This document shows, in pieces, positions 1 through 47,724 of a stretch of 47,724 nt of DNA. The translations under genes and the position numbers were made by a program. Below the pieces are notes generated by a model, which was not told the origin of the DNA, ran no database searches, and saw only the letters and a list, made by a program, of their open reading frames with translations. Origin of the DNA: a virus; IMG/VR virus record IMGVR_UViG_3300031974_005641, positions 1-47,724 of that record; one strand, written 5' to 3'. How positions within the stretch are numbered: position 1 is the first letter of the stretch; each line of letters starts with the position of its first letter.

Positions 1-678
1 TTGCAAAAGAAAGCAGTCGTACTGGTTTCCGGTGGCTTAGATAGCGCTACGGTATTGGCCCAGGCAATAAAAGCAGGGTATGAGTGCTATGCCCTGGCAT
101 TTGATTATGGTCAGCGTCACCGCGCCGAATTAGTTGCCGCCAGCCGCGTTGCGGAAAGTGGCGGTGCCAAAGAATTTAAAATTATTAAATTAGATTTAAG
201 CAGTATTGGTGGCTCAGCCTTAACCGATATGAAAATCGATGTTCCCGATGCGGGCGCAGTGGGTATTCCAGTTACCTATGTGCCAGCGCGCAATACCGTG
301 TTTTTGTCGATTGCCCTAGGCTGGGCGGAAGTCCTCGATGCGGACGATATATTTATCGGCGTGAACGCAGTGGACTACTCGGGCTACCCAGATTGTCGCC
401 CAGCCTTTATAGAGGCCTTCGAGACCCTCGCGAATGTCGCGACCAAGGCCGGAGTGGAAGGGCATGGCATGCGCATCCACACCCCCTTAATGGCGCTCAG
501 TAAGGCGGATATCGTCAAGTTAGGTACTGGCCTAGGTGTTGATTATGGGCAAACAGTGTCCTGTTATCGGGCGAATACCGAAGGCGAAGCCTGTGGGCGA
601 TGCGACAGCTGCCATCTTCGTCGCGAAGGTTTTCTGCAAGCTGGCGTCGCTGATCCCACCCGATACCACAAACTGTAA
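1..678 (+). CDS. queC: 7-cyano-7-deazaguanine synthase QueC
   Basis: QueC converts 7-carboxy-7-deazaguanine to preQ0 with ATP and ammonia in the queuosine pathway (cytosol). The PP-loop SGGLDS is at residues 10-15, and the C-terminal zinc-binding cysteines are C188, C198, C201 and C204. At 225 residues it has the normal family length. The TTG at base 1 is taken as start because the protein aligns naturally from there, but the window begins at this base so an upstream start cannot be excluded. It is a host gene outside the prophage. Confidence 0.95.
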
Positions 679-706
679 TAAAACTGCTTTTTTTAGTGTG
701 TTGCGG

Positions 707-734
707 TTGTTTTTTCTTTTGAAATCCGTATTAT
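707..734 (+). promoter_or_regulatory. likely tRNA-Lys promoter
   Basis: TTGTTT (707-712) and TATTAT (729-734) are separated by 16 bases and followed by a GC-rich stretch (GGCGCC), as in stable RNA promoters. It lies 145 bases before the tRNA. The rest of the 200-base queC-tRNA gap shows no gene. Confidence 0.5.
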
Positions 735-878
735 AGGCGCCTCTTTCGGGGTCACTGAAAAGACGCAATTTTGGCGATTAATCAGTGATTTAGGTCTGGT
801 AAATAATACTGGATTCATTCGGAAGATAGCATTACAATGCGGCCCCCGGAACTCGCGGGTAGCATAGTAAGAGAATAT

Positions 879-953
879 GGGCCGTTAGCTCAGTGGTAGA
901 GCAGTTGGCTTTTAACCAATTGGTCGATGGTTCGAATCCATCACGGCCCACCA
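879..953 (+). tRNA. tRNA-Lys(UUU), integration target
   Basis: The acceptor stem GGGCCGT/ACGGCCC, D-arm, anticodon loop CTTTTAA with anticodon TTT, T-arm with GGTTCGAATCC, and an encoded CCA are all present. It is the only intact copy in the window. The phage crossover occurred in its 3' half, so the gene is restored at attL while attR holds only the 3' remnant. Confidence 0.97.
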
Positions 954-961
954 TTTTCTCT
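906..961 (+). repeat. attL core (56 bp)
   Basis: Bases 906-961 are identical to 47597-47652. The repeat starts in the anticodon stem and runs past the CCA end into TTTTCTCT. Sequences diverge at once on both sides. Core within the tRNA 3' half next to a tyrosine integrase is the standard pattern. Confidence 0.96.
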
Positions 962-968
962 TACTGCC

Positions 969-990
969 AGTGATAGTGACCACTATCACT
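969..990. other. 10-bp perfect inverted repeat near attL
   Basis: AGTGATAGTG and CACTATCACT are separated by two bases. It lies between attL and the integrase stop. It has no T tract on the minus strand, so it is not a clean terminator for the integrase; an integrase or accessory-protein binding site in the attachment region is possible. Confidence 0.5.
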
Positions 991-1022
991 TCTCCCAAAA
1001 ACAACAGTCTCTCCCATAGAAT

Positions 1023-2051
1023 TCACTTTTTGTTGCTCATTCTAATTACCGATGTGCGGTATTTCCGCGTCATTGCTATTCGGCTGTGCTGTAATAATTC
1101 TTGAGCCTGGGCTTCGCTTAATTGGCTTGCTCTCACTTTCCGCAAATCGTGCTCGGTGAATCGTTTGGTGACGATGCCGCTCTCTACTGCTTTGACCATG
1201 TGGCGCTGCCAGATTGAGTCAAAACCTGAAGTTTTGCCTTCGTCATCGATGTACGGCTTGCCTTCTCGGGTGTGAAATAAGTGCATTCCCCGTATGTTGC
1301 CCGGTAAAGCCTGAATTGCGCCGACGATTTCGCGGGTTTCAGGTTCCCATTCCATCAAAAAGCTTTGGTAGGGTGGCTTGTTATTCTTGAACTTCATGCC
1401 GTCATCGACAATATCACGCCTTTCTAGCCTTAATAATTCGCCTTTACGGCGTCCGGTCCATACTTTTAGCGCAACATAGAGCTGCCATTTAGCGGGCAGG
1501 GTGGCAGCGAATGCTGAGATATCTTCAAGCGGCGGCACGTAGTCTTTGCTTTGCAGCGAAAACTTAACGACCTTTTTCCCGGTCATTGGGTGATCCGGGC
1601 GTAATCCCCACTCGATGGCCTTGGTAAACATGTGGCTCAATACTTCTAAGTCAAGATTAGCCTTTTTCTCAGATTCAGTTTTGCCGGTATGGTCGCGGTA
1701 CTGATAAATATGGTGTGGCTGAATCGCCTTAACTGCGTTGTCACAGAACACTTTGCGTATCCGTAGCAAGGAGTATTGATTAGAGCGCTGCGTTGCTGGC
1801 GCCTTCTTTGGCAGGGCTTCGAGCGCGTAGCGATCGCAGAGTTGCGCCATGGTGTTCACGTTGCCTTGGTAGCCTACGCGCTCAGCAAATGTCTGGTGCG
1901 CTTCGTGCAGCGTTTTTCCAAGCTTAAACTCACTCTTGCCCTCCCAAAATTGCTCAGCACCTTTCGGCACTCGATACAAATACATGCCATAGCGGAAGCG
2001 CCAACCCTTGGGCAGCGACTTGTTTTCCTTATTACGCTTTTTGGGACTCAT
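1023..2051 (-). CDS. int: phage tyrosine integrase
   Basis: Catalyses site-specific recombination between attP and the tRNA-Lys attB. Catalytic residues are visible in order: R201 in TGRRKGEL, H301 and R304 in HDLRK, H322 in LQHS and the nucleophile Y331 in KYR. The N-terminal part fits an arm-binding and core-binding domain. It reads toward attL and its start overlaps the upstream excisionase-like gene by 4 bases (ATGA), so it is translationally coupled to it. The 342-residue length is typical. It lacks nothing essential that I can see. Confidence 0.95.
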   Translation of the reverse strand: MSPKKRNKENKSLPKGWRFRYGMYLYRVPKGAEQFWEGKSEFKLGKTLHEAHQTFAERVGYQGNVNTMAQLCDRYALEALPKKAPATQRSNQYSLLRIRKVFCDNAVKAIQPHHIYQYRDHTGKTESEKKANLDLEVLSHMFTKAIEWGLRPDHPMTGKKVVKFSLQSKDYVPPLEDISAFAATLPAKWQLYVALKVWTGRRKGELLRLERRDIVDDGMKFKNNKPPYQSFLMEWEPETREIVGAIQALPGNIRGMHLFHTREGKPYIDDEGKTSGFDSIWQRHMVKAVESGIVTKRFTEHDLRKVRASQLSEAQAQELLQHSRIAMTRKYRTSVIRMSNKK

Positions 2052-2251
2052 GACAGATCCAGATTAACGGCCTCGGTGCCCATGGCCTTTAACCTCGGGT
2101 CACTTGGGTGGAGTGACAAACACTTTACCTTGCCGTCGGGGGTTCGTCCAAGCACCACGTACCCTAGCTGCCTGAGCACTCGCTCTTGCGCAGTAGGTCG
2201 TTGACGCGACGTTACGCTTTCAATTTCAGCTTCAGTTAGCCATTGACTCAT
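2048..2251 (-). CDS. DUF4224-like protein, possible excisionase
   Basis: This 67-residue protein has the pattern LTEAEIESVTSRQRPTAQ followed by RQLGYVVLGRTPDGKV, which I associate with small DUF4224-type phage proteins usually found just before integrase. Such proteins look like single winged-helix DNA-binding domains. The 4-base overlaps with the genes on both sides suggest co-translation with integrase. A role in excision or integrase control is inferred from position, not shown. Confidence 0.75.
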   Translation of the reverse strand: MSQWLTEAEIESVTSRQRPTAQERVLRQLGYVVLGRTPDGKVKCLSLHPSDPRLKAMGTEAVNLDLS

Positions 2252-2469
2252 GCTCTATTTCCTCGGCCTATAAACCAATCCAGCGCATCGCAGATAGCCG
2301 GATATTCGTACCAGTTCTCGATTTCACGCGTTGCAGCGCGATCTCTGTAAAATGTTGGGCCTAGATAACGGTGCCAGTCCAAAAAGACGTGGGTGCCGTT
2401 TTTAAGCCGTAGGCGGTGCCATGAGCTGCTAGCGCAGACGATGGCCTGGCCAATGTTTGTACAGGGCAT
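2248..2469 (-). CDS. hypothetical phage protein
   Basis: A 73-residue protein rich in tryptophan and arginine (WHRLRLKNGTHVFLDWHRYLGP). I do not recognise a family. The ATG at 2469 is preceded by GGGAG at a good distance, and its stop overlaps the next gene by 4 bases. It is the first gene after the cassette-like block, and its leader begins at the GTTAAGC core that ends the last attC-like site. Confidence 0.75.
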   Translation of the reverse strand: MPCTNIGQAIVCASSSWHRLRLKNGTHVFLDWHRYLGPTFYRDRAATREIENWYEYPAICDALDWFIGRGNRA

Positions 2470-2487
2470 TAACGTTCACTCTCCCGC

Positions 2488-2547
2488 GCTTAACTTTGTC
2501 GCTATTTCGGATTATCAAGCCTGTTGGGTTGATAGCGTGTGTTAGCT
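2488..2547 (-). repeat. attC-like site 6 (array end)
   Basis: On the minus strand it starts with AGCTAAC (2547-2541), holding the stop codon of the upstream gene, and ends with GTTAAGC (2494-2488), a full GTTRRRY core. Inside, CGCTAT pairs with ATAGCG and TATCAA with TTGATA. Confidence 0.7.
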
Positions 2548-2787
2548 GCACACTGACTTCCCAAGATTTTCATAATATTCAAGCTGTTCATCCCACTCGA
2601 TTGGCTTCTTGATAACGCAAGATTCGCAATGGTATTCACCCTCATCAACTTCGTAACAGGTTCTTTCGTAGTAGACTTTTCCACCTTCGGTAATTGCTTT
2701 ATCACAAGTCGAGCACTCATCTTCGCCGTTCGATTTCCAGTCGCACAGCATAAATCCTGTAATTTTTAGAGCTTCTTTTATGTCCAT
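2542..2787 (-). CDS. small zinc-ribbon protein in a cassette
   Basis: An 81-residue acidic protein with two CxxC pairs, CSTC and CESC, about 25 residues apart, plus a lone Cys before the first pair. This suggests a small zinc-bound fold. The ATG at 2787 is chosen because GGAGG lies 6 bases upstream; the longer ORF would start inside that site and inside the preceding attC-like site. The stop codon is in the R'' core of the next palindrome. Function unknown; no family recognised. Confidence 0.75.
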   Translation of the reverse strand: MDIKEALKITGFMLCDWKSNGEDECSTCDKAITEGGKVYYERTCYEVDEGEYHCESCVIKKPIEWDEQLEYYENLGKSVCS

Positions 2788-2799
2788 TTCAGCCTCCGC

Positions 2800-2852
2800 A
2801 GCTAACAAACAATTGCAGCCAGACCTTCGGCTGCTGAATAAAAGGGTTATGC
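2800..2852 (-). repeat. attC-like site 5
   Basis: Minus strand: R'' GCATAAC (2852-2846), R' GTTAGCT (2806-2800), 53 bp. The arm TTCAGCAGCC pairs with GGCTGCAA leaving two extrahelical bases (CA). The R'' contains the XRE gene's stop codon. Confidence 0.75.
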
Positions 2853-3089
2853 GCCCACGACTCGACGCACTACAATTGTTTCTTCAACAACCTCAGTTTC
2901 ATCGGGCCATATGTCGTACACCGATTTTCCGAGCACACATGCAATGGCGTAGGCTGTCGTTATTTTAGGCGCGGAGCCGGTTTCTTTTTCGAGGTCGTGC
3001 AAGTGCGACTTACTTAGCCCGCACATATCACCAAGCCCTTCTAAAGTTAAGCCGGCATCCTGCCTAATTTTCTTCAAGTTGCTTTTCAT
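2847..3089 (-). CDS. XRE-family helix-turn-helix regulator
   Basis: An 80-residue protein with an HTH_3 domain over about residues 4-55 (NLKKIRQDAGLTLEGLGDMCGLSKSHLHDLEK), followed by a short acidic tail. The ATG at 3089 overlaps the stop of the Acb2-like gene (TGATG), so the two are co-translated and share one cassette. Likely a DNA-binding regulator of its own cassette. A longer reading frame begins 39 bases upstream but overlaps the previous gene without a ribosome site. Confidence 0.85.
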   Translation of the reverse strand: MKSNLKKIRQDAGLTLEGLGDMCGLSKSHLHDLEKETGSAPKITTAYAIACVLGKSVYDIWPDETEVVEETIVVRRVVGA

Positions 3090-3313
3090 CAAAAAGTTGT
3101 TGGCTGGGCAACGCCGCGAATCGCCCACATAAAACCTTGCTGCAAATTTGTTTTACCCAATGCAACATTGCGTTTATCTGTACTATTCGTTGCTTCAAGC
3201 TTGGCAATAAATTCGCCACACTTTTCAGCCAAAGCCTTGCCCTCATTCATCAAGTCAATTTCTTCCTGACTTAAATCACGGTAGCCTTTTATCTTCTTGT
3301 GTTGATTATCCAT
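3089..3313 (-). CDS. Acb2/Tad1-like anti-CBASS/anti-Thoeris protein
   Basis: Acb2/Tad1 proteins sponge the cyclic nucleotide or cyclic ADP-ribose signals of CBASS and Thoeris and so block abortive infection. This 74-residue protein has the family pattern: NQHKKIKGYRDLSQEEIDLMN at the start, a helical hairpin, and a C-terminal LQQGFMWAIRGVAQPTTF. The match is from my memory of the family. The ATG at 3313 has GGAG nine bases upstream. It is coupled to the XRE gene (TGATG) and bounded by attC-like sites, so it appears to travel as a cassette. Confidence 0.82.
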   Translation of the reverse strand: MDNQHKKIKGYRDLSQEEIDLMNEGKALAEKCGEFIAKLEATNSTDKRNVALGKTNLQQGFMWAIRGVAQPTTF

Positions 3314-3332
3314 CGCTTCTATCTCCGTCAGC

Positions 3333-3394
3333 GCATAACAAAGGTAGGCAGCAGGACGGCGCTGACGCTTCGCCGCTGCTACCAAGGGTTATGT
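3333..3394 (-). repeat. attC-like site 4
   Basis: Minus strand: R'' ACATAAC (3394-3388), R' GTTATGC (3339-3333), 62 bp. The arm GGTAGCAGC pairs with GCTGCCTACC with one bulged C on the 3' arm, and CGGCG pairs with CGCCG further in. The R'' holds the upstream gene's TAA. Confidence 0.8.
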
Positions 3395-3625
3395 TCCTAT
3401 GCCGTATAGTTGCTTCAAGTGCTCCGTTGCAGCCTCTCTCAGCTCCGTCATCGTCGTAACGTTAAAAAGTTTTTCATCGTTCCAATCTCCAGTATCGTAG
3501 AAAGCATGACCAGATCCATCGGGTTCTAAGTGCATCGTCACGTGGGTGTTCAGAATCGACCATTCTTCTTCTGGGCATCCGCAGCCTTCGTCGCTCAGTC
3601 CGCTTTTAAGAAGTTCACAATCCAT
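3389..3625 (-). CDS. hypothetical acidic protein in a cassette
   Basis: A 78-residue acidic protein with no family I recognise; residues 20-45 (WSILNTHVTMHLEPDGSGHAFYD) look like beta strands and the C-terminus (MTELREAATEHLKQLYG) like an amphipathic helix. GAGGT five bases before the ATG at 3625 sets the start. The stop codon sits in the R'' core of attC-like site 4. Cassette genes of unknown function like this are typical of environmental integrons. Confidence 0.75.
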   Translation of the reverse strand: MDCELLKSGLSDEGCGCPEEEWSILNTHVTMHLEPDGSGHAFYDTGDWNDEKLFNVTTMTELREAATEHLKQLYGIGT

Positions 3626-3637
3626 ATCTACCTCGGC

Positions 3638-3702
3638 ACATAACAATCAAAGGCAGCGCGACGGCGCATACAGCGCGCCTCGCCTGCTTGTGGGGGTTAG
3701 AA
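3638..3702 (-). repeat. attC-like site 3
   Basis: Minus strand: R'' TTCTAAC (3702-3696), R' GTTATGT (3644-3638), 65 bp. The 15-base arm AAGCAGGCGAGGCGC pairs fully with GCGCCGTCGCGCTGCCTT, leaving three single bulged bases, all on the 3' arm. Extrahelical bases on one arm are a defining attC feature. Confidence 0.82.
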
Positions 3703-4032
3703 CGCTATTCTCTTCACTAAGTCGAGCGCTGCTTTTTCGTCAACTTTTGTCGACCATTGAAGATGGTTCACGTTCCAGTAAATTTCCTCTGGGCACAGCC
3801 CGCCGCGCTGAGCCAGCCTTTCTAGTGTCTGGCTGTGTACATTTAGCGCCCAAGCATCATCAAGTTCGCTCCACTTCACCGAGGACGGGCAGTCTTTGTA
3901 TCTGTCATAACTCAGCACGGGGAACTTGCGTTCTAACAAGTCGCTGTTGCAGGAACTCGCTTTTGCTTCATCATTGCATTTGCAATACGTTCCAAACGCC
4001 CCGCACTCAAGCTCACAATTTTCTTTACTCAT
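3697..4032 (-). CDS. hypothetical cysteine-rich protein, may span a cassette boundary
   Basis: A 111-residue ORF starting at ATG 4032 with GAGGA eight bases upstream. The N-terminal third is rich in cysteine (CELECGAFGTYCKC) and the rest is unlike it. The core GTTAGAA that matches this unit's own R'' lies inside the ORF at 3937-3931, so the first 32 codons may belong to the preceding attC-like site and the original cassette product may start later (GTG in PVLSYDRY). No family recognised. Confidence 0.6.
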   Translation of the reverse strand: MSKENCELECGAFGTYCKCNDEAKASSCNSDLLERKFPVLSYDRYKDCPSSVKWSELDDAWALNVHSQTLERLAQRGGLCPEEIYWNVNHLQWSTKVDEKAALDLVKRIAF

Positions 4033-4061
4033 TCGCTCGTCCTCAAAGCTCAGGGTTATCC
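3931..4061 (-). repeat. candidate attC-like site 2 (131 bp)
   Basis: Minus strand: R'' GGATAAC (4061-4055), with the stop of the PP-loop gene, and R' GTTAGAA (3937-3931). TTGAGGAC pairs with GTTCCTGCAA with two bulges, but the rest of the arm is weakly paired. It is placed mainly because its two cores match those of the neighbouring units. Confidence 0.4.
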
Positions 4062-4784
4062 GTCCATGCACTCGCATGCCACGTCCGGTGTAAACAGATC
4101 GCCCTGCGCGTCATCAAATTCTAAAAAATCTTTCCAAGCCCATGATCGCGCCAATCCTTTCGCGTGTGTCAACTCTGCGTTTTCCTCCATGTGGATCGCT
4201 CGCGCGATCAGGTCTGGGTGATCTTCCTTGAGCTGCTTAATCTCATGCGGCTTTGTAGCTGGGCAGAAAAAGCAGGCGCTCTTTCCGGGCTGCGGCAAAC
4301 CTGCACGCGCTATCGCCTCAATACATTCCTGCCGCCCCCAGTTCCATTCAACCAGCGGGTATCGCGTGCCCTCGTATTTCTTCCGGTGCGCTTCGCCAGC
4401 ATCAATGCCAACCCAAAACCAAGGGGCGATGTGGCCTTGCTTCTTTAGCCACCGTTTTTGCGGCCTTATCTTGTATCGCTCTGAACAGCTCTTAAAACCA
4501 TAGGCAAGACCCGGCAATGCATTGCGGTTTAAGCAATCCTGCTCCAGCGTTATATGCTCGCGCACGGTCACGATCCGAGGAAAGCCAATTGATTCACACC
4601 AGTCGCTTACCGTATCTCTATGCGCGTAGGTTTCCGGTCTTTCCCCCCCTGTATCGGCAAATACAATAATGTCTGGCCTCTCGCCTCGCTCATACAGGCC
4701 CACCAACATCGCCGTGCTATTAGTCCCAGCTCCGTAGCTGACCACGGATGGACGGATAACAACTGTGTCAACTGCGACATTCAT
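4056..4784 (-). CDS. PAPS reductase-family PP-loop protein
   Basis: A 242-residue adenine nucleotide alpha-hydrolase-fold protein. The PP-loop SYGAGTNSTAML is near residues 16-27, followed by VFADTGGERPETY, and there are cysteines at CSERYK and CFFCPA. Phage relatives are annotated as PAPS reductase family; their substrates are mostly unknown and include nucleic acid thiolation candidates. The ATG at 4784 has GGAG nine bases upstream, but both lie inside attC-like site 1; a GTG at VVSYG just after the core is the alternative. Not linked to other dnd-type genes here. Confidence 0.8.
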   Translation of the reverse strand: MNVAVDTVVIRPSVVSYGAGTNSTAMLVGLYERGERPDIIVFADTGGERPETYAHRDTVSDWCESIGFPRIVTVREHITLEQDCLNRNALPGLAYGFKSCSERYKIRPQKRWLKKQGHIAPWFWVGIDAGEAHRKKYEGTRYPLVEWNWGRQECIEAIARAGLPQPGKSACFFCPATKPHEIKQLKEDHPDLIARAIHMEENAELTHAKGLARSWAWKDFLEFDDAQGDLFTPDVACECMDG

Positions 4785-4825
4785 TCCGCTTCGCTCCATT
4801 CATGCGCGTTACACATGGGTTATGT
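4754..4825 (-). repeat. attC-like site 1
   Basis: Minus strand: R'' ACATAAC (4825-4819), R' GTTATCC (4760-4754), 72 bp. The arm TGTGTAACGCGCAT pairs over all 14 bases with ATGTCGCAGTTGACACA, leaving three single bulged bases on the 3' arm. This is the cleanest attC-like fold of the set. Confidence 0.83.
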
Positions 4826-5107
4826 GTCTTCTCGCCACTGAATTGGCTCATCAACAGGTAGGTTGTAATCGGTTTCTGATCCATCGGTAGCCCAACCCGC
4901 TGGAAATCCGCCGCATCTTGTCCCGAGCATACAAACAGGGCGGTCACTCCAAAAAATTCTGCATTCTTCGCCGCCACCGTAATAACCTATAATTGTTTCA
5001 CCGCTTTTTGGTGCTTCGTCCATGCCACGCCACGTAACAACAGGCTGTTGAGCGGACTGCCGGCACTCTGGGCAGCTTCCGTTGCAATTTGCTAAATCTA
5101 CACACAT
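4820..5107 (-). CDS. hypothetical protein with phage WRxMxEAPKxG motif
   Basis: A 95-residue protein. The segment WRGMDEAPKSGETIIGYYGG and the C-terminal PIQWRE resemble the DUF551-like pattern common in small phage proteins (start motif plus final tryptophan motif). Four cysteines in the first 20 residues (MCVDLANCNGSCPEC) may bind a metal. AAGGAA before ATG 5107 sets the start. The stop lies in the R'' of attC-like site 1; no clean start core is visible upstream, so it may be the original insertion edge of the array. Confidence 0.7.
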   Translation of the reverse strand: MCVDLANCNGSCPECRQSAQQPVVTWRGMDEAPKSGETIIGYYGGGEECRIFWSDRPVCMLGTRCGGFPAGWATDGSETDYNLPVDEPIQWREDT

Positions 5108-5143
5108 ATTCAGTTCCTTATTTTCCAGCCGTAAAGCCAAGGG

Positions 5144-5464
5144 CTACACGTTACCGATCTCTAAGACTTTCCCCAGCCCGATAACGAAATACATCTGGCT
5201 ATTTTCAAGCTGCTCATTGTTGTCGGGCTCGCAATATTCGCCAGCCATTATTGCTGTGCCAATGAACTCGCAGCGGATAAAAGGCCGATGCTTGCCGTAG
5301 CCGTGCGTAAAGCGCACCTCGTCAAAATCTTGGCACCCATTTTTACCGAGCAATCGGCTCATCCAGTGCTGCTTATACTCGCGGTATTCAAATACCTTTT
5401 CGCCGCTGGCTATCAAGTCAAACCACGGCTTTTTGAGCGTTAGCTGCAGAACTGCCTTACTCAC
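5144..5464 (-). CDS. ASCH-domain protein
   Basis: A 106-residue protein with the ASCH opening LTLKKPWFDLIASGEKVFEYRE and the later strand FIRCEFIGTAI. ASCH domains bind RNA or modified nucleosides. No ATG is near; the GTG at 5464 overlaps the end of the upstream gene (GTGAGTAA) and puts the ASCH motif at the N-terminus, so it is preferred over the longer frame. A second ASCH gene lies at 23415. Confidence 0.8.
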   Translation of the reverse strand: MSKAVLQLTLKKPWFDLIASGEKVFEYREYKQHWMSRLLGKNGCQDFDEVRFTHGYGKHRPFIRCEFIGTAIMAGEYCEPDNNEQLENSQMYFVIGLGKVLEIGNV

Positions 5465-5645
5465 GCGACACCCCAAACTCTCTGTTGAAATCCGCATCAA
5501 AGCGCGCCATGTCGATCTTGGCGTCGTGGGCTTCTTCCTCCATGGCAAAGAAGGCATCGACCTCGTCTTCGTACTTTTCGAGCGCTGTGTCCCACTCGCT
5601 GTCATTCGCGTAGTCTTCGCGCTTTGGGTATTTGGGCTTAATCAC
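5457..5645 (-). CDS. hypothetical acidic protein
   Basis: A 62-residue, strongly acidic and aromatic protein (WDTALEKYEDEVDAFFAMEEEAHDAKIDM), probably helical. GGAGG six bases before the GTG at 5645 favours that start over a GTG 15 bases upstream that overlaps the ribosome site. The ASCH gene start overlaps its end. No function recognised. Confidence 0.65.
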   Translation of the reverse strand: MIKPKYPKREDYANDSEWDTALEKYEDEVDAFFAMEEEAHDAKIDMARFDADFNREFGVSRE

Positions 5646-5841
5646 TGGCCACCTCCACACTAATTTTCACTTTTACAATTTCCGTTTTCTGAAACAGATC
5701 TGGCGTTTGCTGATAGCGCAACGATCTGGCCTCGCCTCGGGTGGTGCATACGCTCCAAGCGAGGGGTTTTCAGCCTCCTTCACCTTCAGCGCCCAGCCGT
5801 CGAAGCCGAAGCGCTTGTGGAGCGATAGTCGAGGAAGCGTT

Positions 5842-6036
5842 TCATGCAGCTTTGCGTACCGCGCGATATTCTTTGCAGCATTCCGCACTGCACCAAGCGT
5901 TGTTGTGCCGATGTGTAGCACCGCACTGCAAGCACTGTTTTTTGGCTCTTGGCTGCATAGGTGCCTTGAGCAGGGACTTGCCATCGCCTGCGTAATTGGC
6001 AGACAACATCATCGCTATTAGGGTTGTTAGATTCAT
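5842..6036 (-). CDS. small zinc-finger-like protein
   Basis: A 64-residue protein whose second half, [20 protein letters not shown], is a treble-clef-like CxxC...CxxxC cluster. The first ten residues are hydrophobic. The ATG at 6036 overlaps the csrA stop by 4 bases and GGAGA lies upstream. The following 196 bases (5646-5841) hold no convincing gene, only the tail of a competing frame (5673-5984). Confidence 0.65.
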
Positions 6037-6215
6037 GCTGTCTTCTCCAATTGAATGCGGTTGTGGATTTCTTCGCGGTGGACGGCGATATCCTTCGGGG
6101 CCGTTACACCTAGCCGAACCTGATTGCCTTTAACGCCCATGACCGTCACTTCAACGGTGGCCCCGGGTATTTCTACGATGATGGTTTCACCGATCCGTCT
6201 TGTTAGTAACAACAT
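6033..6215 (-). CDS. csrA: phage-encoded carbon storage regulator CsrA
   Basis: A 60-residue CsrA/RsmA that binds GGA-containing hairpins in mRNA leaders and changes translation or decay. [25 protein letters not shown] and [12 protein letters not shown] are all canonical, including the arginines of the RNA-binding surface (R6, R7 and R47), so it should be active. AGGAA precedes the ATG at 6215. Inside a recombination operon it could retune host or phage translation in lysogeny or early lysis. Its gene overlaps the next by 4 bases. Confidence 0.95.
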
Positions 6216-6282
6216 CTCAATATTCCTTATTGGGTGGCGGTAAAGCGCTCTAAATCTCGGTCGAGCGGTGCTCGTTGACCAT

Positions 6283-6525
6283 TCAAAACGCAGTACCGCC
6301 GAAATTGGTACCGCCCTCAGCGGCCCTGCTCACCGACCACTGAGGACTTGACGTTTCTTTGGAATACACAAGCAGTTTTCCTATGCTTAAACGTCCAAAC
6401 ATGCAGCGGGGTTTCTTGGCCCCCGCAAAGCAGCCAGTCTCTAATGTCACGGCTCCAATGGCTTCTGCAATAACCGGTGTTAGGGTTGTCTGGCTTGGCC
6501 CGTTCCCAGTATTTGTTTTCACCAT
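6283..6525 (-). CDS. hypothetical protein, competing frame A
   Basis: An 80-residue frame from ATG 6525 with GAGG nine bases upstream ([14 protein letters not shown]...[25 protein letters not shown]). It shares DNA with frame B (6317-6586) and only one is likely real. Codon choice in the middle looks natural in this frame and it has a normal ATG, so I lean slightly to it. No family recognised. Confidence 0.42.
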
Positions 6526-6586
6526 CTTCAACGCCCTCGGGTGTGTATTCGTTAAGCCGCTTCTTCTTGCTCGCCGTAGCCGTCAA
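6317..6586 (-). CDS. hypothetical protein, competing frame B
   Basis: An 89-residue frame ([29 protein letters not shown]...[11 protein letters not shown]). It needs a TTG start overlapping the upstream gene by 35 bases with no well-placed ribosome site. Its residue mix, with charged and aromatic residues, looks protein-like. Listed as the alternative to frame A. Confidence 0.38.
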
Positions 6587-7091
6587 GCTCCATTTGTGCG
6601 AGTTCCTCGGCTGAAGGCGGTTCTAGCGTGATGTCGACTTGCTCTTTCATTAAGTGATCGAGCTTGCCCGACTCTTCCTTGTTTGGGTGGCACTTAATGC
6701 TGAATGTCAGCTCCACGGATCCACCTTGCTTTAAGTCGAATTTGAATGAGTCGAGCTTGGTGTTGATTAAGTAGATGTTCTCTTTGTCGCTCAGTCCGGT
6801 GTGGAATATCACGCGATAGCCTTGGCCCTCATAGCCGTATTGAATCGGCAGCAAGTCGGGAAAGCGCAGGTCTGGTAGTAGCTCTGGCTGGCCTTGTTCG
6901 GCAAGGTCGCACTTTTCGTCGTAGCGTTCAAAAAGTGCGGCGGTGAGGCCTTTTTCAAATTGGTCGAGCACGGTATTAGCCAAGGTCATTTTCATTTGCA
7001 GGGCTTGACCGTGTTTAATTTCTTGGCCGTGGTTCTCAGCAAAGGTAGTCACTTTGGTGAGGGTGGCGCGCTGGTTATCGAGTTTGAACAT
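6552..7091 (-). CDS. conserved phage recombination-module protein
   Basis: A 179-residue protein of a type I recall beside RecT/exonuclease pairs in Proteobacteria phages: N-terminal KLDNQRATLTKVTTFAENHG, central PDLLPIQYGYEGQGYRV, and C-terminal GGSVELTFSIKCHPNKEESGKLDHLMKEQVDITLEPP. Mostly predicted beta structure. GGAG precedes ATG 7091. It sits between the exonuclease and csrA genes. A role beside single-strand annealing recombination is likely by context only. Confidence 0.8.
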   Translation of the reverse strand: MFKLDNQRATLTKVTTFAENHGQEIKHGQALQMKMTLANTVLDQFEKGLTAALFERYDEKCDLAEQGQPELLPDLRFPDLLPIQYGYEGQGYRVIFHTGLSDKENIYLINTKLDSFKFDLKQGGSVELTFSIKCHPNKEESGKLDHLMKEQVDITLEPPSAEELAQMELDGYGEQEEAA

Positions 7092-7123
7092 GGGTGGTTC
7101 TCCTTGGGGGCGGGTAAAGCGGC

Positions 7124-8758
7124 TTACGCCGCTTGATCCTGAGCAATGAATTGGTTAATCACATCGGCAAGTGTTTTGTTGCCGTTGCCCACGTACTGGG
7201 TGCCGTCCTTCCAATGCGCAAAGGCGCTTACGCCGTCGATCCAGCCTTTTTGGTACAGGGTGAGTTCGTGCTCAGCCTTGGTGATGTTGCGGGCAATGCC
7301 TGCCGGCGCAGCGGCTACAGGGGTTGATTTCGACGCTTGCGGCACAGGCTGGCGCATATCCGGTGCCGCTTGCTCTGGTTCTGGTTGCGTTTGCTGTGCG
7401 GCTAGTTTGGCGGCTTCTTCACGGCGTAGCTTTTCAGCTTCTTCTTCGCGGATTTTTGCGCGTTCAGTTTCCACACGTTCGGCCTCGGCTTTTTCGTGCT
7501 CAGACTCCCGTGCAATAATGAGCGCGGCCAAGTCGTCGGTGGCTTTGTCGAGTAGTTGCAGTTTGTCGCTAAACAAAAATGCGTATTTTACTTTCTCGAA
7601 AAGAGCGAGGTTTGCGCGGATTTTTTCAGCCACTTCATTAGCTTCAATCTTGGCGCGGGCGACTTCATCATCAGCCGCACTTTGCAGTGTGGCCACGGTG
7701 CGCTTGCCTTTCATTACGCCGTTAAAATCGGTGACAATCTTGGGCATGTGGGCGCCACCTAAGCTGGTATCGAGCTTGGCGATATGATCGTCGACCAGTT
7801 TCCGCGCAGCTTGGGCGATTTCCAACTTGACCTCTTTCTTACGCTCGGTAACCAGTTTATTGAGTTCAAGGCGCTTGTTGCGCATTTGCTCCTTGAGTCG
7901 GTCAACCGTATTAAACAACTCTTCAATGCTGGCTGTTTTGGCCAACGCTTGAGCCTTAACGGTTTCGATTTCCTTCTCAGCCTTTTCAAAGAACTTTACA
8001 AAGGCGTCGGCGTCGGCAAAGTCTTGATCTGTTTTTAGGTCGGTTTTAACAGCCTTGATCTTGGCGGTGACCACTTGTTCATAGGTGGCGATGTTGGTGT
8101 CTTTGACTTCACCCGTTAAATCCATAAACAGCGCGGGGAGTTTGTCGATAACATCAGCCACGGGCGCGGGCTGGTATTCCGCTTTTTTGTAGCCTTTCAC
8201 GTCTTCGTCGAATTGCTTCCAGCCTGCTAGCAGGGCTTTAGCGTCGGCATTGTCTAGTGTTGCCCAACAATACACGCAGTTTTCCTCGGTGCCGTCGCTG
8301 ACCATGTAAAGGCACTTCTCGGCACCACTGACCATGAGCTGCTGCACAACCTGCCAGTGATCTTCTGGTGGCACTTCACCGCGGCTAACGCATTCGGCCT
8401 TGGCCGCGTTCCACTGCTTATGCTCCCAAATAACATCTTCCATCATGGTGACGCCGTCGAAGCTGGCGAGCAGATAGCCATCATCGTCGGTGGCCGTGGC
8501 GGGGTAGAGGTCTTCACCAACAATGGACTCGGCAATGGGGCGAGCTAGCGCCTCAACTTCATGGCCTTTATCGAGGATATTGGCCTGCACCCAGTCGCTG
8601 AACTCTTGTTCGCTGCCGGTGGATTTTATGTGCAGCAAATCATTGCGGCTGGCGTTCTTTGATGCGCCCATCATCATTGATGCTTCTGAGGCGGTATTGT
8701 GGGTGGCGCGGGCCAATATCCATTCCCGCGAACCCTGCAATAAATCAAGTAGTTTCAT
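7124..8758 (-). CDS. YqaJ/lambda-exonuclease-like nuclease with coiled-coil tail
   Basis: A 544-residue 5'-3' double-strand exonuclease that would feed 3' ends to RecT. The YqaJ nuclease fold covers about residues 1-200: GSREWILARATHNTASEASMMMG, then ASFDGVTMMEDVIWEHKQW (the acidic and lysine catalytic residues). Residues 240-480 form a long charged coiled coil, roughly doubling the usual length. A small C-terminal domain (YQKGWIDGVSAFAHWKDGTQYVG) closes it. GGAG lies upstream of ATG 8758. The long tail may tether RecT or DNA ends. Confidence 0.88.
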   Translation of the reverse strand: MKLLDLLQGSREWILARATHNTASEASMMMGASKNASRNDLLHIKSTGSEQEFSDWVQANILDKGHEVEALARPIAESIVGEDLYPATATDDDGYLLASFDGVTMMEDVIWEHKQWNAAKAECVSRGEVPPEDHWQVVQQLMVSGAEKCLYMVSDGTEENCVYCWATLDNADAKALLAGWKQFDEDVKGYKKAEYQPAPVADVIDKLPALFMDLTGEVKDTNIATYEQVVTAKIKAVKTDLKTDQDFADADAFVKFFEKAEKEIETVKAQALAKTASIEELFNTVDRLKEQMRNKRLELNKLVTERKKEVKLEIAQAARKLVDDHIAKLDTSLGGAHMPKIVTDFNGVMKGKRTVATLQSAADDEVARAKIEANEVAEKIRANLALFEKVKYAFLFSDKLQLLDKATDDLAALIIARESEHEKAEAERVETERAKIREEEAEKLRREEAAKLAAQQTQPEPEQAAPDMRQPVPQASKSTPVAAAPAGIARNITKAEHELTLYQKGWIDGVSAFAHWKDGTQYVGNGNKTLADVINQFIAQDQAA

Positions 8759-8772
8759 GGTGTGGTTGCTCC

Positions 8773-9561
8773 CTATTTCAGTTTTTTAATGGCGGTAATT
8801 TGCGCGTCGGTGAGTGTTGCTTTGCTGCTCACCATTTTTAGAATCTGCTCTGGGGTGCGCTTACCGGACGCGACCAAATCTCGCCATGCGGGCAGGTTCT
8901 CGGCAAACTTTTCGTCGGGGTAGGCATCTGGCTCAGCGCTGCCACGGCCAATGTCTTTAGGTTCAGTGCTTGGCGCTGGCGAATCGTTGAGCTCGTCGGT
9001 GGTGTAAACACCCATAATTGCAGCGGGGAAGTGCAGGCGAGAGAAGTTTTTAACCTGCAAATAGCCCATTTGCTGCTTGGGATTGGTTTTCCAAAGTGGC
9101 GAGTTTTTAGTGGTAACGGCGCTACTAGCCAGCCACTCGCCCCACGTGATTTCACTCTCGCCGCGAATGATGGCGCCCACGCGGCATTCAAGGCTGTTGC
9201 CGTCGCCTTTGTATTCATACTTAAAAGTACCCTGTATGTAGCCGCCAGCGGTGACCAAGGCATTCACAAGCTGGGCTTCGTAACCGAGGGTGCCGTTAAC
9301 AAGGTGGGTCTTCTGCGCTACAACAAACGGACTCATGCGCCATTGCAATGACTGCAGCACAATGGCGTAGCAGTCACCGACACAGCCCTGTAAGTGTTTG
9401 GGCACCGTGACCCTTGCCGCCGCCATTTGCTCGGCCATAATCATGGCCTGATTCAGCAGCTCAGGGTTCATCATGATGCTGCCGATCTGCTGGTTATTGT
9501 CAGCGGGCATAGTGGGGATTTCGCGCACGGTGGCGACTTGTTTTTCTGCTGTGTTGCTCAT
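8773..9561 (-). CDS. recT: RecT-family single-strand annealing protein
   Basis: A 262-residue annealing protein. The core has QGCVGDCYAIVLQSLQWRMSPFVVAQKTHLVNGTLGYEAQLVNAL, the typical RecT signature, followed by the strand-rich domain and a flexible acidic linker (about residues 185-215). A C-terminal helix pair (LPAWRDLVASGKRTPEQILKMVSSK) resembles the usual RecT tail. It lies directly before the exonuclease gene, the standard two-gene recombination unit for phage replication and repair. Confidence 0.92.
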   Translation of the reverse strand: MSNTAEKQVATVREIPTMPADNNQQIGSIMMNPELLNQAMIMAEQMAAARVTVPKHLQGCVGDCYAIVLQSLQWRMSPFVVAQKTHLVNGTLGYEAQLVNALVTAGGYIQGTFKYEYKGDGNSLECRVGAIIRGESEITWGEWLASSAVTTKNSPLWKTNPKQQMGYLQVKNFSRLHFPAAIMGVYTTDELNDSPAPSTEPKDIGRGSAEPDAYPDEKFAENLPAWRDLVASGKRTPEQILKMVSSKATLTDAQITAIKKLK

Positions 9562-9585
9562 ATCAGTGGTGCTCCGTTTTAAATG

Positions 9586-9750
9586 TTAATTTTTTAAAGC
9601 TGAAAAGAGGTTTGGGTTTGCCTCGGCTACACATGGCCCATTGCTCGCATACTCCGCGTTGTAGTCCTCGGTCATTACCCAGCCATACGCGCAGAGCAGG
9701 GCCACAAGCGCGACTACTTGGATTGGCAGTATCTCTGGTGCGGTTTTCAT
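9586..9750 (-). CDS. small single-pass membrane protein
   Basis: A 54-residue gene, starting MKTAPEILPIQVVALVALLC. Residues 9-26 form one hydrophobic segment, followed by an acidic soluble tail. GGAG precedes ATG 9750, and the ATG overlaps the stop of the upstream gene by 4 bases. No family recognised; tight packing and the ribosome site support a real gene. Confidence 0.7.
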   Translation of the reverse strand: MKTAPEILPIQVVALVALLCAYGWVMTEDYNAEYASNGPCVAEANPNLFSALKN

Positions 9751-10142
9751 GCTGCGCTCCTGTATTGTTCGCTTAGCGCCTTAGCAATCCGATAAACTTC
9801 CTGCGCATCGACTATTGTTCGGATGTTTGCTGAGTGGTACTTGCGACCAATTTTTTCGCTAATCTCCGCATAAATCTCTTTACGGTTTGCCTTGCCTTCC
9901 CTCCAAATCGGGTCAATTAGCGCGTGTATTTGTATGCGCACTTTTTTGATTTCTGGTGTTGGTATGCAGCCTAGTGGCGCAGTCCGGTTTTTGGTTTTGT
10001 GGTGACAGCCGACATAGTTATTGCAGGCGTCACACCTCCAAAATGGGAAGCTGAACAAGTCGCTTCGATGGGGGTATATTTCTTCTCCATCAGTAAGGCG
10101 CGCATCAACCTTTGCCTCGCATCCGCAGCAATAAATATTCAT
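9747..10142 (-). CDS. zinc-finger protein, DUF3268-like
   Basis: A 131-residue protein. The first half carries YCCGCEAKVDARLTDGEEIYPHRSDLFSFPFWRCDACNNYVGCH, with CxxC pairs spaced as in phage zinc-finger (DUF3268-type) proteins, then PLGCIPTPEIKKVRIQIHALIDPIW. The second half is helical. The ATG at 10142 overlaps the preceding stop (TAATG). Likely nucleic-acid binding; role unknown. Confidence 0.8.
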   Translation of the reverse strand: MNIYCCGCEAKVDARLTDGEEIYPHRSDLFSFPFWRCDACNNYVGCHHKTKNRTAPLGCIPTPEIKKVRIQIHALIDPIWREGKANRKEIYAEISEKIGRKYHSANIRTIVDAQEVYRIAKALSEQYRSAA

Positions 10143-10273
10143 TACGCTGCACTCGGCGGCATTGGTGGCACCGGTCTTGGTTTGCTCGGCACAGCGCGCA
10201 GGCGTTGATTGCGGCGCTTAGCAAAGGCCTGTAAATCCACCACTTTGGTGTTGTTGGGAAATTCGACTTTCAT
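10142..10273 (-). CDS. very small basic protein
   Basis: A 43-residue gene: an N-terminal strand (MKVEFPNNTKVVDL), a basic helix (QAFAKRRNQRLRAV) and a proline-rich tail. GGAGA precedes ATG 10273. It overlaps the gene before by 4 bases and the gene after by 1, which fits a translationally coupled operon. Basic charge suggests nucleic acid or phosphate contact; no family recognised. Confidence 0.65.
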   Translation of the reverse strand: MKVEFPNNTKVVDLQAFAKRRNQRLRAVPSKPRPVPPMPPSAA

Positions 10274-10500
10274 TGAGTCTTCTCCAGTTCTGCGAGTAGG
10301 GCGTCGGCAAGCCTTACGGCCTCAGATTCAGGGCTGTCCATCGTTACTTCGTTCCAAACATTTCCGGCAAGAATTCCTTGCATCGCCATAGCTGCGAAGT
10401 GCTCGCGCTTAGTTAGGCCGGTATAGATAAGTACCCCTTCATTAAAGCGATCCGTTTCTTCTTCGCTAATCGGCATCGCTGGCATATCTGCGTTCTTCAC
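10270..10500 (-). CDS. phage hypothetical protein, GLTKREHFAAMAMQG type
   Basis: A 76-residue protein with TGLTKREHFAAMAMQGILA in the middle, a motif I recall in many small phage proteins of unknown function. Ends in an acidic amphipathic helix (SPESEAVRLADALLAELEKTQ). Overlaps both neighbours by 4 bases. Confidence 0.78.
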   Translation of the reverse strand: MKNADMPAMPISEEETDRFNEGVLIYTGLTKREHFAAMAMQGILAGNVWNEVTMDSPESEAVRLADALLAELEKTQ

Positions 10501-10778
10501 GCTATCACCTCATTGCTAATGGCCAGCAGCTCAGCCTTGCGGGTTTCGAGTGTGCTGATTTCGTACTGTTTGGCGGCTTTAATGTTTTTGATTTGCTCGT
10601 CGATTTTGGCAACGGCTTGCTCGCGGTAGTCATTGTTTGCGGTGAATTCAACGTCTTTGATGGCCACAAGGATGTAGTCGCTATTAGTGTTGCTAGCATC
10701 AAAGCTAAACGCCCTGTAGCTGGGTTTAGGCCTGTTTAATGTCGTTATATCGAGGTGAATAAACACTTTAGTAATCAT
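10497..10778 (-). CDS. hypothetical protein with C-terminal coiled coil
   Basis: A 93-residue protein. The first half is strand-like (FIHLDITTLNRPKPSYRAFSFDA, DYILVAIKDVEF) and the second half is a predicted coiled coil (AVAKIDEQIKNIKAAKQYEISTLETRKAELLAI). It overlaps the genes on both sides by 4 bases. No family recognised. Confidence 0.7.
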   Translation of the reverse strand: MITKVFIHLDITTLNRPKPSYRAFSFDASNTNSDYILVAIKDVEFTANNDYREQAVAKIDEQIKNIKAAKQYEISTLETRKAELLAISNEVIA

Positions 10779-11047
10779 GCTCTTTGCTCCGCTACTTCGT
10801 TGATGTAGTTCTCAACGCTGGTAATGATGATTTGTCCCAGTTTTTCGGTGTCTCCGGCCAGCAGTGCTTGGTGTGCATCTTCAAAGCCGCCACCCAAGGT
10901 CATGCCTTCGGCAACAATGGCCGCGTCAAACCACAATCCCTCAGCAATGGCCTTCACCTTGTCTTCACGGCGCTGGCCGGTGGCTGCCGGAAACATCTGG
11001 TCAAGATCGCGGTTTAGGTTCGCTACCATGTGGTTTTCTGCGTTCAT
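10775..11047 (-). CDS. hypothetical helical protein
   Basis: A 90-residue protein starting MNAENHMVANLNRDLDQMFP. GGAG seven bases before ATG 11047 fixes the start; a longer frame of 129 residues has no ribosome site and covers the previous gene. The protein is mostly helical with a glycine-rich turn (AEGMTLGGGFEDAHQAL). No family recognised. Confidence 0.72.
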   Translation of the reverse strand: MNAENHMVANLNRDLDQMFPAATGQRREDKVKAIAEGLWFDAAIVAEGMTLGGGFEDAHQALLAGDTEKLGQIIITSVENYINEVAEQRA

Positions 11048-11184
11048 GCCGGATCTCCGTAATAGTCTCGCCACTGCTTTGCTAAACCGGCCTCGGCCCA
11101 GTGCATGGCGGCTTGGTCTGCCGTGATTTTCAACAACTTCGCCAAGTGCCGGATGTAGCGCCATTGCTTGATGTTGTCGTTCAT
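11044..11184 (-). CDS. small protein, first gene after the PL terminator
   Basis: A 46-residue basic helical gene (MNDNIKQWRYIRHLAKLLKITADQAAMHWAEAGLAKQW...). AGGA lies upstream of ATG 11184 and its stop overlaps the next start (ATGA). It is the first gene behind the minus-strand terminator at 11197-11220, so its expression would need read-through from PL. Confidence 0.68.
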   Translation of the reverse strand: MNDNIKQWRYIRHLAKLLKITADQAAMHWAEAGLAKQWRDYYGDPA

Positions 11185-11196
11185 GGTTGTTGTCCT

Positions 11197-11220
11197 AAAA
11201 AAGCCCCGATGCTTTGGGGC
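11197..11220 (-). terminator. intrinsic terminator inside the left operon
   Basis: On the minus strand GCCCC and GGGGC pair around an 8-base loop, followed by six T. It stands between the first gene of the PL transcript and the rest of the operon, like tL1 in lambda. Confidence 0.7.
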
Positions 11221-11233
11221 AAGTCCCAGGTGG

Positions 11234-11404
11234 TTAACTCTTGCTACCCAGCCACTTAACAGCGGCGGCGTTTACGTTCTGGTTGTGCCGATCAAGACCG
11301 GCATAGCTCCATTCATGGGTTGCGGTGCATTCGCTGTGTATTGGGCAAGCCCCACACTTTGGGTAATGCTGTTGGCACACTTGAATTGTTTGAGCTGCGA
11401 GCAT
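11234..11404 (-). CDS. small cysteine-cluster protein, first gene from PL
   Basis: A 56-residue gene with a CxxHYPKCGACPIHSEC cluster that could bind zinc or an iron-sulfur cluster. A purine-rich GGGAATAGGGAA precedes ATG 11404. It is the promoter-proximal gene of the left operon and is followed by a terminator, the place where lambda has N, but it lacks an arginine-rich motif, so it is not an N homologue by sequence. No family recognised. Confidence 0.62.
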   Translation of the reverse strand: MLAAQTIQVCQQHYPKCGACPIHSECTATHEWSYAGLDRHNQNVNAAAVKWLGSKS

Positions 11405-11438
11405 TTCCCTATTCCCGTTCGTTTAGTGTTTGCGCTAA

Positions 11439-11464
11439 ACCGGCTTGCTTTCGCTAGGGCCGGT
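11439..11464 (-). promoter_or_regulatory. hairpin with GCGAAAGC in the PL leader
   Basis: ACCGGC and GCCGGT form a 6-bp stem in the PL transcript, enclosing GCGAAAGC, a possible GNRA tetraloop. A leader hairpin ahead of a terminator recalls boxB/nut or a direct antiterminator RNA. No boxA was identified. Confidence 0.35.
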
Positions 11465-11542
11465 ACACACCGAGCTGGTCAACCTCTTTAAACCCGTTTC
11501 GCGGCCAGACCTCGGAGCGGGGTTGTGTGTAGCGATGGCCAA

Positions 11543-11584
11543 ATAATCGCACTGCGAATAAATAATGTCAAGCGCACTGCGAAT
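11543..11584 (-). promoter_or_regulatory. PL promoter with two repressor operators
   Basis: Minus strand -35 TTGACA (11571-11566) and -10 GATTAT (11548-11543) are spaced by 17 bases. Two copies of CGCACTGCGAAT lie at 11548-11559 (in the spacer) and 11573-11584 (just upstream of the -35), 25 bp apart. The 9-bp core CGCA-S-TGCG is palindromic. The same design recurs at PR. Confidence 0.82.
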
Positions 11585-11590
11585 ATTTTT

Positions 11591-11599
11591 TGCTATACT
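11591..11599 (+). promoter_or_regulatory. extended -10 promoter for the lysogenic membrane gene
   Basis: TGCTATACT is a TGn-extended -10 with no clear -35. It lies next to operator 11573-11584 and points right, so the repressor bound there could act on this promoter as well as PL. Confidence 0.5.
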
Positions 11600-11633
11600 C
11601 AAATCACAGGCGATTAATAGTGGGGATATGGAT

Positions 11634-12062
11634 ATGAATTTTTTGTACTTGGCGTTCGGGCTTTTGATTATTGCGGCGGCGTTTTCCGCGTATAAATTGG
11701 CAATCGGTCTGCGCATTGGCGAGGCGCGCGGCATTGACGTGTGCTGCAAATGCACAGAGCTGAGGGATTACTATCTAAACGGCGGAGGCAGATCAATAGA
11801 GAGCTGTAAAACTAACCAATGGCCTAGGCCGCTGGCCCAGGAGTGGGATGATATGGATGCCGTGAAGCGCGGGCTTCCCTTGCTGCCTATTCAGTTTTGG
11901 GATGTTGAGCGCATTGAAGGGGGGTTTTTACTGCTGATATTTGAAAGCCCGAAAGGCGTGATCTGGGGCGACGCGATTGCAGACGCGGGACTACCAAACC
12001 CCGTGATAACCAAGGAAATACTAGAATGGTTTAAGTTCGTCATAGATCATCGGGATATATAA
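11634..12062 (+). CDS. membrane-anchored protein of the lysogeny region
   Basis: A 142-residue protein with one N-terminal transmembrane segment (FLYLAFGLLIIAAAFSAYKLAIG), then a CCKCTELRDYYLNGGG stretch and a soluble domain with aromatic strands (PIQFWDVERIEGGFLLLIFESPKGVIWGD). GGGG eight bases upstream favours ATG 11634 over 11628. Transcribed away from PL near an operator, it probably is expressed in the lysogen. Superinfection exclusion is a reasonable guess from position only. Confidence 0.7.
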   Translation: MNFLYLAFGLLIIAAAFSAYKLAIGLRIGEARGIDVCCKCTELRDYYLNGGGRSIESCKTNQWPRPLAQEWDDMDAVKRGLPLLPIQFWDVERIEGGFLLLIFESPKGVIWGDAIADAGLPNPVITKEILEWFKFVIDHRDI

Positions 12063-12270
12063 CCATTCCAGATTTTTGCAGTGTAAATGTCCCGTCATTG
12101 TTTTTATTTAGATGCTCACCATACTGATTAGAATACCTGACTGGACCGTTCTCTACCGGCTTTCGCACACCAAAAAGCAGGCCGGTAACCTCTTGGTAGC
12201 AGGTAATGAAGTGAGTATTTCCGTCGTCGTCTGACGCGCTAAATTGCTTTACTATTTTTTCGTCCGTCAT
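12040..12270 (-). CDS. hypothetical protein
   Basis: A 76-residue protein, strand-rich and hydrophilic (TDEKIVKQFSASDDDGNTHFITCYQEVTG...). It converges with the membrane gene, overlapping it by 23 bases, and follows the HPr-like gene by only 4 bases, so the two are probably co-transcribed. No family recognised. Confidence 0.65.
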   Translation of the reverse strand: MTDEKIVKQFSASDDDGNTHFITCYQEVTGLLFGVRKPVENGPVRYSNQYGEHLNKNNDGTFTLQKSGMVIYPDDL

Positions 12271-12274
12271 TCGC

Positions 12275-12976
12275 TCACCCTGATTCTGAAACGTTACCGT
12301 CGATCACAACTCCACGCTCAACAAGGCAGTAAATTTTGTGTTTTAACTCGACGCCAAAGCTATTCTTAGCCGTGAATGTGCTTTGTACCCGCCAACGCCC
12401 GTTATCCGCTTGTTTGGCGGCAAGCCCAAGAACCATTGAAAAGTCAACGGTAGAAGGGTGCCGGGCTAAAGCTACGGCGTAATCCCTGCACGCCAAAGCC
12501 GCTTCGTGTCGTTGTTTAGAGACTTTCTTTTCGTATGCCTTTTCGGAGGCGTTTGCTGGGTTAAATAGAACTTTGTAGCCTATCCACAGCACCAGCAGTA
12601 AAAAGAGCGGCATTACAATCAGAGCCTGCTTTTGGTCTCTTGGAAGCGAATCATAGAAACTGGGAGACTCCGGGAACGAGGCTGAGGTTGTGCTTTCCAG
12701 CTTAGGCATTGAAGCTTTGTAGTCAGAATTTATTTCACTAAATAGCTCGCTTGAGCACACGCCAACGAAAGACTCGCCTGATTCAAACTTACAACTGATT
12801 TTGATGTGAGAGCTGCCGACAGCACCAAAATTAATAAGCTCAAGCACTGATGATATTGGGCGAAACTCAAACTCTTTAGACCCAGATCGCGCCAATCTAA
12901 AGATGCTGTTTTGATATGTTGACTTAACGTCTGCTCTAAAGTCATTTGTCAGCTCAATGACTATTGTTCTAATCAC
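12275..12976 (-). CDS. HPr-like domain fused to a transmembrane protein
   Basis: A 233-residue protein. Residues 1-85 (MIRTIVIELTNDFRADVKSTYQNSIFRLARSG...SSVLELINFGAVGSSHIKISCKFESGE) follow the strand and helix order of HPr, but the phosphorylated His of LHARP is absent (FRADV). A transmembrane segment follows (ALIVMPLFLLLVLWIGYKVLF, about 116-136), then a basic helix and a strand-rich domain with two cysteines. DNA here is AT-richer than the neighbours. A lysogenic conversion role is inferred from position. The HPr relation is by eye. Confidence 0.65.
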   Translation of the reverse strand: MIRTIVIELTNDFRADVKSTYQNSIFRLARSGSKEFEFRPISSVLELINFGAVGSSHIKISCKFESGESFVGVCSSELFSEINSDYKASMPKLESTTSASFPESPSFYDSLPRDQKQALIVMPLFLLLVLWIGYKVLFNPANASEKAYEKKVSKQRHEAALACRDYAVALARHPSTVDFSMVLGLAAKQADNGRWRVQSTFTAKNSFGVELKHKIYCLVERGVVIDGNVSESG

Positions 12977-13056
12977 AAAACCTCCTTGTTTAATCGTAAT
13001 ATTGCAAATCTAGGTCGATCGCGTATCAGCTACAGCCTCTTGAAATGAAAGCCAGT

Positions 13057-13719
13057 TTACTGGCCATTTGAACTGAAGTTCGTAATAACCCGGTATTCGA
13101 TGACCTCATTTGTTGCGCCGATAACCTCTATTCTGGCGCCTTTGTAGCCAATTTTTTTAGAATGCGTAAGGTCGTAAGTGACTTCATTGCTAAATGCGGG
13201 TCTAGCAGCGTCACCGGAAAACTCCCTATATCCAATCTTTATTTCATTCCCGATTTTGCCGTTATAGATCAATGTTTGCTGAAACGCCTCTTTGCTCACG
13301 ATTTTAGTTGAACTTTGTTCGAAATCACTACTGACTTCGCACTTAAGCCCGCCAAGGCCGCTCGTTACGCATATTTTCTGGGAGTCGGTTGCCACCATTA
13401 CCGCCGTTATGTATGGGTTTTGGTTACGGGGGCCGTTTATGGAGTTGGCCTCATACGTTTGGTATTTCTCATCGCTGCCACGCAATAGGTAATAGCCAGG
13501 CTGCAAGGAATAACTGTTGGCAATTTGAATGATGTCTTTTACATTCAGAGCTTTCGATTCTACCTCTTTACCTTGAATAACCAGACTTTCACCAACTTGC
13601 GCGATCTGATTAGTTCCGATTGAAGGGATGCTTATTCGTTTTGTGATGGGTGAATAATTATAGGTTGGCGCTGCACAACCAGTAAGCGAGACGATTATCA
13701 TTAAAAAATAAATGCGCAT
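13057..13719 (-). CDS. lipoprotein of the lysogeny region
   Basis: A 220-residue protein with a signal peptide and lipobox SLTGC (Cys15), so it should be lipidated and placed in the envelope. The mature part is strand-rich; no family recognised. GGAGG lies four bases before ATG 13719. It is separated from the HPr-like gene by 80 bases without a gene. Lipoproteins in this position of prophages are often conversion or exclusion factors, which is inference here. Confidence 0.8.
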   Translation of the reverse strand: MRIYFLMIIVSLTGCAAPTYNYSPITKRISIPSIGTNQIAQVGESLVIQGKEVESKALNVKDIIQIANSYSLQPGYYLLRGSDEKYQTYEANSINGPRNQNPYITAVMVATDSQKICVTSGLGGLKCEVSSDFEQSSTKIVSKEAFQQTLIYNGKIGNEIKIGYREFSGDAARPAFSNEVTYDLTHSKKIGYKGARIEVIGATNEVIEYRVITNFSSNGQ

Positions 13720-13840
13720 AAAACCTCCGTGTAAAAATTAAACAAAATCAATTGCTTATGAAAGTGCACTCTAATTTGACAGTTTGTTTTGCTATGGCAC
13801 ATTAGTATTTGTGTGGTGCGATTAGCGCTGAAATTCAATA

Positions 13841-13870
13841 TTGACATACTGTATTTTCATACAGTAGTCT
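13841..13870 (+). promoter_or_regulatory. LexA box inside a rightward promoter
   Basis: TACTGTATTTTCATACAGTA (13847-13866) is a near-consensus SOS box (CTGT-N8-ACAG with matching outer TA). It abuts a perfect -35 TTGACA (13841-13846); a weak -10 TAGTCT follows at 18 bases. LexA binding would block the promoter until DNA damage. Confidence 0.85.
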
Positions 13871-13930
13871 TTCGATCCCCCGCTGAAAAAAACGACCGGA
13901 ACGGGGAAACCGGCGGGGTGAGGCAGTGTT

Positions 13931-14137
13931 ATGGATAACGAAAAATTACAGTCAATAATCGTTAATATAACTGAGAATGATCGCGATCTTCTCGTTAATT
14001 TTTTCCAATATTTGCGGCTTTTACTTGCTGAACATAAGCGCGAGCTAATGCTATTAGACCTGGCGCATGCTCCGGCCCTGCCTCTTCGGCTAATCGACTT
14101 AATTCCTGAACTAATTGAGGCTGCGTGCTCTGAATAA
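13931..14137 (+). CDS. SOS-controlled small protein antisense to repressor
   Basis: A 68-residue, leucine-rich helical protein (MDNEKLQSIIVNITENDRDLLVNFFQYLRLLL...). GAGG seven bases before ATG 13931 supports translation. It lies 65 bases after the LexA box and its last 143 bases are antisense to the 3' end of the repressor gene. An antirepressor like the LexA-controlled Tum of phage 186, or transcription interference, would explain the layout; no sequence match to a known antirepressor is claimed. Confidence 0.6.
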   Translation: MDNEKLQSIIVNITENDRDLLVNFFQYLRLLLAEHKRELMLLDLAHAPALPLRLIDLIPELIEAACSE

Positions 14138-14420
14138 CGTTATCACCGAAGTTGGGGTCGATATCTTTTGGCTCGCATGGAATAAGCGCGCAGAATTTTA
14201 AAATTGCATTGGTGTTTATTGGTATCTCGCCATTGATATATTGAGATACAGTGCTCTGTCCTGCCCACCCGGCTAATTCAGCAGCTTTAGCTTGGGATAT
14301 TTTTTTCCCGTTTGGCTGGGCAGGTCGCTGTTGCCAAAGAGTATTTAAATTCTTGGCCCAAAGAAGTTCTTCTGGTGTTAAGTCACGTCGTTTTTTTGTC
14401 ATACCTAATTCTATAAGCAT
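13995..14420 (-). CDS. CI-like repressor without protease domain
   Basis: A 141-residue protein with a helix-turn-helix at about residues 39-90 (KISQAKAAELAGWAGQSTVSQYINGEIPINTNAILKFCALI). There is no S24 autoproteolysis domain with the Ser/Lys pair, so RecA-triggered self-cleavage is not expected. It is divergent from the Cro-like gene with operators between, and should bind CGCA-S-TGCG. The start may be ATG 14420 or 14402; neither has a good ribosome site, so a leaderless transcript is possible. Confidence 0.85.
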   Translation of the reverse strand: MLIELGMTKKRRDLTPEELLWAKNLNTLWQQRPAQPNGKKISQAKAAELAGWAGQSTVSQYINGEIPINTNAILKFCALIPCEPKDIDPNFGDNVIQSTQPQLVQELSRLAEEAGPEHAPGLIALARAYVQQVKAANIGKN

Positions 14421-14477
14421 TGCGCATTATTTGTGATTCGCAGTGCGCTTGACTTTGATAATGCGCTGTGCGAATAT
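14419..14477 (+). promoter_or_regulatory. PR promoter and operator region
   Basis: Plus strand -35 TTGACT (14449-14454) and -10 GAATAT (14472-14477) with a 17-base spacer. Operators: ATTCGCAGTGCG (14436-14447) just upstream of the -35, a variant CGCTGTGCGAAT (14464-14475) in the spacer, and a partial copy ATTGCGCATTAT (14419-14430) by the repressor start. The arrangement copies PL. Confidence 0.82.
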
Positions 14478-14501
14478 TTTTGGCATTATCGGAGGCCAAA
14501 C

Positions 14502-14723
14502 ATGTTGAACCAATCATTAGAGAAAGCCATTGATATTGCTGGCGGTGTAACCGCTCTAGCCAATGCCATTGGTGCCCGTCAAACCCTTGTTAGCCAGTGG
14601 CGCATGGGACACCGTCCAATCTCGCCCAAATGGTGTCTGCCGATTGAAGACGCCACCAGCGGCCAAGTAACCCGTTACGACTTACGTCCCGACATTTTCG
14701 GCGAGCCCACCCAAGCCGCCTAA
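14502..14723 (+). CDS. Cro-like (YdaS-type) regulator
   Basis: A 73-residue HTH protein (LEKAIDIAGGVTALANAIGARQTLVSQWRMGHRPISPKWCLPIEDATSGQVTRYDLRPDIF) of the YdaS/Cro-like type. GGAGG precedes ATG 14502. First gene of the rightward early operon, divergent from the repressor, so it should favour lytic growth by binding the same operators. Confidence 0.9.
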   Translation: MLNQSLEKAIDIAGGVTALANAIGARQTLVSQWRMGHRPISPKWCLPIEDATSGQVTRYDLRPDIFGEPTQAA

Positions 14724-14750
14724 GCCCCGCATTCGTGCTGGGGTTTTTTT
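14724..14750 (+). terminator. intrinsic terminator after cro-like gene
   Basis: CCCCGC...GCTGGGG hairpin followed by seven T, directly behind the Cro-like stop, as tR1 in lambda. Just after it (14768-14795) GTGAAG occurs three times, a possible regulator site. Confidence 0.75.
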
Positions 14751-14813
14751 ATACCTCAAACAAAGGGTGTGAAGTCCAGTGAAGTGGTGTGAAGAAATAA
14801 TTGAGATAACCCT

Positions 14814-15170
14814 ATGAGCAAGCAATTAAGTATAGATTTCAATCCCGATATTTATAGCCAATTCAGTACCTTGCGCTCGTTTTTGGATGACCACTTGATC
14901 CCTGAAATGTGTCGCGACAATAAGGGCGTTCAGCGTCAGCTTATTGCCGCAAATCTTGACCTATCGCCAAGCCATTTAAAGAACAAGCTGGTCGCCAGTG
15001 ACGGCGCCAAATTCAATACCGATGACCTTGAGCGATTTCTTTCAGTCTACAAAACCCACGAACCTATTAAGTATTTGATCTCGCGATTTATGTATCAAAG
15101 CGTGGATGACGAGGAGGAAGCGCTTGAAGCCCGGTTGGCGGAGATCCGTGCACGAAAGAGGGTTGCGTGA
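14814..15170 (+). CDS. CII-like (CP76-type) regulatory protein
   Basis: A 118-residue protein in the CII position. It has a helical DNA-binding-like segment RQLIAANLDLSPSHLKNKLVASDGAKFNTDDLERFLSVYKTHEPIKYLISRF, which fits phage CII/CP76-type proteins, then an acidic to basic C-terminal helix. It probably activates repressor or integrase establishment. Overlaps the next gene (TGATG). Confidence 0.72.
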   Translation: MSKQLSIDFNPDIYSQFSTLRSFLDDHLIPEMCRDNKGVQRQLIAANLDLSPSHLKNKLVASDGAKFNTDDLERFLSVYKTHEPIKYLISRFMYQSVDDEEEALEARLAEIRARKRVA

Positions 15171-15565
15171 TGCGAAAACCTGATCGAGTTATCAACGGCG
15201 GTTATCTGCAGCGCTGGTACATCATTCCGCGCAATCGATTTATGAATATTTACTTACATCGTTTTGGCGCATCTGACGACGATAGGGCGCTTCACGATCA
15301 CCCTTGGTACAGCGTGAGCTTTCTACTTCGGGGTGAGCTTTTAGAGCATAGCTTTAAGGGTGGCCGCCATATTCCTTGGCTTATACCGGTGTTCCGCACG
15401 GCTAAGTTTGCTCACCGCTTGGAGGTAGTTAAGGGGCCGGTTTGGACCGTATTTATCACTGGGCCAGCTATTCGGCAGTGGGGTTTTTATTGCCACAGCG
15501 GGTGGCGGCATTGGACTAAATTCACTTCCAAGGATGGCAACTCAATTGGGCCGGGGTGCGAATAA
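15170..15565 (+). CDS. small cupin-like phage protein
   Basis: A 131-residue protein with YLHRFGASDDDRALHDHPWYSVSFLLRGELLEHS, i.e. an HDHPW...G pattern like a cupin metal site, then a second half with FAHRLEVVKGPVWTVFITGP. Similar short proteins occur in phage early regions; substrate unknown. ATG 15170 overlaps the CII stop, so translation is coupled. Confidence 0.75.
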   Translation: MRKPDRVINGGYLQRWYIIPRNRFMNIYLHRFGASDDDRALHDHPWYSVSFLLRGELLEHSFKGGRHIPWLIPVFRTAKFAHRLEVVKGPVWTVFITGPAIRQWGFYCHSGWRHWTKFTSKDGNSIGPGCE

Positions 15566-15567
15566 TA

Positions 15568-16665
15568 ATGCACTACTACAAGCGCAACTTAGGGGATTAC
15601 GCCAAGAAAGCTGGGCGCCTTTCGATTTTACAGCACGGTGCGTACACGCTCTTGCTAGATGCGTGCTACGACCGTGAACGATTCCCCACGGAAAGCGAAG
15701 CGATTGAATGGACGTGGGCAAGCACGCCAGATGAAGAGCAGGCGGTTAAATTTGTTCTATCGCGCTTTTTTGAGCTTCAAGACGACGGAACCTACGTGCA
15801 AACAAGGGTTTATGAAGAGCTGCAGGTATACAAAATTGGTGAGATTCAAAACCGGTTAATTGCGCTTTCACGCGAAGCAAAAAAGCAAAAACGCAATAAG
15901 TTCGCGGAAGCCTGCGACCAAGTGCGTGCAGAAATAAAGCACGCTCCGTTATCAAAAACGCACGCGGCGTGGTCAAGCGTGGTCGAAGCGTTAATAAAAA
16001 CGCACGAAGCGCCACCTAACCAAGAACCACTAACCACTAACCAAGAACCACTAACCAATATTAAAAACATACCTTCGACATCCGTCGAACGCGTGCCGGA
16101 CAAAAATCAATCTAACGATTCTCCGCCTGAAAAACCCAAACCGAGCAAATTCAAATTCACGCCTGAGCAATACGACTTGGCGGTTCGTATGAGCTGCCCG
16201 AGCAAGGCCCGCTTTGGCGTGAATTTTAAAATCAATCTCGACGAGTGGGCCGATGCTGTTCGCAAACTCAACGAAATCGACGGCCACCAGCTTCGCGACA
16301 TCGAGCTCCTTTGGCGCTGGGTTGTAAACCACACCGTGCAAAGCGGCAGCTTCGCAGGCTGGGCCGACAACTGCCGAACCCCCATGAAACTTCGCCAGCG
16401 CAAAGACGGTTTGGCGTATTTCGACATCATCACAAACCAGCTGACACGGGAGATTCCTCATGCAAGCAATCGATCTGAACAAACTTCAGCAGGCAATCGA
16501 CACCAAGGACGGGAAAGCCTTGTCGACCGTGTCGAGCGCAAGTCCGGCGAATGGCTCAAGCAGCGGCAAGGACATCACGCGACGGAAAGCCGAGACGTTG
16601 ACGGCGAAATTGTGGCTGATGATGAGTCAAGCCTACGGTTACAAGTTCGCGAGCCAGTTCGGTGA
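15568..16665 (+). CDS. O-like replication initiator with DUF1376 domain
   Basis: A 365-residue protein. Residues 1-95 (MHYYKRNLGDYAKKAGRLSILQHGAYTLLLDACYDRERFP) are a DUF1376 domain, common in phage replication proteins. A repeat-coded linker (PPNQEPLTTNQEPLTN) follows, then a helical C-terminal domain ending at about residue 300. The last 68 residues overlap the P-like gene in another frame and look unstructured. Start ATG 15568 follows the previous stop by two bases. Confidence 0.85.
   Translation: MHYYKRNLGDYAKKAGRLSILQHGAYTLLLDACYDRERFPTESEAIEWTWASTPDEEQAVKFVLSRFFELQDDGTYVQTRVYEELQVYKIGEIQNRLIALSREAKKQKRNKFAEACDQVRAEIKHAPLSKTHAAWSSVVEALIKTHEAPPNQEPLTTNQEPLTNIKNIPSTSVERVPDKNQSNDSPPEKPKPSKFKFTPEQYDLAVRMSCPSKARFGVNFKINLDEWADAVRKLNEIDGHQLRDIELLWRWVVNHTVQSGSFAGWADNCRTPMKLRQRKDGLAYFDIITNQLTREIPHASNRSEQTSAGNRHQGRESLVDRVERKSGEWLKQRQGHHATESRDVDGEIVADDESSLRLQVREPVR
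16016..16067 (+). repeat. tandem 21-bp repeats, candidate replication origin
   Basis: A 21-bp unit occurs twice in perfect tandem (16016-16036, 16037-16057). Each unit is three 7-mers, CTAACCA, AGAACCA, CTAACCA, so there are six iteron-like heptamers, followed at once by the AT-rich run ATATTAAAAA. Lambda keeps its origin iterons at the same place inside O. Confidence 0.65.
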
Positions 16666-16996
16666 TGAACCCAATGACGTTTGGATTGGTGCGCTCCAAG
16701 GCGTTTCCGGTGAGCAGATCGCCGCAGGCTTGCGCAAGTGCTCAGAGATTTACCCGCAGTGGCCACCTGGTGCGATTGAGTTCAAAGCCCTTTGCGAAGG
16801 CCGTGATCCTCGCAATTTTGACAAGGACGGCATCGACACCAGCTGGGAACACAAACACCGCGAGGCACGCCAACGCGAATACGACGAGGCGATGCGCCGT
16901 CGTAACCAACTCGATCTTGTTGATTTAACTCGGAAGGAGCGGGCCAAAGAGGCCGGCACCAAGACACTTTCAAGCATCAAGGAGCTGTTCCAATGA
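16460..16996 (+). CDS. P-like helicase loader
   Basis: A 178-residue protein resembling lambda P: after a flexible N-terminus, ETLTAKLWLMMSQAYGYKFASQFGDEPNDVWIGALQGVSGEQIAAGLRKCSEIYPQWPPGAIEFKALCEG fits the replication protein P pattern. It should load host DnaB at the origin bound by the O-like protein. GGGAG seven bases before ATG 16460 supports the start, giving a 206-base out-of-frame overlap with the O-like gene. Confidence 0.85.
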   Translation: MQAIDLNKLQQAIDTKDGKALSTVSSASPANGSSSGKDITRRKAETLTAKLWLMMSQAYGYKFASQFGDEPNDVWIGALQGVSGEQIAAGLRKCSEIYPQWPPGAIEFKALCEGRDPRNFDKDGIDTSWEHKHREARQREYDEAMRRRNQLDLVDLTRKERAKEAGTKTLSSIKELFQ

Positions 16997-17262
16997 AGTT
17001 TACGAATGTTTATTCCACCGTGGATGGCAAAACCATCATGGTCGCTGGCAAGGAGCTGGCGGCATTGGCACTGGCTGCGCACGAGGCGGGGGACTTCCGT
17101 ATTCGGGCCGACGTGGGCAAGAACGGCGACACAAATGGATTGAGACGCGAGCACGAGGCTCACCGCGAGGAGCGCACAGCCGCGATCACTTACGTGATGA
17201 ACACCGGCAAGCCCGCGCTGGATATTTTGGCTAAGTGGAAACCAGAGAGGTGCGCGGCATGA
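16993..17262 (+). CDS. hypothetical nin-region protein
   Basis: An 89-residue helical protein (GKELAALALAAHEAGDFRIRADVGKNGDTNGLRREHEAHREER). Overlaps the P-like stop by 4 bases and the next start by 4. No family recognised; position equals the lambda nin region. Confidence 0.7.
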   Translation: MKFTNVYSTVDGKTIMVAGKELAALALAAHEAGDFRIRADVGKNGDTNGLRREHEAHREERTAAITYVMNTGKPALDILAKWKPERCAA

Positions 17263-17573
17263 CTGACAAGCGAGCAATGTTTGAAGAACGCAAAGCGGCC
17301 GTTCACCGCTACGTGCACGAAAACCGCAATTGCATAGTGAAAGACGCGAGCGACGCGCTGACGTTTAGCCGTGTTTCAGTAAGCGATATTTTGCTTGAAC
17401 TGATCGACGACGGGAAAATTGAGCGAGTGAAACCCGAAAAAACAAAGACGTATTACTACCGCTCAATAGCATTGCCTGCGCCTGAAAATACGTTTGTGCC
17501 AACACGCGAACCAACGCTACCAAAAGTGCTGTTGTCGAGCTTGTGGAAGCCCAAATGCTTGAGGTTGGTGTGA
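17259..17573 (+). CDS. winged-helix-like nin-region protein
   Basis: A 104-residue protein. Residues 8-65 (RKAAVHRYVHENRNCIVKDASDALTFSRVSVSDILLELIDDGKIERVKPEKTKTYYY) look like a winged helix DNA-binding domain. GAGAGG precedes ATG 17259, which overlaps the upstream stop (ATGA). It overlaps rusA by one base. Regulatory target unknown. Confidence 0.72.
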   Translation: MTDKRAMFEERKAAVHRYVHENRNCIVKDASDALTFSRVSVSDILLELIDDGKIERVKPEKTKTYYYRSIALPAPENTFVPTREPTLPKVLLSSLWKPKCLRLV

Positions 17574-18079
17574 TGATCGAAGTATTTATACCCGGGCAAC
17601 CGCAGGGCAAAGAGCGCGCACGGTCACGGATTATTACCTCGAAGACGGGCAAGCAGTTCACCAGCCACTACACGCCCAGCAAGACACGCCAGCGCGAGGA
17701 GCTGATCAAGTCCTACGCCGTGGGCGCGATGAAAGGCCAGCCAGCGTTTGCCGGCCCCGTGGATCTAGAGCTGCGCATGGTGTTCGAGATACCCAAGTCA
17801 TGGCCGCAGTGGAAGCGTGATCTTGCGCTAACGCACATGATTTTACCCACAGTGAAACCCGACGCCGACAACATTGAGAAGTCGGTCAAGGACGGTTTTA
17901 ACGACGTGGTGTGGCGCGATGACTGCCAAGTGGTGAGCTGTCGAAAGGTGAAGTGCTACGGCGCCAAGCCCGGTGTTCACGCGTTGATCAGGCCAATTAC
18001 CGACAAACACTCTGCGCAGGTTACTCGCAAAGAATTGGACGGCAGCAATGATGTTCAGCAGGACTTACTCAGTGCCTGA
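17573..18079 (+). CDS. rusA: RusA-family Holliday junction resolvase
   Basis: A 168-residue endonuclease that resolves four-way junctions left by recombination and replication before packaging. The motif KPDADNIEKSVKDGFNDVVWRDDCQV holds the catalytic aspartates, and VFIPGQPQGKERAR is the usual start. The length exceeds the 120-residue core by a C-terminal tail. ATG 17573 overlaps the previous stop (TGATG). Confidence 0.93.
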   Translation: MIEVFIPGQPQGKERARSRIITSKTGKQFTSHYTPSKTRQREELIKSYAVGAMKGQPAFAGPVDLELRMVFEIPKSWPQWKRDLALTHMILPTVKPDADNIEKSVKDGFNDVVWRDDCQVVSCRKVKCYGAKPGVHALIRPITDKHSAQVTRKELDGSNDVQQDLLSA

Positions 18080-18209
18080 TCTGGTGATGCCAACGGCGCA
18101 ACGGATCAACAACTGCGCACTGTGCGGCTGGGAATACCTGGGCGACGGTGTTTTTGCCAAGGGCGAGCTGTTGGGCTGGTTCACAACACGGGGGTTCAAG
18201 AAGCAATGA
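18072..18209 (+). CDS. very small nin-region protein
   Basis: A 45-residue gene from GTG 18072 (AGGA eight bases upstream; an ATG at 18087 is in frame). It carries CALCGWEY, a single CxxC. It overlaps the rusA stop and ends in ATGA at 18206-18209. No family recognised. Confidence 0.55.
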   Translation: MPDLVMPTAQRINNCALCGWEYLGDGVFAKGELLGWFTTRGFKKQ

Positions 18210-18223
18210 ACGGGAGCGCGGCA

Positions 18224-18808
18224 ATGCGACTGGATATACCGGCAGAGTTTGATCTGTTTGAAATGCGGGCCCTGGTGCGCTGGGCATTTGATATTGATGC
18301 GCCCAAGTCGTTTTCGATGCTGGCGGAAATGCAAACGAGGCTGGCCAAGGGCGAGCGCAAGCTAAAGCGATCCACCGGCAGCTGGGCAACGCAAGTCAGC
18401 GCCACGGCAACGCGGCGGGCACAGTACAGCACCATACCGCTAACCGATGACGACTTTCTGCGCAGCCGCGTGGTGAGGGCCATTTTCCAACTGGAATACC
18501 CTCACCCGGTAACCCTTAGCGCGCGTTTCCACACCAACGCAACCGCAAAGCGCGAAAGCATCGAGATCTGCTTGCACTTGCTAATGCGTGAGTTTCGCCG
18601 CCGCACGCCGGAAACCAAAGAGCGGATTCAGCGGCTGGCCGAGGCCTATTTCCACTCACCGTTCGGCGTGTCCGAGCCGTGGGAGGTGCTGGGCATGACC
18701 GCAGATGACTGGAAAAACTCAACCGAAAAACAGAATTGGGCTGACGTGAAGCGCTTTGCTGGCGGCATGGAAAGTGAAGCGATGCAGGTGTTGTGGGTGG
18801 GGTTGTAA
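18224..18808 (+). CDS. late-region regulator candidate (Q position)
   Basis: A 194-residue helical, basic protein (DIPAEFDLFEMRALVRWAFDIDAPKSFSML...LRSRVVRAIFQLEYPHPVTLSARF...). GGGAG before ATG 18224 favours this start over ATG 18206. It is the last sizeable gene before the late promoter candidate and lysis genes, where lambda-like phages have Q. I see no clear match to a Q family, so antitermination is inferred from place only. Confidence 0.6.
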   Translation: MRLDIPAEFDLFEMRALVRWAFDIDAPKSFSMLAEMQTRLAKGERKLKRSTGSWATQVSATATRRAQYSTIPLTDDDFLRSRVVRAIFQLEYPHPVTLSARFHTNATAKRESIEICLHLLMREFRRRTPETKERIQRLAEAYFHSPFGVSEPWEVLGMTADDWKNSTEKQNWADVKRFAGGMESEAMQVLWVGL

Positions 18809-18846
18809 CCCCATTTTCAGTGGGAACGAATGAGGAGGAACGACGA

Positions 18847-19158
18847 GTGAGTGATCCGATGCAAAAATTTGTTATGCCTGACGACGCATATGCGTTGCGC
18901 CCAGTGCGCTTTATGCGTAACGAGCAGCTGAAGTATTACTCCGCTGTTACGTTCCCAGAAAACCCTCGCGCTGGGTGTGACATCTACCGTCGCCGCTGCG
19001 ATATTACTGGGGGCATAGCAGCAGGCCAAGACGATGCCACCGGAATTTGTGACATTTTAAATGAAAGAGACGACATTGTTGCGGATTTCTGGTTAAACGA
19101 TAAGGGATTGAAGTTTCTATATAGCAAACTTAATTTGCGCGTAGATACCGAAGCATAA
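18847..19158 (+). CDS. hypothetical protein
   Basis: A 103-residue protein (VSDPMQKFVMPDDAYALRPVRFMRNEQLKYYSAVTFPENPRAGCDIYRRRCDITGG...). GGAGG seven bases before the GTG at 18847 sets the start. It has three cysteines and no recognised family. Last gene of the early right operon. Confidence 0.7.
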   Translation: MSDPMQKFVMPDDAYALRPVRFMRNEQLKYYSAVTFPENPRAGCDIYRRRCDITGGIAAGQDDATGICDILNERDDIVADFWLNDKGLKFLYSKLNLRVDTEA

Positions 19159-19168
19159 CGCCGCTATT

Positions 19169-19189
19169 CGCGGGCCGCTAGGCCCCGCG
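19169..19189 (+). other. GC-rich hairpin after the early right operon
   Basis: CGCGGGCC and GGCCCCGCG pair around GCTA with one bulge. There is no T tract, so it may be a Rho-type or processing hairpin. Confidence 0.4.
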
Positions 19190-19214
19190 CAATGCAAGTG
19201 TTATTGATCAAAAC

Positions 19215-19243
19215 TTGACATCCTCCCTGATAGGGAGTGAAAT
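19215..19243 (+). promoter_or_regulatory. late promoter candidate with palindrome
   Basis: Perfect -35 TTGACA (19215-19220), 17-base spacer, -10 TGAAAT (19238-19243). The spacer contains the perfect palindrome CTCCCTGATAGGGAG (19223-19237), a likely regulator site. It stands before two terminators and the lysis genes, like PR'. Confidence 0.6.
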
Positions 19244-19286
19244 CGCCATAAATCTATATCGTGCCGAAATTGTAGGTGCAGCCAGA

Positions 19287-19310
19287 ACTCGCCCTTGTGC
19301 GGGTTTTTTT
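19287..19310 (+). terminator. first terminator after the late promoter
   Basis: ACTCGC and GCGGGT pair (one G-T) around CCTTGT, followed by seven T. It would stop the late transcript about 45 bases downstream unless antiterminated. Confidence 0.75.
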
Positions 19311-19339
19311 ATGCCTGAATTTCTGTCAGTGAAAGCCTT

Positions 19340-19360
19340 GCCCCTTAAGTGGGGCTTTTT
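19340..19360 (+). terminator. second terminator before endolysin
   Basis: GCCCC TTAAGT GGGGC and five T. Two terminators in a row before the lysis genes agree with control by antitermination. Confidence 0.72.
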
Positions 19361-19375
19361 GTTTATGGAGGCTGT

Positions 19376-19729
19376 ATGGGTGACTTAACAGCGAACTTTA
19401 GTCGATCTGAGTTCCGCTGCCGCTGTGGCAAGTGCGACTTTGATACTGTTGACGCAGGCTTGGTGCTGATGCTCGAGAAGATCCGCGCTCATTTCAATCG
19501 GCCCGTAACGATTAATTCTGCTTGCCGTTGTGCGCGTCATAACGCCGCGGTTGGTGGTGGCACTCATAGCCAGCACCTCTATGGCCGCGCTGCCGATATC
19601 CGCGTGGTAGGTATTGCACCCAGCGTGGTCGCAGACTTTGCCGAAACACTAAGCCCCGGCGGTTTGGGTCGCTATGGCACATTTACTCACATCGACAGCC
19701 GGAACGGTTCGGCGCGGTGGACGGGGTAA
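19376..19729 (+). CDS. M15-family peptidase endolysin
   Basis: A 117-residue peptidoglycan peptidase of the M15 (YcbK/Peptidase_M15_3) type: FSRSEFRCRCGKC at the start, CRCARHNAAVGGGTHSQHLYGRAADIRV with the zinc ligands His and Asp, and FTHIDSR with the third ligand. No signal peptide, so export depends on a holin. GGAGG lies four bases before ATG 19376. Confidence 0.9.
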   Translation: MGDLTANFSRSEFRCRCGKCDFDTVDAGLVLMLEKIRAHFNRPVTINSACRCARHNAAVGGGTHSQHLYGRAADIRVVGIAPSVVADFAETLSPGGLGRYGTFTHIDSRNGSARWTG

Positions 19730-19741
19730 CAAGGAGTATTT

Positions 19742-19993
19742 ATGGAACCATTACTGCGACAACTCATAGGGCCACTACTCAAACACTTACCATCAGCCGT
19801 CGAGGCCGCCCGTATTGTTGTTGATAAAGACACGCGCAAAGACAACGCAACCAAGGCGAGCACAGCTATTGCCAAAATGGGTATTGGTGCATCGACCGCG
19901 CTGTTCATCGACCCCAATACACCGCCTGATGTTGCGATCATCACGCTAATAGCAAGCCTTGGGTTGTATTTTTACCGCAGGCAGCAAGCGTAA
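19742..19993 (+). CDS. membrane protein of the lysis cassette
   Basis: An 83-residue protein with a hydrophobic C-terminal half (AKMGIGASTALFIDPNTPPDVAIITLIASLGLYFYRRQQA). AAGGAG precedes ATG 19742. Position between endolysin and the holin-like gene suggests a holin partner or antiholin. Its last base overlaps the next ATG (TAATG). Confidence 0.72.
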   Translation: MEPLLRQLIGPLLKHLPSAVEAARIVVDKDTRKDNATKASTAIAKMGIGASTALFIDPNTPPDVAIITLIASLGLYFYRRQQA

Positions 19994-20199
19994 TGGCCCC
20001 GGATAAAGTTTCTACAGCAGCAAGCTATACCGCATCAGTAGTCACCACGGTCGCAGGGTTGACGATAAATGAGTGGGTGGCTATTGGTGGCCTGATGATT
20101 GGTCTATGTACGTTTTTGACAAATGTGTGGTATCGGCGCCAGCAGCTAAAAATCCAGCGCGAGGCCGCAAAAAATGGCCAAAGGCTGGATTTGGGTTAG
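19993..20199 (+). CDS. holin-like protein
   Basis: A 68-residue protein with one strong transmembrane helix (WVAIGGLMIGLCTFLTNVWYRRQQL) and a basic C-terminal tail, like the small holins of P2/HP1-like phages (LTINEWVAIGGL). It should permeabilise the inner membrane for the endolysin. It converges with the Aca2-like gene with a 4-base overlap. Confidence 0.8.
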   Translation: MAPDKVSTAASYTASVVTTVAGLTINEWVAIGGLMIGLCTFLTNVWYRRQQLKIQREAAKNGQRLDLG

Positions 20200-20582
20200 C
20201 TAAGCTCAACATTGCCGCCTTCGCTGAAAACAAACGCGACAGCGGCCTGATGAATGCGCCAGCATACTTGGTTTTTACCGGGGTAATCAGCGGCGTATTG
20301 CTCAAACGTGTGATAGTAATTTAGCGTTAATGTCGCGTTTTCGTCTTCTTGCTCCATGTTGTATTGCTTCTCTGTTAGCTCGCCGACAAGCTCATTGCGC
20401 ATACCGATCAACAAATAAATTTCTGAATCAACGTCTGGCGGCACTTTGGAGCGTCCAGATTCCCAGTATTGCCAAGTACGTGGTGAGACCTTGCCGATTA
20501 ATTCGGCAGCCTCGCTTACATCGAGCATAAGCAACTTGCGGCAGGCTTGTAGCTCAGAATTATTTAGTGTGTTCCAGCTCAT
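20196..20582 (-). CDS. Aca2-like HTH regulator (anti-CRISPR-associated)
   Basis: A 128-residue protein with NNSELQACRKLLMLDVSEAAELIGKVSPRTWQYWESGRSKVPPDVDSEIYLLI, which agrees closely with my memory of Aca2, the DUF1870-type autorepressor of acr operons. The C-terminal NQVCWRIHQAAVAFVFSEG also fits. AAGGA before ATG 20582 sets the start, and the ATG overlaps the stop of the gene before. It is the last gene of a three-gene minus-strand unit placed inside the plus-strand late region. Confidence 0.85.
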   Translation of the reverse strand: MSWNTLNNSELQACRKLLMLDVSEAAELIGKVSPRTWQYWESGRSKVPPDVDSEIYLLIGMRNELVGELTEKQYNMEQEDENATLTLNYYHTFEQYAADYPGKNQVCWRIHQAAVAFVFSEGGNVELS

Positions 20583-21127
20583 AATGAATCCTTTTTTTGC
20601 AATATTGATTTTGCTCCAATCAGGATGCATCTAAACATCCATGGATTATTTAACGCGAGCGCCTTTAATTTGTCTTCTTTAGTGTTTGTTAGTGTTACAA
20701 GATCTTCAATTTTTAAGCCTGCCTTCTTCAGCGACAGGAGACCTCCAATAAATTCCTCTTTGTCTTGAATGTTTAGCAAGTCAAGCACTATTTCTACCGC
20801 TTTAATTTTCCCGTTAGCTTTAATGCTGATGTCATTAAACCGATGCATGTCATGATCTATCTGTGAAACTCCGAGGGCATCGTAAGCAAAGAATAGACGT
20901 TTTTCTGTTTGATTTATTGACATCCTTGCATGCTGCAGCCTCGCCAGCAGGTCTTTGATTTTAATATCATAATCTTTATTGGTATTGTTTTGTTTTAGTG
21001 AAATCAAACTCTCTTCTATTTCTTTGATTTCACTTTTGCATAGCAAAAAGCTGTCGTCGCAACCTCGCTGATTCGCGCAGACTGATGACGCCTTGTTAAT
21101 ACCTTTTTCAAAAATAGAAAAATCCAT
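20579..21127 (-). CDS. unknown protein, candidate anti-CRISPR or counter-defence
   Basis: A 182-residue, highly helical, lysine-rich protein (coiled-coil like at 28-80, then VEIVLDLLNIQDKEEFIGGLLSLKKAGLKIEDLVTLTNTKEDKL). No family recognised. AT-rich DNA unlike the flanking structural genes suggests separate acquisition. It overlaps aca2 by 4 bases, so it is co-translated with it. Guilt by association is the only evidence for an anti-CRISPR role. Confidence 0.7.
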   Translation of the reverse strand: MDFSIFEKGINKASSVCANQRGCDDSFLLCKSEIKEIEESLISLKQNNTNKDYDIKIKDLLARLQHARMSINQTEKRLFFAYDALGVSQIDHDMHRFNDISIKANGKIKAVEIVLDLLNIQDKEEFIGGLLSLKKAGLKIEDLVTLTNTKEDKLKALALNNPWMFRCILIGAKSILQKKDSL

Positions 21128-21175
21128 GACGTACCTATAAAACCAAGTGAAGGCGCCCAGAAGGGCGCTGTGTGA

Positions 21176-21577
21176 TTAGTTAGAAGTATGATCGAAGACA
21201 TAAGCGCGGTTTTCTGGTGAATATTTAAAAACCTTGTTTCCTTCTTTTCTGTATGTCTCGACGTGATTCAAATAGAGCGCTTTACATTTATCAATAATGA
21301 CTACATCAAGTGGAGTAGTTCTTAGTTCTTCGATAGACATTTGAAGATTGTATTCCCAGCCAGAAAAGTGGGGGTAGTTTTCCTCGTTTTCTTCAATAAA
21401 ATTGTGCGCCCAAGAGTACAGAAAAGAGATAACTTCTTCGGCGAAGTCGTAGTTAAAACAAGGAGTAGCGCCGTACTGGTTGTCGAGGAATTTGTGAACG
21501 CGAAAATCAAGCTTAATGCCTGTTTCGGATTCAAGGTCGCTGCGGAATTGTTTAACAAGAGCTTTAGTATTTTTCAT
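21176..21577 (-). CDS. unknown acidic protein, candidate anti-CRISPR
   Basis: A 133-residue acidic protein, first gene behind an operator-bearing promoter and upstream of an Aca2-like gene. It contains DFAEEVISFLYSWAHNFIEENEENYPHFSGWEYN and ends with KVFKYSPENRAYVFDH, a strand motif also seen at the ends of some small anti-defence proteins. AGGTG before ATG 21577 favours it over the GTG at 21586. No known Acr family is recognised. Confidence 0.72.
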   Translation of the reverse strand: MKNTKALVKQFRSDLESETGIKLDFRVHKFLDNQYGATPCFNYDFAEEVISFLYSWAHNFIEENEENYPHFSGWEYNLQMSIEELRTTPLDVVIIDKCKALYLNHVETYRKEGNKVFKYSPENRAYVFDHTSN

Positions 21578-21628
21578 TTTAATCACCTAATTGTGAGTGC
21601 TTCGAGCCAATCTCGTAAGCATGGGTCC

Positions 21629-21657
21629 ATTGTGTTCGTGTTTGCGAACAGTGTCAA
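21629..21657 (-). promoter_or_regulatory. acr-aca promoter with 18-bp operator
   Basis: Minus strand -35 TTGACA (21657-21652), 17-base spacer, -10 CACAAT (21634-21629). The spacer is filled by the inverted repeat TGTTCG-N6-CGAACA (21633-21650). This is the design expected for Aca autorepression. Bases 21658-21792 hold no gene. Confidence 0.75.
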
Positions 21658-21792
21658 CACCCTACTGCAATTTATTTTAGGTTTATTTGATCCCCATAAG
21701 CCAAGCGCTTAGCGTACTTCGGTAGCTTAGGTTCCTTAGTTAAACAGGCCGGCAGGGCGCGGCTGGGTAACACTAAATCAAGGTATAAACGG

Positions 21793-22356
21793 ATGAAAAT
21801 AGACAATTTCCCGCCCTATAAAAAGGCGAATGTTGACGATCTCATACCGTATGCGAACAACAGTCGGACGCATAATGAGGACCAGGTGGCTCAGATCGCC
21901 GCAAGCATCAAGGAATACGGTTTTACAAACCCCGTTCTGGTTGACGGTTCGAAAGGTGTTATAGCGGGGCATGGTAGGTTGTTGGCCGCAAAAAAGCTCG
22001 GGCTAAAACAGGTTCCGGTCATCGAACTTGGGCATCTAAGTGAGACGCAAAAGAAAGCATATATTATCGCTGATAACAAACTGGCATTAAATGCTGACTG
22101 GAACTATGACGCACTGAAGATTGAGATAGAGGGCTTGGCTGAGGTTGATTTTGATTTAGGTCTTACTGGGTTCTCTGGTGATGAGCTGGGTGATTTATTT
22201 CCCGAAGGAAAAGCTGACGGAGGTGCTGATATCGGGGTTGCCATGGAGGATGGAACGGAATTTTTAGTGGTTGTTGATTGCGTTAGCGAGATGGAGCAGT
22301 CAAAACTATATGATGATTTATGCGCTAAAGGCTACTCTGTGAAGCTGGTGAGCTAA
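21793..22356 (+). CDS. ParB/Srx-domain protein
   Basis: A 187-residue protein. Residues 12-95 are a ParB N-terminal-like domain (LIPYANNSRTHNEDQVAQIAASIKEYGFTNPVLVD, then GVIAGHGRLLAAKKLGLKQVPVI). The C-terminal part (FLVVVDCVSEMEQSKLYDDLCAKGYSVKLVS) is a small domain often found in phage ParB proteins. Such proteins can be NTPases or nucleases. It overlaps the ABC/GNAT gene (TAATG), so both are probably one system. Confidence 0.85.
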   Translation: MKIDNFPPYKKANVDDLIPYANNSRTHNEDQVAQIAASIKEYGFTNPVLVDGSKGVIAGHGRLLAAKKLGLKQVPVIELGHLSETQKKAYIIADNKLALNADWNYDALKIEIEGLAEVDFDLGLTGFSGDELGDLFPEGKADGGADIGVAMEDGTEFLVVVDCVSEMEQSKLYDDLCAKGYSVKLVS

Positions 22357-23456
22357 TGAAAGACTATGAAGTTCTACTTAAAAGCCCGGTTTCGACTTCT
22401 TTCCGGTGTCAAAAAGCAGCAGATAGTTTAGATATAAACACCTCTGAGAAATCAGTTCACCATCTCAAAGTCAGTGCGGATATAAACGCAGACTACAGTA
22501 TCGGATTAATTATTGGTGCGTCTGGATCAGGAAAAACCACACTTGCTAAGCAGATTTTTGGAGAAAAGGTCTTCGAATCTGATTTAGATCAGTCGCTACC
22601 AATTATTGAGCAATTCCCTAGCAATCTTGAGTACGATGATTGCGCGAAGTTATTGTCTGGTGTTGGCCTTACAAGCGTTCCGTGTTGGATCAGGCCGGTC
22701 TATACACTCTCCAACGGTCAAAAAGCGCGGGCAGAGATTGCTTTGAATCTGGCAAAAAATGCTGAGTTGTCTGTGGTTGATGAATGGACTTCGGTTGTAG
22801 ACCGCACTGTCGCCAAAGTGATGAGTTATTGTGTGTCAAAACATATTCGCGCTAGCGGCAAGAAAATTGTTCTGCTGTCCTGCCATTATGACGTATTGGA
22901 GTGGCTTGACCCTGATTGGGTTATTGATTGCAATAAGCAATCTTATACAGATCGGAGGTCACTTAGGCGAGGCCAAAGGAAAGAGAAAATCACTTTCACA
23001 GTCCGTCGCGTCGGGCGCGATACATGGCAAAGATTTAGCAAGTATCATTATCTAAGCAAAAACCTTCCAGGCGGCCATATTGAATGTTTTGGCCTGTTTT
23101 ATGGCGACGAGCAGGTAGGGTTTACGTGCTTCGCTAATTACGTTCCTTGGCGTGACAAAAACAAATCTAAGCCGATGCATTCAAACCGCGTGGTGATTCA
23201 TCCAGACTACGCAGGATTCGGCTTGGGGATTCGATTTGTAAATGAGTGCAGTGCCATCATGGAGAATGAAGGTTTTGCGGTATACGCGAAACTAAGCGCG
23301 ACACCGCTAGTTAAAGCACGATTAAAGCAGCCTGAGAGATGGAGGCTGATAAAGGTAGGACGCGACATGAAGGTTAGAAAAACCGGAAACATGTCGCGGA
23401 GTTCGGGGTTCAGATCAAAAGTTAAGACGTACACTTTCCGCTATATAGCTGCTTAG
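22356..23456 (+). CDS. ABC-ATPase / GNAT acetyltransferase fusion
   Basis: A 366-residue fusion. Residues 45-195 form an ABC ATPase with Walker A GASGSGKT (54-61), signature LSNGQKARAE (118-127), Walker B SVVDEW (139-144) and H-loop His177; no membrane part is present. Residues 212-350 form a GNAT domain (GLFYGDEQVGFTCFANYV, HPDYAGFGLGIRFV). GNAT-fold proteins such as Mom of phage Mu modify DNA bases, and the ParB neighbour suggests a DNA substrate; this is inference. AT-rich relative to flanking genes. Confidence 0.85.
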   Translation: MKDYEVLLKSPVSTSFRCQKAADSLDINTSEKSVHHLKVSADINADYSIGLIIGASGSGKTTLAKQIFGEKVFESDLDQSLPIIEQFPSNLEYDDCAKLLSGVGLTSVPCWIRPVYTLSNGQKARAEIALNLAKNAELSVVDEWTSVVDRTVAKVMSYCVSKHIRASGKKIVLLSCHYDVLEWLDPDWVIDCNKQSYTDRRSLRRGQRKEKITFTVRRVGRDTWQRFSKYHYLSKNLPGGHIECFGLFYGDEQVGFTCFANYVPWRDKNKSKPMHSNRVVIHPDYAGFGLGIRFVNECSAIMENEGFAVYAKLSATPLVKARLKQPERWRLIKVGRDMKVRKTGNMSRSSGFRSKVKTYTFRYIAA

Positions 23457-23795
23457 TTCTTCAAGTACATCTGCCGGCGCTTTAAAAAGCATTGTTCGGC
23501 CTTTTATTGAAATATTCTTGACAGGGATTACCCTCCCGATAACCCAAGCATAATGTCTTTCTCTCCAATGCGTCATCGCTTTTTCGGATAAGCCAGGCGT
23601 AAAAGGTACGACGTCAAGAAGCTCGATAATGCATATAGTTTGCCCTAGAGGGTGATCGCAAGGCCGCGCCGGAACTTTTGATGAACAGATTAATAGGGGG
23701 CCACGATGCTTTGTGGCCCAGCTTCTTATTTCGCAAGTCTTCACGCCTTGCAGAATATGCTCGGCGTGAGGTTGCTTTATCGAAAGCGCCTTCAT
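23415..23795 (-). CDS. ASCH-domain protein (second copy)
   Basis: A 126-residue ASCH protein with MKALSIKQPHAEHILQGVKTCEIRSWATKHRGPLLICSS and a later VIGRVIPVK strand. ASCH domains bind nucleic acids or modified nucleosides. It converges with the ABC/GNAT gene, overlapping it by 42 bases, and its ATG overlaps the DUF932 stop. Confidence 0.87.
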   Translation of the reverse strand: MKALSIKQPHAEHILQGVKTCEIRSWATKHRGPLLICSSKVPARPCDHPLGQTICIIELLDVVPFTPGLSEKAMTHWRERHYAWVIGRVIPVKNISIKGRTMLFKAPADVLEELSSYIAESVRLNF

Positions 23796-24604
23796 GCGGC
23801 GCGAAGCTCATTGTAGAAGTTGTTAGCAGTTTCCCAGATCGCCTTATTGGCCAACACGTTTTGGCGGGGCGATGTAATACCGCGAGTTCGGCGTGTTTTG
23901 TTATTTAATGAAGTAGTTTCAAGCCCTCCGCGAATCAATCCTTCTTGGATTGTATTGAGCGTGTTCCACATTGATGGGCGACTGTCTTCGCGGCGATTGG
24001 GCGTAATAACTTCGTCAAGGTCGAACATTTTTGCTCGGTCATCGCCGTGAACTGCCTTCAAAGTTCTGGAAGCCAACTCTATTCGCTTTGGCTTATTAAG
24101 AAGTAGACCATTGAATTTTGCCATTTGGCTTTCAATCATTGGCACAGATTCGATGACTTCATAGGTGCCTTCGATTATATCGTCCAGTACGTTGGGTGTA
24201 TGGCGGTATTTTTTTGTTTCAAACATGGAGTCAGCGATAACCATCCCGTTGCTACAAACAAGCCGAAACAGCCCGGCGCTCAATGCAAAGCCGCTAGCTT
24301 TATTGTGTGAATTCATTAGCACGATTTCAGGAAGTGAATCGCCAACCATGATCGGCTTTTGGTCGACGTGGCGCAGACGTACATAGTGACGGTTTGTTGC
24401 ATCGCGCTCTTCAGTTTTTCCGCGTGATTGCATTGCTTCGGTTGGGAACCAACCTTCTTTAGCGAGGCTTGTTATTACGTCCTTTGTACTGACAAAGCCG
24501 TATTTTTCTGTCGTTTTGCTGTGAGGTAAGTCTGCAAAAATAGCAGGTGCGCGGTTGTGCATTTGCTGGGCATTCATAGCCCATGAAGGTAGTTGAATTG
24601 ACAT
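23792..24604 (-). CDS. DUF932 phage/plasmid-like protein
   Basis: A 270-residue DUF932-type protein: HYVRLRHVDQKPIMVGDSLPEIVLMNSHNKASGFALSAGLFRLVCSNGMVIADSMFETKKYRHT is the typical core. Function unknown; such genes are common on plasmids and phages. AAGGAG before ATG 24604. Coupled to the ASCH gene. Confidence 0.9.
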   Translation of the reverse strand: MSIQLPSWAMNAQQMHNRAPAIFADLPHSKTTEKYGFVSTKDVITSLAKEGWFPTEAMQSRGKTEERDATNRHYVRLRHVDQKPIMVGDSLPEIVLMNSHNKASGFALSAGLFRLVCSNGMVIADSMFETKKYRHTPNVLDDIIEGTYEVIESVPMIESQMAKFNGLLLNKPKRIELASRTLKAVHGDDRAKMFDLDEVITPNRREDSRPSMWNTLNTIQEGLIRGGLETTSLNNKTRRTRGITSPRQNVLANKAIWETANNFYNELRAA

Positions 24605-24658
24605 GATTAAGCTCCTTTGAGGTTGTTTGATATTGCAAGACCCATGCTAACGGGTTGG

Positions 24659-24686
24659 TTGGCTGCCTCAAGGGGGTTTTTATAAT
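24659..24686 (+). promoter_or_regulatory. promoter candidate for the packaging genes
   Basis: TTGGCT (24659-24664), 16 bases, TATAAT (24681-24686). Further on, TGTTCGTGTTTG (24759-24770) repeats 12 bases of the acr-aca operator, and ATGCG/CGCAT form a small inverted repeat (24741-24757). Confidence 0.5.
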
Positions 24687-24783
24687 AGAAGCTGATATAA
24701 AGAGGCATTTTTGTCAGTTTATTGTCTCCTAATCATTGAGATGCGAATCATCCGCATTTGTTCGTGTTTGGCGGTCGCGAGAT

Positions 24784-25200
24784 ATGAATAAGCACGAGCC
24801 AACGAAAGAAACGAGAGCTCAGATACAAGCACTATCAGGGTTCGGAATACAAGAGCCAGAGATTGCTAAATATATCGGCATTGACCCTAAAACTCTCAGG
24901 AAATACTACCGGCAGGAATTGGATGTCGGCCACATTCACGCAAATGCACAGGTGGCCCGATCGCTATACAACCAGGCTGTAGGGGGGAATACAACTGCAG
25001 CGATTTTTTGGTTAAAAGCTCGAGCGGGATTTTCAGAACGTCTCCCGTCGCGTGACCCCAAAATATTAAAAAGACTAGACGAACTTGAGGTCGAAAAGCG
25101 TCAGGCTGAAATTGAACTAATCAGGCGTGGACTGCCTTCAGGCAAAGCAAATGAATTGGCAGACGTTTTAGCTGAGCTTGCAGATAGATTGCCAAAATGA
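24784..25200 (+). CDS. terS: terminase small subunit
   Basis: A 138-residue protein with an N-terminal HTH (ETRAQIQALSGFGIQEPEIAKYIGIDPKTLRKYYRQELDVG) and a helical oligomer part (ARSLYNQAVGGNTTAAIFWLKARAGFSE), the standard small subunit design for recognising packaging sites. Overlaps terL by 4 bases. The ATG at 24784 has only a weak ribosome site. Confidence 0.88.
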   Translation: MNKHEPTKETRAQIQALSGFGIQEPEIAKYIGIDPKTLRKYYRQELDVGHIHANAQVARSLYNQAVGGNTTAAIFWLKARAGFSERLPSRDPKILKRLDELEVEKRQAEIELIRRGLPSGKANELADVLAELADRLPK

Positions 25201-26513
25201 ACCCAGTAACACAGCGCTGCTACGATAGATGGTATGAACTTAAAAACATACCGATCTACGACGAACTGGAAGCTGCAGTAGATAACGGCATACGATTCCC
25301 TTTAGTACCTGCAGGTAGGCGTTCAGGTAAAACCGAAAAGTTTAAGCGCTTTCTTTCAAAAAAGGCGATGAAAAATCCTAATGAAAAATACTTTGCGGGC
25401 GCGCCAACGCGTGATCAAGCAAAGCGAATATTCTGGGATGACTTAAAGCTACTGACCTTTTCGTCGGCACACGCAAAAAAGCCGTCAGAATCGGATTTAA
25501 TTATTTACCTCCCAAACGGCACAGAAGTCCACGTTGTCGGCCTTGATAAGCCTCAACGGATTGAAGGCACAAACTGGACTGGTGGCGGCATTGATGAGAT
25601 TGCCGACGTTAAAGAAAACGCGGTGAATGAAAACATCATGCCTGCGCTCGACACGATAGATCCCAGGCGTCCGGACTATCGTCCTTGGTGTTGGTTTACG
25701 GGCGTACCTGATGGTCTAAATCATTATTATGAAATGTGCCAAAAAGCAGATGCGGGCTTGGCGCCAGACAGCAAAGTATTTCACTGGAAAAGCGCAGAGG
25801 TTTTGTCGCCTGAAGTTATCGCGGCGGCAAGGGCTCGGCTAAGTAAACGGCAATTCCAACAAGAGTACGAGGCCAGCTTTGAAACAGCGACGGGCCGGAT
25901 TTACGAGGACTACAGCAAGGCCAACCATACAGACGCGGTTATCCGTCCAGAAGAACTGTTGTGGTGGATGCACGACCAGAACTATACGCCGCTGTCATCG
26001 GCAATAGGTGTTAAACGCCTCGATTCGCTTTACTTGCTTGATGAAATCGTCTTAACCAGCGCGGTTTCAAAGCAGTCTGCGATTGAGTTCGTTGAGCGCT
26101 ATAAAGACCACAAAAACAAAACCGTCTATATCTACGGCGACCCAGCGGGCAGAGCTGGCGAAAAGCATGGCCACGCATCTGACTATACCGATATTGAAGA
26201 CACTCTAAAGGCCAACGGTTGGAAGTTCGAGCGCAGAGTTAACAAAGCTCACCCGGCGATAAAAGACCGCCAAAATGCTGTTCGAGCCAAGATTTGTACC
26301 GCTGATGGGCATAGATCACTATTTGTTAATCCAAAAACAGCGCCGTGGTGCGACAAGGGCTTAGCAACAGTTCAGTTGCAGAAAGGCTCAGCGTTTCAGG
26401 AAGACCAGAAAAATCAGTACCAGCACATCACCACGGCAATAGGCTATTGCGTTGATCGCGAATGGCCAATTCAGCGTGTTATCACCTCAATCCCAATGAG
26501 TTTCGCCACATGA
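25197..26513 (+). CDS. terL: terminase large subunit
   Basis: A 438-residue packaging motor. Walker A PAGRRSGKT (38-46) and Walker B GGGIDEIAD (129-137) form the ATPase; the C-terminal nuclease has YIYGDPAGRA and DYTDI acidic residues. Overlaps the portal gene (ATGA). Confidence 0.95.
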   Translation: MNPVTQRCYDRWYELKNIPIYDELEAAVDNGIRFPLVPAGRRSGKTEKFKRFLSKKAMKNPNEKYFAGAPTRDQAKRIFWDDLKLLTFSSAHAKKPSESDLIIYLPNGTEVHVVGLDKPQRIEGTNWTGGGIDEIADVKENAVNENIMPALDTIDPRRPDYRPWCWFTGVPDGLNHYYEMCQKADAGLAPDSKVFHWKSAEVLSPEVIAAARARLSKRQFQQEYEASFETATGRIYEDYSKANHTDAVIRPEELLWWMHDQNYTPLSSAIGVKRLDSLYLLDEIVLTSAVSKQSAIEFVERYKDHKNKTVYIYGDPAGRAGEKHGHASDYTDIEDTLKANGWKFERRVNKAHPAIKDRQNAVRAKICTADGHRSLFVNPKTAPWCDKGLATVQLQKGSAFQEDQKNQYQHITTAIGYCVDREWPIQRVITSIPMSFAT

Positions 26514-27937
26514 CCAAAAACGACGTCACCTTCCAGCGCGACGAGTATGCCAATGCGCTGCCGGACTGGCTGCGTGTCGATGATGTGGTGAGTGGTGAGC
26601 GTGCGGTGAAGGCTAAGGGCGATAAGTATCTGCCGCGCCCAAACCCTGACGATGCTGTTAAAGAGAACACGGCGCGCTATGAGCAATATGTTAGCCGCGC
26701 TGTGTTTTACAACACCACCGGACGGACGCTGCAAAGTTTGGTGGGCGCCGCTTTTCGCAAAGTACCAACACTTGATGCAAAGTCAGGCATTGAGTACGTC
26801 GCTACCGACATTGATGGTAATGGTCTAAGTATTTATCAGCAGTCGCAAGAAACCTTGCGAGAAGTGCTAAAGCGGGGCCGTCATGGCTTGCTTGTGGACT
26901 ATCCACAAGTTGACGGCAGCCGCATATCGCGTGCCGACATGGCGACGGGGCATATCCGCTCAACCGTGGCGAGTATTGGCGCTAAACAGGTTGTGAATTG
27001 GCGTGTCGCTAAATTTGGCGCGCAATATAAATTATCGTTACTTGTTATTAGCGAGATGGTCGAAGAGGTCACGCCGGACGGCTTTGGTGTTGATTCTATT
27101 GAGCAGTACCGCGTGCTCAGACTTAACGGCGCTTACACACAGGAGCTATGGCGCAAGAATGAAAAAAATGAGTGGCTGGTCTATCAAGACGAGTACACCG
27201 TTTTAGATGGTGCTGGTCGCCCATGGGATGTAATCCCGTTTACCTTTGTAGGTTCAAACAACAACGATCCAACGGTCGATCCTTCGCCGCTGTTGGATCT
27301 CGCAAATTTAAATATTGCTCACTACCGCAACTCGGCCGACTACGAAGAGGGCGTGTTTATGCACGGCCAAGGCACGATGGTTGTGAGTATTGGCGAGATG
27401 AACGCCGATGATTTCAAGACGGCTAATCCAACAGGACTAAAGCTAGGCTCTCGCGGCGGTTTTGTTGTTGGGAATGGCGGTAGTGCTGATTTACTGCAAA
27501 TGGACGCCAATAGCGCAGCCAAAGAAGCAATGGATCAGAAAGAAACTCAAATGGTTGCATTGGGCGCCCGGTTAATTACACCCGGATCAGCAGTTAAAAC
27601 CGCGACTGAGGCCCAGGGCGAACAAGAGGCAGAACACAGCGTACTATCGCTGGCTGTGTCGAATGTATCTGAAGCGTATGTGCTGTGCCTTGGCTGGATG
27701 GCGCGTTTTATGGGGGTCGATGGTGACTCGCTTTACGAGATCAACCAGGAATTTACCAAGCTTAATCTTGATGCGCAGATGCTGACTGCATTGGTGCAGT
27801 TGTGGAATTCCGGTAAGTACCCTGAAGGGGATCTGTGGACGCAGCTCAGAAAATACGGGCTGATAGATCCTGAGAAGGACGACGAGGCGATCAAAGATGA
27901 GATTGATTCACAGGGTAATGGACTGGGGCTTGAGTAA
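26510..27937 (+). CDS. portal protein, DUF4055 family
   Basis: A 475-residue portal: WLRVDDVVSGERAVKAKGDKYLPRPNP, RAVFYNTTGRTLQSLVGAAFRKVP, LREVLKRGRHGLLVDYP and PLLDLANLNIAHYRNSADYEEGVFMHGQGTMV are typical DUF4055 phage portal segments. ATG 26510 overlaps the terL stop; an earlier in-frame ATG lies inside terL and is not preferred. Confidence 0.92.
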   Translation: MTKNDVTFQRDEYANALPDWLRVDDVVSGERAVKAKGDKYLPRPNPDDAVKENTARYEQYVSRAVFYNTTGRTLQSLVGAAFRKVPTLDAKSGIEYVATDIDGNGLSIYQQSQETLREVLKRGRHGLLVDYPQVDGSRISRADMATGHIRSTVASIGAKQVVNWRVAKFGAQYKLSLLVISEMVEEVTPDGFGVDSIEQYRVLRLNGAYTQELWRKNEKNEWLVYQDEYTVLDGAGRPWDVIPFTFVGSNNNDPTVDPSPLLDLANLNIAHYRNSADYEEGVFMHGQGTMVVSIGEMNADDFKTANPTGLKLGSRGGFVVGNGGSADLLQMDANSAAKEAMDQKETQMVALGARLITPGSAVKTATEAQGEQEAEHSVLSLAVSNVSEAYVLCLGWMARFMGVDGDSLYEINQEFTKLNLDAQMLTALVQLWNSGKYPEGDLWTQLRKYGLIDPEKDDEAIKDEIDSQGNGLGLE

Positions 27938-28113
27938 TGAAATTAATTATTAAGCCGACAGATCAAGGTCAATCAGCACTGCACACTGATGATGGCGAGA
28001 TATTGCCCGAGCAGTCTAAAGTGACGATTATCAGCAAGCCTGAAGAAGTTAATTGCGTTGTCGTTGAGTTCGCGTTAATTGAGGGCGGCGACATTGAGCT
28101 GCAAGGGTTTTAG
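27937..28113 (+). CDS. small protein between portal and Ntn-hydrolase
   Basis: A 58-residue gene (MKLIIKPTDQGQSALHTDDGEILPEQSKVTIISK...), strand-rich and acidic. The ATG overlaps the portal stop (TAATG) and the next gene starts right after its TAG. Small genes of this type occur beside phage portals; function unknown. Confidence 0.68.
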   Translation: MKLIIKPTDQGQSALHTDDGEILPEQSKVTIISKPEEVNCVVVEFALIEGGDIELQGF

Positions 28114-28545
28114 ATGACAACTATTGCCTACAAAGATGGCGTTATTGCTTGTGACTCTCGGATAACTCAAGGCAGCTCTATTGTTGATGATGACTTTGAT
28201 AAGCGGGTCATTCGCGATGGCGTGCAGTTTTTCTTTAGCGGCCCTACGTCCGATTATGAAAATCTTATAGCAGCATATTTTGGTGCAGAACTAAGGACTC
28301 CATGCGATGCGGCTGCGCTTGTCTACGATGGTGCAAGCTTGCAATTTATTGCCGCAGAAGATGGCAAGGCGTTTTTTAAATCGCCACGCAGAATTAACAA
28401 CCCGTGCGCTATTGGTTCGGGTGCAGATCATGCTTTGACTGCTATGGATATGGGCGCAGAAGCGGCTTATGCCGTCGAAGTTGCTGCTAAGCGCGACTCG
28501 GCCACTGGTGGTGTTGTGAAAGTATATAGACTGGGCGTTGAATAA
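28114..28545 (+). CDS. proteasome-like Ntn-hydrolase
   Basis: A 143-residue protein starting MTTIAYKDGVIACDSR, the fold start of proteasome beta/HslV-like Ntn-hydrolases, with Thr2 as possible nucleophile after Met removal; YAVEVAAKRDSATGGVVKVYRL fits the fold end. Such genes sit in some phage head modules in place of a usual head protease. The substrate is unknown. Confidence 0.8.
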   Translation: MTTIAYKDGVIACDSRITQGSSIVDDDFDKRVIRDGVQFFFSGPTSDYENLIAAYFGAELRTPCDAAALVYDGASLQFIAAEDGKAFFKSPRRINNPCAIGSGADHALTAMDMGAEAAYAVEVAAKRDSATGGVVKVYRLGVE

Positions 28546-29630
28546 TGACCGCTCAAGCCCAGCTAATCGAGCAATCCACCCGGCACGCTGTTTATTTGGA
28601 GCGCTTTAAATCCGGCGAGGCTAACCAGTTTGCCAGTTTTTTGCAGCAGATTGACCGCTCGATACGGTTGCGCTTATCTGGCGAGGACTTAACCGAGTTT
28701 TCACGCACCAGGCTGAATAAGTTACTAACCCGCGTAGAAAGCGATTTAAAGGTCATTTACGGCGAGTATCGCGAGGTGCTTAGCGGCAATCTGATTGCAC
28801 TGGCTGAGTATGAATCAGAGTTTGAGGCTCGTTCGCTTAATTCCGTATCCGTCGGCGCATTTGAAGCGGTTGTCCCGGCATCATCGCAAGTTGTCGCGGC
28901 GGTAACGTCTGCGCCGTTGTCGGTGCGCGGTGCTGATGGCGGCAAGCTGCTAAAGCCATTTATCGATGATTGGTCGAGTAACGAAGTCAAGCGAGTGTCT
29001 GGTGCTATTCGCCAAGGCGTGTTTGAAGGCAAAACCACAAGTCAGATTCTGCAGTTAGTTCGCGGCACCAGAGCGGGTAAGTTCAACGACGGTATTCTGG
29101 CGGTGAGCAATCGCAATGCCGAGGCTGTTGTCAGGACTGCCGTACAACATGTGTCGTCGATAGCGCGGAACGAAACATGGAAAGCTAATGCTGATATTGT
29201 TGATGGTGTGGTTTGGACTTCAACGCTTGACGGGCGCACAAGCGCTCAATGCAGGTCGTTGGACGGCCAAGTATTTCCAGTCGACAAAGGCCCGCGACCA
29301 CCGATCCACATCCGATGCAGGTCAACGACAACCCCCAAACTCGCTGAGAAGTTCGACTTTCTCAGTGAGGGCGGTACGCGCTCAACACGCGGCCCGAACG
29401 GCGTTAGCTCGACAAGCGCAAACGAAACCTATTACGCGTGGCTAAAAAAGCAGCCTGCGCAATTTCAGAATGATGCAATAGGGCCAACAAGGGCCGCACT
29501 GTTACGCGATGGCGGCTTATCAGCTGAGCGTTTTTCAGAACTTAATTTGGGCCGTAATTTTGAACCGTTAACGCTGGACCAGATGCGCGCTATTGAGCCG
29601 AATGCTTTTATTCAAGCGGGAATTGCTTAA
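28545..29630 (+). CDS. Mu F-like minor head protein
   Basis: A 361-residue head morphogenesis protein. The C-terminal Mu F / SPP1 gp7 motif is clear: ETWKANADIVDGVVWTSTLDGRTSAQCRSLDGQVFPVDKGPRPPIHIRCRSTT. The N-terminal 200 residues are helical. Overlaps the preceding stop (TAATG). Confidence 0.9.
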   Translation: MTAQAQLIEQSTRHAVYLERFKSGEANQFASFLQQIDRSIRLRLSGEDLTEFSRTRLNKLLTRVESDLKVIYGEYREVLSGNLIALAEYESEFEARSLNSVSVGAFEAVVPASSQVVAAVTSAPLSVRGADGGKLLKPFIDDWSSNEVKRVSGAIRQGVFEGKTTSQILQLVRGTRAGKFNDGILAVSNRNAEAVVRTAVQHVSSIARNETWKANADIVDGVVWTSTLDGRTSAQCRSLDGQVFPVDKGPRPPIHIRCRSTTTPKLAEKFDFLSEGGTRSTRGPNGVSSTSANETYYAWLKKQPAQFQNDAIGPTRAALLRDGGLSAERFSELNLGRNFEPLTLDQMRAIEPNAFIQAGIA

Positions 29631-29801
29631 ATGAAAATTGAAACATTAGAGATTGGCGTCGTTATTCGATACTGCATTGTATTTGCCCCGGTTGGGCGAT
29701 ACGTAAGGTGCGGCGACATAGCGTATTTCTCGCTGTTCGGGATAAAAATTTACAAGCGAGCTGGCACGGCGTGGTCGCTGTTTGGGTTTATTAAAAAGTA
29801 A
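29631..29801 (+). CDS. small hydrophobic protein
   Basis: A 56-residue gene (MKIETLEIGVVIRYCIVFAPVGRYVRCGDIAYFSLFGIKIY...). It has a hydrophobic, aromatic middle and a basic end. It starts directly after the Mu F-like stop and ends before a terminator. No family recognised. Confidence 0.55.
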   Translation: MKIETLEIGVVIRYCIVFAPVGRYVRCGDIAYFSLFGIKIYKRAGTAWSLFGFIKK

Positions 29802-29818
29802 CGAAATGAAGTTTTACC

Positions 29819-29843
29819 CAAGCCGCCTTATGGCGGTTTTTTT
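29819..29843 (+). terminator. terminator before scaffold gene
   Basis: CCGCC TTAT GGCGG and seven T, followed by ATGCCTGAA. The same tail follows terminators at 19287 and 35670. Confidence 0.8.
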
Positions 29844-29924
29844 ATGCCTGAACGCTGGATAGCAACTAGGGCGCCGCGTGGCGGATGCCACAAACGAAAT
29901 AGGCCGGATGGCCGAGGAGCAACA

Positions 29925-30692
29925 ATGAAGCTGAAACTTGATAGCGACGGGCATGTGGTAGTGCAGGACGGTAAACCCGTGTATGTGCAGGATGACGGCA
30001 AAGAGGTGGCGTTTGACGCTGCCGGCACTGTTTCCACCATATCGCGTTTGAATGCAGAGGCAAAATCAAACAGGGAGCGCTACGAAACTGCTGAAAAGTC
30101 TCTTAGTGCTTTTGATGGGCTGGACGCCGAAGCGGCGCGAGGCGCGCTCGATACAGTATCCAAGATAGATGCTAAAAAATTAGTTGAAGCTGGCGATATG
30201 GATGCCGCGATTAAAACTGCAATTTCTCCCTACCAAAAGGATTTAGACGCGGAACGGAAAAAGAACGAAACCCTAACCGCGTCATTAGCCAAAGAGGTGG
30301 TTGGTAACGCGTTTGGTCGATCAAAATTTGCTACCGAAAAATTAACCCCAGCTGGCGTTGATTTAATTCGGACGATGTATGGCGACAGCATAAAAGTTGA
30401 AGACGGTAAACCTGTCGGTCTAGATGAGAGTGGGCAAAAGCTGTACTCAAGATCTCGACCTGGTGAGCTGGCTGATTTTGATGAAGTCGTTGAAAATTTT
30501 GTTAATCGGTATCCGCACAAAGATCATATCTTAAAAGGCTCAGCGGCGTCTGGCGGAGGTGCGAGTAGTAATAATGGCGGTGGCGCGGGGAAAAAGTCTT
30601 ATAGCCGCGCTGAATTCGACAAACTCGACCCTGCCACTCAGTCGCAAGTTGCAAATGATGCCAGAGCAGGAAAAGCAGAAATCTTGGATTAA
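29925..30692 (+). CDS. scaffold-like protein
   Basis: A 255-residue charged helical protein just before the major capsid gene, as expected for a scaffold: coiled-coil centre (SRLNAEAKSNRERYETAEKSLSAFDGLDAEAARGALDTV), a Gly/Ser/Asn-rich linker (GSAASGGGASSNNGGGAG) and a C-terminal helix (SYSRAEFDKLDPATQSQVANDARAGKAEILD). GAGGAG before ATG 29925 sets the start; the ATG at the terminator tail is rejected. Confidence 0.82.
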   Translation: MKLKLDSDGHVVVQDGKPVYVQDDGKEVAFDAAGTVSTISRLNAEAKSNRERYETAEKSLSAFDGLDAEAARGALDTVSKIDAKKLVEAGDMDAAIKTAISPYQKDLDAERKKNETLTASLAKEVVGNAFGRSKFATEKLTPAGVDLIRTMYGDSIKVEDGKPVGLDESGQKLYSRSRPGELADFDEVVENFVNRYPHKDHILKGSAASGGGASSNNGGGAGKKSYSRAEFDKLDPATQSQVANDARAGKAEILD

Positions 30693-30784
30693 TGATTTTG
30701 CCGTAACCCGGATGGGGAGCGGCGCACTTGGTTGGATGACCAAACTACATATCAATCCCCATCTATTATTTAAGGTAAATTATC

Positions 30785-31936
30785 ATGGCAAACACCATTA
30801 CTAACCTAATTCCAGATATTTACAATGCGCTGGATGTTGTATCACGCGAGTTGGTGGGCTTTATTCCTGCCGTATCTTCTGACATGACGTTTGAGCGCGC
30901 AGCACTCAATCAGACTGTGCGCAGCCCTGTAGCGCCTTCTGCTACCGCTTCTGACATTACTCCTGCGGTCACTCCACCTAATGATGGCGATCAAGTTATC
31001 GGCAATGTCGATATGACGATCACTAAATCTCGTCGCGTGCCTGTGCGCTGGAATGGTGAACAATCGCTAGGTTTGGCAAGCGGCCCCGGTCGAGCCAACA
31101 TCATGCGCGACCAGTTCGCCCAAGCTATGCGTACATTGTGCAACGAGGTTGAAACTGACCTTGGTGGTCTGCACGTTTATGCGTCACGCGCTTACGGCAC
31201 CGCTGGAACGACTCCGTTCGGTACTGCTGGTGATTTTTCAGATGGATCGAATGTGCTGAAAATCCTCAAAGACAACGGTTCTCCACTTATGGATAACCAG
31301 CTTGTCATCGACACGTCTGCTGGCGCCACATTCCTTGGAAAGCAGGCGCGTGTTGATTACGCGGGCGTCGACAACATCCAGCGTCAAGGTATTATCTTGC
31401 CGTTGCATGGCATGGATTTACGCGAGTCTGCGGCTGTTCGCACGTCAACTGCAGGCACCGGAGCTAGTGCAACTACCGATAATGCGGGTTATGCAGTTGG
31501 CGACACGGTCATCACTTTGGCTTCAGCAGGTACCGGTACAATTGTTGCGGGCGACGTAATTACTTTTGCTGGCGACAGCAATAAGTATGTTGTTGTTTCT
31601 GGCGATGCTGATGTATCTAACGGTGGCACTGTTACGATTGCCGCACCGGGCTTGCGTGTTGCGATGTCTGCAGCAGCGAAGGCAATTACGGTGGTTGCCG
31701 CTGCTGCGCGCAACATGGCATTCAATCGCTCTGCAATTGCTTTGGCGACTCGCGTTCCCGCCTTGCCAGAAGAGGGTGATTCTGCGGATGATCGCCAAAT
31801 AATCACCGATCCACGGTCAGGTTTGAGCTTTGAAATTTCTATGTATAAGCAGTACCGCCAAGTGCAGTACGAAGTTGCTTTGGCATGGGGAGTAAAAGCA
31901 GTTAAGCCTGCGCATATTGGCTTGCTTTTGGGCTAG
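30785..31936 (+). CDS. major capsid protein, P22 coat-like
   Basis: A 383-residue coat protein: MANTITNLIPDIYNALDVVSRELVGFIPAV, RVPVRWNGEQSLGL, NEVETDLGGLHVYASRAYGTAGTTPFGT and a strand-rich insertion (GDTVITLASAGTGTIVAGDVITFAGDSNKYVV) fit the P22 gp5 coat family, which has an HK97 fold with an inserted domain. Position after the scaffold agrees. A 92-base gap before it holds no gene. Confidence 0.92.
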   Translation: MANTITNLIPDIYNALDVVSRELVGFIPAVSSDMTFERAALNQTVRSPVAPSATASDITPAVTPPNDGDQVIGNVDMTITKSRRVPVRWNGEQSLGLASGPGRANIMRDQFAQAMRTLCNEVETDLGGLHVYASRAYGTAGTTPFGTAGDFSDGSNVLKILKDNGSPLMDNQLVIDTSAGATFLGKQARVDYAGVDNIQRQGIILPLHGMDLRESAAVRTSTAGTGASATTDNAGYAVGDTVITLASAGTGTIVAGDVITFAGDSNKYVVVSGDADVSNGGTVTIAAPGLRVAMSAAAKAITVVAAAARNMAFNRSAIALATRVPALPEEGDSADDRQIITDPRSGLSFEISMYKQYRQVQYEVALAWGVKAVKPAHIGLLLG

Positions 31937-31979
31937 CGCTAATAGGGGGTTTCGACCCCCTTTTATTATTGGAGTTTTT

Positions 31980-32183
31980 ATGACTACTAAAGTTAAAGCT
32001 TGGGGTGAAGGTCAGGGTGAATTCGTTGAAATTGATGATGGGGCATTTAATCCAGATATCCACGAGCTATACGAAAATTCAGAGTCGGCGGCAAAATCCG
32101 AAGTAGCGACTGAGAACACTGCTGAACAATCTGCGACCCCGCGCAAGGCGAGGACCACCAAAACCAATGCCGACAGCGTTTGA
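31980..32183 (+). CDS. small head-module protein
   Basis: A 67-residue protein, acidic then Ala/Thr/Lys-rich (EFVEIDDGAFNPDIHELYENSESAAKSE...). GGAG precedes ATG 31980. Such short proteins after the coat gene are common and may be decoration or linker proteins. Its end overlaps the methyltransferase start by 17 bases. Confidence 0.65.
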   Translation: MTTKVKAWGEGQGEFVEIDDGAFNPDIHELYENSESAAKSEVATENTAEQSATPRKARTTKTNADSV

Positions 32184-32748
32184 GGCCTTAGCGTTTATCG
32201 CTGAGACCGAGTCTATAAACACGGTGCTTGATGTAGGTTCAGGCGCGGGATTACATGCCGATTATTTGCGCGGCAATGGCAAGGCAGTCGAAACGGTGTC
32301 GTTTATCCCGCCTGCTGACTATGTTGGCGACTTTATGCAGCTTGATATTGCAGAGCGATTTGATTGCGTGTGGGCTAGTCATGTACTTGAGCACCAGCTA
32401 GACGCCAATGCGTTTCTTCGCAAGTGCAAGTCAAACCTAAAACCGGGCGGCGTGTTTGCCGTTACTGTACCGCCGATGAAGCCGTTTATTGTTGGCGGCC
32501 ACGTCAGTCTTTGGAATGCCGGGCTGTTGCTTTATAACTTAATCATGGCGGGTTTTGATTGCTCGCAAGCCAAAGTTAAAACCTACGGCTACAACATCAG
32601 CGTTATTGTGCAAAATGGCGACGTACCGCAAGAGGTATTCGATAGCCTGCACCGTGACACTGGCGATATTGAAAAGCTGGCCGATTACTTCCCTATGCCG
32701 GTAGCGCAGGGGTTTAACGGCCATATTCAAGCGGTGAACTGGAAATGA
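32167..32748 (+). CDS. class I SAM-dependent methyltransferase
   Basis: A 193-residue methyltransferase with motif I VLDVGSGAG (residues 21-29), FDCVWASHVLEHQLD and LKPGGVFAVTVPP. The LEH pattern is typical of small-molecule or sugar O-methylation rather than DNA methylation. It sits with a sugar-transferase-like gene (4-base overlap) inside the head module; both are not standard morphogenesis genes. Confidence 0.87.
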   Translation: MPTAFEALAFIAETESINTVLDVGSGAGLHADYLRGNGKAVETVSFIPPADYVGDFMQLDIAERFDCVWASHVLEHQLDANAFLRKCKSNLKPGGVFAVTVPPMKPFIVGGHVSLWNAGLLLYNLIMAGFDCSQAKVKTYGYNISVIVQNGDVPQEVFDSLHRDTGDIEKLADYFPMPVAQGFNGHIQAVNWK

Positions 32749-33536
32749 AAATAGTCATCTACGCTAGACCCGCAAATGTATTCGCGGGAATGCTGGCCAA
32801 CTCGCTTCGACAAGCACAGCACAAACCCGTACTGCGCGAAAAGCAGAAATGGAAAGGGGAGGTTGAGGACTGCGACTTGGCTGTTATCCACGGCATTCGC
32901 AACAAACCGCTGATTGAAGCATACGCGCATGTGCCGGTGTTTATTATTGAGTCGGGATATTTAAAACGGATCAATAATCGCAGTGAGTATCAGAGCGGCC
33001 ACTGGCAGCTATCCTATGCCAAGTTAAACGGTCTGCCTGGCTTTGATTGCCCACCTAACAGATTCAACGCGCTGGGATTCGATATTAAGCGCCCACGCAA
33101 TAGAAAGGGTTACGTCCTTGTGTTGGGCCAAGTCCCGACAGACAGCGCCCTGAATGGCACAGATCACGTTCAGTGGCTAAAGGATAAAATCAGCTATTAC
33201 GAAAGCGAAGGTCATGCGGTAAAGTATCGGAAACACCCGAAAGGCGGCGTAGACTTAGACGGCCATCCTAGCCTTGATGGCACGCTTACTGAAGCCATTG
33301 CTGGCGCGGCGTTTTGTGTGGCCTACAACAGCACAGCAGGCTTTGAAGTATTACTTAATGGCGTGGGCATGGTGTGTGACGAATGCGCGCCCTACGCTGA
33401 AATAAGCGGCGAGCAATGCCCGTCCGTCGCTGTTCGCCGAGCCTTTTTTAATCGTGCCGCCTACGGTCAATGGCGCGTAGACCAAACACCGGACGCGGTG
33501 CAATTTTTAATGAATGAGTGGTTGCCTAGATTATGA
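32745..33536 (+). CDS. glycosyltransferase-like protein
   Basis: A 263-residue protein with a GT-B or capsule-synthesis-like layout: DLAVIHGIRNKPLIEAYAHVPVFIIESGYLKRINNRSEYQSGHWQLSYAKLNG, then YVLVLGQVPTDSAL, KYRKHPKGG and AFCVAYNSTAGFEVLLNGVGMVCD, which resembles a nucleotide-sugar binding C-terminus. Coupled with the methyltransferase. Targets could be the capsid or a host glycan. Confidence 0.7.
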   Translation: MKIVIYARPANVFAGMLANSLRQAQHKPVLREKQKWKGEVEDCDLAVIHGIRNKPLIEAYAHVPVFIIESGYLKRINNRSEYQSGHWQLSYAKLNGLPGFDCPPNRFNALGFDIKRPRNRKGYVLVLGQVPTDSALNGTDHVQWLKDKISYYESEGHAVKYRKHPKGGVDLDGHPSLDGTLTEAIAGAAFCVAYNSTAGFEVLLNGVGMVCDECAPYAEISGEQCPSVAVRRAFFNRAAYGQWRVDQTPDAVQFLMNEWLPRL

Positions 33537-34030
33537 CTATCACCGTTGAGGATGGCTCGCTGGTCGAGAACGCGAATAGCTGGGTAAGTCGCGAAACGTT
33601 TATCGCCTATGCGCTTGCTCGTGGCGTTACCGTTGCCGACGATGCCGAGGCAGACGCTAAGCTGGTTAAGGCTTGCGACTACATCAACGGTCTTGAGTCT
33701 AATTTGAAAGGTGCGCTTGTTGATCGTGACCAAGCGACCGCTTACCCACGCAGCGGGTTAGAAATTGAAGGCTGGTATTGGTCAAACACCGAGATCCCGC
33801 GGCAAGTACTGAATGCGCAGCTATCGCTAGCACTCGAATTACAGGCTGGCGAAGATATTTATAACCCGACATTGGCCACGCTTCCTGTTGTGTCGAAGCG
33901 GGTAGAAGGCGCGGTAACGGTGCAGTATGCAAACCCATCACAAGCGCTCAAGGTCAATAAAGAGCAGCCCTCGCAAGTGCATATTAAGCTGCTACTGAAG
34001 CATAGCGGGCTGTCAGTCGTTAGAGTTTAA
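33533..34030 (+). CDS. DnaT-like head-tail connector
   Basis: A 165-residue protein: TVEDGSLVENANSWVSRETFIAYALARG, KLVKACDYINGLESNLKGALVDRDQATAYPRSG and IPRQVLNAQLSLALELQ fit the phage protein family labelled DnaT-like in Pfam, which is found at the head-tail adaptor position. It overlaps the preceding stop by 4 bases. Confidence 0.82.
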   Translation: MTITVEDGSLVENANSWVSRETFIAYALARGVTVADDAEADAKLVKACDYINGLESNLKGALVDRDQATAYPRSGLEIEGWYWSNTEIPRQVLNAQLSLALELQAGEDIYNPTLATLPVVSKRVEGAVTVQYANPSQALKVNKEQPSQVHIKLLLKHSGLSVVRV

Positions 34031-34057
34031 GAACCAATTAACAACAGGATGATTGTT

Positions 34058-34414
34058 ATGGAAGCGTTAAGCACAAAGTTGAATAGTTTTTTAGCGACAT
34101 TTCTAATCGCGAAATCTTATATCGCGGAAAATGTAGCATTTGACAATGGGATCCACCGACTGCGGACGGCTGGGGTTGAAGAGGAAATGGCGCTGAAAAT
34201 ATCATCGCTGGTGAGGGCGTTTTCATATAATAATCCGCACGAAGTCATAAAAGCGATTGCTCAGCTAGCTGCGAAGGGCGCTGCTAACTATGATGAAATG
34301 ACAGCGATTATTGAAAGCTGTCCCAGATTATTCCGCAACCCTGCTGGTGCCCAACGAAGATGTTTTGGCTCGATGAGCTGGGCTGAGTTTTTAAATGAAG
34401 TGGCACTAAGCTAG
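34058..34414 (+). CDS. hypothetical protein within the head-tail module
   Basis: A 118-residue helical protein (MEALSTKLNSFLATFLIAKSYIAENVAFDNGIHRLRTAGVEEEMALKISSLVRAF...). AGGA eight bases before ATG 34058. It is followed by its own terminator and is not a recognised connector, so it may be an inserted accessory gene. Confidence 0.68.
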   Translation: MEALSTKLNSFLATFLIAKSYIAENVAFDNGIHRLRTAGVEEEMALKISSLVRAFSYNNPHEVIKAIAQLAAKGAANYDEMTAIIESCPRLFRNPAGAQRRCFGSMSWAEFLNEVALS

Positions 34415-34437
34415 ATCAGAAATTTGCGCACACCCAA

Positions 34438-34460
34438 GCCGGCCAAGCGCCGGTTTTTTT
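34438..34460 (+). terminator. terminator in the head-tail module
   Basis: GCCGGC CAAGC GCCGG and seven T, then ACGTCTGGAA. Confidence 0.78.
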
Positions 34461-34475
34461 ACGTCTGGAAAACCT

Positions 34476-34835
34476 ATGGCCACATTTTACGATGATATGG
34501 CGGCGACTGCGGTTGAGCTGCTGACAGAGTTTGGCGCGCCTGTGGTATTGCCTCGCGTGACCGGTGGCTCATACGATCCTGTAACCGGCGAAACAACGCC
34601 AGGCAGCGACGATAGCCAAACTACAATCGGTCTGATTAAGCCTTATCCCGATAATTTGATCGACGGCACACGCATTCGCAGCACGGACAAAATGCTGGTG
34701 ATTACCGCAGCGGTTGAGCCGCTGATGTCAGACACCCCGCAAATGAGCGGTAATACCTTGGGTAACGTAGTCGGTATTAAAACTGTGAGCCCTGCTGGTA
34801 CGCCTGTTTGTTATTTTGTGCAGGTTCGGGCATGA
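34476..34835 (+). CDS. head closure-like protein
   Basis: A 119-residue protein in the head completion position: ATFYDDMAATAVELLTEFGAPVVLPRVTGGSYDPVTGETTPG, GLIKPYPDNLIDGTRIRSTDKMLVITA and VGIKTVSPAGTPVCYFVQVRA match the pattern of phage head closure/stopper proteins. Overlaps the next gene by 4 bases. Confidence 0.8.
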   Translation: MATFYDDMAATAVELLTEFGAPVVLPRVTGGSYDPVTGETTPGSDDSQTTIGLIKPYPDNLIDGTRIRSTDKMLVITAAVEPLMSDTPQMSGNTLGNVVGIKTVSPAGTPVCYFVQVRA

Positions 34836-35203
34836 GCTTTGAAGCTGATATGCGCAAAATCGCAGCAAAGATTGACGAAAGCGTTGAGCAGTTAGGCCGA
34901 GCGGTTAAGTTAGAGTTATTTAAAGGCGCCATCCAAGACACGCGGGTCGATACCGGGCAACTTATAGGCAACTGGCAGACCAGCGAAGAGGCGCCGATAT
35001 TGACCCAAATAGACCGCCTAGATCCGCAAGGCAGCGCGGCAATAGCTGAGGCTGAATCAGTTGTGCAGGGCGTATCGCTAACCTACATGACAAATAATCT
35101 GCCATACGCCGAGGTCTACGAAGAAAAAGACGCCATGGTCGCAAAGAACGTCGCACGGGTAAAACACAACATCGCCAAGAAAGCGCGGGAGCTAAATAAA
35201 TGA
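34832..35203 (+). CDS. HK97 gp10-like tail completion protein
   Basis: A 123-residue protein (MSFEADMRKIAAKIDESVEQLGRAVKLELFKGAIQDTRVDTGQLIGNWQT...TNNLPYAEVYEEKDAMVAKNVARVKHNIAKKARE). The VDTG...NW and YA..LE-type motifs are typical of gp10-like neck proteins. ATG 34832 overlaps the stop before it. Confidence 0.85.
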   Translation: MSFEADMRKIAAKIDESVEQLGRAVKLELFKGAIQDTRVDTGQLIGNWQTSEEAPILTQIDRLDPQGSAAIAEAESVVQGVSLTYMTNNLPYAEVYEEKDAMVAKNVARVKHNIAKKARELNK

Positions 35204-35646
35204 GTCTGCGGGTTCGCCAAGCTCTGACCAATGCGTTTTTGAATGCCGATTTTGAGCTGGATACTGTCCACCAAAATGGCGCCTATACCACTTTTGCCGA
35301 TGACTCTTACACCTCGAACGTTGGCACCTACACCCCAACAACTGGCCGTCCTTATTGCGAGTTGCGGATGTTTGATGCGGGTACCGACGCCGCGACGCTC
35401 AATAGCTGGGATGAAGAGTTAGGTATATTCCAAATCATGCTTTATTACCCAGAGCACCAGGGCGCAATACCGGCTGACACCAAAGTCAAAGCAATTACCG
35501 ACGCGTTTTACCTTTACTCAACGCACACCTATTTAACCCAGTCAGTGCAGCTTGTTAATGGCCGCTCAGTGCAAGAAGGCGTTAACGAAGAAGGCTGGTA
35601 CAAATTGCGGATAAGGCTCCCTTACCGAGCATTTACCCCGCGATAG
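35200..35646 (+). CDS. tail terminator, DUF4128-like
   Basis: A 148-residue protein (MSLRVRQALTNAFLNADFELDTVHQNGAYTTF...YCELRMFDAGTDAATLNSWDEELGIFQIMLYYPEHQG) in the tail terminator place. The strand-rich IFQIMLYYP core agrees with lambda U / DUF4128-type proteins, which cap the tail tube. Overlaps the gp10-like gene by 4 bases. Confidence 0.82.
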   Translation: MSLRVRQALTNAFLNADFELDTVHQNGAYTTFADDSYTSNVGTYTPTTGRPYCELRMFDAGTDAATLNSWDEELGIFQIMLYYPEHQGAIPADTKVKAITDAFYLYSTHTYLTQSVQLVNGRSVQEGVNEEGWYKLRIRLPYRAFTPR

Positions 35647-35669
35647 CGGCGCAGCCGTGCCAAACCAAC

Positions 35670-35691
35670 AGCCGCTTAGTGCGGTTTTTTT
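35670..35691 (+). terminator. terminator before tail tube gene
   Basis: CCGC TTAGT GCGG and seven T, then ATGCCTAAA. Confidence 0.75.
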
Positions 35692-35717
35692 ATGCCTAAA
35701 ACTTGAGGTTTAACCCG

Positions 35718-36179
35718 ATGACTACGCAATTTATTTCTGCGGCTACGACTGCTATTTCAGTGTCTGCCGCTACTCCCGCAACATTCGATGAGGCCGGTTA
35801 TGCCGCGCTTTCTTATACCGAGATTGAGTTGGTTTCAGAAGCGGGTGAAGTTGGCCCCACTGACAACCTAGTGACTTTTACACCGCTAGCTGACCCTACT
35901 GTTCAAAAGGCCCAAGGCTCGCGCAATTACGGTTCACAAGCGTTAAACATGGCTTACAGCACAGTGACTGACGCAGGTGTTGCCATTCTTGAAACGGCAA
36001 ACGCTGCCCGTGCGCGCGTGTCGGTAAAAATGACATTGCCTGATGGCGCTGTGCGTTACTACCAGGCTGTTTGCATGGGTGTTCGCGAGATTATTGGCGG
36101 CGCAGATGCGGTTATTGGTCTGCAAAGCACTCTCGAAATCACCTCTGCTGTTGTGAAAGTAGACGCTCCTTCCTCTTAA
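35718..36179 (+). CDS. major tail tube protein
   Basis: A 153-residue strand-rich protein (TTQFISAATTAISVSAATPATFDEAGYAALSYTEIELVSEAGEVGP...VSVKMTLPDGAVRYYQAVCMGVREIIGGADAVIGLQSTLEITSAVV) in the major tail protein position, flanked by its own terminator and hairpin as for a highly expressed gene. GAGG before ATG 35718. Confidence 0.85.
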   Translation: MTTQFISAATTAISVSAATPATFDEAGYAALSYTEIELVSEAGEVGPTDNLVTFTPLADPTVQKAQGSRNYGSQALNMAYSTVTDAGVAILETANAARARVSVKMTLPDGAVRYYQAVCMGVREIIGGADAVIGLQSTLEITSAVVKVDAPSS

Positions 36180-36186
36180 CCCGTTT

Positions 36187-36237
36187 ACCCATGGCTAGGG
36201 CAACCGAAAGGCGGCTTCATCCACCGCTGCCATGGGT
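36187..36237 (+). other. 9-bp inverted repeat after tail tube gene
   Basis: ACCCATGGC and GCCATGGGT are perfect complements 33 bases apart, with an inner GCGG/CCGC. Could be a transcript-stabilising hairpin or weak terminator. Confidence 0.45.
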
Positions 36238-36272
36238 TCTTGGATGGTTAATTGCGAGGCATGAGATTAATT

Positions 36273-36704
36273 ATGGATATTTCCACCGTAAAAATTAAAG
36301 ACACCACCGTTATTGACGAATTCTACGATCCTGCAGGTGACCTGATTATTGATGAATACACAGGTAAGCCGGTAACCATTGAGATATTTGGTGCCGAGTC
36401 AGATCAGTTTCGCAAAATGATCGCCAAGCGCATCCGCGCTGAGCAGATCAAAAACAAAGGCAAGCGCAAACGCGAAGACGAGCCGGTTACTGATGAGTCA
36501 TTGGCAAAGGCGCGCAAAGAAGGGCTGCAAACGTTAGCTGAATGCACAGTGGCATGGACAGGCTTTTACCGTAACGGCGACGAATTGGCATGCACTGTTG
36601 AAAACGCCATAGCGCTTTACGAAGCTGCCCCATTTATCCGCAAACAAGTAGATGCTGCGATGGGGGATGAGTCGGCTTTTTTCGAGAAACAGCCGAGCAG
36701 CTAA
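36273..36704 (+). CDS. tail assembly chaperone (G-like)
   Basis: A 143-residue protein (MDISTVKIKDTTVIDEFYDPAGDLIIDEYTGKPVTIEIFGAESDQFRK...) in the lambda G position before the tape measure. Near its end is a TTTTTTC slippery site, so a fraction of ribosomes should shift to -1 and make a longer G-T protein through the next frame. Confidence 0.85.
   Translation: MDISTVKIKDTTVIDEFYDPAGDLIIDEYTGKPVTIEIFGAESDQFRKMIAKRIRAEQIKNKGKRKREDEPVTDESLAKARKEGLQTLAECTVAWTGFYRNGDELACTVENAIALYEAAPFIRKQVDAAMGDESAFFEKQPSS
36677..36683 (+). promoter_or_regulatory. -1 ribosomal frameshift site TTTTTTC
   Basis: The heptamer is in the X XXY YYZ phase of the G-like frame (GCT TTT TTC). After slipping, the -1 frame reads on without stop through RETAEQLIAHIDHLAWLHAV into the downstream ORF. 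This is the conserved G/GT arrangement of tailed phages. Confidence 0.85.
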
Positions 36705-36721
36705 TCGCGCATATTGATCAT

Positions 36722-37150
36722 TTGGCATGGCTCCACGCCGTGCCAGATTACAAAGATGATAAGCGCGAAAGAATGTCGAGGATGCAAGAATTTGAACACT
36801 TTCGACATGCCTACGACAAGCCCCCTGATGTAGACGACTGCGAGTATTTAGTCAGTTGGTTTTATGAGTCTGGCATGTGCTTGCCGGGCGCCATGAGTGG
36901 GCCAACATCGCTGACTTGGTTGGAAATTCAATCGTTTGACTCAGCATCCGCCTACGGCATGACGCCGTGGGAAAAACGGATGATTAAAACATTATCAGAG
37001 CGTTATTGCTCCGGGCTATCAAAGCACACAAACCCAAAAGCAACACCACCTTATTACCCCGAAGACGGCGAATTTAGAACGCACCAGCGCGAGCAATTAG
37101 AGCTACGTAAGGTGCGCGCTGAACGTCGCAAAAATTTGAAACTTGATTGA
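36722..37150 (+). CDS. tail chaperone T part (made by -1 frameshift)
   Basis: The frame stays open from the slippery site at 36677 to 37150, so this is chiefly the C-terminal half of a G-T fusion of 36273-37150. The free-standing TTG at 36722 has no ribosome site. Content: PDYKDDKRERMSRMQEFEHFRHAYDKPPDVDDCEYLVSWFYESGMCLPG, ending in a basic tail. It should link the tape measure to tail tube subunits. Confidence 0.82.
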   Translation: MAWLHAVPDYKDDKRERMSRMQEFEHFRHAYDKPPDVDDCEYLVSWFYESGMCLPGAMSGPTSLTWLEIQSFDSASAYGMTPWEKRMIKTLSERYCSGLSKHTNPKATPPYYPEDGEFRTHQREQLELRKVRAERRKNLKLD

Positions 37151-37160
37151 GGTTTAGCTT

Positions 37161-40100
37161 GTGGATCTGGCGACTATAGGCATAAAAGCTGACACCCGCG
37201 ACCTTGCGCGAGCCGAGAGCGAAATCAACAAACTCGGCGCGACTGGTGGAAATGTCGAGCGCAAGTTAAACCAAAACACTAAGGGCATAACTGACGGTTT
37301 TGAGGGGATCAACAAGGCAATTAAAGCGGCTACTGCTGCGCTCGTCGCGTTTGGTGTTGTTAGAGTGCTGCAAAATGCGACTACCGTATCAAGAGAGTTC
37401 GAGAAAGCTATATCTAATCTTTCTGCTGTGACTGGCGCGGTAGGTGATGATCTTAAGTATTTTACTGAGGCGTCCAAGGAGCTAGGCCGCACATCTACGC
37501 TAACCGCGTCGCAAGTTGCTGAGGCGTTCAAACTTATTGCATCTGCAAAGCCTGACTTGCTTGACAGTGCGTCGGCCCTAAAGGAGGTCACCACGCAGGC
37601 TATCACTCTGGCAGAAGCTGCGGGCATTACTGTTCCGGAGTCAGCCAACGCTTTAGGTAATAGCTTAAATCAGTTCGGTGCTAACGCTAATGAAGCGGCG
37701 CGGTTTATCAACGTGCTAGCAGCAGGAGCAAAGTTTGGCGCATCTGCCATCACAGACACCACGCTAGCGTTAAAAGTGGCCGGCACCGTTGCCAGTAACG
37801 CAGGTGTATCGTTTGAAGAAATAAACGCACACGTTCAGGCGCTGGCAGCGGTTGGCGTTAAAGGTGCCGAGGCTGGCACGTCACTAAGAAATGTCCTCCT
37901 AAAACTTTCGACTGGTGCTTCCGAAACAAACCCTGAGGTTGTTGGTTTAACCGGCGCCCTTAAAGCATTAGGTGGACAAAGCCTAAGCACAACTGAGCTG
38001 ACAAAACTATTTGGTCTGGAGAATGTGGCGGCGGCTAATGCGCTGATCAAGGCGGCTGACGCAACAGCGGTTTTAACCGACAAGCTAACCGGCACCAGTG
38101 AGGCGATAAAGCAAGCATCAATAAACACAAACAACTTAGACGGCGACATGCTCAGGCTTGCATCTGCGTATGAAGCCGTGCAGATACAGATAGGCGAAAG
38201 CTCAAGTAGCGGCTTGAGAGAATCGGTGCAAGATCTTACTAAACTTCTGAGTGACGAGAAATTTGCCAAGAGCCTTACTGATTTAGCTTCAGGCTTGGTC
38301 AAGGTCGCGACATGGGCTGCAAAAGGCGCCGTAGCAATAACAGATCTCGTCCAAGCTTCGGGCGAGGTTGCTGCTGAATTTGCCATTCAGCAAGAGGAGG
38401 GTGGCCGCCTATATAATATGCTAACTCTAACAAATCCGATTGGGCTTATATTCGCCGGAGTGCAAGCAAATATTGCCCGCGAAACTCGAATTGCATCTGA
38501 TGAGCTGCAAACATTCTCTGGCAAACTAGGAGATATATTTCCTTTAGTGACCGCCTATCTGGATGAGGTCACTACAGGCGAAGGATTGGTGCAGCGCCAA
38601 GCAAAAGCAACGGCTCAAGCGGCCGGAGTAATGATGCAGTTCGCTGTGGAAACGAAAAAAGCAGCGGATAAAACGGTCGAGTTGACTGATGCGCTAACCG
38701 ATCAACAAAAATCGTTGATTGAAAAAACCAACCTAATCAAGCAAGAAAACGACCTACTACGCCTAGGCTACGACCTAGAAGACGCCAAGTTCATCGCGGC
38801 ATATGCCCATGCCGACGACATGACCAAAGCGCTCATGCGCGTACAGCGTGAACAGCAAGGCATTATCGACGGGTACAAAGACGAAGAGGCCGTGCTAAAA
38901 GGCTTGTCTGACTACACAGAACAACTCATTCAAGACCAAATCGATGCGGCCAAAGCGGCAACCAAAGCCGCTGCCGACGCCGCCAAAGAAGCCGCTGGCT
39001 CCATGGATGATTTCTTAAACGGCAGCTTTGGCGACGGCTTAGCAGAAGGTTTTAACCAAGGCTCAAAAGCACTTGCCAGCTTTATTGACGGCTTTGGCGA
39101 GCTGATCAATGTCCAAGAGGCCTACGCCGCAGCGAAAGCTGACGCCAGCGCCGATGATGCCAAAAGAGCCAAGGCGGCGGCGCTATATCAATCTGCCCAA
39201 ATCGGCCTTTACGGCGACATGGCTGCAGCCAGTAAGCAATTTTTTGACGAAGGCAGCAAAGGCTATAAAACGCTGCAAGCGGCGGAGGTAGGTTTTAGAG
39301 CTATTGAGCTTGCACTGGCGGCTAAGTCGGCAATTGCAAAGGGTGTTAACGCAGTATTGACGCAGGGCGAGGGTGATCCCTATACCGCGTTTGGTCGGAT
39401 GGCGGCTATGGCTGCGACGGTGGCGGGTCTTGGTGTTGTTATCGGAGGAATTGGCGGAGGAGGTATATCTGGTAGCTCCACGTCACGGCCAGATTCAAAC
39501 TATGACGGCTCGCAAGGCGTAACTGCTGGCAACACGGTACTGGGTGATGTTAAAGCTCAAAGCGAAAGCATATCAAGCAGCCTTGAGCTACTGACCGACA
39601 TTGGCGACTCGCAGCTTGGTTACACCGCGCAAATGGTGTCGTCTCTGCGGAATATTGAGCAGTCCATGGTTGGCTTTACTGCCGTGCTGGCGCAATTCCC
39701 TAACTGGAGTAGCGGCGCGCCTCTCGCGGCTCATGTTGCAGACCCTACCTCAGAATACGGCTACCGTTCAAACGCACGACCCACTGTCGGCCAAGTTGTA
39801 GGCGGCAACGAAACAGCGGTACTTGAAGCGATCTTGCAACAAAGCATGAGCGATCAAACGCGCTCTGTTTATGAGGCTGCGCTGCCATTGGCCGCGCTCT
39901 ACGAGCAAACGATTGCCGATATTTTTGATGTGGCCAGAGATGGCTTTGTGACGCTCGGTAACGATGTCTCGAATTTTGATGCTGCTGTAAACGATTTAAT
40001 ACTTCCGATTTTCAACATCGATGCAAGCCTTGCTGCAGAAGAGCAGAACAAACAAATAGCCGCCTATTTCAGCAGTGTTGGCGATAGCATTGTCGCGATC

Positions 40101-42179
40101 ATTGACCCGACTATTACGCAGTTCCAGTTAGCGGGTGAGGGAGCGCTTGAAACGCTGTCGCGGGTTGCGGTGCAAATGCTTACCTTGCGTGACGCGGCAG
40201 ACTCGCTTGGCTCATACATGGGCGCTGATGGCGACTTGATCGGCGTGGCAGATGCGCTATCTCGCCTCGCCGGTGGGGTTGATGAATTCACTGCCAACGT
40301 CAATGACTTCTTAGAATTCTCACTGACCGATGCCGAACAATTTGCCCGCATGGGTAGCAGTGTTGCCGCATTATTTGACGGCCTAAATAAAACGCTACCA
40401 TCAAGCCGCGATGGTGTTGCCGACTTGGTTCGGGCGCTGGATTTAACCAGCGATTCTGGCCAGCGCGCATTTACAACAATCACCAGCGCCAGCGACCTGC
40501 TCGACGACTACTACAGCCAGCTCGAGGACTACACCAAATCAGCATACGACTTTGACACCGCGTTTGGTGTAAACGACGGCAGCAAAGCGCTGCGCGATGC
40601 GCTTGCCGCGGTAGGGCAAAACTTTGATGTGGTCGAGACCGCAGCACAGGGCGGCGTGTCTGCCTTGGCTGAGTTGTTTAGCGGCTTAACCGATGTGCAA
40701 AAGGCCGGTCTTGAGCCGTTTGCTGATGCAATCTTGGGTTTGATCCCAGCAGCGCAGCAGGCTGCCGAGGCCATCGACAACAGCGCCGCCACCCTTAGTG
40801 AGCGCCTGCGCCTAGAAGGCCAGCTACTGCAATTACAAGGCGATACTGATGAGTTACGGCGCCGCGAACGCGAGGCGCTGTTTGAAAGCAACCGTGCCCT
40901 CTACGACCAAATTAATGCCCTGCAAGATCAAGCCGCGGCGGCGCAGTACGCTGCACAAGCAGAGCAGGCTTTGGCTGCCGAGCGCGCGCGTATTGATCAA
41001 GAGCGTTACAACCTTGAGACTCAGCTGCTGCAAACATTGGGCGATGTTGACGCGTTGCGCGAGAGAGAGCGCAACGCGATAGACGAAAGCAACCGTGCCC
41101 TCTACGACCAAATCAAAGCGTTAGAAGATCAGCAAGCGGCGGCGGCAGCAGCGGCAGCGGCGCAACAGGCAGCAGCACAGGCCGCTGAGCAAGCGCAACA
41201 AGCCATGCTTGCAGCTATGCAGCAAATTGCTCAGGAGCGCAGTAGCTTAGAGTTGCAGCTATTGCAATTGCAGGGTAATACAGCAGAAATTCGCGCGCGT
41301 GAGCGCAGCGCATTAGATGTCAGCAACCGCGCCCTCTACGACCAAATAAAGGCGCTAGAAGACCAAGCCACAGCCGCCAGTGCCGCCGCCGCTGCACAGC
41401 AAGAGGCTAACCAGCGCATTAGCGAGGCAGAGAGCGCATTAAAGTCGGCGTTTAGTAGCGAGTCTAGTGCGCTGCAATCGAGCATTAACCAGTTTGACAA
41501 CATTGAGCACTCGCTGCGCGATTTTGCTCGTAGCTTCGGTGCAGTGGGCAGCGGCGGGGTAAGCCTAAATCAGCTGCGCAATCAATTTGCTGATGTGAGT
41601 CGACGGGCGCAATTGGGTGACGTGAGTGCGTTAGAGTCGTTGCCCACCGTGGGCACAGCCTTGCGCGACGCGGTGGCGAGCAATGCCTCATCGGCGGTTG
41701 AGCTGGCGCGTGAATACGCCAAAATCCAGTCGGCGAGCTATGCCGCTGCCGAGGTTGCGGGGCGCCAAAAATCGATTGCTGAGTTGCAGCTAGATCAACT
41801 TACCAACCAAGTCTCGGCCCTTATCGATATTAACGACTCCGTGTTGTCGGTGCGCGATGCTATTCAAAATCTCAGTGTGGCGCAGGTACCGGGCTTTGCG
41901 TCCGGCGGTAGTCATGCGGGTGGCCTGCGTATTGTGGGTGAGCACGGGCCGGAGCTGGAGTTTACCGGGCCTAGCCACATAATTAGCAATTCAAACTCGC
42001 GGCAACTGCTAAATAACGCAGAACTCATTGCAGAGATTCGCGCCCTGCGCGCAGAAAATAACGAACTGCGCGCAGAAACCAAACGCGGCCTATATCAAAT
42101 AGCAAAAAACACTGGCCGCACAGCGCTAACACTTGATCAGTGGGACGGCGACGGTTTGCCAGAGGAGCGTGTGCTGTGA
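37161..42179 (+). CDS. tape measure protein
   Basis: A 1672-residue protein from GTG 37161 (GAGG upstream) that sets tail length; the size suggests a tail of about 250 nm at 1.5 angstrom per residue (rule of thumb). Residues 70-310 are a PhageMin_Tail-like domain (EFEKAISNLSAVTGAVGDDLKYFTEASKELGR). A hydrophobic glycine segment lies near 745-770. Three repeats with SNRALYDQI occupy 1213-1413. The C-terminus has GFASGGSHAGGLRIVGEHGPELEFTGPSHI, a standard tape measure motif. Confidence 0.96.
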   Translation: MDLATIGIKADTRDLARAESEINKLGATGGNVERKLNQNTKGITDGFEGINKAIKAATAALVAFGVVRVLQNATTVSREFEKAISNLSAVTGAVGDDLKYFTEASKELGRTSTLTASQVAEAFKLIASAKPDLLDSASALKEVTTQAITLAEAAGITVPESANALGNSLNQFGANANEAARFINVLAAGAKFGASAITDTTLALKVAGTVASNAGVSFEEINAHVQALAAVGVKGAEAGTSLRNVLLKLSTGASETNPEVVGLTGALKALGGQSLSTTELTKLFGLENVAAANALIKAADATAVLTDKLTGTSEAIKQASINTNNLDGDMLRLASAYEAVQIQIGESSSSGLRESVQDLTKLLSDEKFAKSLTDLASGLVKVATWAAKGAVAITDLVQASGEVAAEFAIQQEEGGRLYNMLTLTNPIGLIFAGVQANIARETRIASDELQTFSGKLGDIFPLVTAYLDEVTTGEGLVQRQAKATAQAAGVMMQFAVETKKAADKTVELTDALTDQQKSLIEKTNLIKQENDLLRLGYDLEDAKFIAAYAHADDMTKALMRVQREQQGIIDGYKDEEAVLKGLSDYTEQLIQDQIDAAKAATKAAADAAKEAAGSMDDFLNGSFGDGLAEGFNQGSKALASFIDGFGELINVQEAYAAAKADASADDAKRAKAAALYQSAQIGLYGDMAAASKQFFDEGSKGYKTLQAAEVGFRAIELALAAKSAIAKGVNAVLTQGEGDPYTAFGRMAAMAATVAGLGVVIGGIGGGGISGSSTSRPDSNYDGSQGVTAGNTVLGDVKAQSESISSSLELLTDIGDSQLGYTAQMVSSLRNIEQSMVGFTAVLAQFPNWSSGAPLAAHVADPTSEYGYRSNARPTVGQVVGGNETAVLEAILQQSMSDQTRSVYEAALPLAALYEQTIADIFDVARDGFVTLGNDVSNFDAAVNDLILPIFNIDASLAAEEQNKQIAAYFSSVGDSIVAIIDPTITQFQLAGEGALETLSRVAVQMLTLRDAADSLGSYMGADGDLIGVADALSRLAGGVDEFTANVNDFLEFSLTDAEQFARMGSSVAALFDGLNKTLPSSRDGVADLVRALDLTSDSGQRAFTTITSASDLLDDYYSQLEDYTKSAYDFDTAFGVNDGSKALRDALAAVGQNFDVVETAAQGGVSALAELFSGLTDVQKAGLEPFADAILGLIPAAQQAAEAIDNSAATLSERLRLEGQLLQLQGDTDELRRREREALFESNRALYDQINALQDQAAAAQYAAQAEQALAAERARIDQERYNLETQLLQTLGDVDALRERERNAIDESNRALYDQIKALEDQQAAAAAAAAAQQAAAQAAEQAQQAMLAAMQQIAQERSSLELQLLQLQGNTAEIRARERSALDVSNRALYDQIKALEDQATAASAAAAAQQEANQRISEAESALKSAFSSESSALQSSINQFDNIEHSLRDFARSFGAVGSGGVSLNQLRNQFADVSRRAQLGDVSALESLPTVGTALRDAVASNASSAVELAREYAKIQSASYAAAEVAGRQKSIAELQLDQLTNQVSALIDINDSVLSVRDAIQNLSVAQVPGFASGGSHAGGLRIVGEHGPELEFTGPSHIISNSNSRQLLNNAELIAEIRALRAENNELRAETKRGLYQIAKNTGRTALTLDQWDGDGLPEERVL
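40790..41410 (+). repeat. three intragenic repeats in the tape measure gene
   Basis: The unit LEGQLLQLQGDTDELRRRERE...SNRALYDQIKALEDQ occurs three times, with the shared CTCTACGACCAAAT at 40899, 41100 and 41334 (67 and 78 codons apart). Units are linked by alanine/glutamine coiled coil. Confidence 0.85.
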
Positions 42180-43075
42180 ATATTGTGATTCCGCAAACCG
42201 TGTCAGACGCGATCTTAACCAGCAGCAATATTACTGAAGACGAGGCGGCTCAGTGGTATATCGGCACCACCTATGCTGTTGATGACCAAGCCATATACAA
42301 ACACAAACTTTACACCTCGCTGGTCAATGACAACATTGGCAGCCGACCAGATGAGGGCGTAGACGAAGACCCGCCAACCTGGTTTGAAGAGGGGCCAACA
42401 AATCGCTATGCAATGTTTGACGGCAAGCTGACCCAAGGCTCGTCGAACGCCGACAGCATTGAGCTAACTTTTCAATCGAGCCGCGTGGTGGATGCGCTTG
42501 TATTTTTTAATTTGGTGGGGTCCTCGCTAAATGTGGAAGTTACCGACGCCGATGAGGTGGTGCAGTATACCGCTACTGTGCCGCTGAGCGCTGGCGAGCC
42601 GGTGAATAATTGGTGGGACTATTTTTTTGCAGAGTTTGGTCAGCTTACCGATGTTGCGCTGGTCGATCTGCCGTCGGTAGCGGGACTAACAATCAACGTC
42701 ACTATTAATAACGATGGCGGTATAGCGCAGTGTGGCGAGCTGGTTATGGGCGGTCAGCGCAGTATTGGCGACACGCAATACGGCGCGAGCCTGTCTATTC
42801 GCGATTACAGCCGCAAAGACGAAGACGAATTCGGCAACCCCATTATTGTTGAGCGGCCCTATGCCAAAGTGGGCGATTTTGACGTGATATTACAAACCAA
42901 CACCGTGTCTAACGTGCACCGCTTTTTAGCTTCTGTTCGCGCCCAAGCGGCGGTTTATATTGGCGGCCAGAATCATGAGGCCACAGTGATTTACGGATTT
43001 TTCAAAAGTTTTGAAATTGTGCTTTCTGGGCCAGTCGTCTCTGACTGCGCCATAAGAATAGAAGGATTAGTGTAA
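42176..43075 (+). CDS. distal tail protein with carbohydrate-binding-like module
   Basis: A 299-residue protein from GTG 42176 (GAGGAG upstream, overlaps the TMP stop). Residues 20-80 (WYIGTTYAVDDQAIYKHKLYTSLVNDNIGSRPDE...PPTWFEEGPTNRYAMFDG) resemble a CBM5/12-like or tail-tip binding module; the rest is strand-rich. It is the only gene between the tape measure and the fibre set. Confidence 0.75.
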   Translation: MNIVIPQTVSDAILTSSNITEDEAAQWYIGTTYAVDDQAIYKHKLYTSLVNDNIGSRPDEGVDEDPPTWFEEGPTNRYAMFDGKLTQGSSNADSIELTFQSSRVVDALVFFNLVGSSLNVEVTDADEVVQYTATVPLSAGEPVNNWWDYFFAEFGQLTDVALVDLPSVAGLTINVTINNDGGIAQCGELVMGGQRSIGDTQYGASLSIRDYSRKDEDEFGNPIIVERPYAKVGDFDVILQTNTVSNVHRFLASVRAQAAVYIGGQNHEATVIYGFFKSFEIVLSGPVVSDCAIRIEGLV

Positions 43076-43452
43076 TGCCAGCGCCAACTATTGATGAACT
43101 GCCCGAGGCTCCAAATCGTTTAACTGACAGTCAGTCCTCATTTATCACAAAAGCTGATGCGTTTATGTCCGCTATGGTGACTTTTGCAGAGCAAATCGGC
43201 GAATTCGCGGACTACATGAACACGGTTGGCAGCGGCGGTAATGCCAACGGTTTTGCGTTTGAAACCGTGGCGGTGTCGGCGGGAGACACTCAGATTACAG
43301 TGGCTGAATATACCAATATCAATCACTTTATGGTGTTGATAAATGGCTACCCGCAAACCAGCGGTTACAGCAGCCCAGACAGCACCCACATTGATTTTGA
43401 CGAGCCGCTGCCCGCAGGCGTTGTCACCCTTGTGCGACTGGCCACTTACTAA
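43075..43452 (+). CDS. tail fibre-associated protein
   Basis: A 125-residue protein (APTIDELPEAPNRLTDSQSSFITKADAFMSAMVTFAEQIGEFADYMN, then a strand-rich half). The TIDELPEAP...FITKADAF pattern is common in short phage fibre base proteins: helical stalk plus a small strand domain. Overlaps the neighbours by 1 base on each side. Confidence 0.72.
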   Translation: MPAPTIDELPEAPNRLTDSQSSFITKADAFMSAMVTFAEQIGEFADYMNTVGSGGNANGFAFETVAVSAGDTQITVAEYTNINHFMVLINGYPQTSGYSSPDSTHIDFDEPLPAGVVTLVRLATY

Positions 43453-43781
43453 TGCAGCGGCTACACGGCGATCAAATAAGCCGCGCCATAAACACGGTGG
43501 CAAGCACTAGCTACACCTTTGTGCTCGCAGATGCCCGTGCCTATGTGCGCTGTACATCTGGCAGCGCAGTAACACTCACCATACCTGCCGAGGCCGACGC
43601 TAATTTTGACATTGGTGCGCGCATACCCATTCGCCAAGCGGGTGCTGGTGTACCCACAATTGAGGGCGACATGGGCGTAACGTTGCTGTCTGCTAATAAC
43701 ACATTGGGTGGCCAGCATGCCAATGCGCTGTTGGTCAAAACAGGCTCCGACGAGTGGATATTGCTCGGGGGTGTTGCATGA
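43452..43781 (+). CDS. small virion strand-rich protein (fibre anchor paralogue 1)
   Basis: A 109-residue protein with SYTFVLADARAYVRCTSGSAVTLTIPAEADANFDIGARIPIRQAGAGVPTIEGDMGVTLL, a beta domain repeated at the start of the next two genes. Ends with DEWILLGGVA like its paralogues (DEWDLVLF, NEWSCVIS). Overlaps the next gene by 4 bases. Confidence 0.75.
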   Translation: MQRLHGDQISRAINTVASTSYTFVLADARAYVRCTSGSAVTLTIPAEADANFDIGARIPIRQAGAGVPTIEGDMGVTLLSANNTLGGQHANALLVKTGSDEWILLGGVA

Positions 43782-45652
43782 GCCAAACCCGCTTAAAAAG
43801 CTCGCAAGTTAAAGGCGCGGTAAATAAGCAAAGCGGCGCATCATACACTTTGGCCCATATTGATGACGGCGGCATAGTGCTGGTGCAGTCTGAGTTAGCC
43901 CACACCACCACAGTGCCAACTAACACGGCGGTGCCGCTAAGAGTTGGCGCCGAAGTGTTATTGGTGCAGGGCGGCGTTGGAGAAATAAGCATCGTTGCTG
44001 CGTCGGGTGTTACGGTTACCTCTGTTGAAGCGCTGAGCTTAACGGCTGTCGGTTCGTTCGCGCGCTTGCGCAAAACGGGCCTAAACGAATGGTCTTGTGT
44101 CATTAGTGGCTCGGGCTTGGGTGAAGACGCTGGTGGTCCCGGCGAAACGGGTGGCGACTACTATGATGAGATCATGGCTAGGGCGGGTTTAGACACATAC
44201 CTGCGATTTGATGAGGTTAGCCCGGCTACAGCATTTGATTCGTCTGGTAACGGCAATCACGCAACGTATTCAGGGGGCTTTACACTTGGTGAGGCCCCCA
44301 TTGTTGACGGTGGCTCTGCGTCAGTGTTGCTCAACGGCGGTGAGCTTATAAATTCTGGGTATACCTTTACAGATGGCGATTGGACAATTGAGGTTTGGAC
44401 AAATTTTGTTGGGCTGCCCAATGGCGCTGCGCTATGGTTTATTGGTCGCGCTGGCAGTTTTTACGACGCTCACCGGACATTGCTTGGGTTTGCTGATGGC
44501 ACTGAGGATGGCTATTCTCCAGGAGGCAATTATCCCTTTATTGGCAGCGTAAACGGTGACCTCAATAATTGGGAAATAGCAGCAGCAGACAGTGCTGTTG
44601 TAACGGGCGCTGATTATCATTTTGTAACCACATGGAGCGCGTCTGATGCAGTGCTGTCGCTCTGGATCAATAAGGCCCTCACTCGCACGCTGCCGTTGTA
44701 TGAGTCAATTAACTACGCCGAATTGCACATAGGGCGGCGACCTGATGACGGCGGAAACAATGATGATATCAATGCTCGATTAGACGAGTTTGTAATCGTA
44801 AATCGTGTAATTACCGAGCAGGAGATTGTCGATGCCAATGACATTGGTACCGGCGCGGGCATTCAGCCACCGCTACCTGATCCCCCTGCACCATCTACCT
44901 ATGCCGCTCTGATTGCGGCCAAAAGTCCAGTTGCTTGGTATCCGTGTGATGAGCTTGTGCCAAAGGCCTGCTTTGATGCATCGGGCAATGGTGAGACGGG
45001 CCAATATCTGGGAGGTATTACATTCCAAGATCCCCCTATTGTCGATGGGGGTAAAAATATTGCTACGCTTAATGGCGCTGACGGCTATATACGCACATTC
45101 TCAACCCCGTTTGCCGAGGAAGATGAATTTTCAGTAGAGGTATTTTTTGAGCTGGACACCACGCCCAACGGCGAGGGCATCTGGTCATTTCACAACACTG
45201 GTATTAGCTACAGCGGCCAGAACACAGTTTACCCGCGCATTTTAACCCTTGGCTGCTGCAATGGAGTAAACCCGATGACTCCGGGTGGTAATACATTGTA
45301 TCTGCGCATGGCGACGCCTCAATATTTTAATAGTGAGGGGTATGTCTACAATATTATTACTGATGTGCTCGTAACTGCTGGCGTTAAGAATCACGCAGTT
45401 ATCGTGTTTGATAAGCGCATGGTGGGCAGTAGTCAGTATAGTCGTATGCGACTCTACGTAAACGGCGTGCTCAAGGGTGAGCACGACGGGATCTATTTTA
45501 AGTCAGCGCGTTACGGCTTCTCGGTTGGCCGCCGAATCGATGACATGGGCAACCGAAATTATGCCCACGGACGAATTCACAGCGCGGTATATGCAAGCGT
45601 ATTTACGGCATCAGACGTCACAGACCACTACAACGCAGCAATGGGTATCTAG
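43778..45652 (+). CDS. tail fibre with two LamG-like domains (paralogue 2)
   Basis: A 624-residue fibre. Residues 1-115 form the anchor domain shared with its neighbours (SQTRLKSSQVKGAVNKQSGASYTLAHID). Then come two concanavalin/LamG-like jelly rolls: about 140-360 (YLRFDEVSPATAFDSSGNGNHATYSGG...LDEFVIVNRVITEQEI) and 385-620 (AWYPCDELVPKACFDASGNGETGQYLGG...). Such domains bind glycans, so it is probably the receptor-binding protein. Confidence 0.87.
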   Translation: MSQTRLKSSQVKGAVNKQSGASYTLAHIDDGGIVLVQSELAHTTTVPTNTAVPLRVGAEVLLVQGGVGEISIVAASGVTVTSVEALSLTAVGSFARLRKTGLNEWSCVISGSGLGEDAGGPGETGGDYYDEIMARAGLDTYLRFDEVSPATAFDSSGNGNHATYSGGFTLGEAPIVDGGSASVLLNGGELINSGYTFTDGDWTIEVWTNFVGLPNGAALWFIGRAGSFYDAHRTLLGFADGTEDGYSPGGNYPFIGSVNGDLNNWEIAAADSAVVTGADYHFVTTWSASDAVLSLWINKALTRTLPLYESINYAELHIGRRPDDGGNNDDINARLDEFVIVNRVITEQEIVDANDIGTGAGIQPPLPDPPAPSTYAALIAAKSPVAWYPCDELVPKACFDASGNGETGQYLGGITFQDPPIVDGGKNIATLNGADGYIRTFSTPFAEEDEFSVEVFFELDTTPNGEGIWSFHNTGISYSGQNTVYPRILTLGCCNGVNPMTPGGNTLYLRMATPQYFNSEGYVYNIITDVLVTAGVKNHAVIVFDKRMVGSSQYSRMRLYVNGVLKGEHDGIYFKSARYGFSVGRRIDDMGNRNYAHGRIHSAVYASVFTASDVTDHYNAAMGI

Positions 45653-45654
45653 CT

Positions 45655-46146
45655 ATGGGTCAAACCAAACTAAAAGAATCCCAAGTTGCGGCTGCGCTTA
45701 ATAATCAAACTGGCACCGACTACACCTTGGGGTTAGTAGACAGCAACCGCACCGTGCGCATGACCAATGCCGCACCCAACACCGTCACCGTACCCGCCAA
45801 TGCCAGTGTGGCTATACGCATTGGCTCAATCATAACCATGTTGCAGTGGGGCGCCGGGCAAACCACGCTGGTCGAAGACGATGGTGTAACGATCAATACG
45901 CCAAACGGCTTGGTGCTCGCTGGTCAGGGCGCGGCAGTTGACTTGATTAAAGTGGGGGTGGATGAGTGGGATTTGGTGTTATTTGCAGAGAGTGAGCCGC
46001 CTTTACCGCCAAATCCATTGTTATTTTATGCGCTAGATAATACGGCGGCAAGCGCAGCAATCGTTGGCTGGCGAACGGTTGATTATGCAGTGCAAGCCGC
46101 AGCTTGGGATGTCGCAGCAAGCTGGACAGAAATCACTTATGTATAA
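45655..46146 (+). CDS. tail fibre protein (paralogue 3)
   Basis: A 163-residue protein. MGQTKLKESQVAAALNNQTGTDYTLGLVDSNRTVRMTNAAPNTVTVPANASVAIRIGS matches the N-terminal domain of the large fibre. The last 45 residues (LLFYALDNTAASAAIVGWRTVDYAVQAAAWDVAASWTEITYV) are different and short, so it may be a truncated or swapped fibre. Confidence 0.78.
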   Translation: MGQTKLKESQVAAALNNQTGTDYTLGLVDSNRTVRMTNAAPNTVTVPANASVAIRIGSIITMLQWGAGQTTLVEDDGVTINTPNGLVLAGQGAAVDLIKVGVDEWDLVLFAESEPPLPPNPLLFYALDNTAASAAIVGWRTVDYAVQAAAWDVAASWTEITYV

Positions 46147-46158
46147 CGGAGTAATGAA

Positions 46159-47133
46159 ATGAGTTCTACATTAACTTGGAAAAATGGTGGGCTGGGTGTA
46201 CATACTGGCGACACTACAAGCGCTTACCTCCTTGATCTTAAAACATTAATAGAGACCCACGCGGGCGATGCTGAATTTTTGTGGCAAGTAGCCTCATTCG
46301 ATAACGCGGGCAGCCCAGTTACGTTAGTTCTTAAGCGTAAAGACCTCTCTGTGGGGCGTATATTAATACTGACTTATCCGTCGGGTGTCGCGAATAATAA
46401 CCCAACGATTCACGATACGGCGGAGTATTTAAATGGTGTTCAATGCACGTATTTCCCTGCTGGTAACGTCGATTCGCCAAGTAATATTGATAGCGTATCG
46501 GGTACGATTATGGGTGACGACACGGGCGCACTGCTGCTTTCTGGCGCGCAGGCATTGTCTGGATTCTATAATTCACCGAGCTATTTACCATTTTACTTTG
46601 ACTGTGACGCGGGGATTGTGTTTGGGTCGCAAGCAAACTTCAGCGCATCTCTAGTCGTTCTTGGGGCGGGTGATTTGGTTGTTGATACATCAGATAATGC
46701 ATACGCTTGTTGTTTTAATTTAGGGTCCTTTAGTACTTTTGGCGGAGCATCAACACCTGTGACGTGGAGTTCCACTGTGTATACGACGGGGGTGACTAGT
46801 TCTCGTGTCAATGTTGATTATGATGTTCTCAATAGCCAATATTTCTTTGCCTTCGAAATGTCTGGTTCTTGGGCTGCTGTTGCTTATGCTTCGGCAGCGA
46901 GCAGTGTATTGATCGATACAGCTTTAAATAAAGCCTGGTTTATGCCAGTGCCGCTGGTTGGGCATCGTAAGGGCGAGGGCTTGGTGCTGAAATTGCGTCA
47001 GATGGCATATGGGCCATCGACGGGCGAAGCTTATGCAACATACGACGACGGTACCGGAGTGCAGGCAATTGCTTGTCAGAGTTATTCAAGTGGCGGCGCT
47101 GGGCCTATGTGGTTTACTAATTTTAAGGCATGA
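46159..47133 (+). CDS. terminal virion protein, likely fibre or tip
   Basis: A 324-residue strand-rich protein (SSTLTWKNGGLGVHTGDTTSAYLLDLKTLIETHAGDAEFLWQVASFDNAG...). Rich in Ser/Thr/Ala/Gly with few charges, like surface fibre proteins. It is last in the tail operon. No family recognised. Gap to the next minus-strand gene is 30 bases. Confidence 0.7.
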   Translation: MSSTLTWKNGGLGVHTGDTTSAYLLDLKTLIETHAGDAEFLWQVASFDNAGSPVTLVLKRKDLSVGRILILTYPSGVANNNPTIHDTAEYLNGVQCTYFPAGNVDSPSNIDSVSGTIMGDDTGALLLSGAQALSGFYNSPSYLPFYFDCDAGIVFGSQANFSASLVVLGAGDLVVDTSDNAYACCFNLGSFSTFGGASTPVTWSSTVYTTGVTSSRVNVDYDVLNSQYFFAFEMSGSWAAVAYASAASSVLIDTALNKAWFMPVPLVGHRKGEGLVLKLRQMAYGPSTGEAYATYDDGTGVQAIACQSYSSGGAGPMWFTNFKA

Positions 47134-47163
47134 CAATCGAGTGCTATTAATGCTGGGGGTTAC

Positions 47164-47319
47164 CTAAACCTCATCGACATACTCAACCTCGGGCACCGGC
47201 AAAAGCTCGGGGCTTGGGGTGATGAGTACCTCAATGGCGTCGCCTTCAATGCTTAACAACGTAATAACCACGTCGTTGCCTTCCCAAATCACGTTCCCTG
47301 CTTTTACCTGTCGCTGCAT
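47164..47319 (-). CDS. small protein with CsrA-like strand pattern
   Basis: A 51-residue protein, MQRQVKAGNVIWEGNDVVITLLSIEGDAIEVLITPSPELLPVPEVEYVDEV. The order of strands (GNDVVITLLSIEGDAIEVLIT versus [20 protein letters not shown] in CsrA) suggests a divergent CsrA fold, but the RNA-binding arginines are gone. AAGGTG before ATG 47319 fixes the start. Read against the tail genes, next to attR. Confidence 0.6.
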   Translation of the reverse strand: MQRQVKAGNVIWEGNDVVITLLSIEGDAIEVLITPSPELLPVPEVEYVDEV

Positions 47320-47493
47320 TGAATTCACCTTTGTTCGCACTCGACCGCGCCATAATCCGTGGCTGTCCGCTGCTAATAACAGCATAGACGCTGTGAGTGG
47401 TCAAGAATCCTGTGCTGATTGTTTTGCATAGCTTAGCGTATTTAATATCAGCTTAAAACGGGTCTAAAATCTATCCCATAAGAAAAATCAGAG

Positions 47494-47514
47494 CCTATAA
47501 AAATAGGGGTTTTT
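47494..47514 (+). terminator. hairpin with T tract before attR
   Basis: CCTAT AAAA ATAGG then GGTTTTT. Closes transcription at the right end of the phage. The rest of 47320-47596 shows no gene I can support. Confidence 0.55.
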
Positions 47515-47596
47515 GTACGAAGGGGCGCACACATGATTGGGATAAATAAGATCGGTAATTATAATATAATCAACAGCTTAGGATTGTTTGAATGGC

Positions 47597-47652
47597 TGGC
47601 TTTTAACCAATTGGTCGATGGTTCGAATCCATCACGGCCCACCATTTTCTCT
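47597..47652 (+). repeat. attR core (56 bp), tRNA-Lys remnant
   Basis: Identical to attL 906-961. It keeps the anticodon loop, T-arm and acceptor 3' strand, but the upstream sequence is phage DNA, so no tRNA is made from it. Confidence 0.96.
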
Positions 47653-47661
47653 AAAGAATTC

Positions 47662-47692
47662 AAAGCGTTGCATACATGCAGCGCTTTTTTTT
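47662..47692 (+). terminator. original tRNA-Lys terminator, displaced by the prophage
   Basis: AAAGCGTTGCAT and ATGCAGCGCTTT form a 12-bp stem with one wobble and a 2-base loop, followed by T residues. It lies right after the core, where the host tRNA terminator would be before integration. Confidence 0.85.
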
Positions 47693-47724
47693 CGTCTGGA
47701 CTTTCTGTTGTGACCACCTTGTGA

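Follow-up and report, generated by a model that had tools for sequence, protein, structure and literature searches.

What is the run of small genes and palindromes that lies beside the integrase gene of a prophage, and are its genes exchanged one by one? The window, which is the whole 47,724-bp stretch of DNA that was analysed (IMG/VR record IMGVR_UViG_3300031974_005641), contains a whole prophage bounded by 55-bp direct repeats and inserted at a tRNA-Lys gene downstream of queC. Its host is a marine bacterium. From the left end, the gene order is integrase, excisionase-like gene, phrog_7990, and small leftward genes up to the YqaJ and RecT genes, and the run in question lies between phrog_7990 and the early operon. 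We consider it very probable that this array is an integron-type cassette cluster without IntI (a CALIN) in the early operon of a temperate phage, that its cassettes are inverted, and that they are exchanged singly, likely by means of a host IntI.

Sites, cores and chance expectation

The features on which the argument draws are the following, in positions of the window. An Rfam search of the window returned the tRNA only, Rfam having no attC family.

906–960, + strand: left prophage attachment site, the 3' part of tRNA-Lys; 55-bp direct repeat of 47597–47651 (tRNA search; direct comparison)
1023–2051, − strand: tyrosine integrase of the phage (PF00589), distinct from integron integrases (13 bits only against the IntI family)
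2048–2251, − strand: excisionase-like small protein (DUF4224, weak)
2248–2469, − strand: phage gene phrog_7990 (PHROG match), the first beyond the array on the integrase side
2488–2547, + strand: S6, core GTTAGCT, poor attC-like hairpin; integrase-side end of the array
2542–2846, + strand: cassette C5, crossover to crossover; gene 2542–2787 (−), 81 aa, paired cysteines, with attC S5
2800–2852, + strand: attC S5 (covariance model E=1.5)
2847–3388, + strand: cassette C4; Acb2/Tad1 gene 3089–3313 (−), HTH gene 2847–3089 (−), attC S4
3089–3313, − strand: putative Acb2-like anti-CBASS protein, 74 aa (PF24729 8e-19; PDB 8h2j 2e-16, 8ixz 1e-15)
3333–3394, + strand: attC S4 (E=0.032)
3389–3696, + strand: cassette C3; gene 3389–3625 (−), 78 aa, with attC S3
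3638–3702, + strand: attC S3 (E=0.0044)
3697–4055, + strand: cassette C2; gene 3697–4032 (−), 111 aa, start codon within attC S2
3931–4061, + strand: attC-like site S2, 131 bp, weak hairpin
4056–4819, + strand: cassette C1; PAPS-reductase-like gene 4056–4784 (−) with attC S1 (phrog_424, 4e-36)
4754–4825, + strand: attC S1
4820–5150, + strand: probable sixth cassette C0; gene 4820–5107 (−), degenerate attC S0 at 5032–5156, core 6/7
18803–18877, − strand: attC-like site upstream of a solitary gene, weak hairpin
18809–19159, + strand: second-locus cassette; gene on +, stop codon TAA 19156–19158 in core GCATAAC, start core GTTATGC at 18871 (exact)
19153–19206, − strand: second-locus attC, opposite to its gene (E=0.31)
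47597–47651, + strand: right prophage attachment site, the 55-bp repeat (direct comparison)

An earlier note, made from the sequence alone, described an integron-like array in a prophage early operon, and this description is confirmed by the exact chain of cores and by matches to an attC model. In all five units (4055–4760, 3696–3937, 3388–3644, 2846–3339 and 2541–2806) the core at the start is identical at 7 of 7 positions to the reverse complement of the unit's own end core, as the note had claimed (GTTATCC, GTTAGAA, GTTATGT, GTTATGC and GTTAGCT), and the two cores inside one palindrome agree at only 4–6 of 7 positions. The stop codon of each of the six array ORFs is the TAA of a core, again as described (stops at 4820, 4056, 3697, 3389, 2847 and 2542). 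The range then given, 2488–4825, holds these five units; the array itself extends to a sixth (4819–5038; core GTTACGT/GTTATGT, matching at 6 of 7 positions), and there is a seventh, solitary cassette at 18803–19206 with an exact GTTATGC/GCATAAC pair.

When the cores are permuted, five matches result from just 1 of the 120 orders. We also scored the longest chain of units having exact core matches, a stop codon in the core and a site spacing of 40–170 bp. The window has an exact chain of 5. Of 200 order-1 Markov simulations (9.5 Mb), 188 had no such chain and the other 12 had one of 2 at most; no chain occurred in 69 real bacterial loci (1.0 Mb). This pattern of cores argues strongly for circle-type recombination as the probable origin of the units, the assertion that it arises only in that way being too strong.

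The sites themselves resemble attC. R'' (NNNTAAC) and R' (GTTANNN) cores surround a hairpin with unpaired spacers in S1, S3, S4 and S5, and weakly so in S2 and S6; in S1, S3 and S4 the 5' arm of the + strand has 2–3 extrahelical bases. The length of 53–72 bp first given for the palindromes does not apply to S2 (131 bp, weak hairpin), and S6 is a poor attC. The covariance-model test proposed with the array was run with a model of our own, built from eight short attC sites of class 1 and chromosomal origin only, with no phage sequence; these were chosen among known sites of class 1 plasmid integrons (L086–L090) and of an IntI-linked chromosomal integron (L094). It found S3 and S4, and more weakly 19153–19206 and S5, at modest E-values and in each case on the strand opposite to the genes, and did not report S1, S2 or S6 in the window; the model is insensitive, reporting 2 sites at E<=3 in the related array of prophage L012. 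Nine other array-bearing phage loci gave 41 matches (top score 54.9 bits) and five chromosomal integrons gave 60, all oriented from IntI to array. A match at 5408–5445 was taken as chance (38 nt, intragenic, without a hairpin), and an energy-only hairpin scan was dropped as an attC detector owing to many false positives. As judged from their sequence, the sites in the window are attC-type sites that delimit predicted gene cassettes. With at least two attC sites and no intI, the array falls under the definition of a CALIN; no intI that would make up a complete integron is present within the record.

Cassette polarity in phages and chromosomes

For attC of class 1 and chromosomal integrons, the strand that sets polarity reads TAACAA...GCGTTA and has the extra bases on its 5' arm. 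In the array of the window this strand, recognized by the bulged bases and by TAACAA...GGGTTA flanks, is the + strand, and the genes are on the − strand. Since the attC strand is opposite to the genes, each attC belongs to the gene that follows it and not to the one before. The order is attC, gene, stop codon in all units, the usual order of gene and then attC is absent, and the latter order, which had been assumed in the first reading of the sequence, is corrected here: sites and genes are in opposite orientation throughout.

The inverted layout recurs in almost every phage array examined. We counted polarity by assigning attC orientation first and the longest ORF second. Among 74 IntI-linked chromosomal cassettes at 13 loci, 71 were forward and 3 reversed; of the latter, those in L252 and L092 were rejected, one being a transposase and the other a frame of doubtful validity. 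Among viral loci, taken regardless of orientation, 12 cassettes were forward and 52 reversed. Fisher's test for viral versus chromosomal polarity yields p ~1e-22, a value that is overstated owing to dependence between loci: the viral records, which are partial, lack phylogenetic independence, L163, L164 and L166 being near-identical. In the published CALIN phages H101, P12002L and MW202573, too, the sites lie on the strand opposite to the genes; a few phage arrays, TJE1 and L191 among them, are forward.

The inverted polarity could in principle be an ascertainment artefact of the way in which phage loci were chosen, as these came from an Acb2 search and one attC pattern and are not a random sample. 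We regard this as unlikely. Neither search used gene orientation, the unselected count is still 52:12, the independently published phages agree, and both loci in the window are inverted despite having their genes on opposite strands.

We propose that the array was built into the int-proximal end of the early operon and that each inverted cassette would comprise attC, ribosome-binding site, gene or genes, and a stop codon serving as recombination core. With attC 5' of the gene, the recombinogenic bottom strand would be the coding strand and each cassette would be read from the phage operon promoter. The inverted order would also explain why phage arrays reside inside operons without a Pc promoter. 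When the V. cholerae chromosomal integron is inverted, attC bottom strands come to lie on the lagging-strand template and excision goes up (PMC11023631). An inverted phage cassette whose gene runs with the replication fork has the same strand layout, which may, speculatively, explain the polarity. The cumulative GC skew of the window has its minimum near 6 kb, which fits an explanation based on replication strands and is confounded by gene orientation.

Gain, loss and exchange of cassettes

Prophage L012 (MAG F7) has an integrase 46% identical to that of the window and occupies the same tRNA-Lys/queC locus. Its array, in the same place as the window's and likewise adjoining int, has 8–9 units, 7 of 8 exact, and entirely different genes. 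Three further prophages with related integrases (L010, L011 and L018) have no attC at the corresponding place. Conservation of the palindromes in related prophages without cassette gain or loss, which had been named as evidence against the cassette reading, is therefore not what is found.

Precise boundaries were sought among Acb2 homologues collected from viral contigs. A two-gene cassette of Acb2 and a 67-aa ORF is ~95% identical over its coding part in L163 and L171, and the similarity stops at TAA|C on either side. This cassette, together with its 5' attC, is common to L171, L163, L271 (=L272) and L274, the surroundings of which differ: pairwise DNA identity is 82–95% over 504–588 bp, and the rest of these 10-kb loci shares at most one further stretch of <=141 bp. 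The shared block takes in the attC that precedes the gene and ends at the core after the gene, an extent that is expected of inverted cassettes and excluded for forward ones. Within L189 one cassette is duplicated, with boundaries of the same kind, L106 carries Acb2 between matching cores, and another small gene is common to the arrays of L012 and L171, with a third copy in L276. These observations support the view that cassettes of the window's type do move one at a time, single movement with G/TT boundaries being seen in homologous Acb2 cassettes at four phage loci and not directly in any cassette of the window. A DNA search of the array region against the phages collection gave no match, the PAPS-reductase cassette has no relative in viral contigs, C3 was not found in the phages collection (its six viral relatives are all ordinary, non-cassette phage genes), and the window cassettes that were searched have no second copy in another array. 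The earlier suggestion of exchange with chromosomal integrons was not borne out, as C5, the sole window cassette searched there, had no match in 140 Halieaceae genomes.

One may ask whether the array is instead a static relic, that is, a block of a chromosomal integron acquired by imprecise prophage excision or homologous recombination that has since lost mobility. The record lacks IntI, several window sites are degenerate, and Vibrio phages captured segments of SCIs in this manner (PMC9892861). Nevertheless, chromosomal polarity is the opposite (71:3), the related prophage L012 has different genes arrayed at the same place, and cassettes of the same kind move singly among phages, and we find such an origin improbable. 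Under the reading that we favor, cassettes would be gained, lost and swapped singly at the G/TT (TAA|C) crossover.

The cargo in the window comprises Acb2-like, HTH and PAPS-reductase-like proteins and unknowns. Its hairpin domain (PF24729) and full-length similarity to solved Acb2 place the first of these, as a predicted member, in the Acb2/Tad1 sponge family. When 53 cassette proteins from ten arrays were searched with Pfam, only eight families matched, and four of them (Acb2/Tad1, Lar, MT-A70 and Mom) belong to counter-defence or anti-restriction; the Lar, MT-A70 and Mom-like proteins are in arrays other than that of the window. Counter-defence is a plausible main benefit of the cargo, with few assigned proteins behind the claim. 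The pool would be shared mainly among phages and hold counter-defence and other small accessory genes, and we infer that the array of the window is currently active and that its cargo benefits the phage.

Which recombinase would move these cassettes? There is no IntI in the record or in seven array phages. IntI occurs in 33 of 100 genomes of Halieaceae, the likely hosts, and in the genome that holds L012. We infer that the cassettes are most likely moved by a host IntI acting in trans, the host having a chromosomal integron. The bottom strands of five of six tested phage attC sites recombine with IntI1, those of H101 and P12002L included (PMC9892861).

Could attC be acted on by the tyrosine integrase of the phage itself, or by some other phage recombinase, making this a phage-run system? 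Y-recombinases have their core chemistry in common, and the array lies beside int in both the window and L012. Against this, 8 of 15 array-type virus records, which may be partial, have no tyrosine recombinase, the integrase of the window matches the IntI family with only 13 bits, and related integrases exist without any array, so we think it quite unlikely. A reading of the palindromes as ordinary terminators between genes or as mRNA hairpins, with core matches imposed by stop-codon and base-composition constraints, agrees with their position between co-transcribed genes, with the stop codons inside them and with the possibility that attC sites are weak terminators (PMC9892861), but is very improbable and is refuted as a sole explanation by the boundary test, given that exact-core chains appear neither by chance nor in other bacterial loci, that an independent attC model detects the sites, and that inter-phage identity stops at the crossover base.

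The IntI-dependent reading would have a wider consequence: unrelated phages would possess a site-specific, gene-by-gene route for sharing accessory genes such as anti-CBASS and anti-restriction functions, by means of a recombinase owned by the host. Chromosomal integrons have been thought of as gene stores of bacteria, and their integrase would also be a service to phages. More tentatively, phages of many hosts might share a pool of inverted cassettes and borrow host IntI for single swaps of counter-defence genes. The inversion could then be adaptive: with genes co-directional with replication, the recombinogenic attC strand would be on the lagging-strand template as well as being the coding strand, making phage cassettes highly mobile in comparison with stable chromosomal ones. 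We hold this extension to be possible, though doubtful.

Relation to known integron systems

Phage CALINs, attC clusters without intI in temperate and virulent phages, have already been published (PMC9892861). The array described here resembles those of TJE1, H101, P12002L and MW202573 in this respect, and several bottom strands in that study recombine with IntI1 at attI1. The text of that study differs in giving no rule for the orientation of genes versus attC, no cassette-precise exchange between phages and no Acb2, Lar or Mom cargo. Three of its four records checked here are inverted, and TJE1 is forward. Our literature search, to which bioRxiv and subscription papers were outside scope, returned no paper on inverted phage cassettes as a rule, on boundary-precise exchange or on such cargo, and the inverted architecture, the cassette-precise exchange and the counter-defence cargo appear to be new.

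The Acb2 sponges of known structure (PDB 8h2j and 8ixz) have the N-terminal 20 residues identical to those of the window protein and share its C-terminus. They are 92–93 aa long, whereas the window copy has 74 aa and is carried on an attC cassette together with an HTH gene. Class 1 integron cassettes (L086–L090) have the same R' G/TT crossover and two extrahelical bases on one arm, but differ in that they carry resistance genes in forward polarity and come with intI1 and a Pc promoter. The sedentary chromosomal integrons of Halieaceae and related bacteria (L093, L094, L244 and L252) share the R''/R' cores, the TAACAA flank and the extrahelical bases, a single model finds both kinds of site, and the stop codon is often in the core. 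They differ from the phage array in that they have intI and the order of gene and then attC in 71 of 74 cassettes, whereas the phage array is inverted and has no intI.

Orientation of cassettes in phage and host arrays

One phage (L182) carries two cassette arrays, at 861-2809 and 6999-7890, whose genes lie on opposite strands; in attC/gene orientation each array is inverted relative to its own genes, like those of the window. A two-cassette array in forward orientation occurs at 5949-7330 of L191, a record classed as viral; this array could be either a genuine exception or a piece of a chromosomal integron. Within the IntI-linked chromosomal integron of F7 (L093) there is a rare reversed cassette at 3291-3649 with its stop codon inside the core. 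F7 hosts both this integron and the array-bearing prophage L012, and the reversed cassette is a candidate for a phage-derived origin.

Copying and origin of cassettes

The array of another phage, L189, contains duplicated cassettes in blocks whose ends are cores:

1157-1357, reverse strand, duplicated block
1695-1938, reverse strand, duplicated block
3190-3474, reverse strand, duplicated block
3874-4074, reverse strand, duplicated block

The blocks are 81-93% identical, and such core-bounded duplicates suggest that a cassette was copied or reinserted more than once within the same array. The C3 gene (window 3389-3625) has relatives with a DxCGCPEEEW motif in six viral loci (L258-L263), where they are ordinary, non-cassette genes of other phages; thus, phage genes seem to be converted to cassettes by acquiring attC flanks.

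A solitary cassette and a class 1-like attC site

Immediately 3′ of the stop codon of the window ORF 18122-18808, whose end likewise forms a TAAC core, lies a solitary inverted cassette (18803-19206) that looks like a secondary-site insertion. Judged by its score of 54.9 bits against the class 1-based model, the phage attC at 3157-3212 of L197 strongly resembles attC sites of the class 1 type.

Follow-up and report, generated by a model that had tools for sequence, protein, structure and literature searches.

RNA binding by Aca2 reportedly blocks the translation of acr mRNA, and a 2024 paper is said to have found this widely in the Aca2 family. In a complex described at 2.5 Å with 42 nucleotides, Aca2 binds RNA (PMC11239489), and the key DNA-contact arginine of the Aca2 of phage ZF40 is reported to be R30 (PMC8434428). 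Taken as a whole, Aca2-like genes are a weak marker of acr genes; of the 1223 Aca2-like proteins in a published survey, 35 were described as lying near known acr genes (PMC9410906). Inhibitors of type II-C are likewise described as marked by Aca2 (PMC6282205), so the CRISPR type targeted cannot be read from Aca2.

The locus described here lies in a virus record of 47,724 bases, which was analysed over its whole length and is referred to below as the window. Its three-gene unit is probably a genuine Aca2-controlled acr-type operon with shut-off at two levels, in which a protein of 133 amino acids is the likely effector. The features that can be read directly from the DNA are the identity of Aca2, the operator, the leader element, the gene order and the recurrence of the 133-aa family.

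Prophage setting and operon layout

The window is a prophage in its integrated form, with host DNA at its flanks. The host flank carries a queC gene (1–678; PF06508, 3e-78), followed by a tRNA-Lys (879–953) and a phage integrase (1023–2051). The 3′ end of the tRNA-Lys is repeated exactly, in direct orientation, over 56 bp at 906–961 and 47597–47652; the two copies read as attL and attR, placing both attachment sites within the record.

The three-gene minus-strand unit amid plus-strand genes, proposed in the original prediction, was confirmed at 21577–20196. It encodes proteins of 133, 182 and 128 aa: P0003, the best candidate for an Acr or counter-defence protein, is the first gene behind the leader (21176–21577); P0002, an orphan with a pI of 8.3, is the second (20579–21127); and P0001, the aca2 gene for a 128-aa helix-turn-helix (HTH) protein and putative autoregulator, is the third (20196–20582). 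On one side, a plus-strand holin gene (19993–20199; phrog_20, 4e-20) ends just past the operon, and a plus-strand ParB-like gene (21793–22356) forms the flank on the other side. The start codon of aca2 overlaps the stop codon of the 182-aa gene (ATGA), and 48 bases separate the 133-aa and 182-aa genes. The two upstream genes are AT-rich, as had been claimed; the GC content of the 182-aa gene (36.6%) is below that of all sampled windows of equal length and that of the 133-aa gene (38.6%) falls at about the first percentile, compared with 50.1% for the window.

The 48-base gap holds a GC-rich hairpin, GCGCCC-TTCT-GGGCGC (21153–21168), which, with its surroundings, folds better than 199 of 200 shuffled sequences. 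It is perhaps an attenuator or a processing site through which the 182-aa gene and aca2 are expressed less strongly.

Directly behind the ParB-like gene lies a gene (22356–23456) for a 366-aa protein in which an ABC-type ATPase domain is fused to a C-terminal acetyltransferase-like part; it matches phrog_11143 (2.4e-83), for which no function is annotated in that resource. The two genes beside the operon are possibly a DNA-modification or anti-restriction pair. Genes with an ASCH domain and a DUF932 domain are found at 23415–24604, on the minus strand inside the plus-strand region.

The regulator

The third protein had been called Aca2-like, a claim that the profile searches bear out. It matches PF08965 (Aca2_YdiL) at 6.7e-27 over positions 1–117 of 118, thus covering both the HTH and the C-terminal dimerisation domain at full length. 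Against PDB sequences, it matches four Aca2 entries, 8w35, 7vjo and 7b5j among them, at 1.7e-28 to 4.4e-27, versus 2.6e-6 for YdiL (1s4k). It is 47% identical to the Aca2 of ZF40, and its R35, invariant in our alignment A1, aligns to ZF40 R30. To judge from these matches, the 128-aa protein is Aca2, nearer to Aca2 than to YdiL.

Two other readings of the regulator were weighed against this assignment. According to the first, it would be a YdiL-like regulator with unrelated cargo and no role in defence. PF08965 does include YdiL, and most Aca2-like genes in the survey cited above lie away from known acr genes (35/1223 near; PMC9410906), but the PDB scores favour Aca2 by some 22 orders of magnitude and the operator and leader described below fit the acr-aca2 design, making this reading very improbable. 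According to the second, the unit would be a toxin-antitoxin-like or other lysogeny module, with the 182-aa or 133-aa protein acting as a toxin or altering the host, and the Aca2-like protein serving as regulator or antitoxin. An operon with the effector first, an HTH regulator last and a stop/start overlap would also suit a type II toxin-antitoxin system, and the regulator has a weak match to the MqsA family (0.017); the likeness to toxin-antitoxin operons and the resemblance between the structures of Aca2 and MqsA are discussed in PMC9410906. However, family searches of the operon proteins yielded no toxin family match, and the leader and operator fall in the Aca2 set that includes proven acr operons. 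A toxin-antitoxin-like module is, thus, improbable, if less so than a YdiL-like regulator with unrelated cargo.

Promoter, operator and leader RNA

A sigma-70 type promoter, TTGACA-17-CACAAT, precedes the operon on the minus strand (21657–21629), with its −35 box at 21657–21652 and its −10 box at 21634–21629; promoter-like matches overall are not enriched in the stretch (3, versus 3.4 in shuffles). The promoter contains a putative Aca2 operator, TGTTCG-N6-CGAACA (21633–21650), which sits in the −35/−10 spacer and extends two bases into the −10 box. The inverted repeat predicted between the two boxes is real, but its description as a perfect 18-bp repeat was ruled out: it consists of two perfect 6-bp arms (21633–21638 and 21645–21650) around a 6-bp spacer. 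The exact pattern occurs once in the window, and simple arithmetic for 12 fixed bases in 47.7 kb gives a chance expectation of about 0.003. With two mismatches allowed, the window yields three matches, close to the 2.2 expected, so that the exact form alone is informative. The promoter of the ZF40 acrIF8-aca2 operon carries TGTTCGCGATTGCGAACA in the same place, with the same half-sites, and the half-sites TGTTCG/CGAACA are also present in a Shewanella plasmid operon (L047) and in a second viral record, L074.

The operon also has a second control element that the original prediction did not contain, a tandem-hairpin leader RNA. The whole element (21575–21626, minus strand) runs up to the start codon (ATG) of the 133-aa gene. 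In the predicted fold, hairpin 1 (21598–21621), a 9-bp stem with one bulged A and the loop AUUGG, is followed by one unpaired base and by hairpin 2 over the ribosome-binding site. Hairpin 2 (21583–21596), to which the model matches also point, has a 4-bp stem, and its loop and 3′ arm contain the Shine-Dalgarno sequence AGGUGA (21588–21583). A 15-base core of hairpin 1, CGAGATTGGCTCGAA, is common to the window, L006 and L074. The ZF40 leader folds in a similar manner, without the bulge. The fold of the window leader is only modestly better than that of shuffled sequences (z −1.7, 11/200), and hairpin 2 has only 4 bp.

A covariance model (R1) was made from 22 aligned leaders of other Aca2 loci, leaving the window out. 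When both window strands were searched, R1 found the leader (21626–21575) at 20.9 bits (E 6.5e-6), its sole match below E 0.01; the runner-up had an E of 0.021. An enlarged model (R2), for which 27 leaders from 23 loci were used and the window was once more left out, found the leader at 23.4 bits (E 2.5e-7) and nothing else in the window up to E 10. An R1 match at position 15527 of the window (12.8 bits) is probably due to chance, as is a match at 2734–2767 of L074 (15.8 bits with R1, 19.7 bits with R2), which falls in a coding region. Given the latter score, 20–23 bits is above noise, though not far above it, and the E-values of the models are rough, so score and position have to be weighed jointly.

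Covariation provides further evidence. In an alignment of 31 distinct rows (A3), 86.8% of the cells were paired, versus 67.5% after shuffling, 11 of the 12 pairs changed on both sides, and none of 500 shuffles equalled the observed value of any measure; this alignment included a few weak, probably chance rows. The corresponding figures for a cleaner set (A5) were 87.4% and 8 of 12 pairs, and both alignments were fitted to the model and are hence biased towards it. On this comparative evidence, the leader is a structural element supported by covariation.

Genes carried at leader-bearing loci

Outside the window, a clear leader was present at 24 loci, counting copies of a contig once (L002, L003, L004, L006, L007, L009, L010, L011, L012, L013, L014, L017, L018, L020, L021, L022, L023, L024, L025, L047, L048, L049, L050 and L074). 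L107, which has a weak leader, was left out, and L004 and L024, with equal leader scores, are apparently near-identical. The leader-led gene resembles a known Acr at eight of the 24: AcrIF8 at L002 (Pfam, 2e-55; PDB 6vqw), an AcrIF8-like protein at L021 (Pfam, 4.9e-7, above its cut-off), AcrIF9 at L017 (PDB) and, by BLAST to L017 at 47–94%, at L012, L013 and L050, AcrIF11 at L010 (NCBIfam, 3e-51) and AcrIF10 at L020 (NCBIfam, 1.7e-51). At the other 16, the leader-led genes gave no match to a known Acr in the comparisons applied, the genes of L004, L007 and L009 falling outside the family search. That search covered 18 loci with Pfam and NCBIfam and L074 with Pfam; neither was applied to L004, L007, L009, L012 or L050, and the PDB controls for Acr proteins were the genes of L002 and L017.

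In this set, the leader model marks acr-like genes more sharply than aca2 does by itself, at 8/24 versus about 3% in the published survey, the two samples being different in kind. Searches with it can flag more candidate operons, and here the leader sequence led to the sole relative of the otherwise orphan 133-aa protein. The presence of AcrIF8, AcrIF9, AcrIF10 and AcrIF11 at these loci makes type I-F a first guess, by analogy, for the CRISPR type that the operon might target.

The same loci bear on another explanation, in which both upstream proteins inhibit a restriction-modification or other anti-phage system and Aca2 is a generic off-switch. Neither protein is Acr-like, ParB-like, ABC-ATPase fusion, ASCH and DUF932 genes lie nearby, acr loci are described as clustering with other anti-defence genes (PMC7648647), and at 16 of the 24 loci with a clear leader, none of the leader-led genes could be matched to a known Acr. 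Conversely, the identified leader-led genes are anti-CRISPR genes in eight cases out of eight, although known families alone could be identified. We consider counter-defence against such non-CRISPR systems to be unlikely, while giving it more weight than the toxin-antitoxin-like module.

A scan of viral contigs for CGAGATTGGCTCGAA returned 47 stretches, of which only L059 (the same contig as L006) and L074 had an Aca2 relative, and, when 46 loci with the bare 15-base core were scored with R1, only L074 exceeded 16.2 bits. The variant CGAGATVGGCTCGAA occurred in at least 120 stretches of viral contigs and added no Aca2 relative among the matches listed. The operator pattern gave 13 stretches, with an Aca2 relative only in L074 and L107, the latter having a weak leader score (13.6 bits). 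As most of these stretches lack an Aca2 relative, short motifs alone are not specific.

Some loci carry more than one leader element. On the Shewanella baltica plasmid (L047), a second Aca2-type leader (3475–3526) lies downstream of aca2, ahead of a gene for an uncharacterised 225-aa protein; Aca2 may, thus, control genes outside its own operon. At L009, three leader elements (3605–3659, 4057–4110 and 5771–5826) surround a single Aca2-like gene, and two or more of them directly precede separate genes; L018, L020 and L022 have two elements each.

The two upstream proteins

The 133-aa protein has no match to a known family or known Acr in Pfam, NCBIfam, PHROGs or PADLOC and no meaningful match in the PDB. 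No relatives were detected in phages (tblastn), viral contigs (peptide patterns), plasmids, the 27 Aca2-bearing records or, by a search reaching close relatives only, genome contigs. Its one relative was found in L074 (IMGVR_UViG_3300032277_002281), a record retrieved solely through the 15-base core of hairpin 1. A 256-aa protein encoded there aligns through its first 96 residues with the 133-aa protein, at 33% identity over 95 positions; the E-value is 9e-14 for the pair and 3.7e-10 in a search of 8590 reading frames, and the two proteins have the motif DFRxHxFLxNQYGxxPxFxYxxAE in common. A profile of the pair retrieved L074 itself and nothing else from viral contigs, and the 256-aa protein has no relative in phages or plasmids.

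In L074, a promoter with TGTTCG-N6-CGAACA is followed by a leader (44.7 bits), the 256-aa gene and a gene for Aca2 (PF08965, 4.2e-13). The homologue thus comes first behind operator and leader, followed by aca2, which indicates that the 133-aa family recurs in the same place in a second Aca2 operon; L074 is the single case of this recurrence, a thin basis. The best reading of these comparisons is that the 133-aa protein founds a new candidate family of Acr or counter-defence proteins, and it is most likely an anti-CRISPR or other anti-defence protein.

For the 182-aa protein, the searches gave no family match, no PDB match worth counting and no match to a known Acr. No relative was found in phages (tblastn), plasmids, viral contigs (peptide patterns), the 27 Aca2-bearing records or, with a search reaching close relatives only, genome contigs, and its recurrence in aca operons was sought and not found. 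It is a candidate for a second effector or a helper. We infer a counter-defence role with good reason for the 133-aa protein and with less for the 182-aa protein. AlphaFold models of both upstream proteins, made without an alignment, were unusable (pLDDT 42.9 and 51.8).

The interpretation of the locus as an anti-CRISPR operon marked by an Aca2-like gene, thus, held in part: Aca2, an operator of the proven acr-aca2 type, the leader and the recurrence in L074 speak for it, and the match to a known Acr is missing. Its regulatory half is well supported, and the leader RNA strengthens it.

Proposed mechanism

On entry of the phage DNA, the strong promoter would have the 133-aa and 182-aa proteins, which are predicted to act against host defence, made in a burst. 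Aca2, encoded by the last gene, would then turn the operon off at two levels. Transcription would be repressed by Aca2 bound to TGTTCG-N6-CGAACA in the promoter spacer, and translation by Aca2 bound to the tandem hairpins of the leader, where it would mask the ribosome-binding site ahead of the 133-aa gene.

It is also conceivable, though we think it unlikely, that the 133-aa and 182-aa proteins jointly counter a defence not yet linked to Aca2 operons, with shut-off at the DNA and RNA levels and a new family in the 133-aa protein. If the 133-aa protein works as the preferred reading of an Aca2-controlled acr-type operon predicts, it would represent a new anti-CRISPR or counter-defence family, in an operon equipped with an operator plus an RNA leader.

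Comparison with known systems

YdiL (PDB 1s4k) belongs to the same Pfam family as the regulator, but its similarity to it is far weaker (2.6e-6), and it is described as standing alone, outside a prophage (PMC8434428).

The acrIF8-aca2 operon of the Pectobacterium phage ZF40 (NC_019522) resembles the window operon in its Aca2 (47% identical), its identical half-sites TGTTCG/CGAACA, its two leader hairpins in tandem, of which the second covers the ribosome-binding site, the position of aca2 behind the acr gene and the adjoining lysis genes. It has one acr gene (AcrIF8), whereas the window operon has two unrelated candidate proteins before aca2, and it is directed away from its lysis genes, whereas the window operon is directed towards the holin gene.

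L074 has in common with the window the operator TGTTCG-N6-CGAACA, a leader with the 15-base core and a homologous first gene followed by Aca2. It differs in that its first protein, of 256 aa, continues into an additional C-terminal part, there is no 182-aa gene, and its Aca2 is 34% identical to that of the window.

The aca2 operons with AcrIF9, AcrIF10 and AcrIF11 (L017, L020 and L010, respectively) also have a palindromic promoter operator and a tandem-hairpin leader, with a small leader-led gene and an Aca2-like gene behind it; the Acr proteins of these three operons are known ones, with no relationship to the proteins of the window. The window operon is probably an acr-type Aca2 operon, of a known kind with new candidate effectors.

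Follow-up and report, generated by a model that had tools for sequence, protein, structure and literature searches.

The window analyzed here is the entire 47.7-kb virus record IMGVR_UViG_3300031974_005641 (47,724 nucleotides), which encodes an integrase, RecE and RecT and is a temperate phage. Two plus-strand open reading frames, 21793-22356 (187 amino acids) and 22356-23456 (366 amino acids), share a single base within a TAATG and are probably translationally coupled. The features of this cassette are as follows.

21793..22356, plus strand: ParB-like gene, 187 amino acids (PF02195; phrog_620; phrog_498)
21820-22218, plus strand: ParB_N domain with extension, about residues 10-142 (PF02195 match)
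22243..22353, plus strand: C-terminal tail module of the ParB-like protein, residues 151-187 (136 of 145 and 73 of 73 ABC-GNAT loci)
22354..22358, plus strand: TAATG, ParB-like stop over ABC-GNAT start (reading of the sequence and open reading frames)
22356..23456, plus strand: ABC ATPase-GNAT fusion gene, 366 amino acids (PF00005, 1.9e-10; phrog_11143, 2.4e-83; AlphaFold2 pLDDT 90.4)
22356..22967, plus strand: ABC nucleotide-binding domain (NBD), residues 1-204 (VIA Z about 14 to ABC NBDs)
22515..22538, plus strand: Walker A GASGSGKT, residues 54-61 (184 of 184 full-length relatives)
22707..22721, plus strand: ABC signature LSNGQ, residues 118-122 (LSxG[QE] in 183 of 184 relatives)
22770..22793, plus strand: Walker B and catalytic Glu, D142-E143 (invariant in 49 sequences; DE[WF]TS in 182 of 184)
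22884..22886, plus strand: H-loop His177 (invariant in 49 sequences)
22971..23453, plus strand: GNAT acyltransferase domain, about residues 206-366 (AlphaFold2 model of the domain alone, pLDDT 89.9; PDB neighbors)
23046..23054, plus strand: HYL motif, residues 231-233 (alignments; HYL in 147 of 184 relatives)
23202..23228, plus strand: acyl-CoA pyrophosphate-binding motif PDYAGFGLG, residues 283-291 (P[DE][YFW]xGxGxG in 181 of 184 relatives)

The first-pass annotation had described a ParB-like gene that overlaps a gene encoding an ABC ATPase-GNAT fusion, and the open reading frames, the profile matches and the AlphaFold2 model agree that this arrangement is real. Its statement that the ABC ATPase has no transport partner was likewise borne out: a scan of nine proteins from 20.2-26.5 kb revealed no membrane permease. 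Terminase genes begin downstream of the cassette at 24.7 kb, and the interval between ABC-GNAT and these genes is occupied on the minus strand by an ASCH-domain gene and a DUF932 gene (23415-24604). Elsewhere on the minus strand, the window encodes an Aca2/YdiL-like HTH protein (20196-20630; PF08965, 9.9e-27), a regulator type known from anti-CRISPR loci, and a PAPS reductase-like protein (4056-4799; phrog_424, 3.6e-36), which is common phage cargo. A second Mom-like match was not found in the window. PADLOC matched the cassette only partially, with mad3 aligning to the ABC part and a second match to a methyltransferase model that contains ParB.

The match of the 366-residue protein to phrog_11143, a family of "unknown function", spans its full length, and GNAT models fell just under the cut-off (PF00583, 0.002). 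AlphaFold2, supplied with 49 relatives, returned one confident two-domain model, to which the pLDDT in the list refers as a mean; in it the GNAT domain spans residues 211-366, had a VIA Z of about 14 to solved GNATs and adopted the same fold when modeled alone. The full NBD motif set of ABC transporters (Walker A and B, LSxGQ and the H-loop) is present in the protein; a fused or adjacent transmembrane permease is missing among the scanned neighbors, and the fused domain is the GNAT. Since 181 to 184 of the 184 full-length relatives over which motifs were counted keep the ATPase and acyl-CoA motifs, the ABC and GNAT enzymes should both be active. In the Lactococcus phage P335 and the Oenococcus phage Vinitor-27, ABC and GNAT are encoded by separate genes coupled through an ATGA overlap, so the two are kept together even when unfused. 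A programmed frameshift in Firmicutes phages, considered on account of two tblastn frames, was rejected because these are the separate, ATGA-overlapping genes of P335 and Vinitor-27.

We compared the GNAT domain with Mom, the DNA-modifying enzyme of phage Mu, to which the first-pass annotation had likened it. The best solved structural neighbors, among the best 50 listed, were RimI, SpeG and NatC, whose substrates are proteins or polyamines; Mom (8bv8) was not among these 50, which does not exclude similarity to it. The Mom-like family phrog_1384 matched ABC-GNAT over residues 209-262 only, with an E-value of 0.024 (1.8e-4 over a similar stretch in a one-record search), so the ABC-GNAT sequence alone does not indicate Mom. 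In profile comparison the GNAT domain had an HH score of 57.4 to RimI versus 35.7 to Mom, and Mom versus RimI gave 22.7; the match to Mom had an HH probability of 64.5% and exceeded the maximum of 22.5 reached by shuffled controls (n=40). The HYL motif at residues 231-233 is positioned approximately as His48-Tyr49 of Mom, with 24 residues from the His to the Gly of the next strand versus 23 in Mom. The key residues of the Mom motifs ELxR, SxAD and GxYxAxN are invariant in 12 Mom sequences, yet ELNR (ELxR), SxAD and GxYxAxN are not present in the ABC-GNAT alignment, and conversely the acyl-CoA motif PDYxGxGxG is missing from the Mom alignment. Membership of the Mom family was therefore rejected: the Mom profile scores above shuffled controls yet below RimI, and the Mom motifs are missing. 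On sequence grounds the GNAT domain is a canonical acyltransferase in a Mom-like setting, outside the Mom family and closer to RimI. DruA (DUF4338) was considered as a related HY-motif GNAT, and the HYLG motif was not found in either of two sequences. The domain comes close to the type of pocket, typical of small-molecule or protein acetylation, that the earlier annotation had named as evidence against DNA marking; fold and pocket alone do not settle the substrate.

The ParB-like protein matched ParB_N (PF02195) with 28.5 bits, above the Pfam gathering score of 26.3, and was also recognized by phrog_620 (1.1e-51) and by phrog_498, a family of ParB fused to DNA methyltransferase (6.4e-50). The central HTH that follows ParB_N in partition ParBs is missing, and the 187-residue protein had no other Pfam match. 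On the same strand and within 900 nt upstream of ABC-GNAT, a ParB-like gene was present at 52 of the 57 viral loci and at 69 of the 76 loci from genomes, compared with 2 of 74 control terminase loci; the linkage between ParB and ABC-GNAT is not due to chance. To view this ParB family independently, 80 relatives of the window protein were collected without ABC-GNAT as bait. Fusion to an N6/N4 DNA methyltransferase was seen in 41 of the 80, and most of the non-fused relatives overlap the next gene. The coupled partners were C5 cytosine methyltransferase (6), TAGT, a TET-associated glycosyltransferase (8), N6_N4_Mtase (2), ABC-GNAT (2), and Mom, a TGT/DpdA-like protein and a methyltransferase C-terminal protein (1 each). 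Other neighbors were a P-loop kinase-like gene (7), an FkbM-type methyltransferase (2), an unknown gene (3) and a terminase small-subunit gene (2), and the remaining relatives lay at a contig edge or were unclassified. As a control, none of 10 scanned genes upstream of the same ParBs was a recognized DNA-modifying enzyme. With a Mom-type bait from Microbacterium phage Dropshot, ParB was found directly upstream in all 69 usable loci, and an ABC domain in none. Given these recognized DNA-modifying partners, and its presence at all 69 usable Mom-type loci, this ParB family appears to assist DNA modification in general. At L317:4540-5058 and in relatives, a ParB of this family overlaps a P-loop kinase-like gene with weak thymidylate/guanylate kinase matches.

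ParBs that partner ABC-GNAT end in a tail of about 35 residues, which in the window terminates FLVVVDCVSEMEQSKLYDDLCAKGYSVKLVS. Tail residues E166 and G180 are 95% conserved, which equals the most conserved sites in the body of ParB, and the tail fold appears from its sequence to be beta-alpha-beta. The tail was found in 136 of 145 ABC-GNAT loci with enough upstream DNA, comprising all 128 loci with a ParB and 8 without a recognized ParB nearby. Because the tail profile was trained on this 145-locus set, a fairer test is provided by the later-fetched Porphyromonas-phage-like subfamily: all 73 usable loci carried the tail, and in 55 of these ParB was not detectable. Where ParB is lacking, the tail stands as a separate protein of about 41-47 amino acids (for example, MGKYTYKPQFGVIVICTDEKEQKAVYDRLHSEGLTLKVVNV), and this free microprotein is found among Mu-like phages and also in a small number of large-contig phages. 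The tail profile gave no matches in Mom-type loci and none in terminase loci, and in the 80-ParB set it matched only the two proteins with an ABC-GNAT partner. A different ending, a CxxC/H knuckle (e.g., CPHCGKEFDAR), is carried by 76 of 77 ParBs adjoining Mom and by all 6 adjoining C5 methyltransferase; no cysteine cluster occurs in the ABC-GNAT tail or microprotein. In a Nonomuraea locus (L099), a long opposite-strand open reading frame lies between ParB-tail and ABC-GNAT, and the tail is retained. Tail and ParB were both undetected in some relatives, namely Thomasclavelia TR-TP2, Enterococcus 9184 and pT24. As judged from these sequences, ParB looks like a shared adaptor carrying partner-specific tails. 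No description of the tails was found in the literature (open-licence papers), and partner-specific ParB tails are apparently undescribed so far. Kinase-partner ParBs and ParBs with unknown partners (L287 and L336) seemingly have one further C-terminal tail type in common.

One free tail module had already received another label. A study of these Porphyromonas phages relied on two prediction tools to name its acr candidates (PMC10367356), and a 42-residue "acr candidate" of phage011a (L185:4867-4995) is a free ABC-GNAT tail module, which makes its anti-CRISPR label doubtful.

Relatives of ABC-GNAT were found in 66 phage records, 65 IMG/VR loci (first scan), 356 bacterial-genome stretches and 265 loci of the second, Porphyromonas-phage-like subfamily. 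The cassette is widespread; it lies just before terminase genes in the window and in Pasteurella Pmp13, Leptospira LE4, Streptococcus, P335, Javan141 and Gordonia NHagos, and among replication genes in Enterococcus 9184, TR-TP2 and P12024S. A fixed association with the closest terminases was rejected: 41 of 43 usable loci had no ParB, Mom or ABC-GNAT upstream, so the cassette is not tied to the related terminase. A variant cassette lies upstream of terminase in Pseudomonas phage ZY21 (L359:199-3671) and Rhizobium phage V1VFA-S (L360); it has two ParB-like genes, and its ABC domain is encoded alone, apart from a protein of about 300 residues that has a very weak GNAT match. In Tenacibaculum phage pT24 an in-frame TGA breaks the GNAT part of the ABC-GNAT gene (L066:5754-5756), which may reflect decay, sequencing error or recoding.

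The Porphyromonas phages 011a and 014a are both Mu-like, with MuA-like transposase, MuB-like and Gam-like proteins, and their right arms match. The right-end slot contains a Mom-family gene in 014a (phrog_1384, 7.6e-41), and in 011a it contains the 42-residue tail protein, ABC-GNAT and a formyltransferase-domain protein; com-mom of phage Mu occupies the equivalent place at the right end. Of the 73 loci of this Mu-like subfamily, 60 have a Formyl_trans_N (PurN-like) gene after ABC-GNAT, the 011a copy being at L185:6119-6592.

We consider it probable that the two genes of the window form a phage DNA-modification cassette, in which the GNAT domain would acylate a base and the ParB-like protein would serve as adaptor through a tail matching its partner. 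The proposal of the first-pass annotation that the pair marks phage DNA thus stands as the most likely reading, on gene context, and its proposal of a Mom-type GNAT is not supported, given the acyl-CoA motif and the profile scores. Two observations make DNA marking most likely: the ParB family adjoins many DNA-modifying enzymes, including Mom, and ABC-GNAT and Mom share a slot in related Mu-like phages. With acyl-CoA as donor, the GNAT domain would acylate an exocyclic base amine of the DNA of the phage itself. Since other DNA-acting ABC ATPases clamp DNA, a dimer of the ABC domain probably does so here, with ATP gating or repositioning the DNA. The ParB-like protein would be the accessory that takes modifying enzymes to DNA, with a constant body and a short C-terminal tail matched to the partner, beta-alpha-beta-like for ABC-GNAT and a CxxC/H knuckle for Mom or C5 methyltransferase. 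ParB with its tail, or the tail alone, may take ABC-GNAT to DNA or to an active state; the association of tail and enzyme is seen across the loci, and from it we infer contact. In Mu-like phages the tail microprotein alone would suffice, and the formyltransferase-domain protein of that subfamily might, speculatively, alter the mark further. Such a mark would most likely protect the phage DNA against host nucleases.

In a quite unlikely alternative, the GNAT domain acetylates a host protein, such as RNA polymerase, the ribosome or a defense factor, with ABC as a regulatory switch and ParB a mere neighbor. The closest solved folds among the best 50 listed (RimI, NatC and SpeG) and profile scores that favor RimI over Mom are consistent with this, and some phages have GNATs that act on host proteins, an example from the literature being Rac of phiKMV. 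However, the near-fixed linkage to a ParB family whose other recognized partners modify DNA would then be without obvious reason, and exchange with Mom at one locus argues against it as well. The same partners, which modify DNA or bases in DNA, speak against acylation of RNA (tRNA or rRNA), a reading that we regard as barely plausible although RNA-modifying GNAT enzymes exist. A role in packaging, with the cassette marking or positioning DNA for terminase, is suggested by its frequent place before the terminase genes (the window, Pmp13, LE4, P335, Javan141 and NHagos). This is very unlikely, as the cassette is at the right end, far from terminase, in the Mu-like Porphyromonas phages and among replication genes in Enterococcus 9184, TR-TP2 and P12024S, and ParB, Mom and ABC-GNAT are lacking upstream of the terminase in 41 of the 43 related-terminase phages with enough upstream DNA.

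A further alternative bears only on the tail and does not conflict with DNA modification by ABC-GNAT: tail or microprotein would regulate translation of the downstream gene instead of docking the enzyme. Its precedent is Com of Mu, a zinc-finger translational activator whose gene lies just upstream of mom and overlaps it (PMC6483171). The CxxC/H knuckle of Mom-partner ParBs (76 of 77) and the position of the tail, nearly always directly before the enzyme start, would both fit such regulation. The RNA fold at the ParB/ABC junction of the window was, however, not significant (z -0.19), the ABC-GNAT tail has no cysteine cluster, and retention of the tail in the Nonomuraea locus despite the intervening opposite-strand frame fits protein contact better. 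We regard translational regulation by the tail as unlikely.

The fullest form of the DNA-modification reading is tentative: one exchangeable ParB adaptor, whose tail of about 35 residues (also a free microprotein) would choose the enzyme, an ATP-driven ABC-GNAT acyl mark and, in Mu-like phages, a PurN-like formyltransferase that would change this mark. If it is true, several hundred phages infecting Proteobacteria, Firmicutes, Bacteroidetes, Actinobacteria, Planctomycetes and Leptospira have an ATP-dependent DNA acylation system, and a phage "ParB-like partition protein" would often be a "DNA-modification adaptor". The tails would offer a simple predictor of a ParB's enzyme, and at least one "anti-CRISPR candidate" is seemingly misnamed. 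A new base modification would bear on restriction, CRISPR evasion and sequencing chemistry. Restriction or nucleoside results for a cassette-bearing phage were not found in the literature, and the LE3/LE4 paper does not mention restriction.

The prediction of DNA acylation by ABC-GNAT is not new and precedes this analysis. In the available part of their article, Iyer et al. (2021; PMC7824862) predict DNA-base acyl modification for a GNAT coupled with an ABC ATPase, naming phage pT24 and citing Iyer et al. (2013; NAR 41:7635) for the ABC-GNAT prediction; the same part does not mention the ParB partner, the tails, the microprotein or the exchange between ABC-GNAT and Mom among Mu-like phages. 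This ABC ATPase-GNAT system, to which phrog_11143 corresponds, resembles the window in having phage ABC and GNAT fused or coupled. The pT24 locus encodes a relative of the window gene (94% of the query, 2e-43), which is presumably the protein cited by these authors, under a different accession. Mom of phage Mu (methylcarbamoylase; PDB 8bv8; phrog_1384) shares with the window protein the GNAT superfamily, according to the literature, and the position of the HY motif, and the Mom family shares the ParB-like partner and the genomic slot in Mu-like phages; Mom differs in having neither an ABC domain nor PDYxGxGxG, and in its own motifs. The likeness to Com of phage Mu lies in a small protein encoded just upstream of, and overlapping, a DNA-modification gene, but Com is a zinc-finger RNA binder and the microprotein lacks a cysteine cluster. 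The phage ParB-DNA methyltransferase fusions of phrog_498 belong to the same ParB family and have a DNA-modifying partner, but their enzyme is a SAM-dependent methyltransferase and they have no beta-alpha-beta-like tail. Finally, DpdB, the ParB-like ATPase of the Dpd 7-deazaguanine systems, is a helper of a base-modifying enzyme (PMC12839542), a parallel with the window ParB that we draw from its description and that is joined by the one relative coupled to a TGT/DpdA-like gene.
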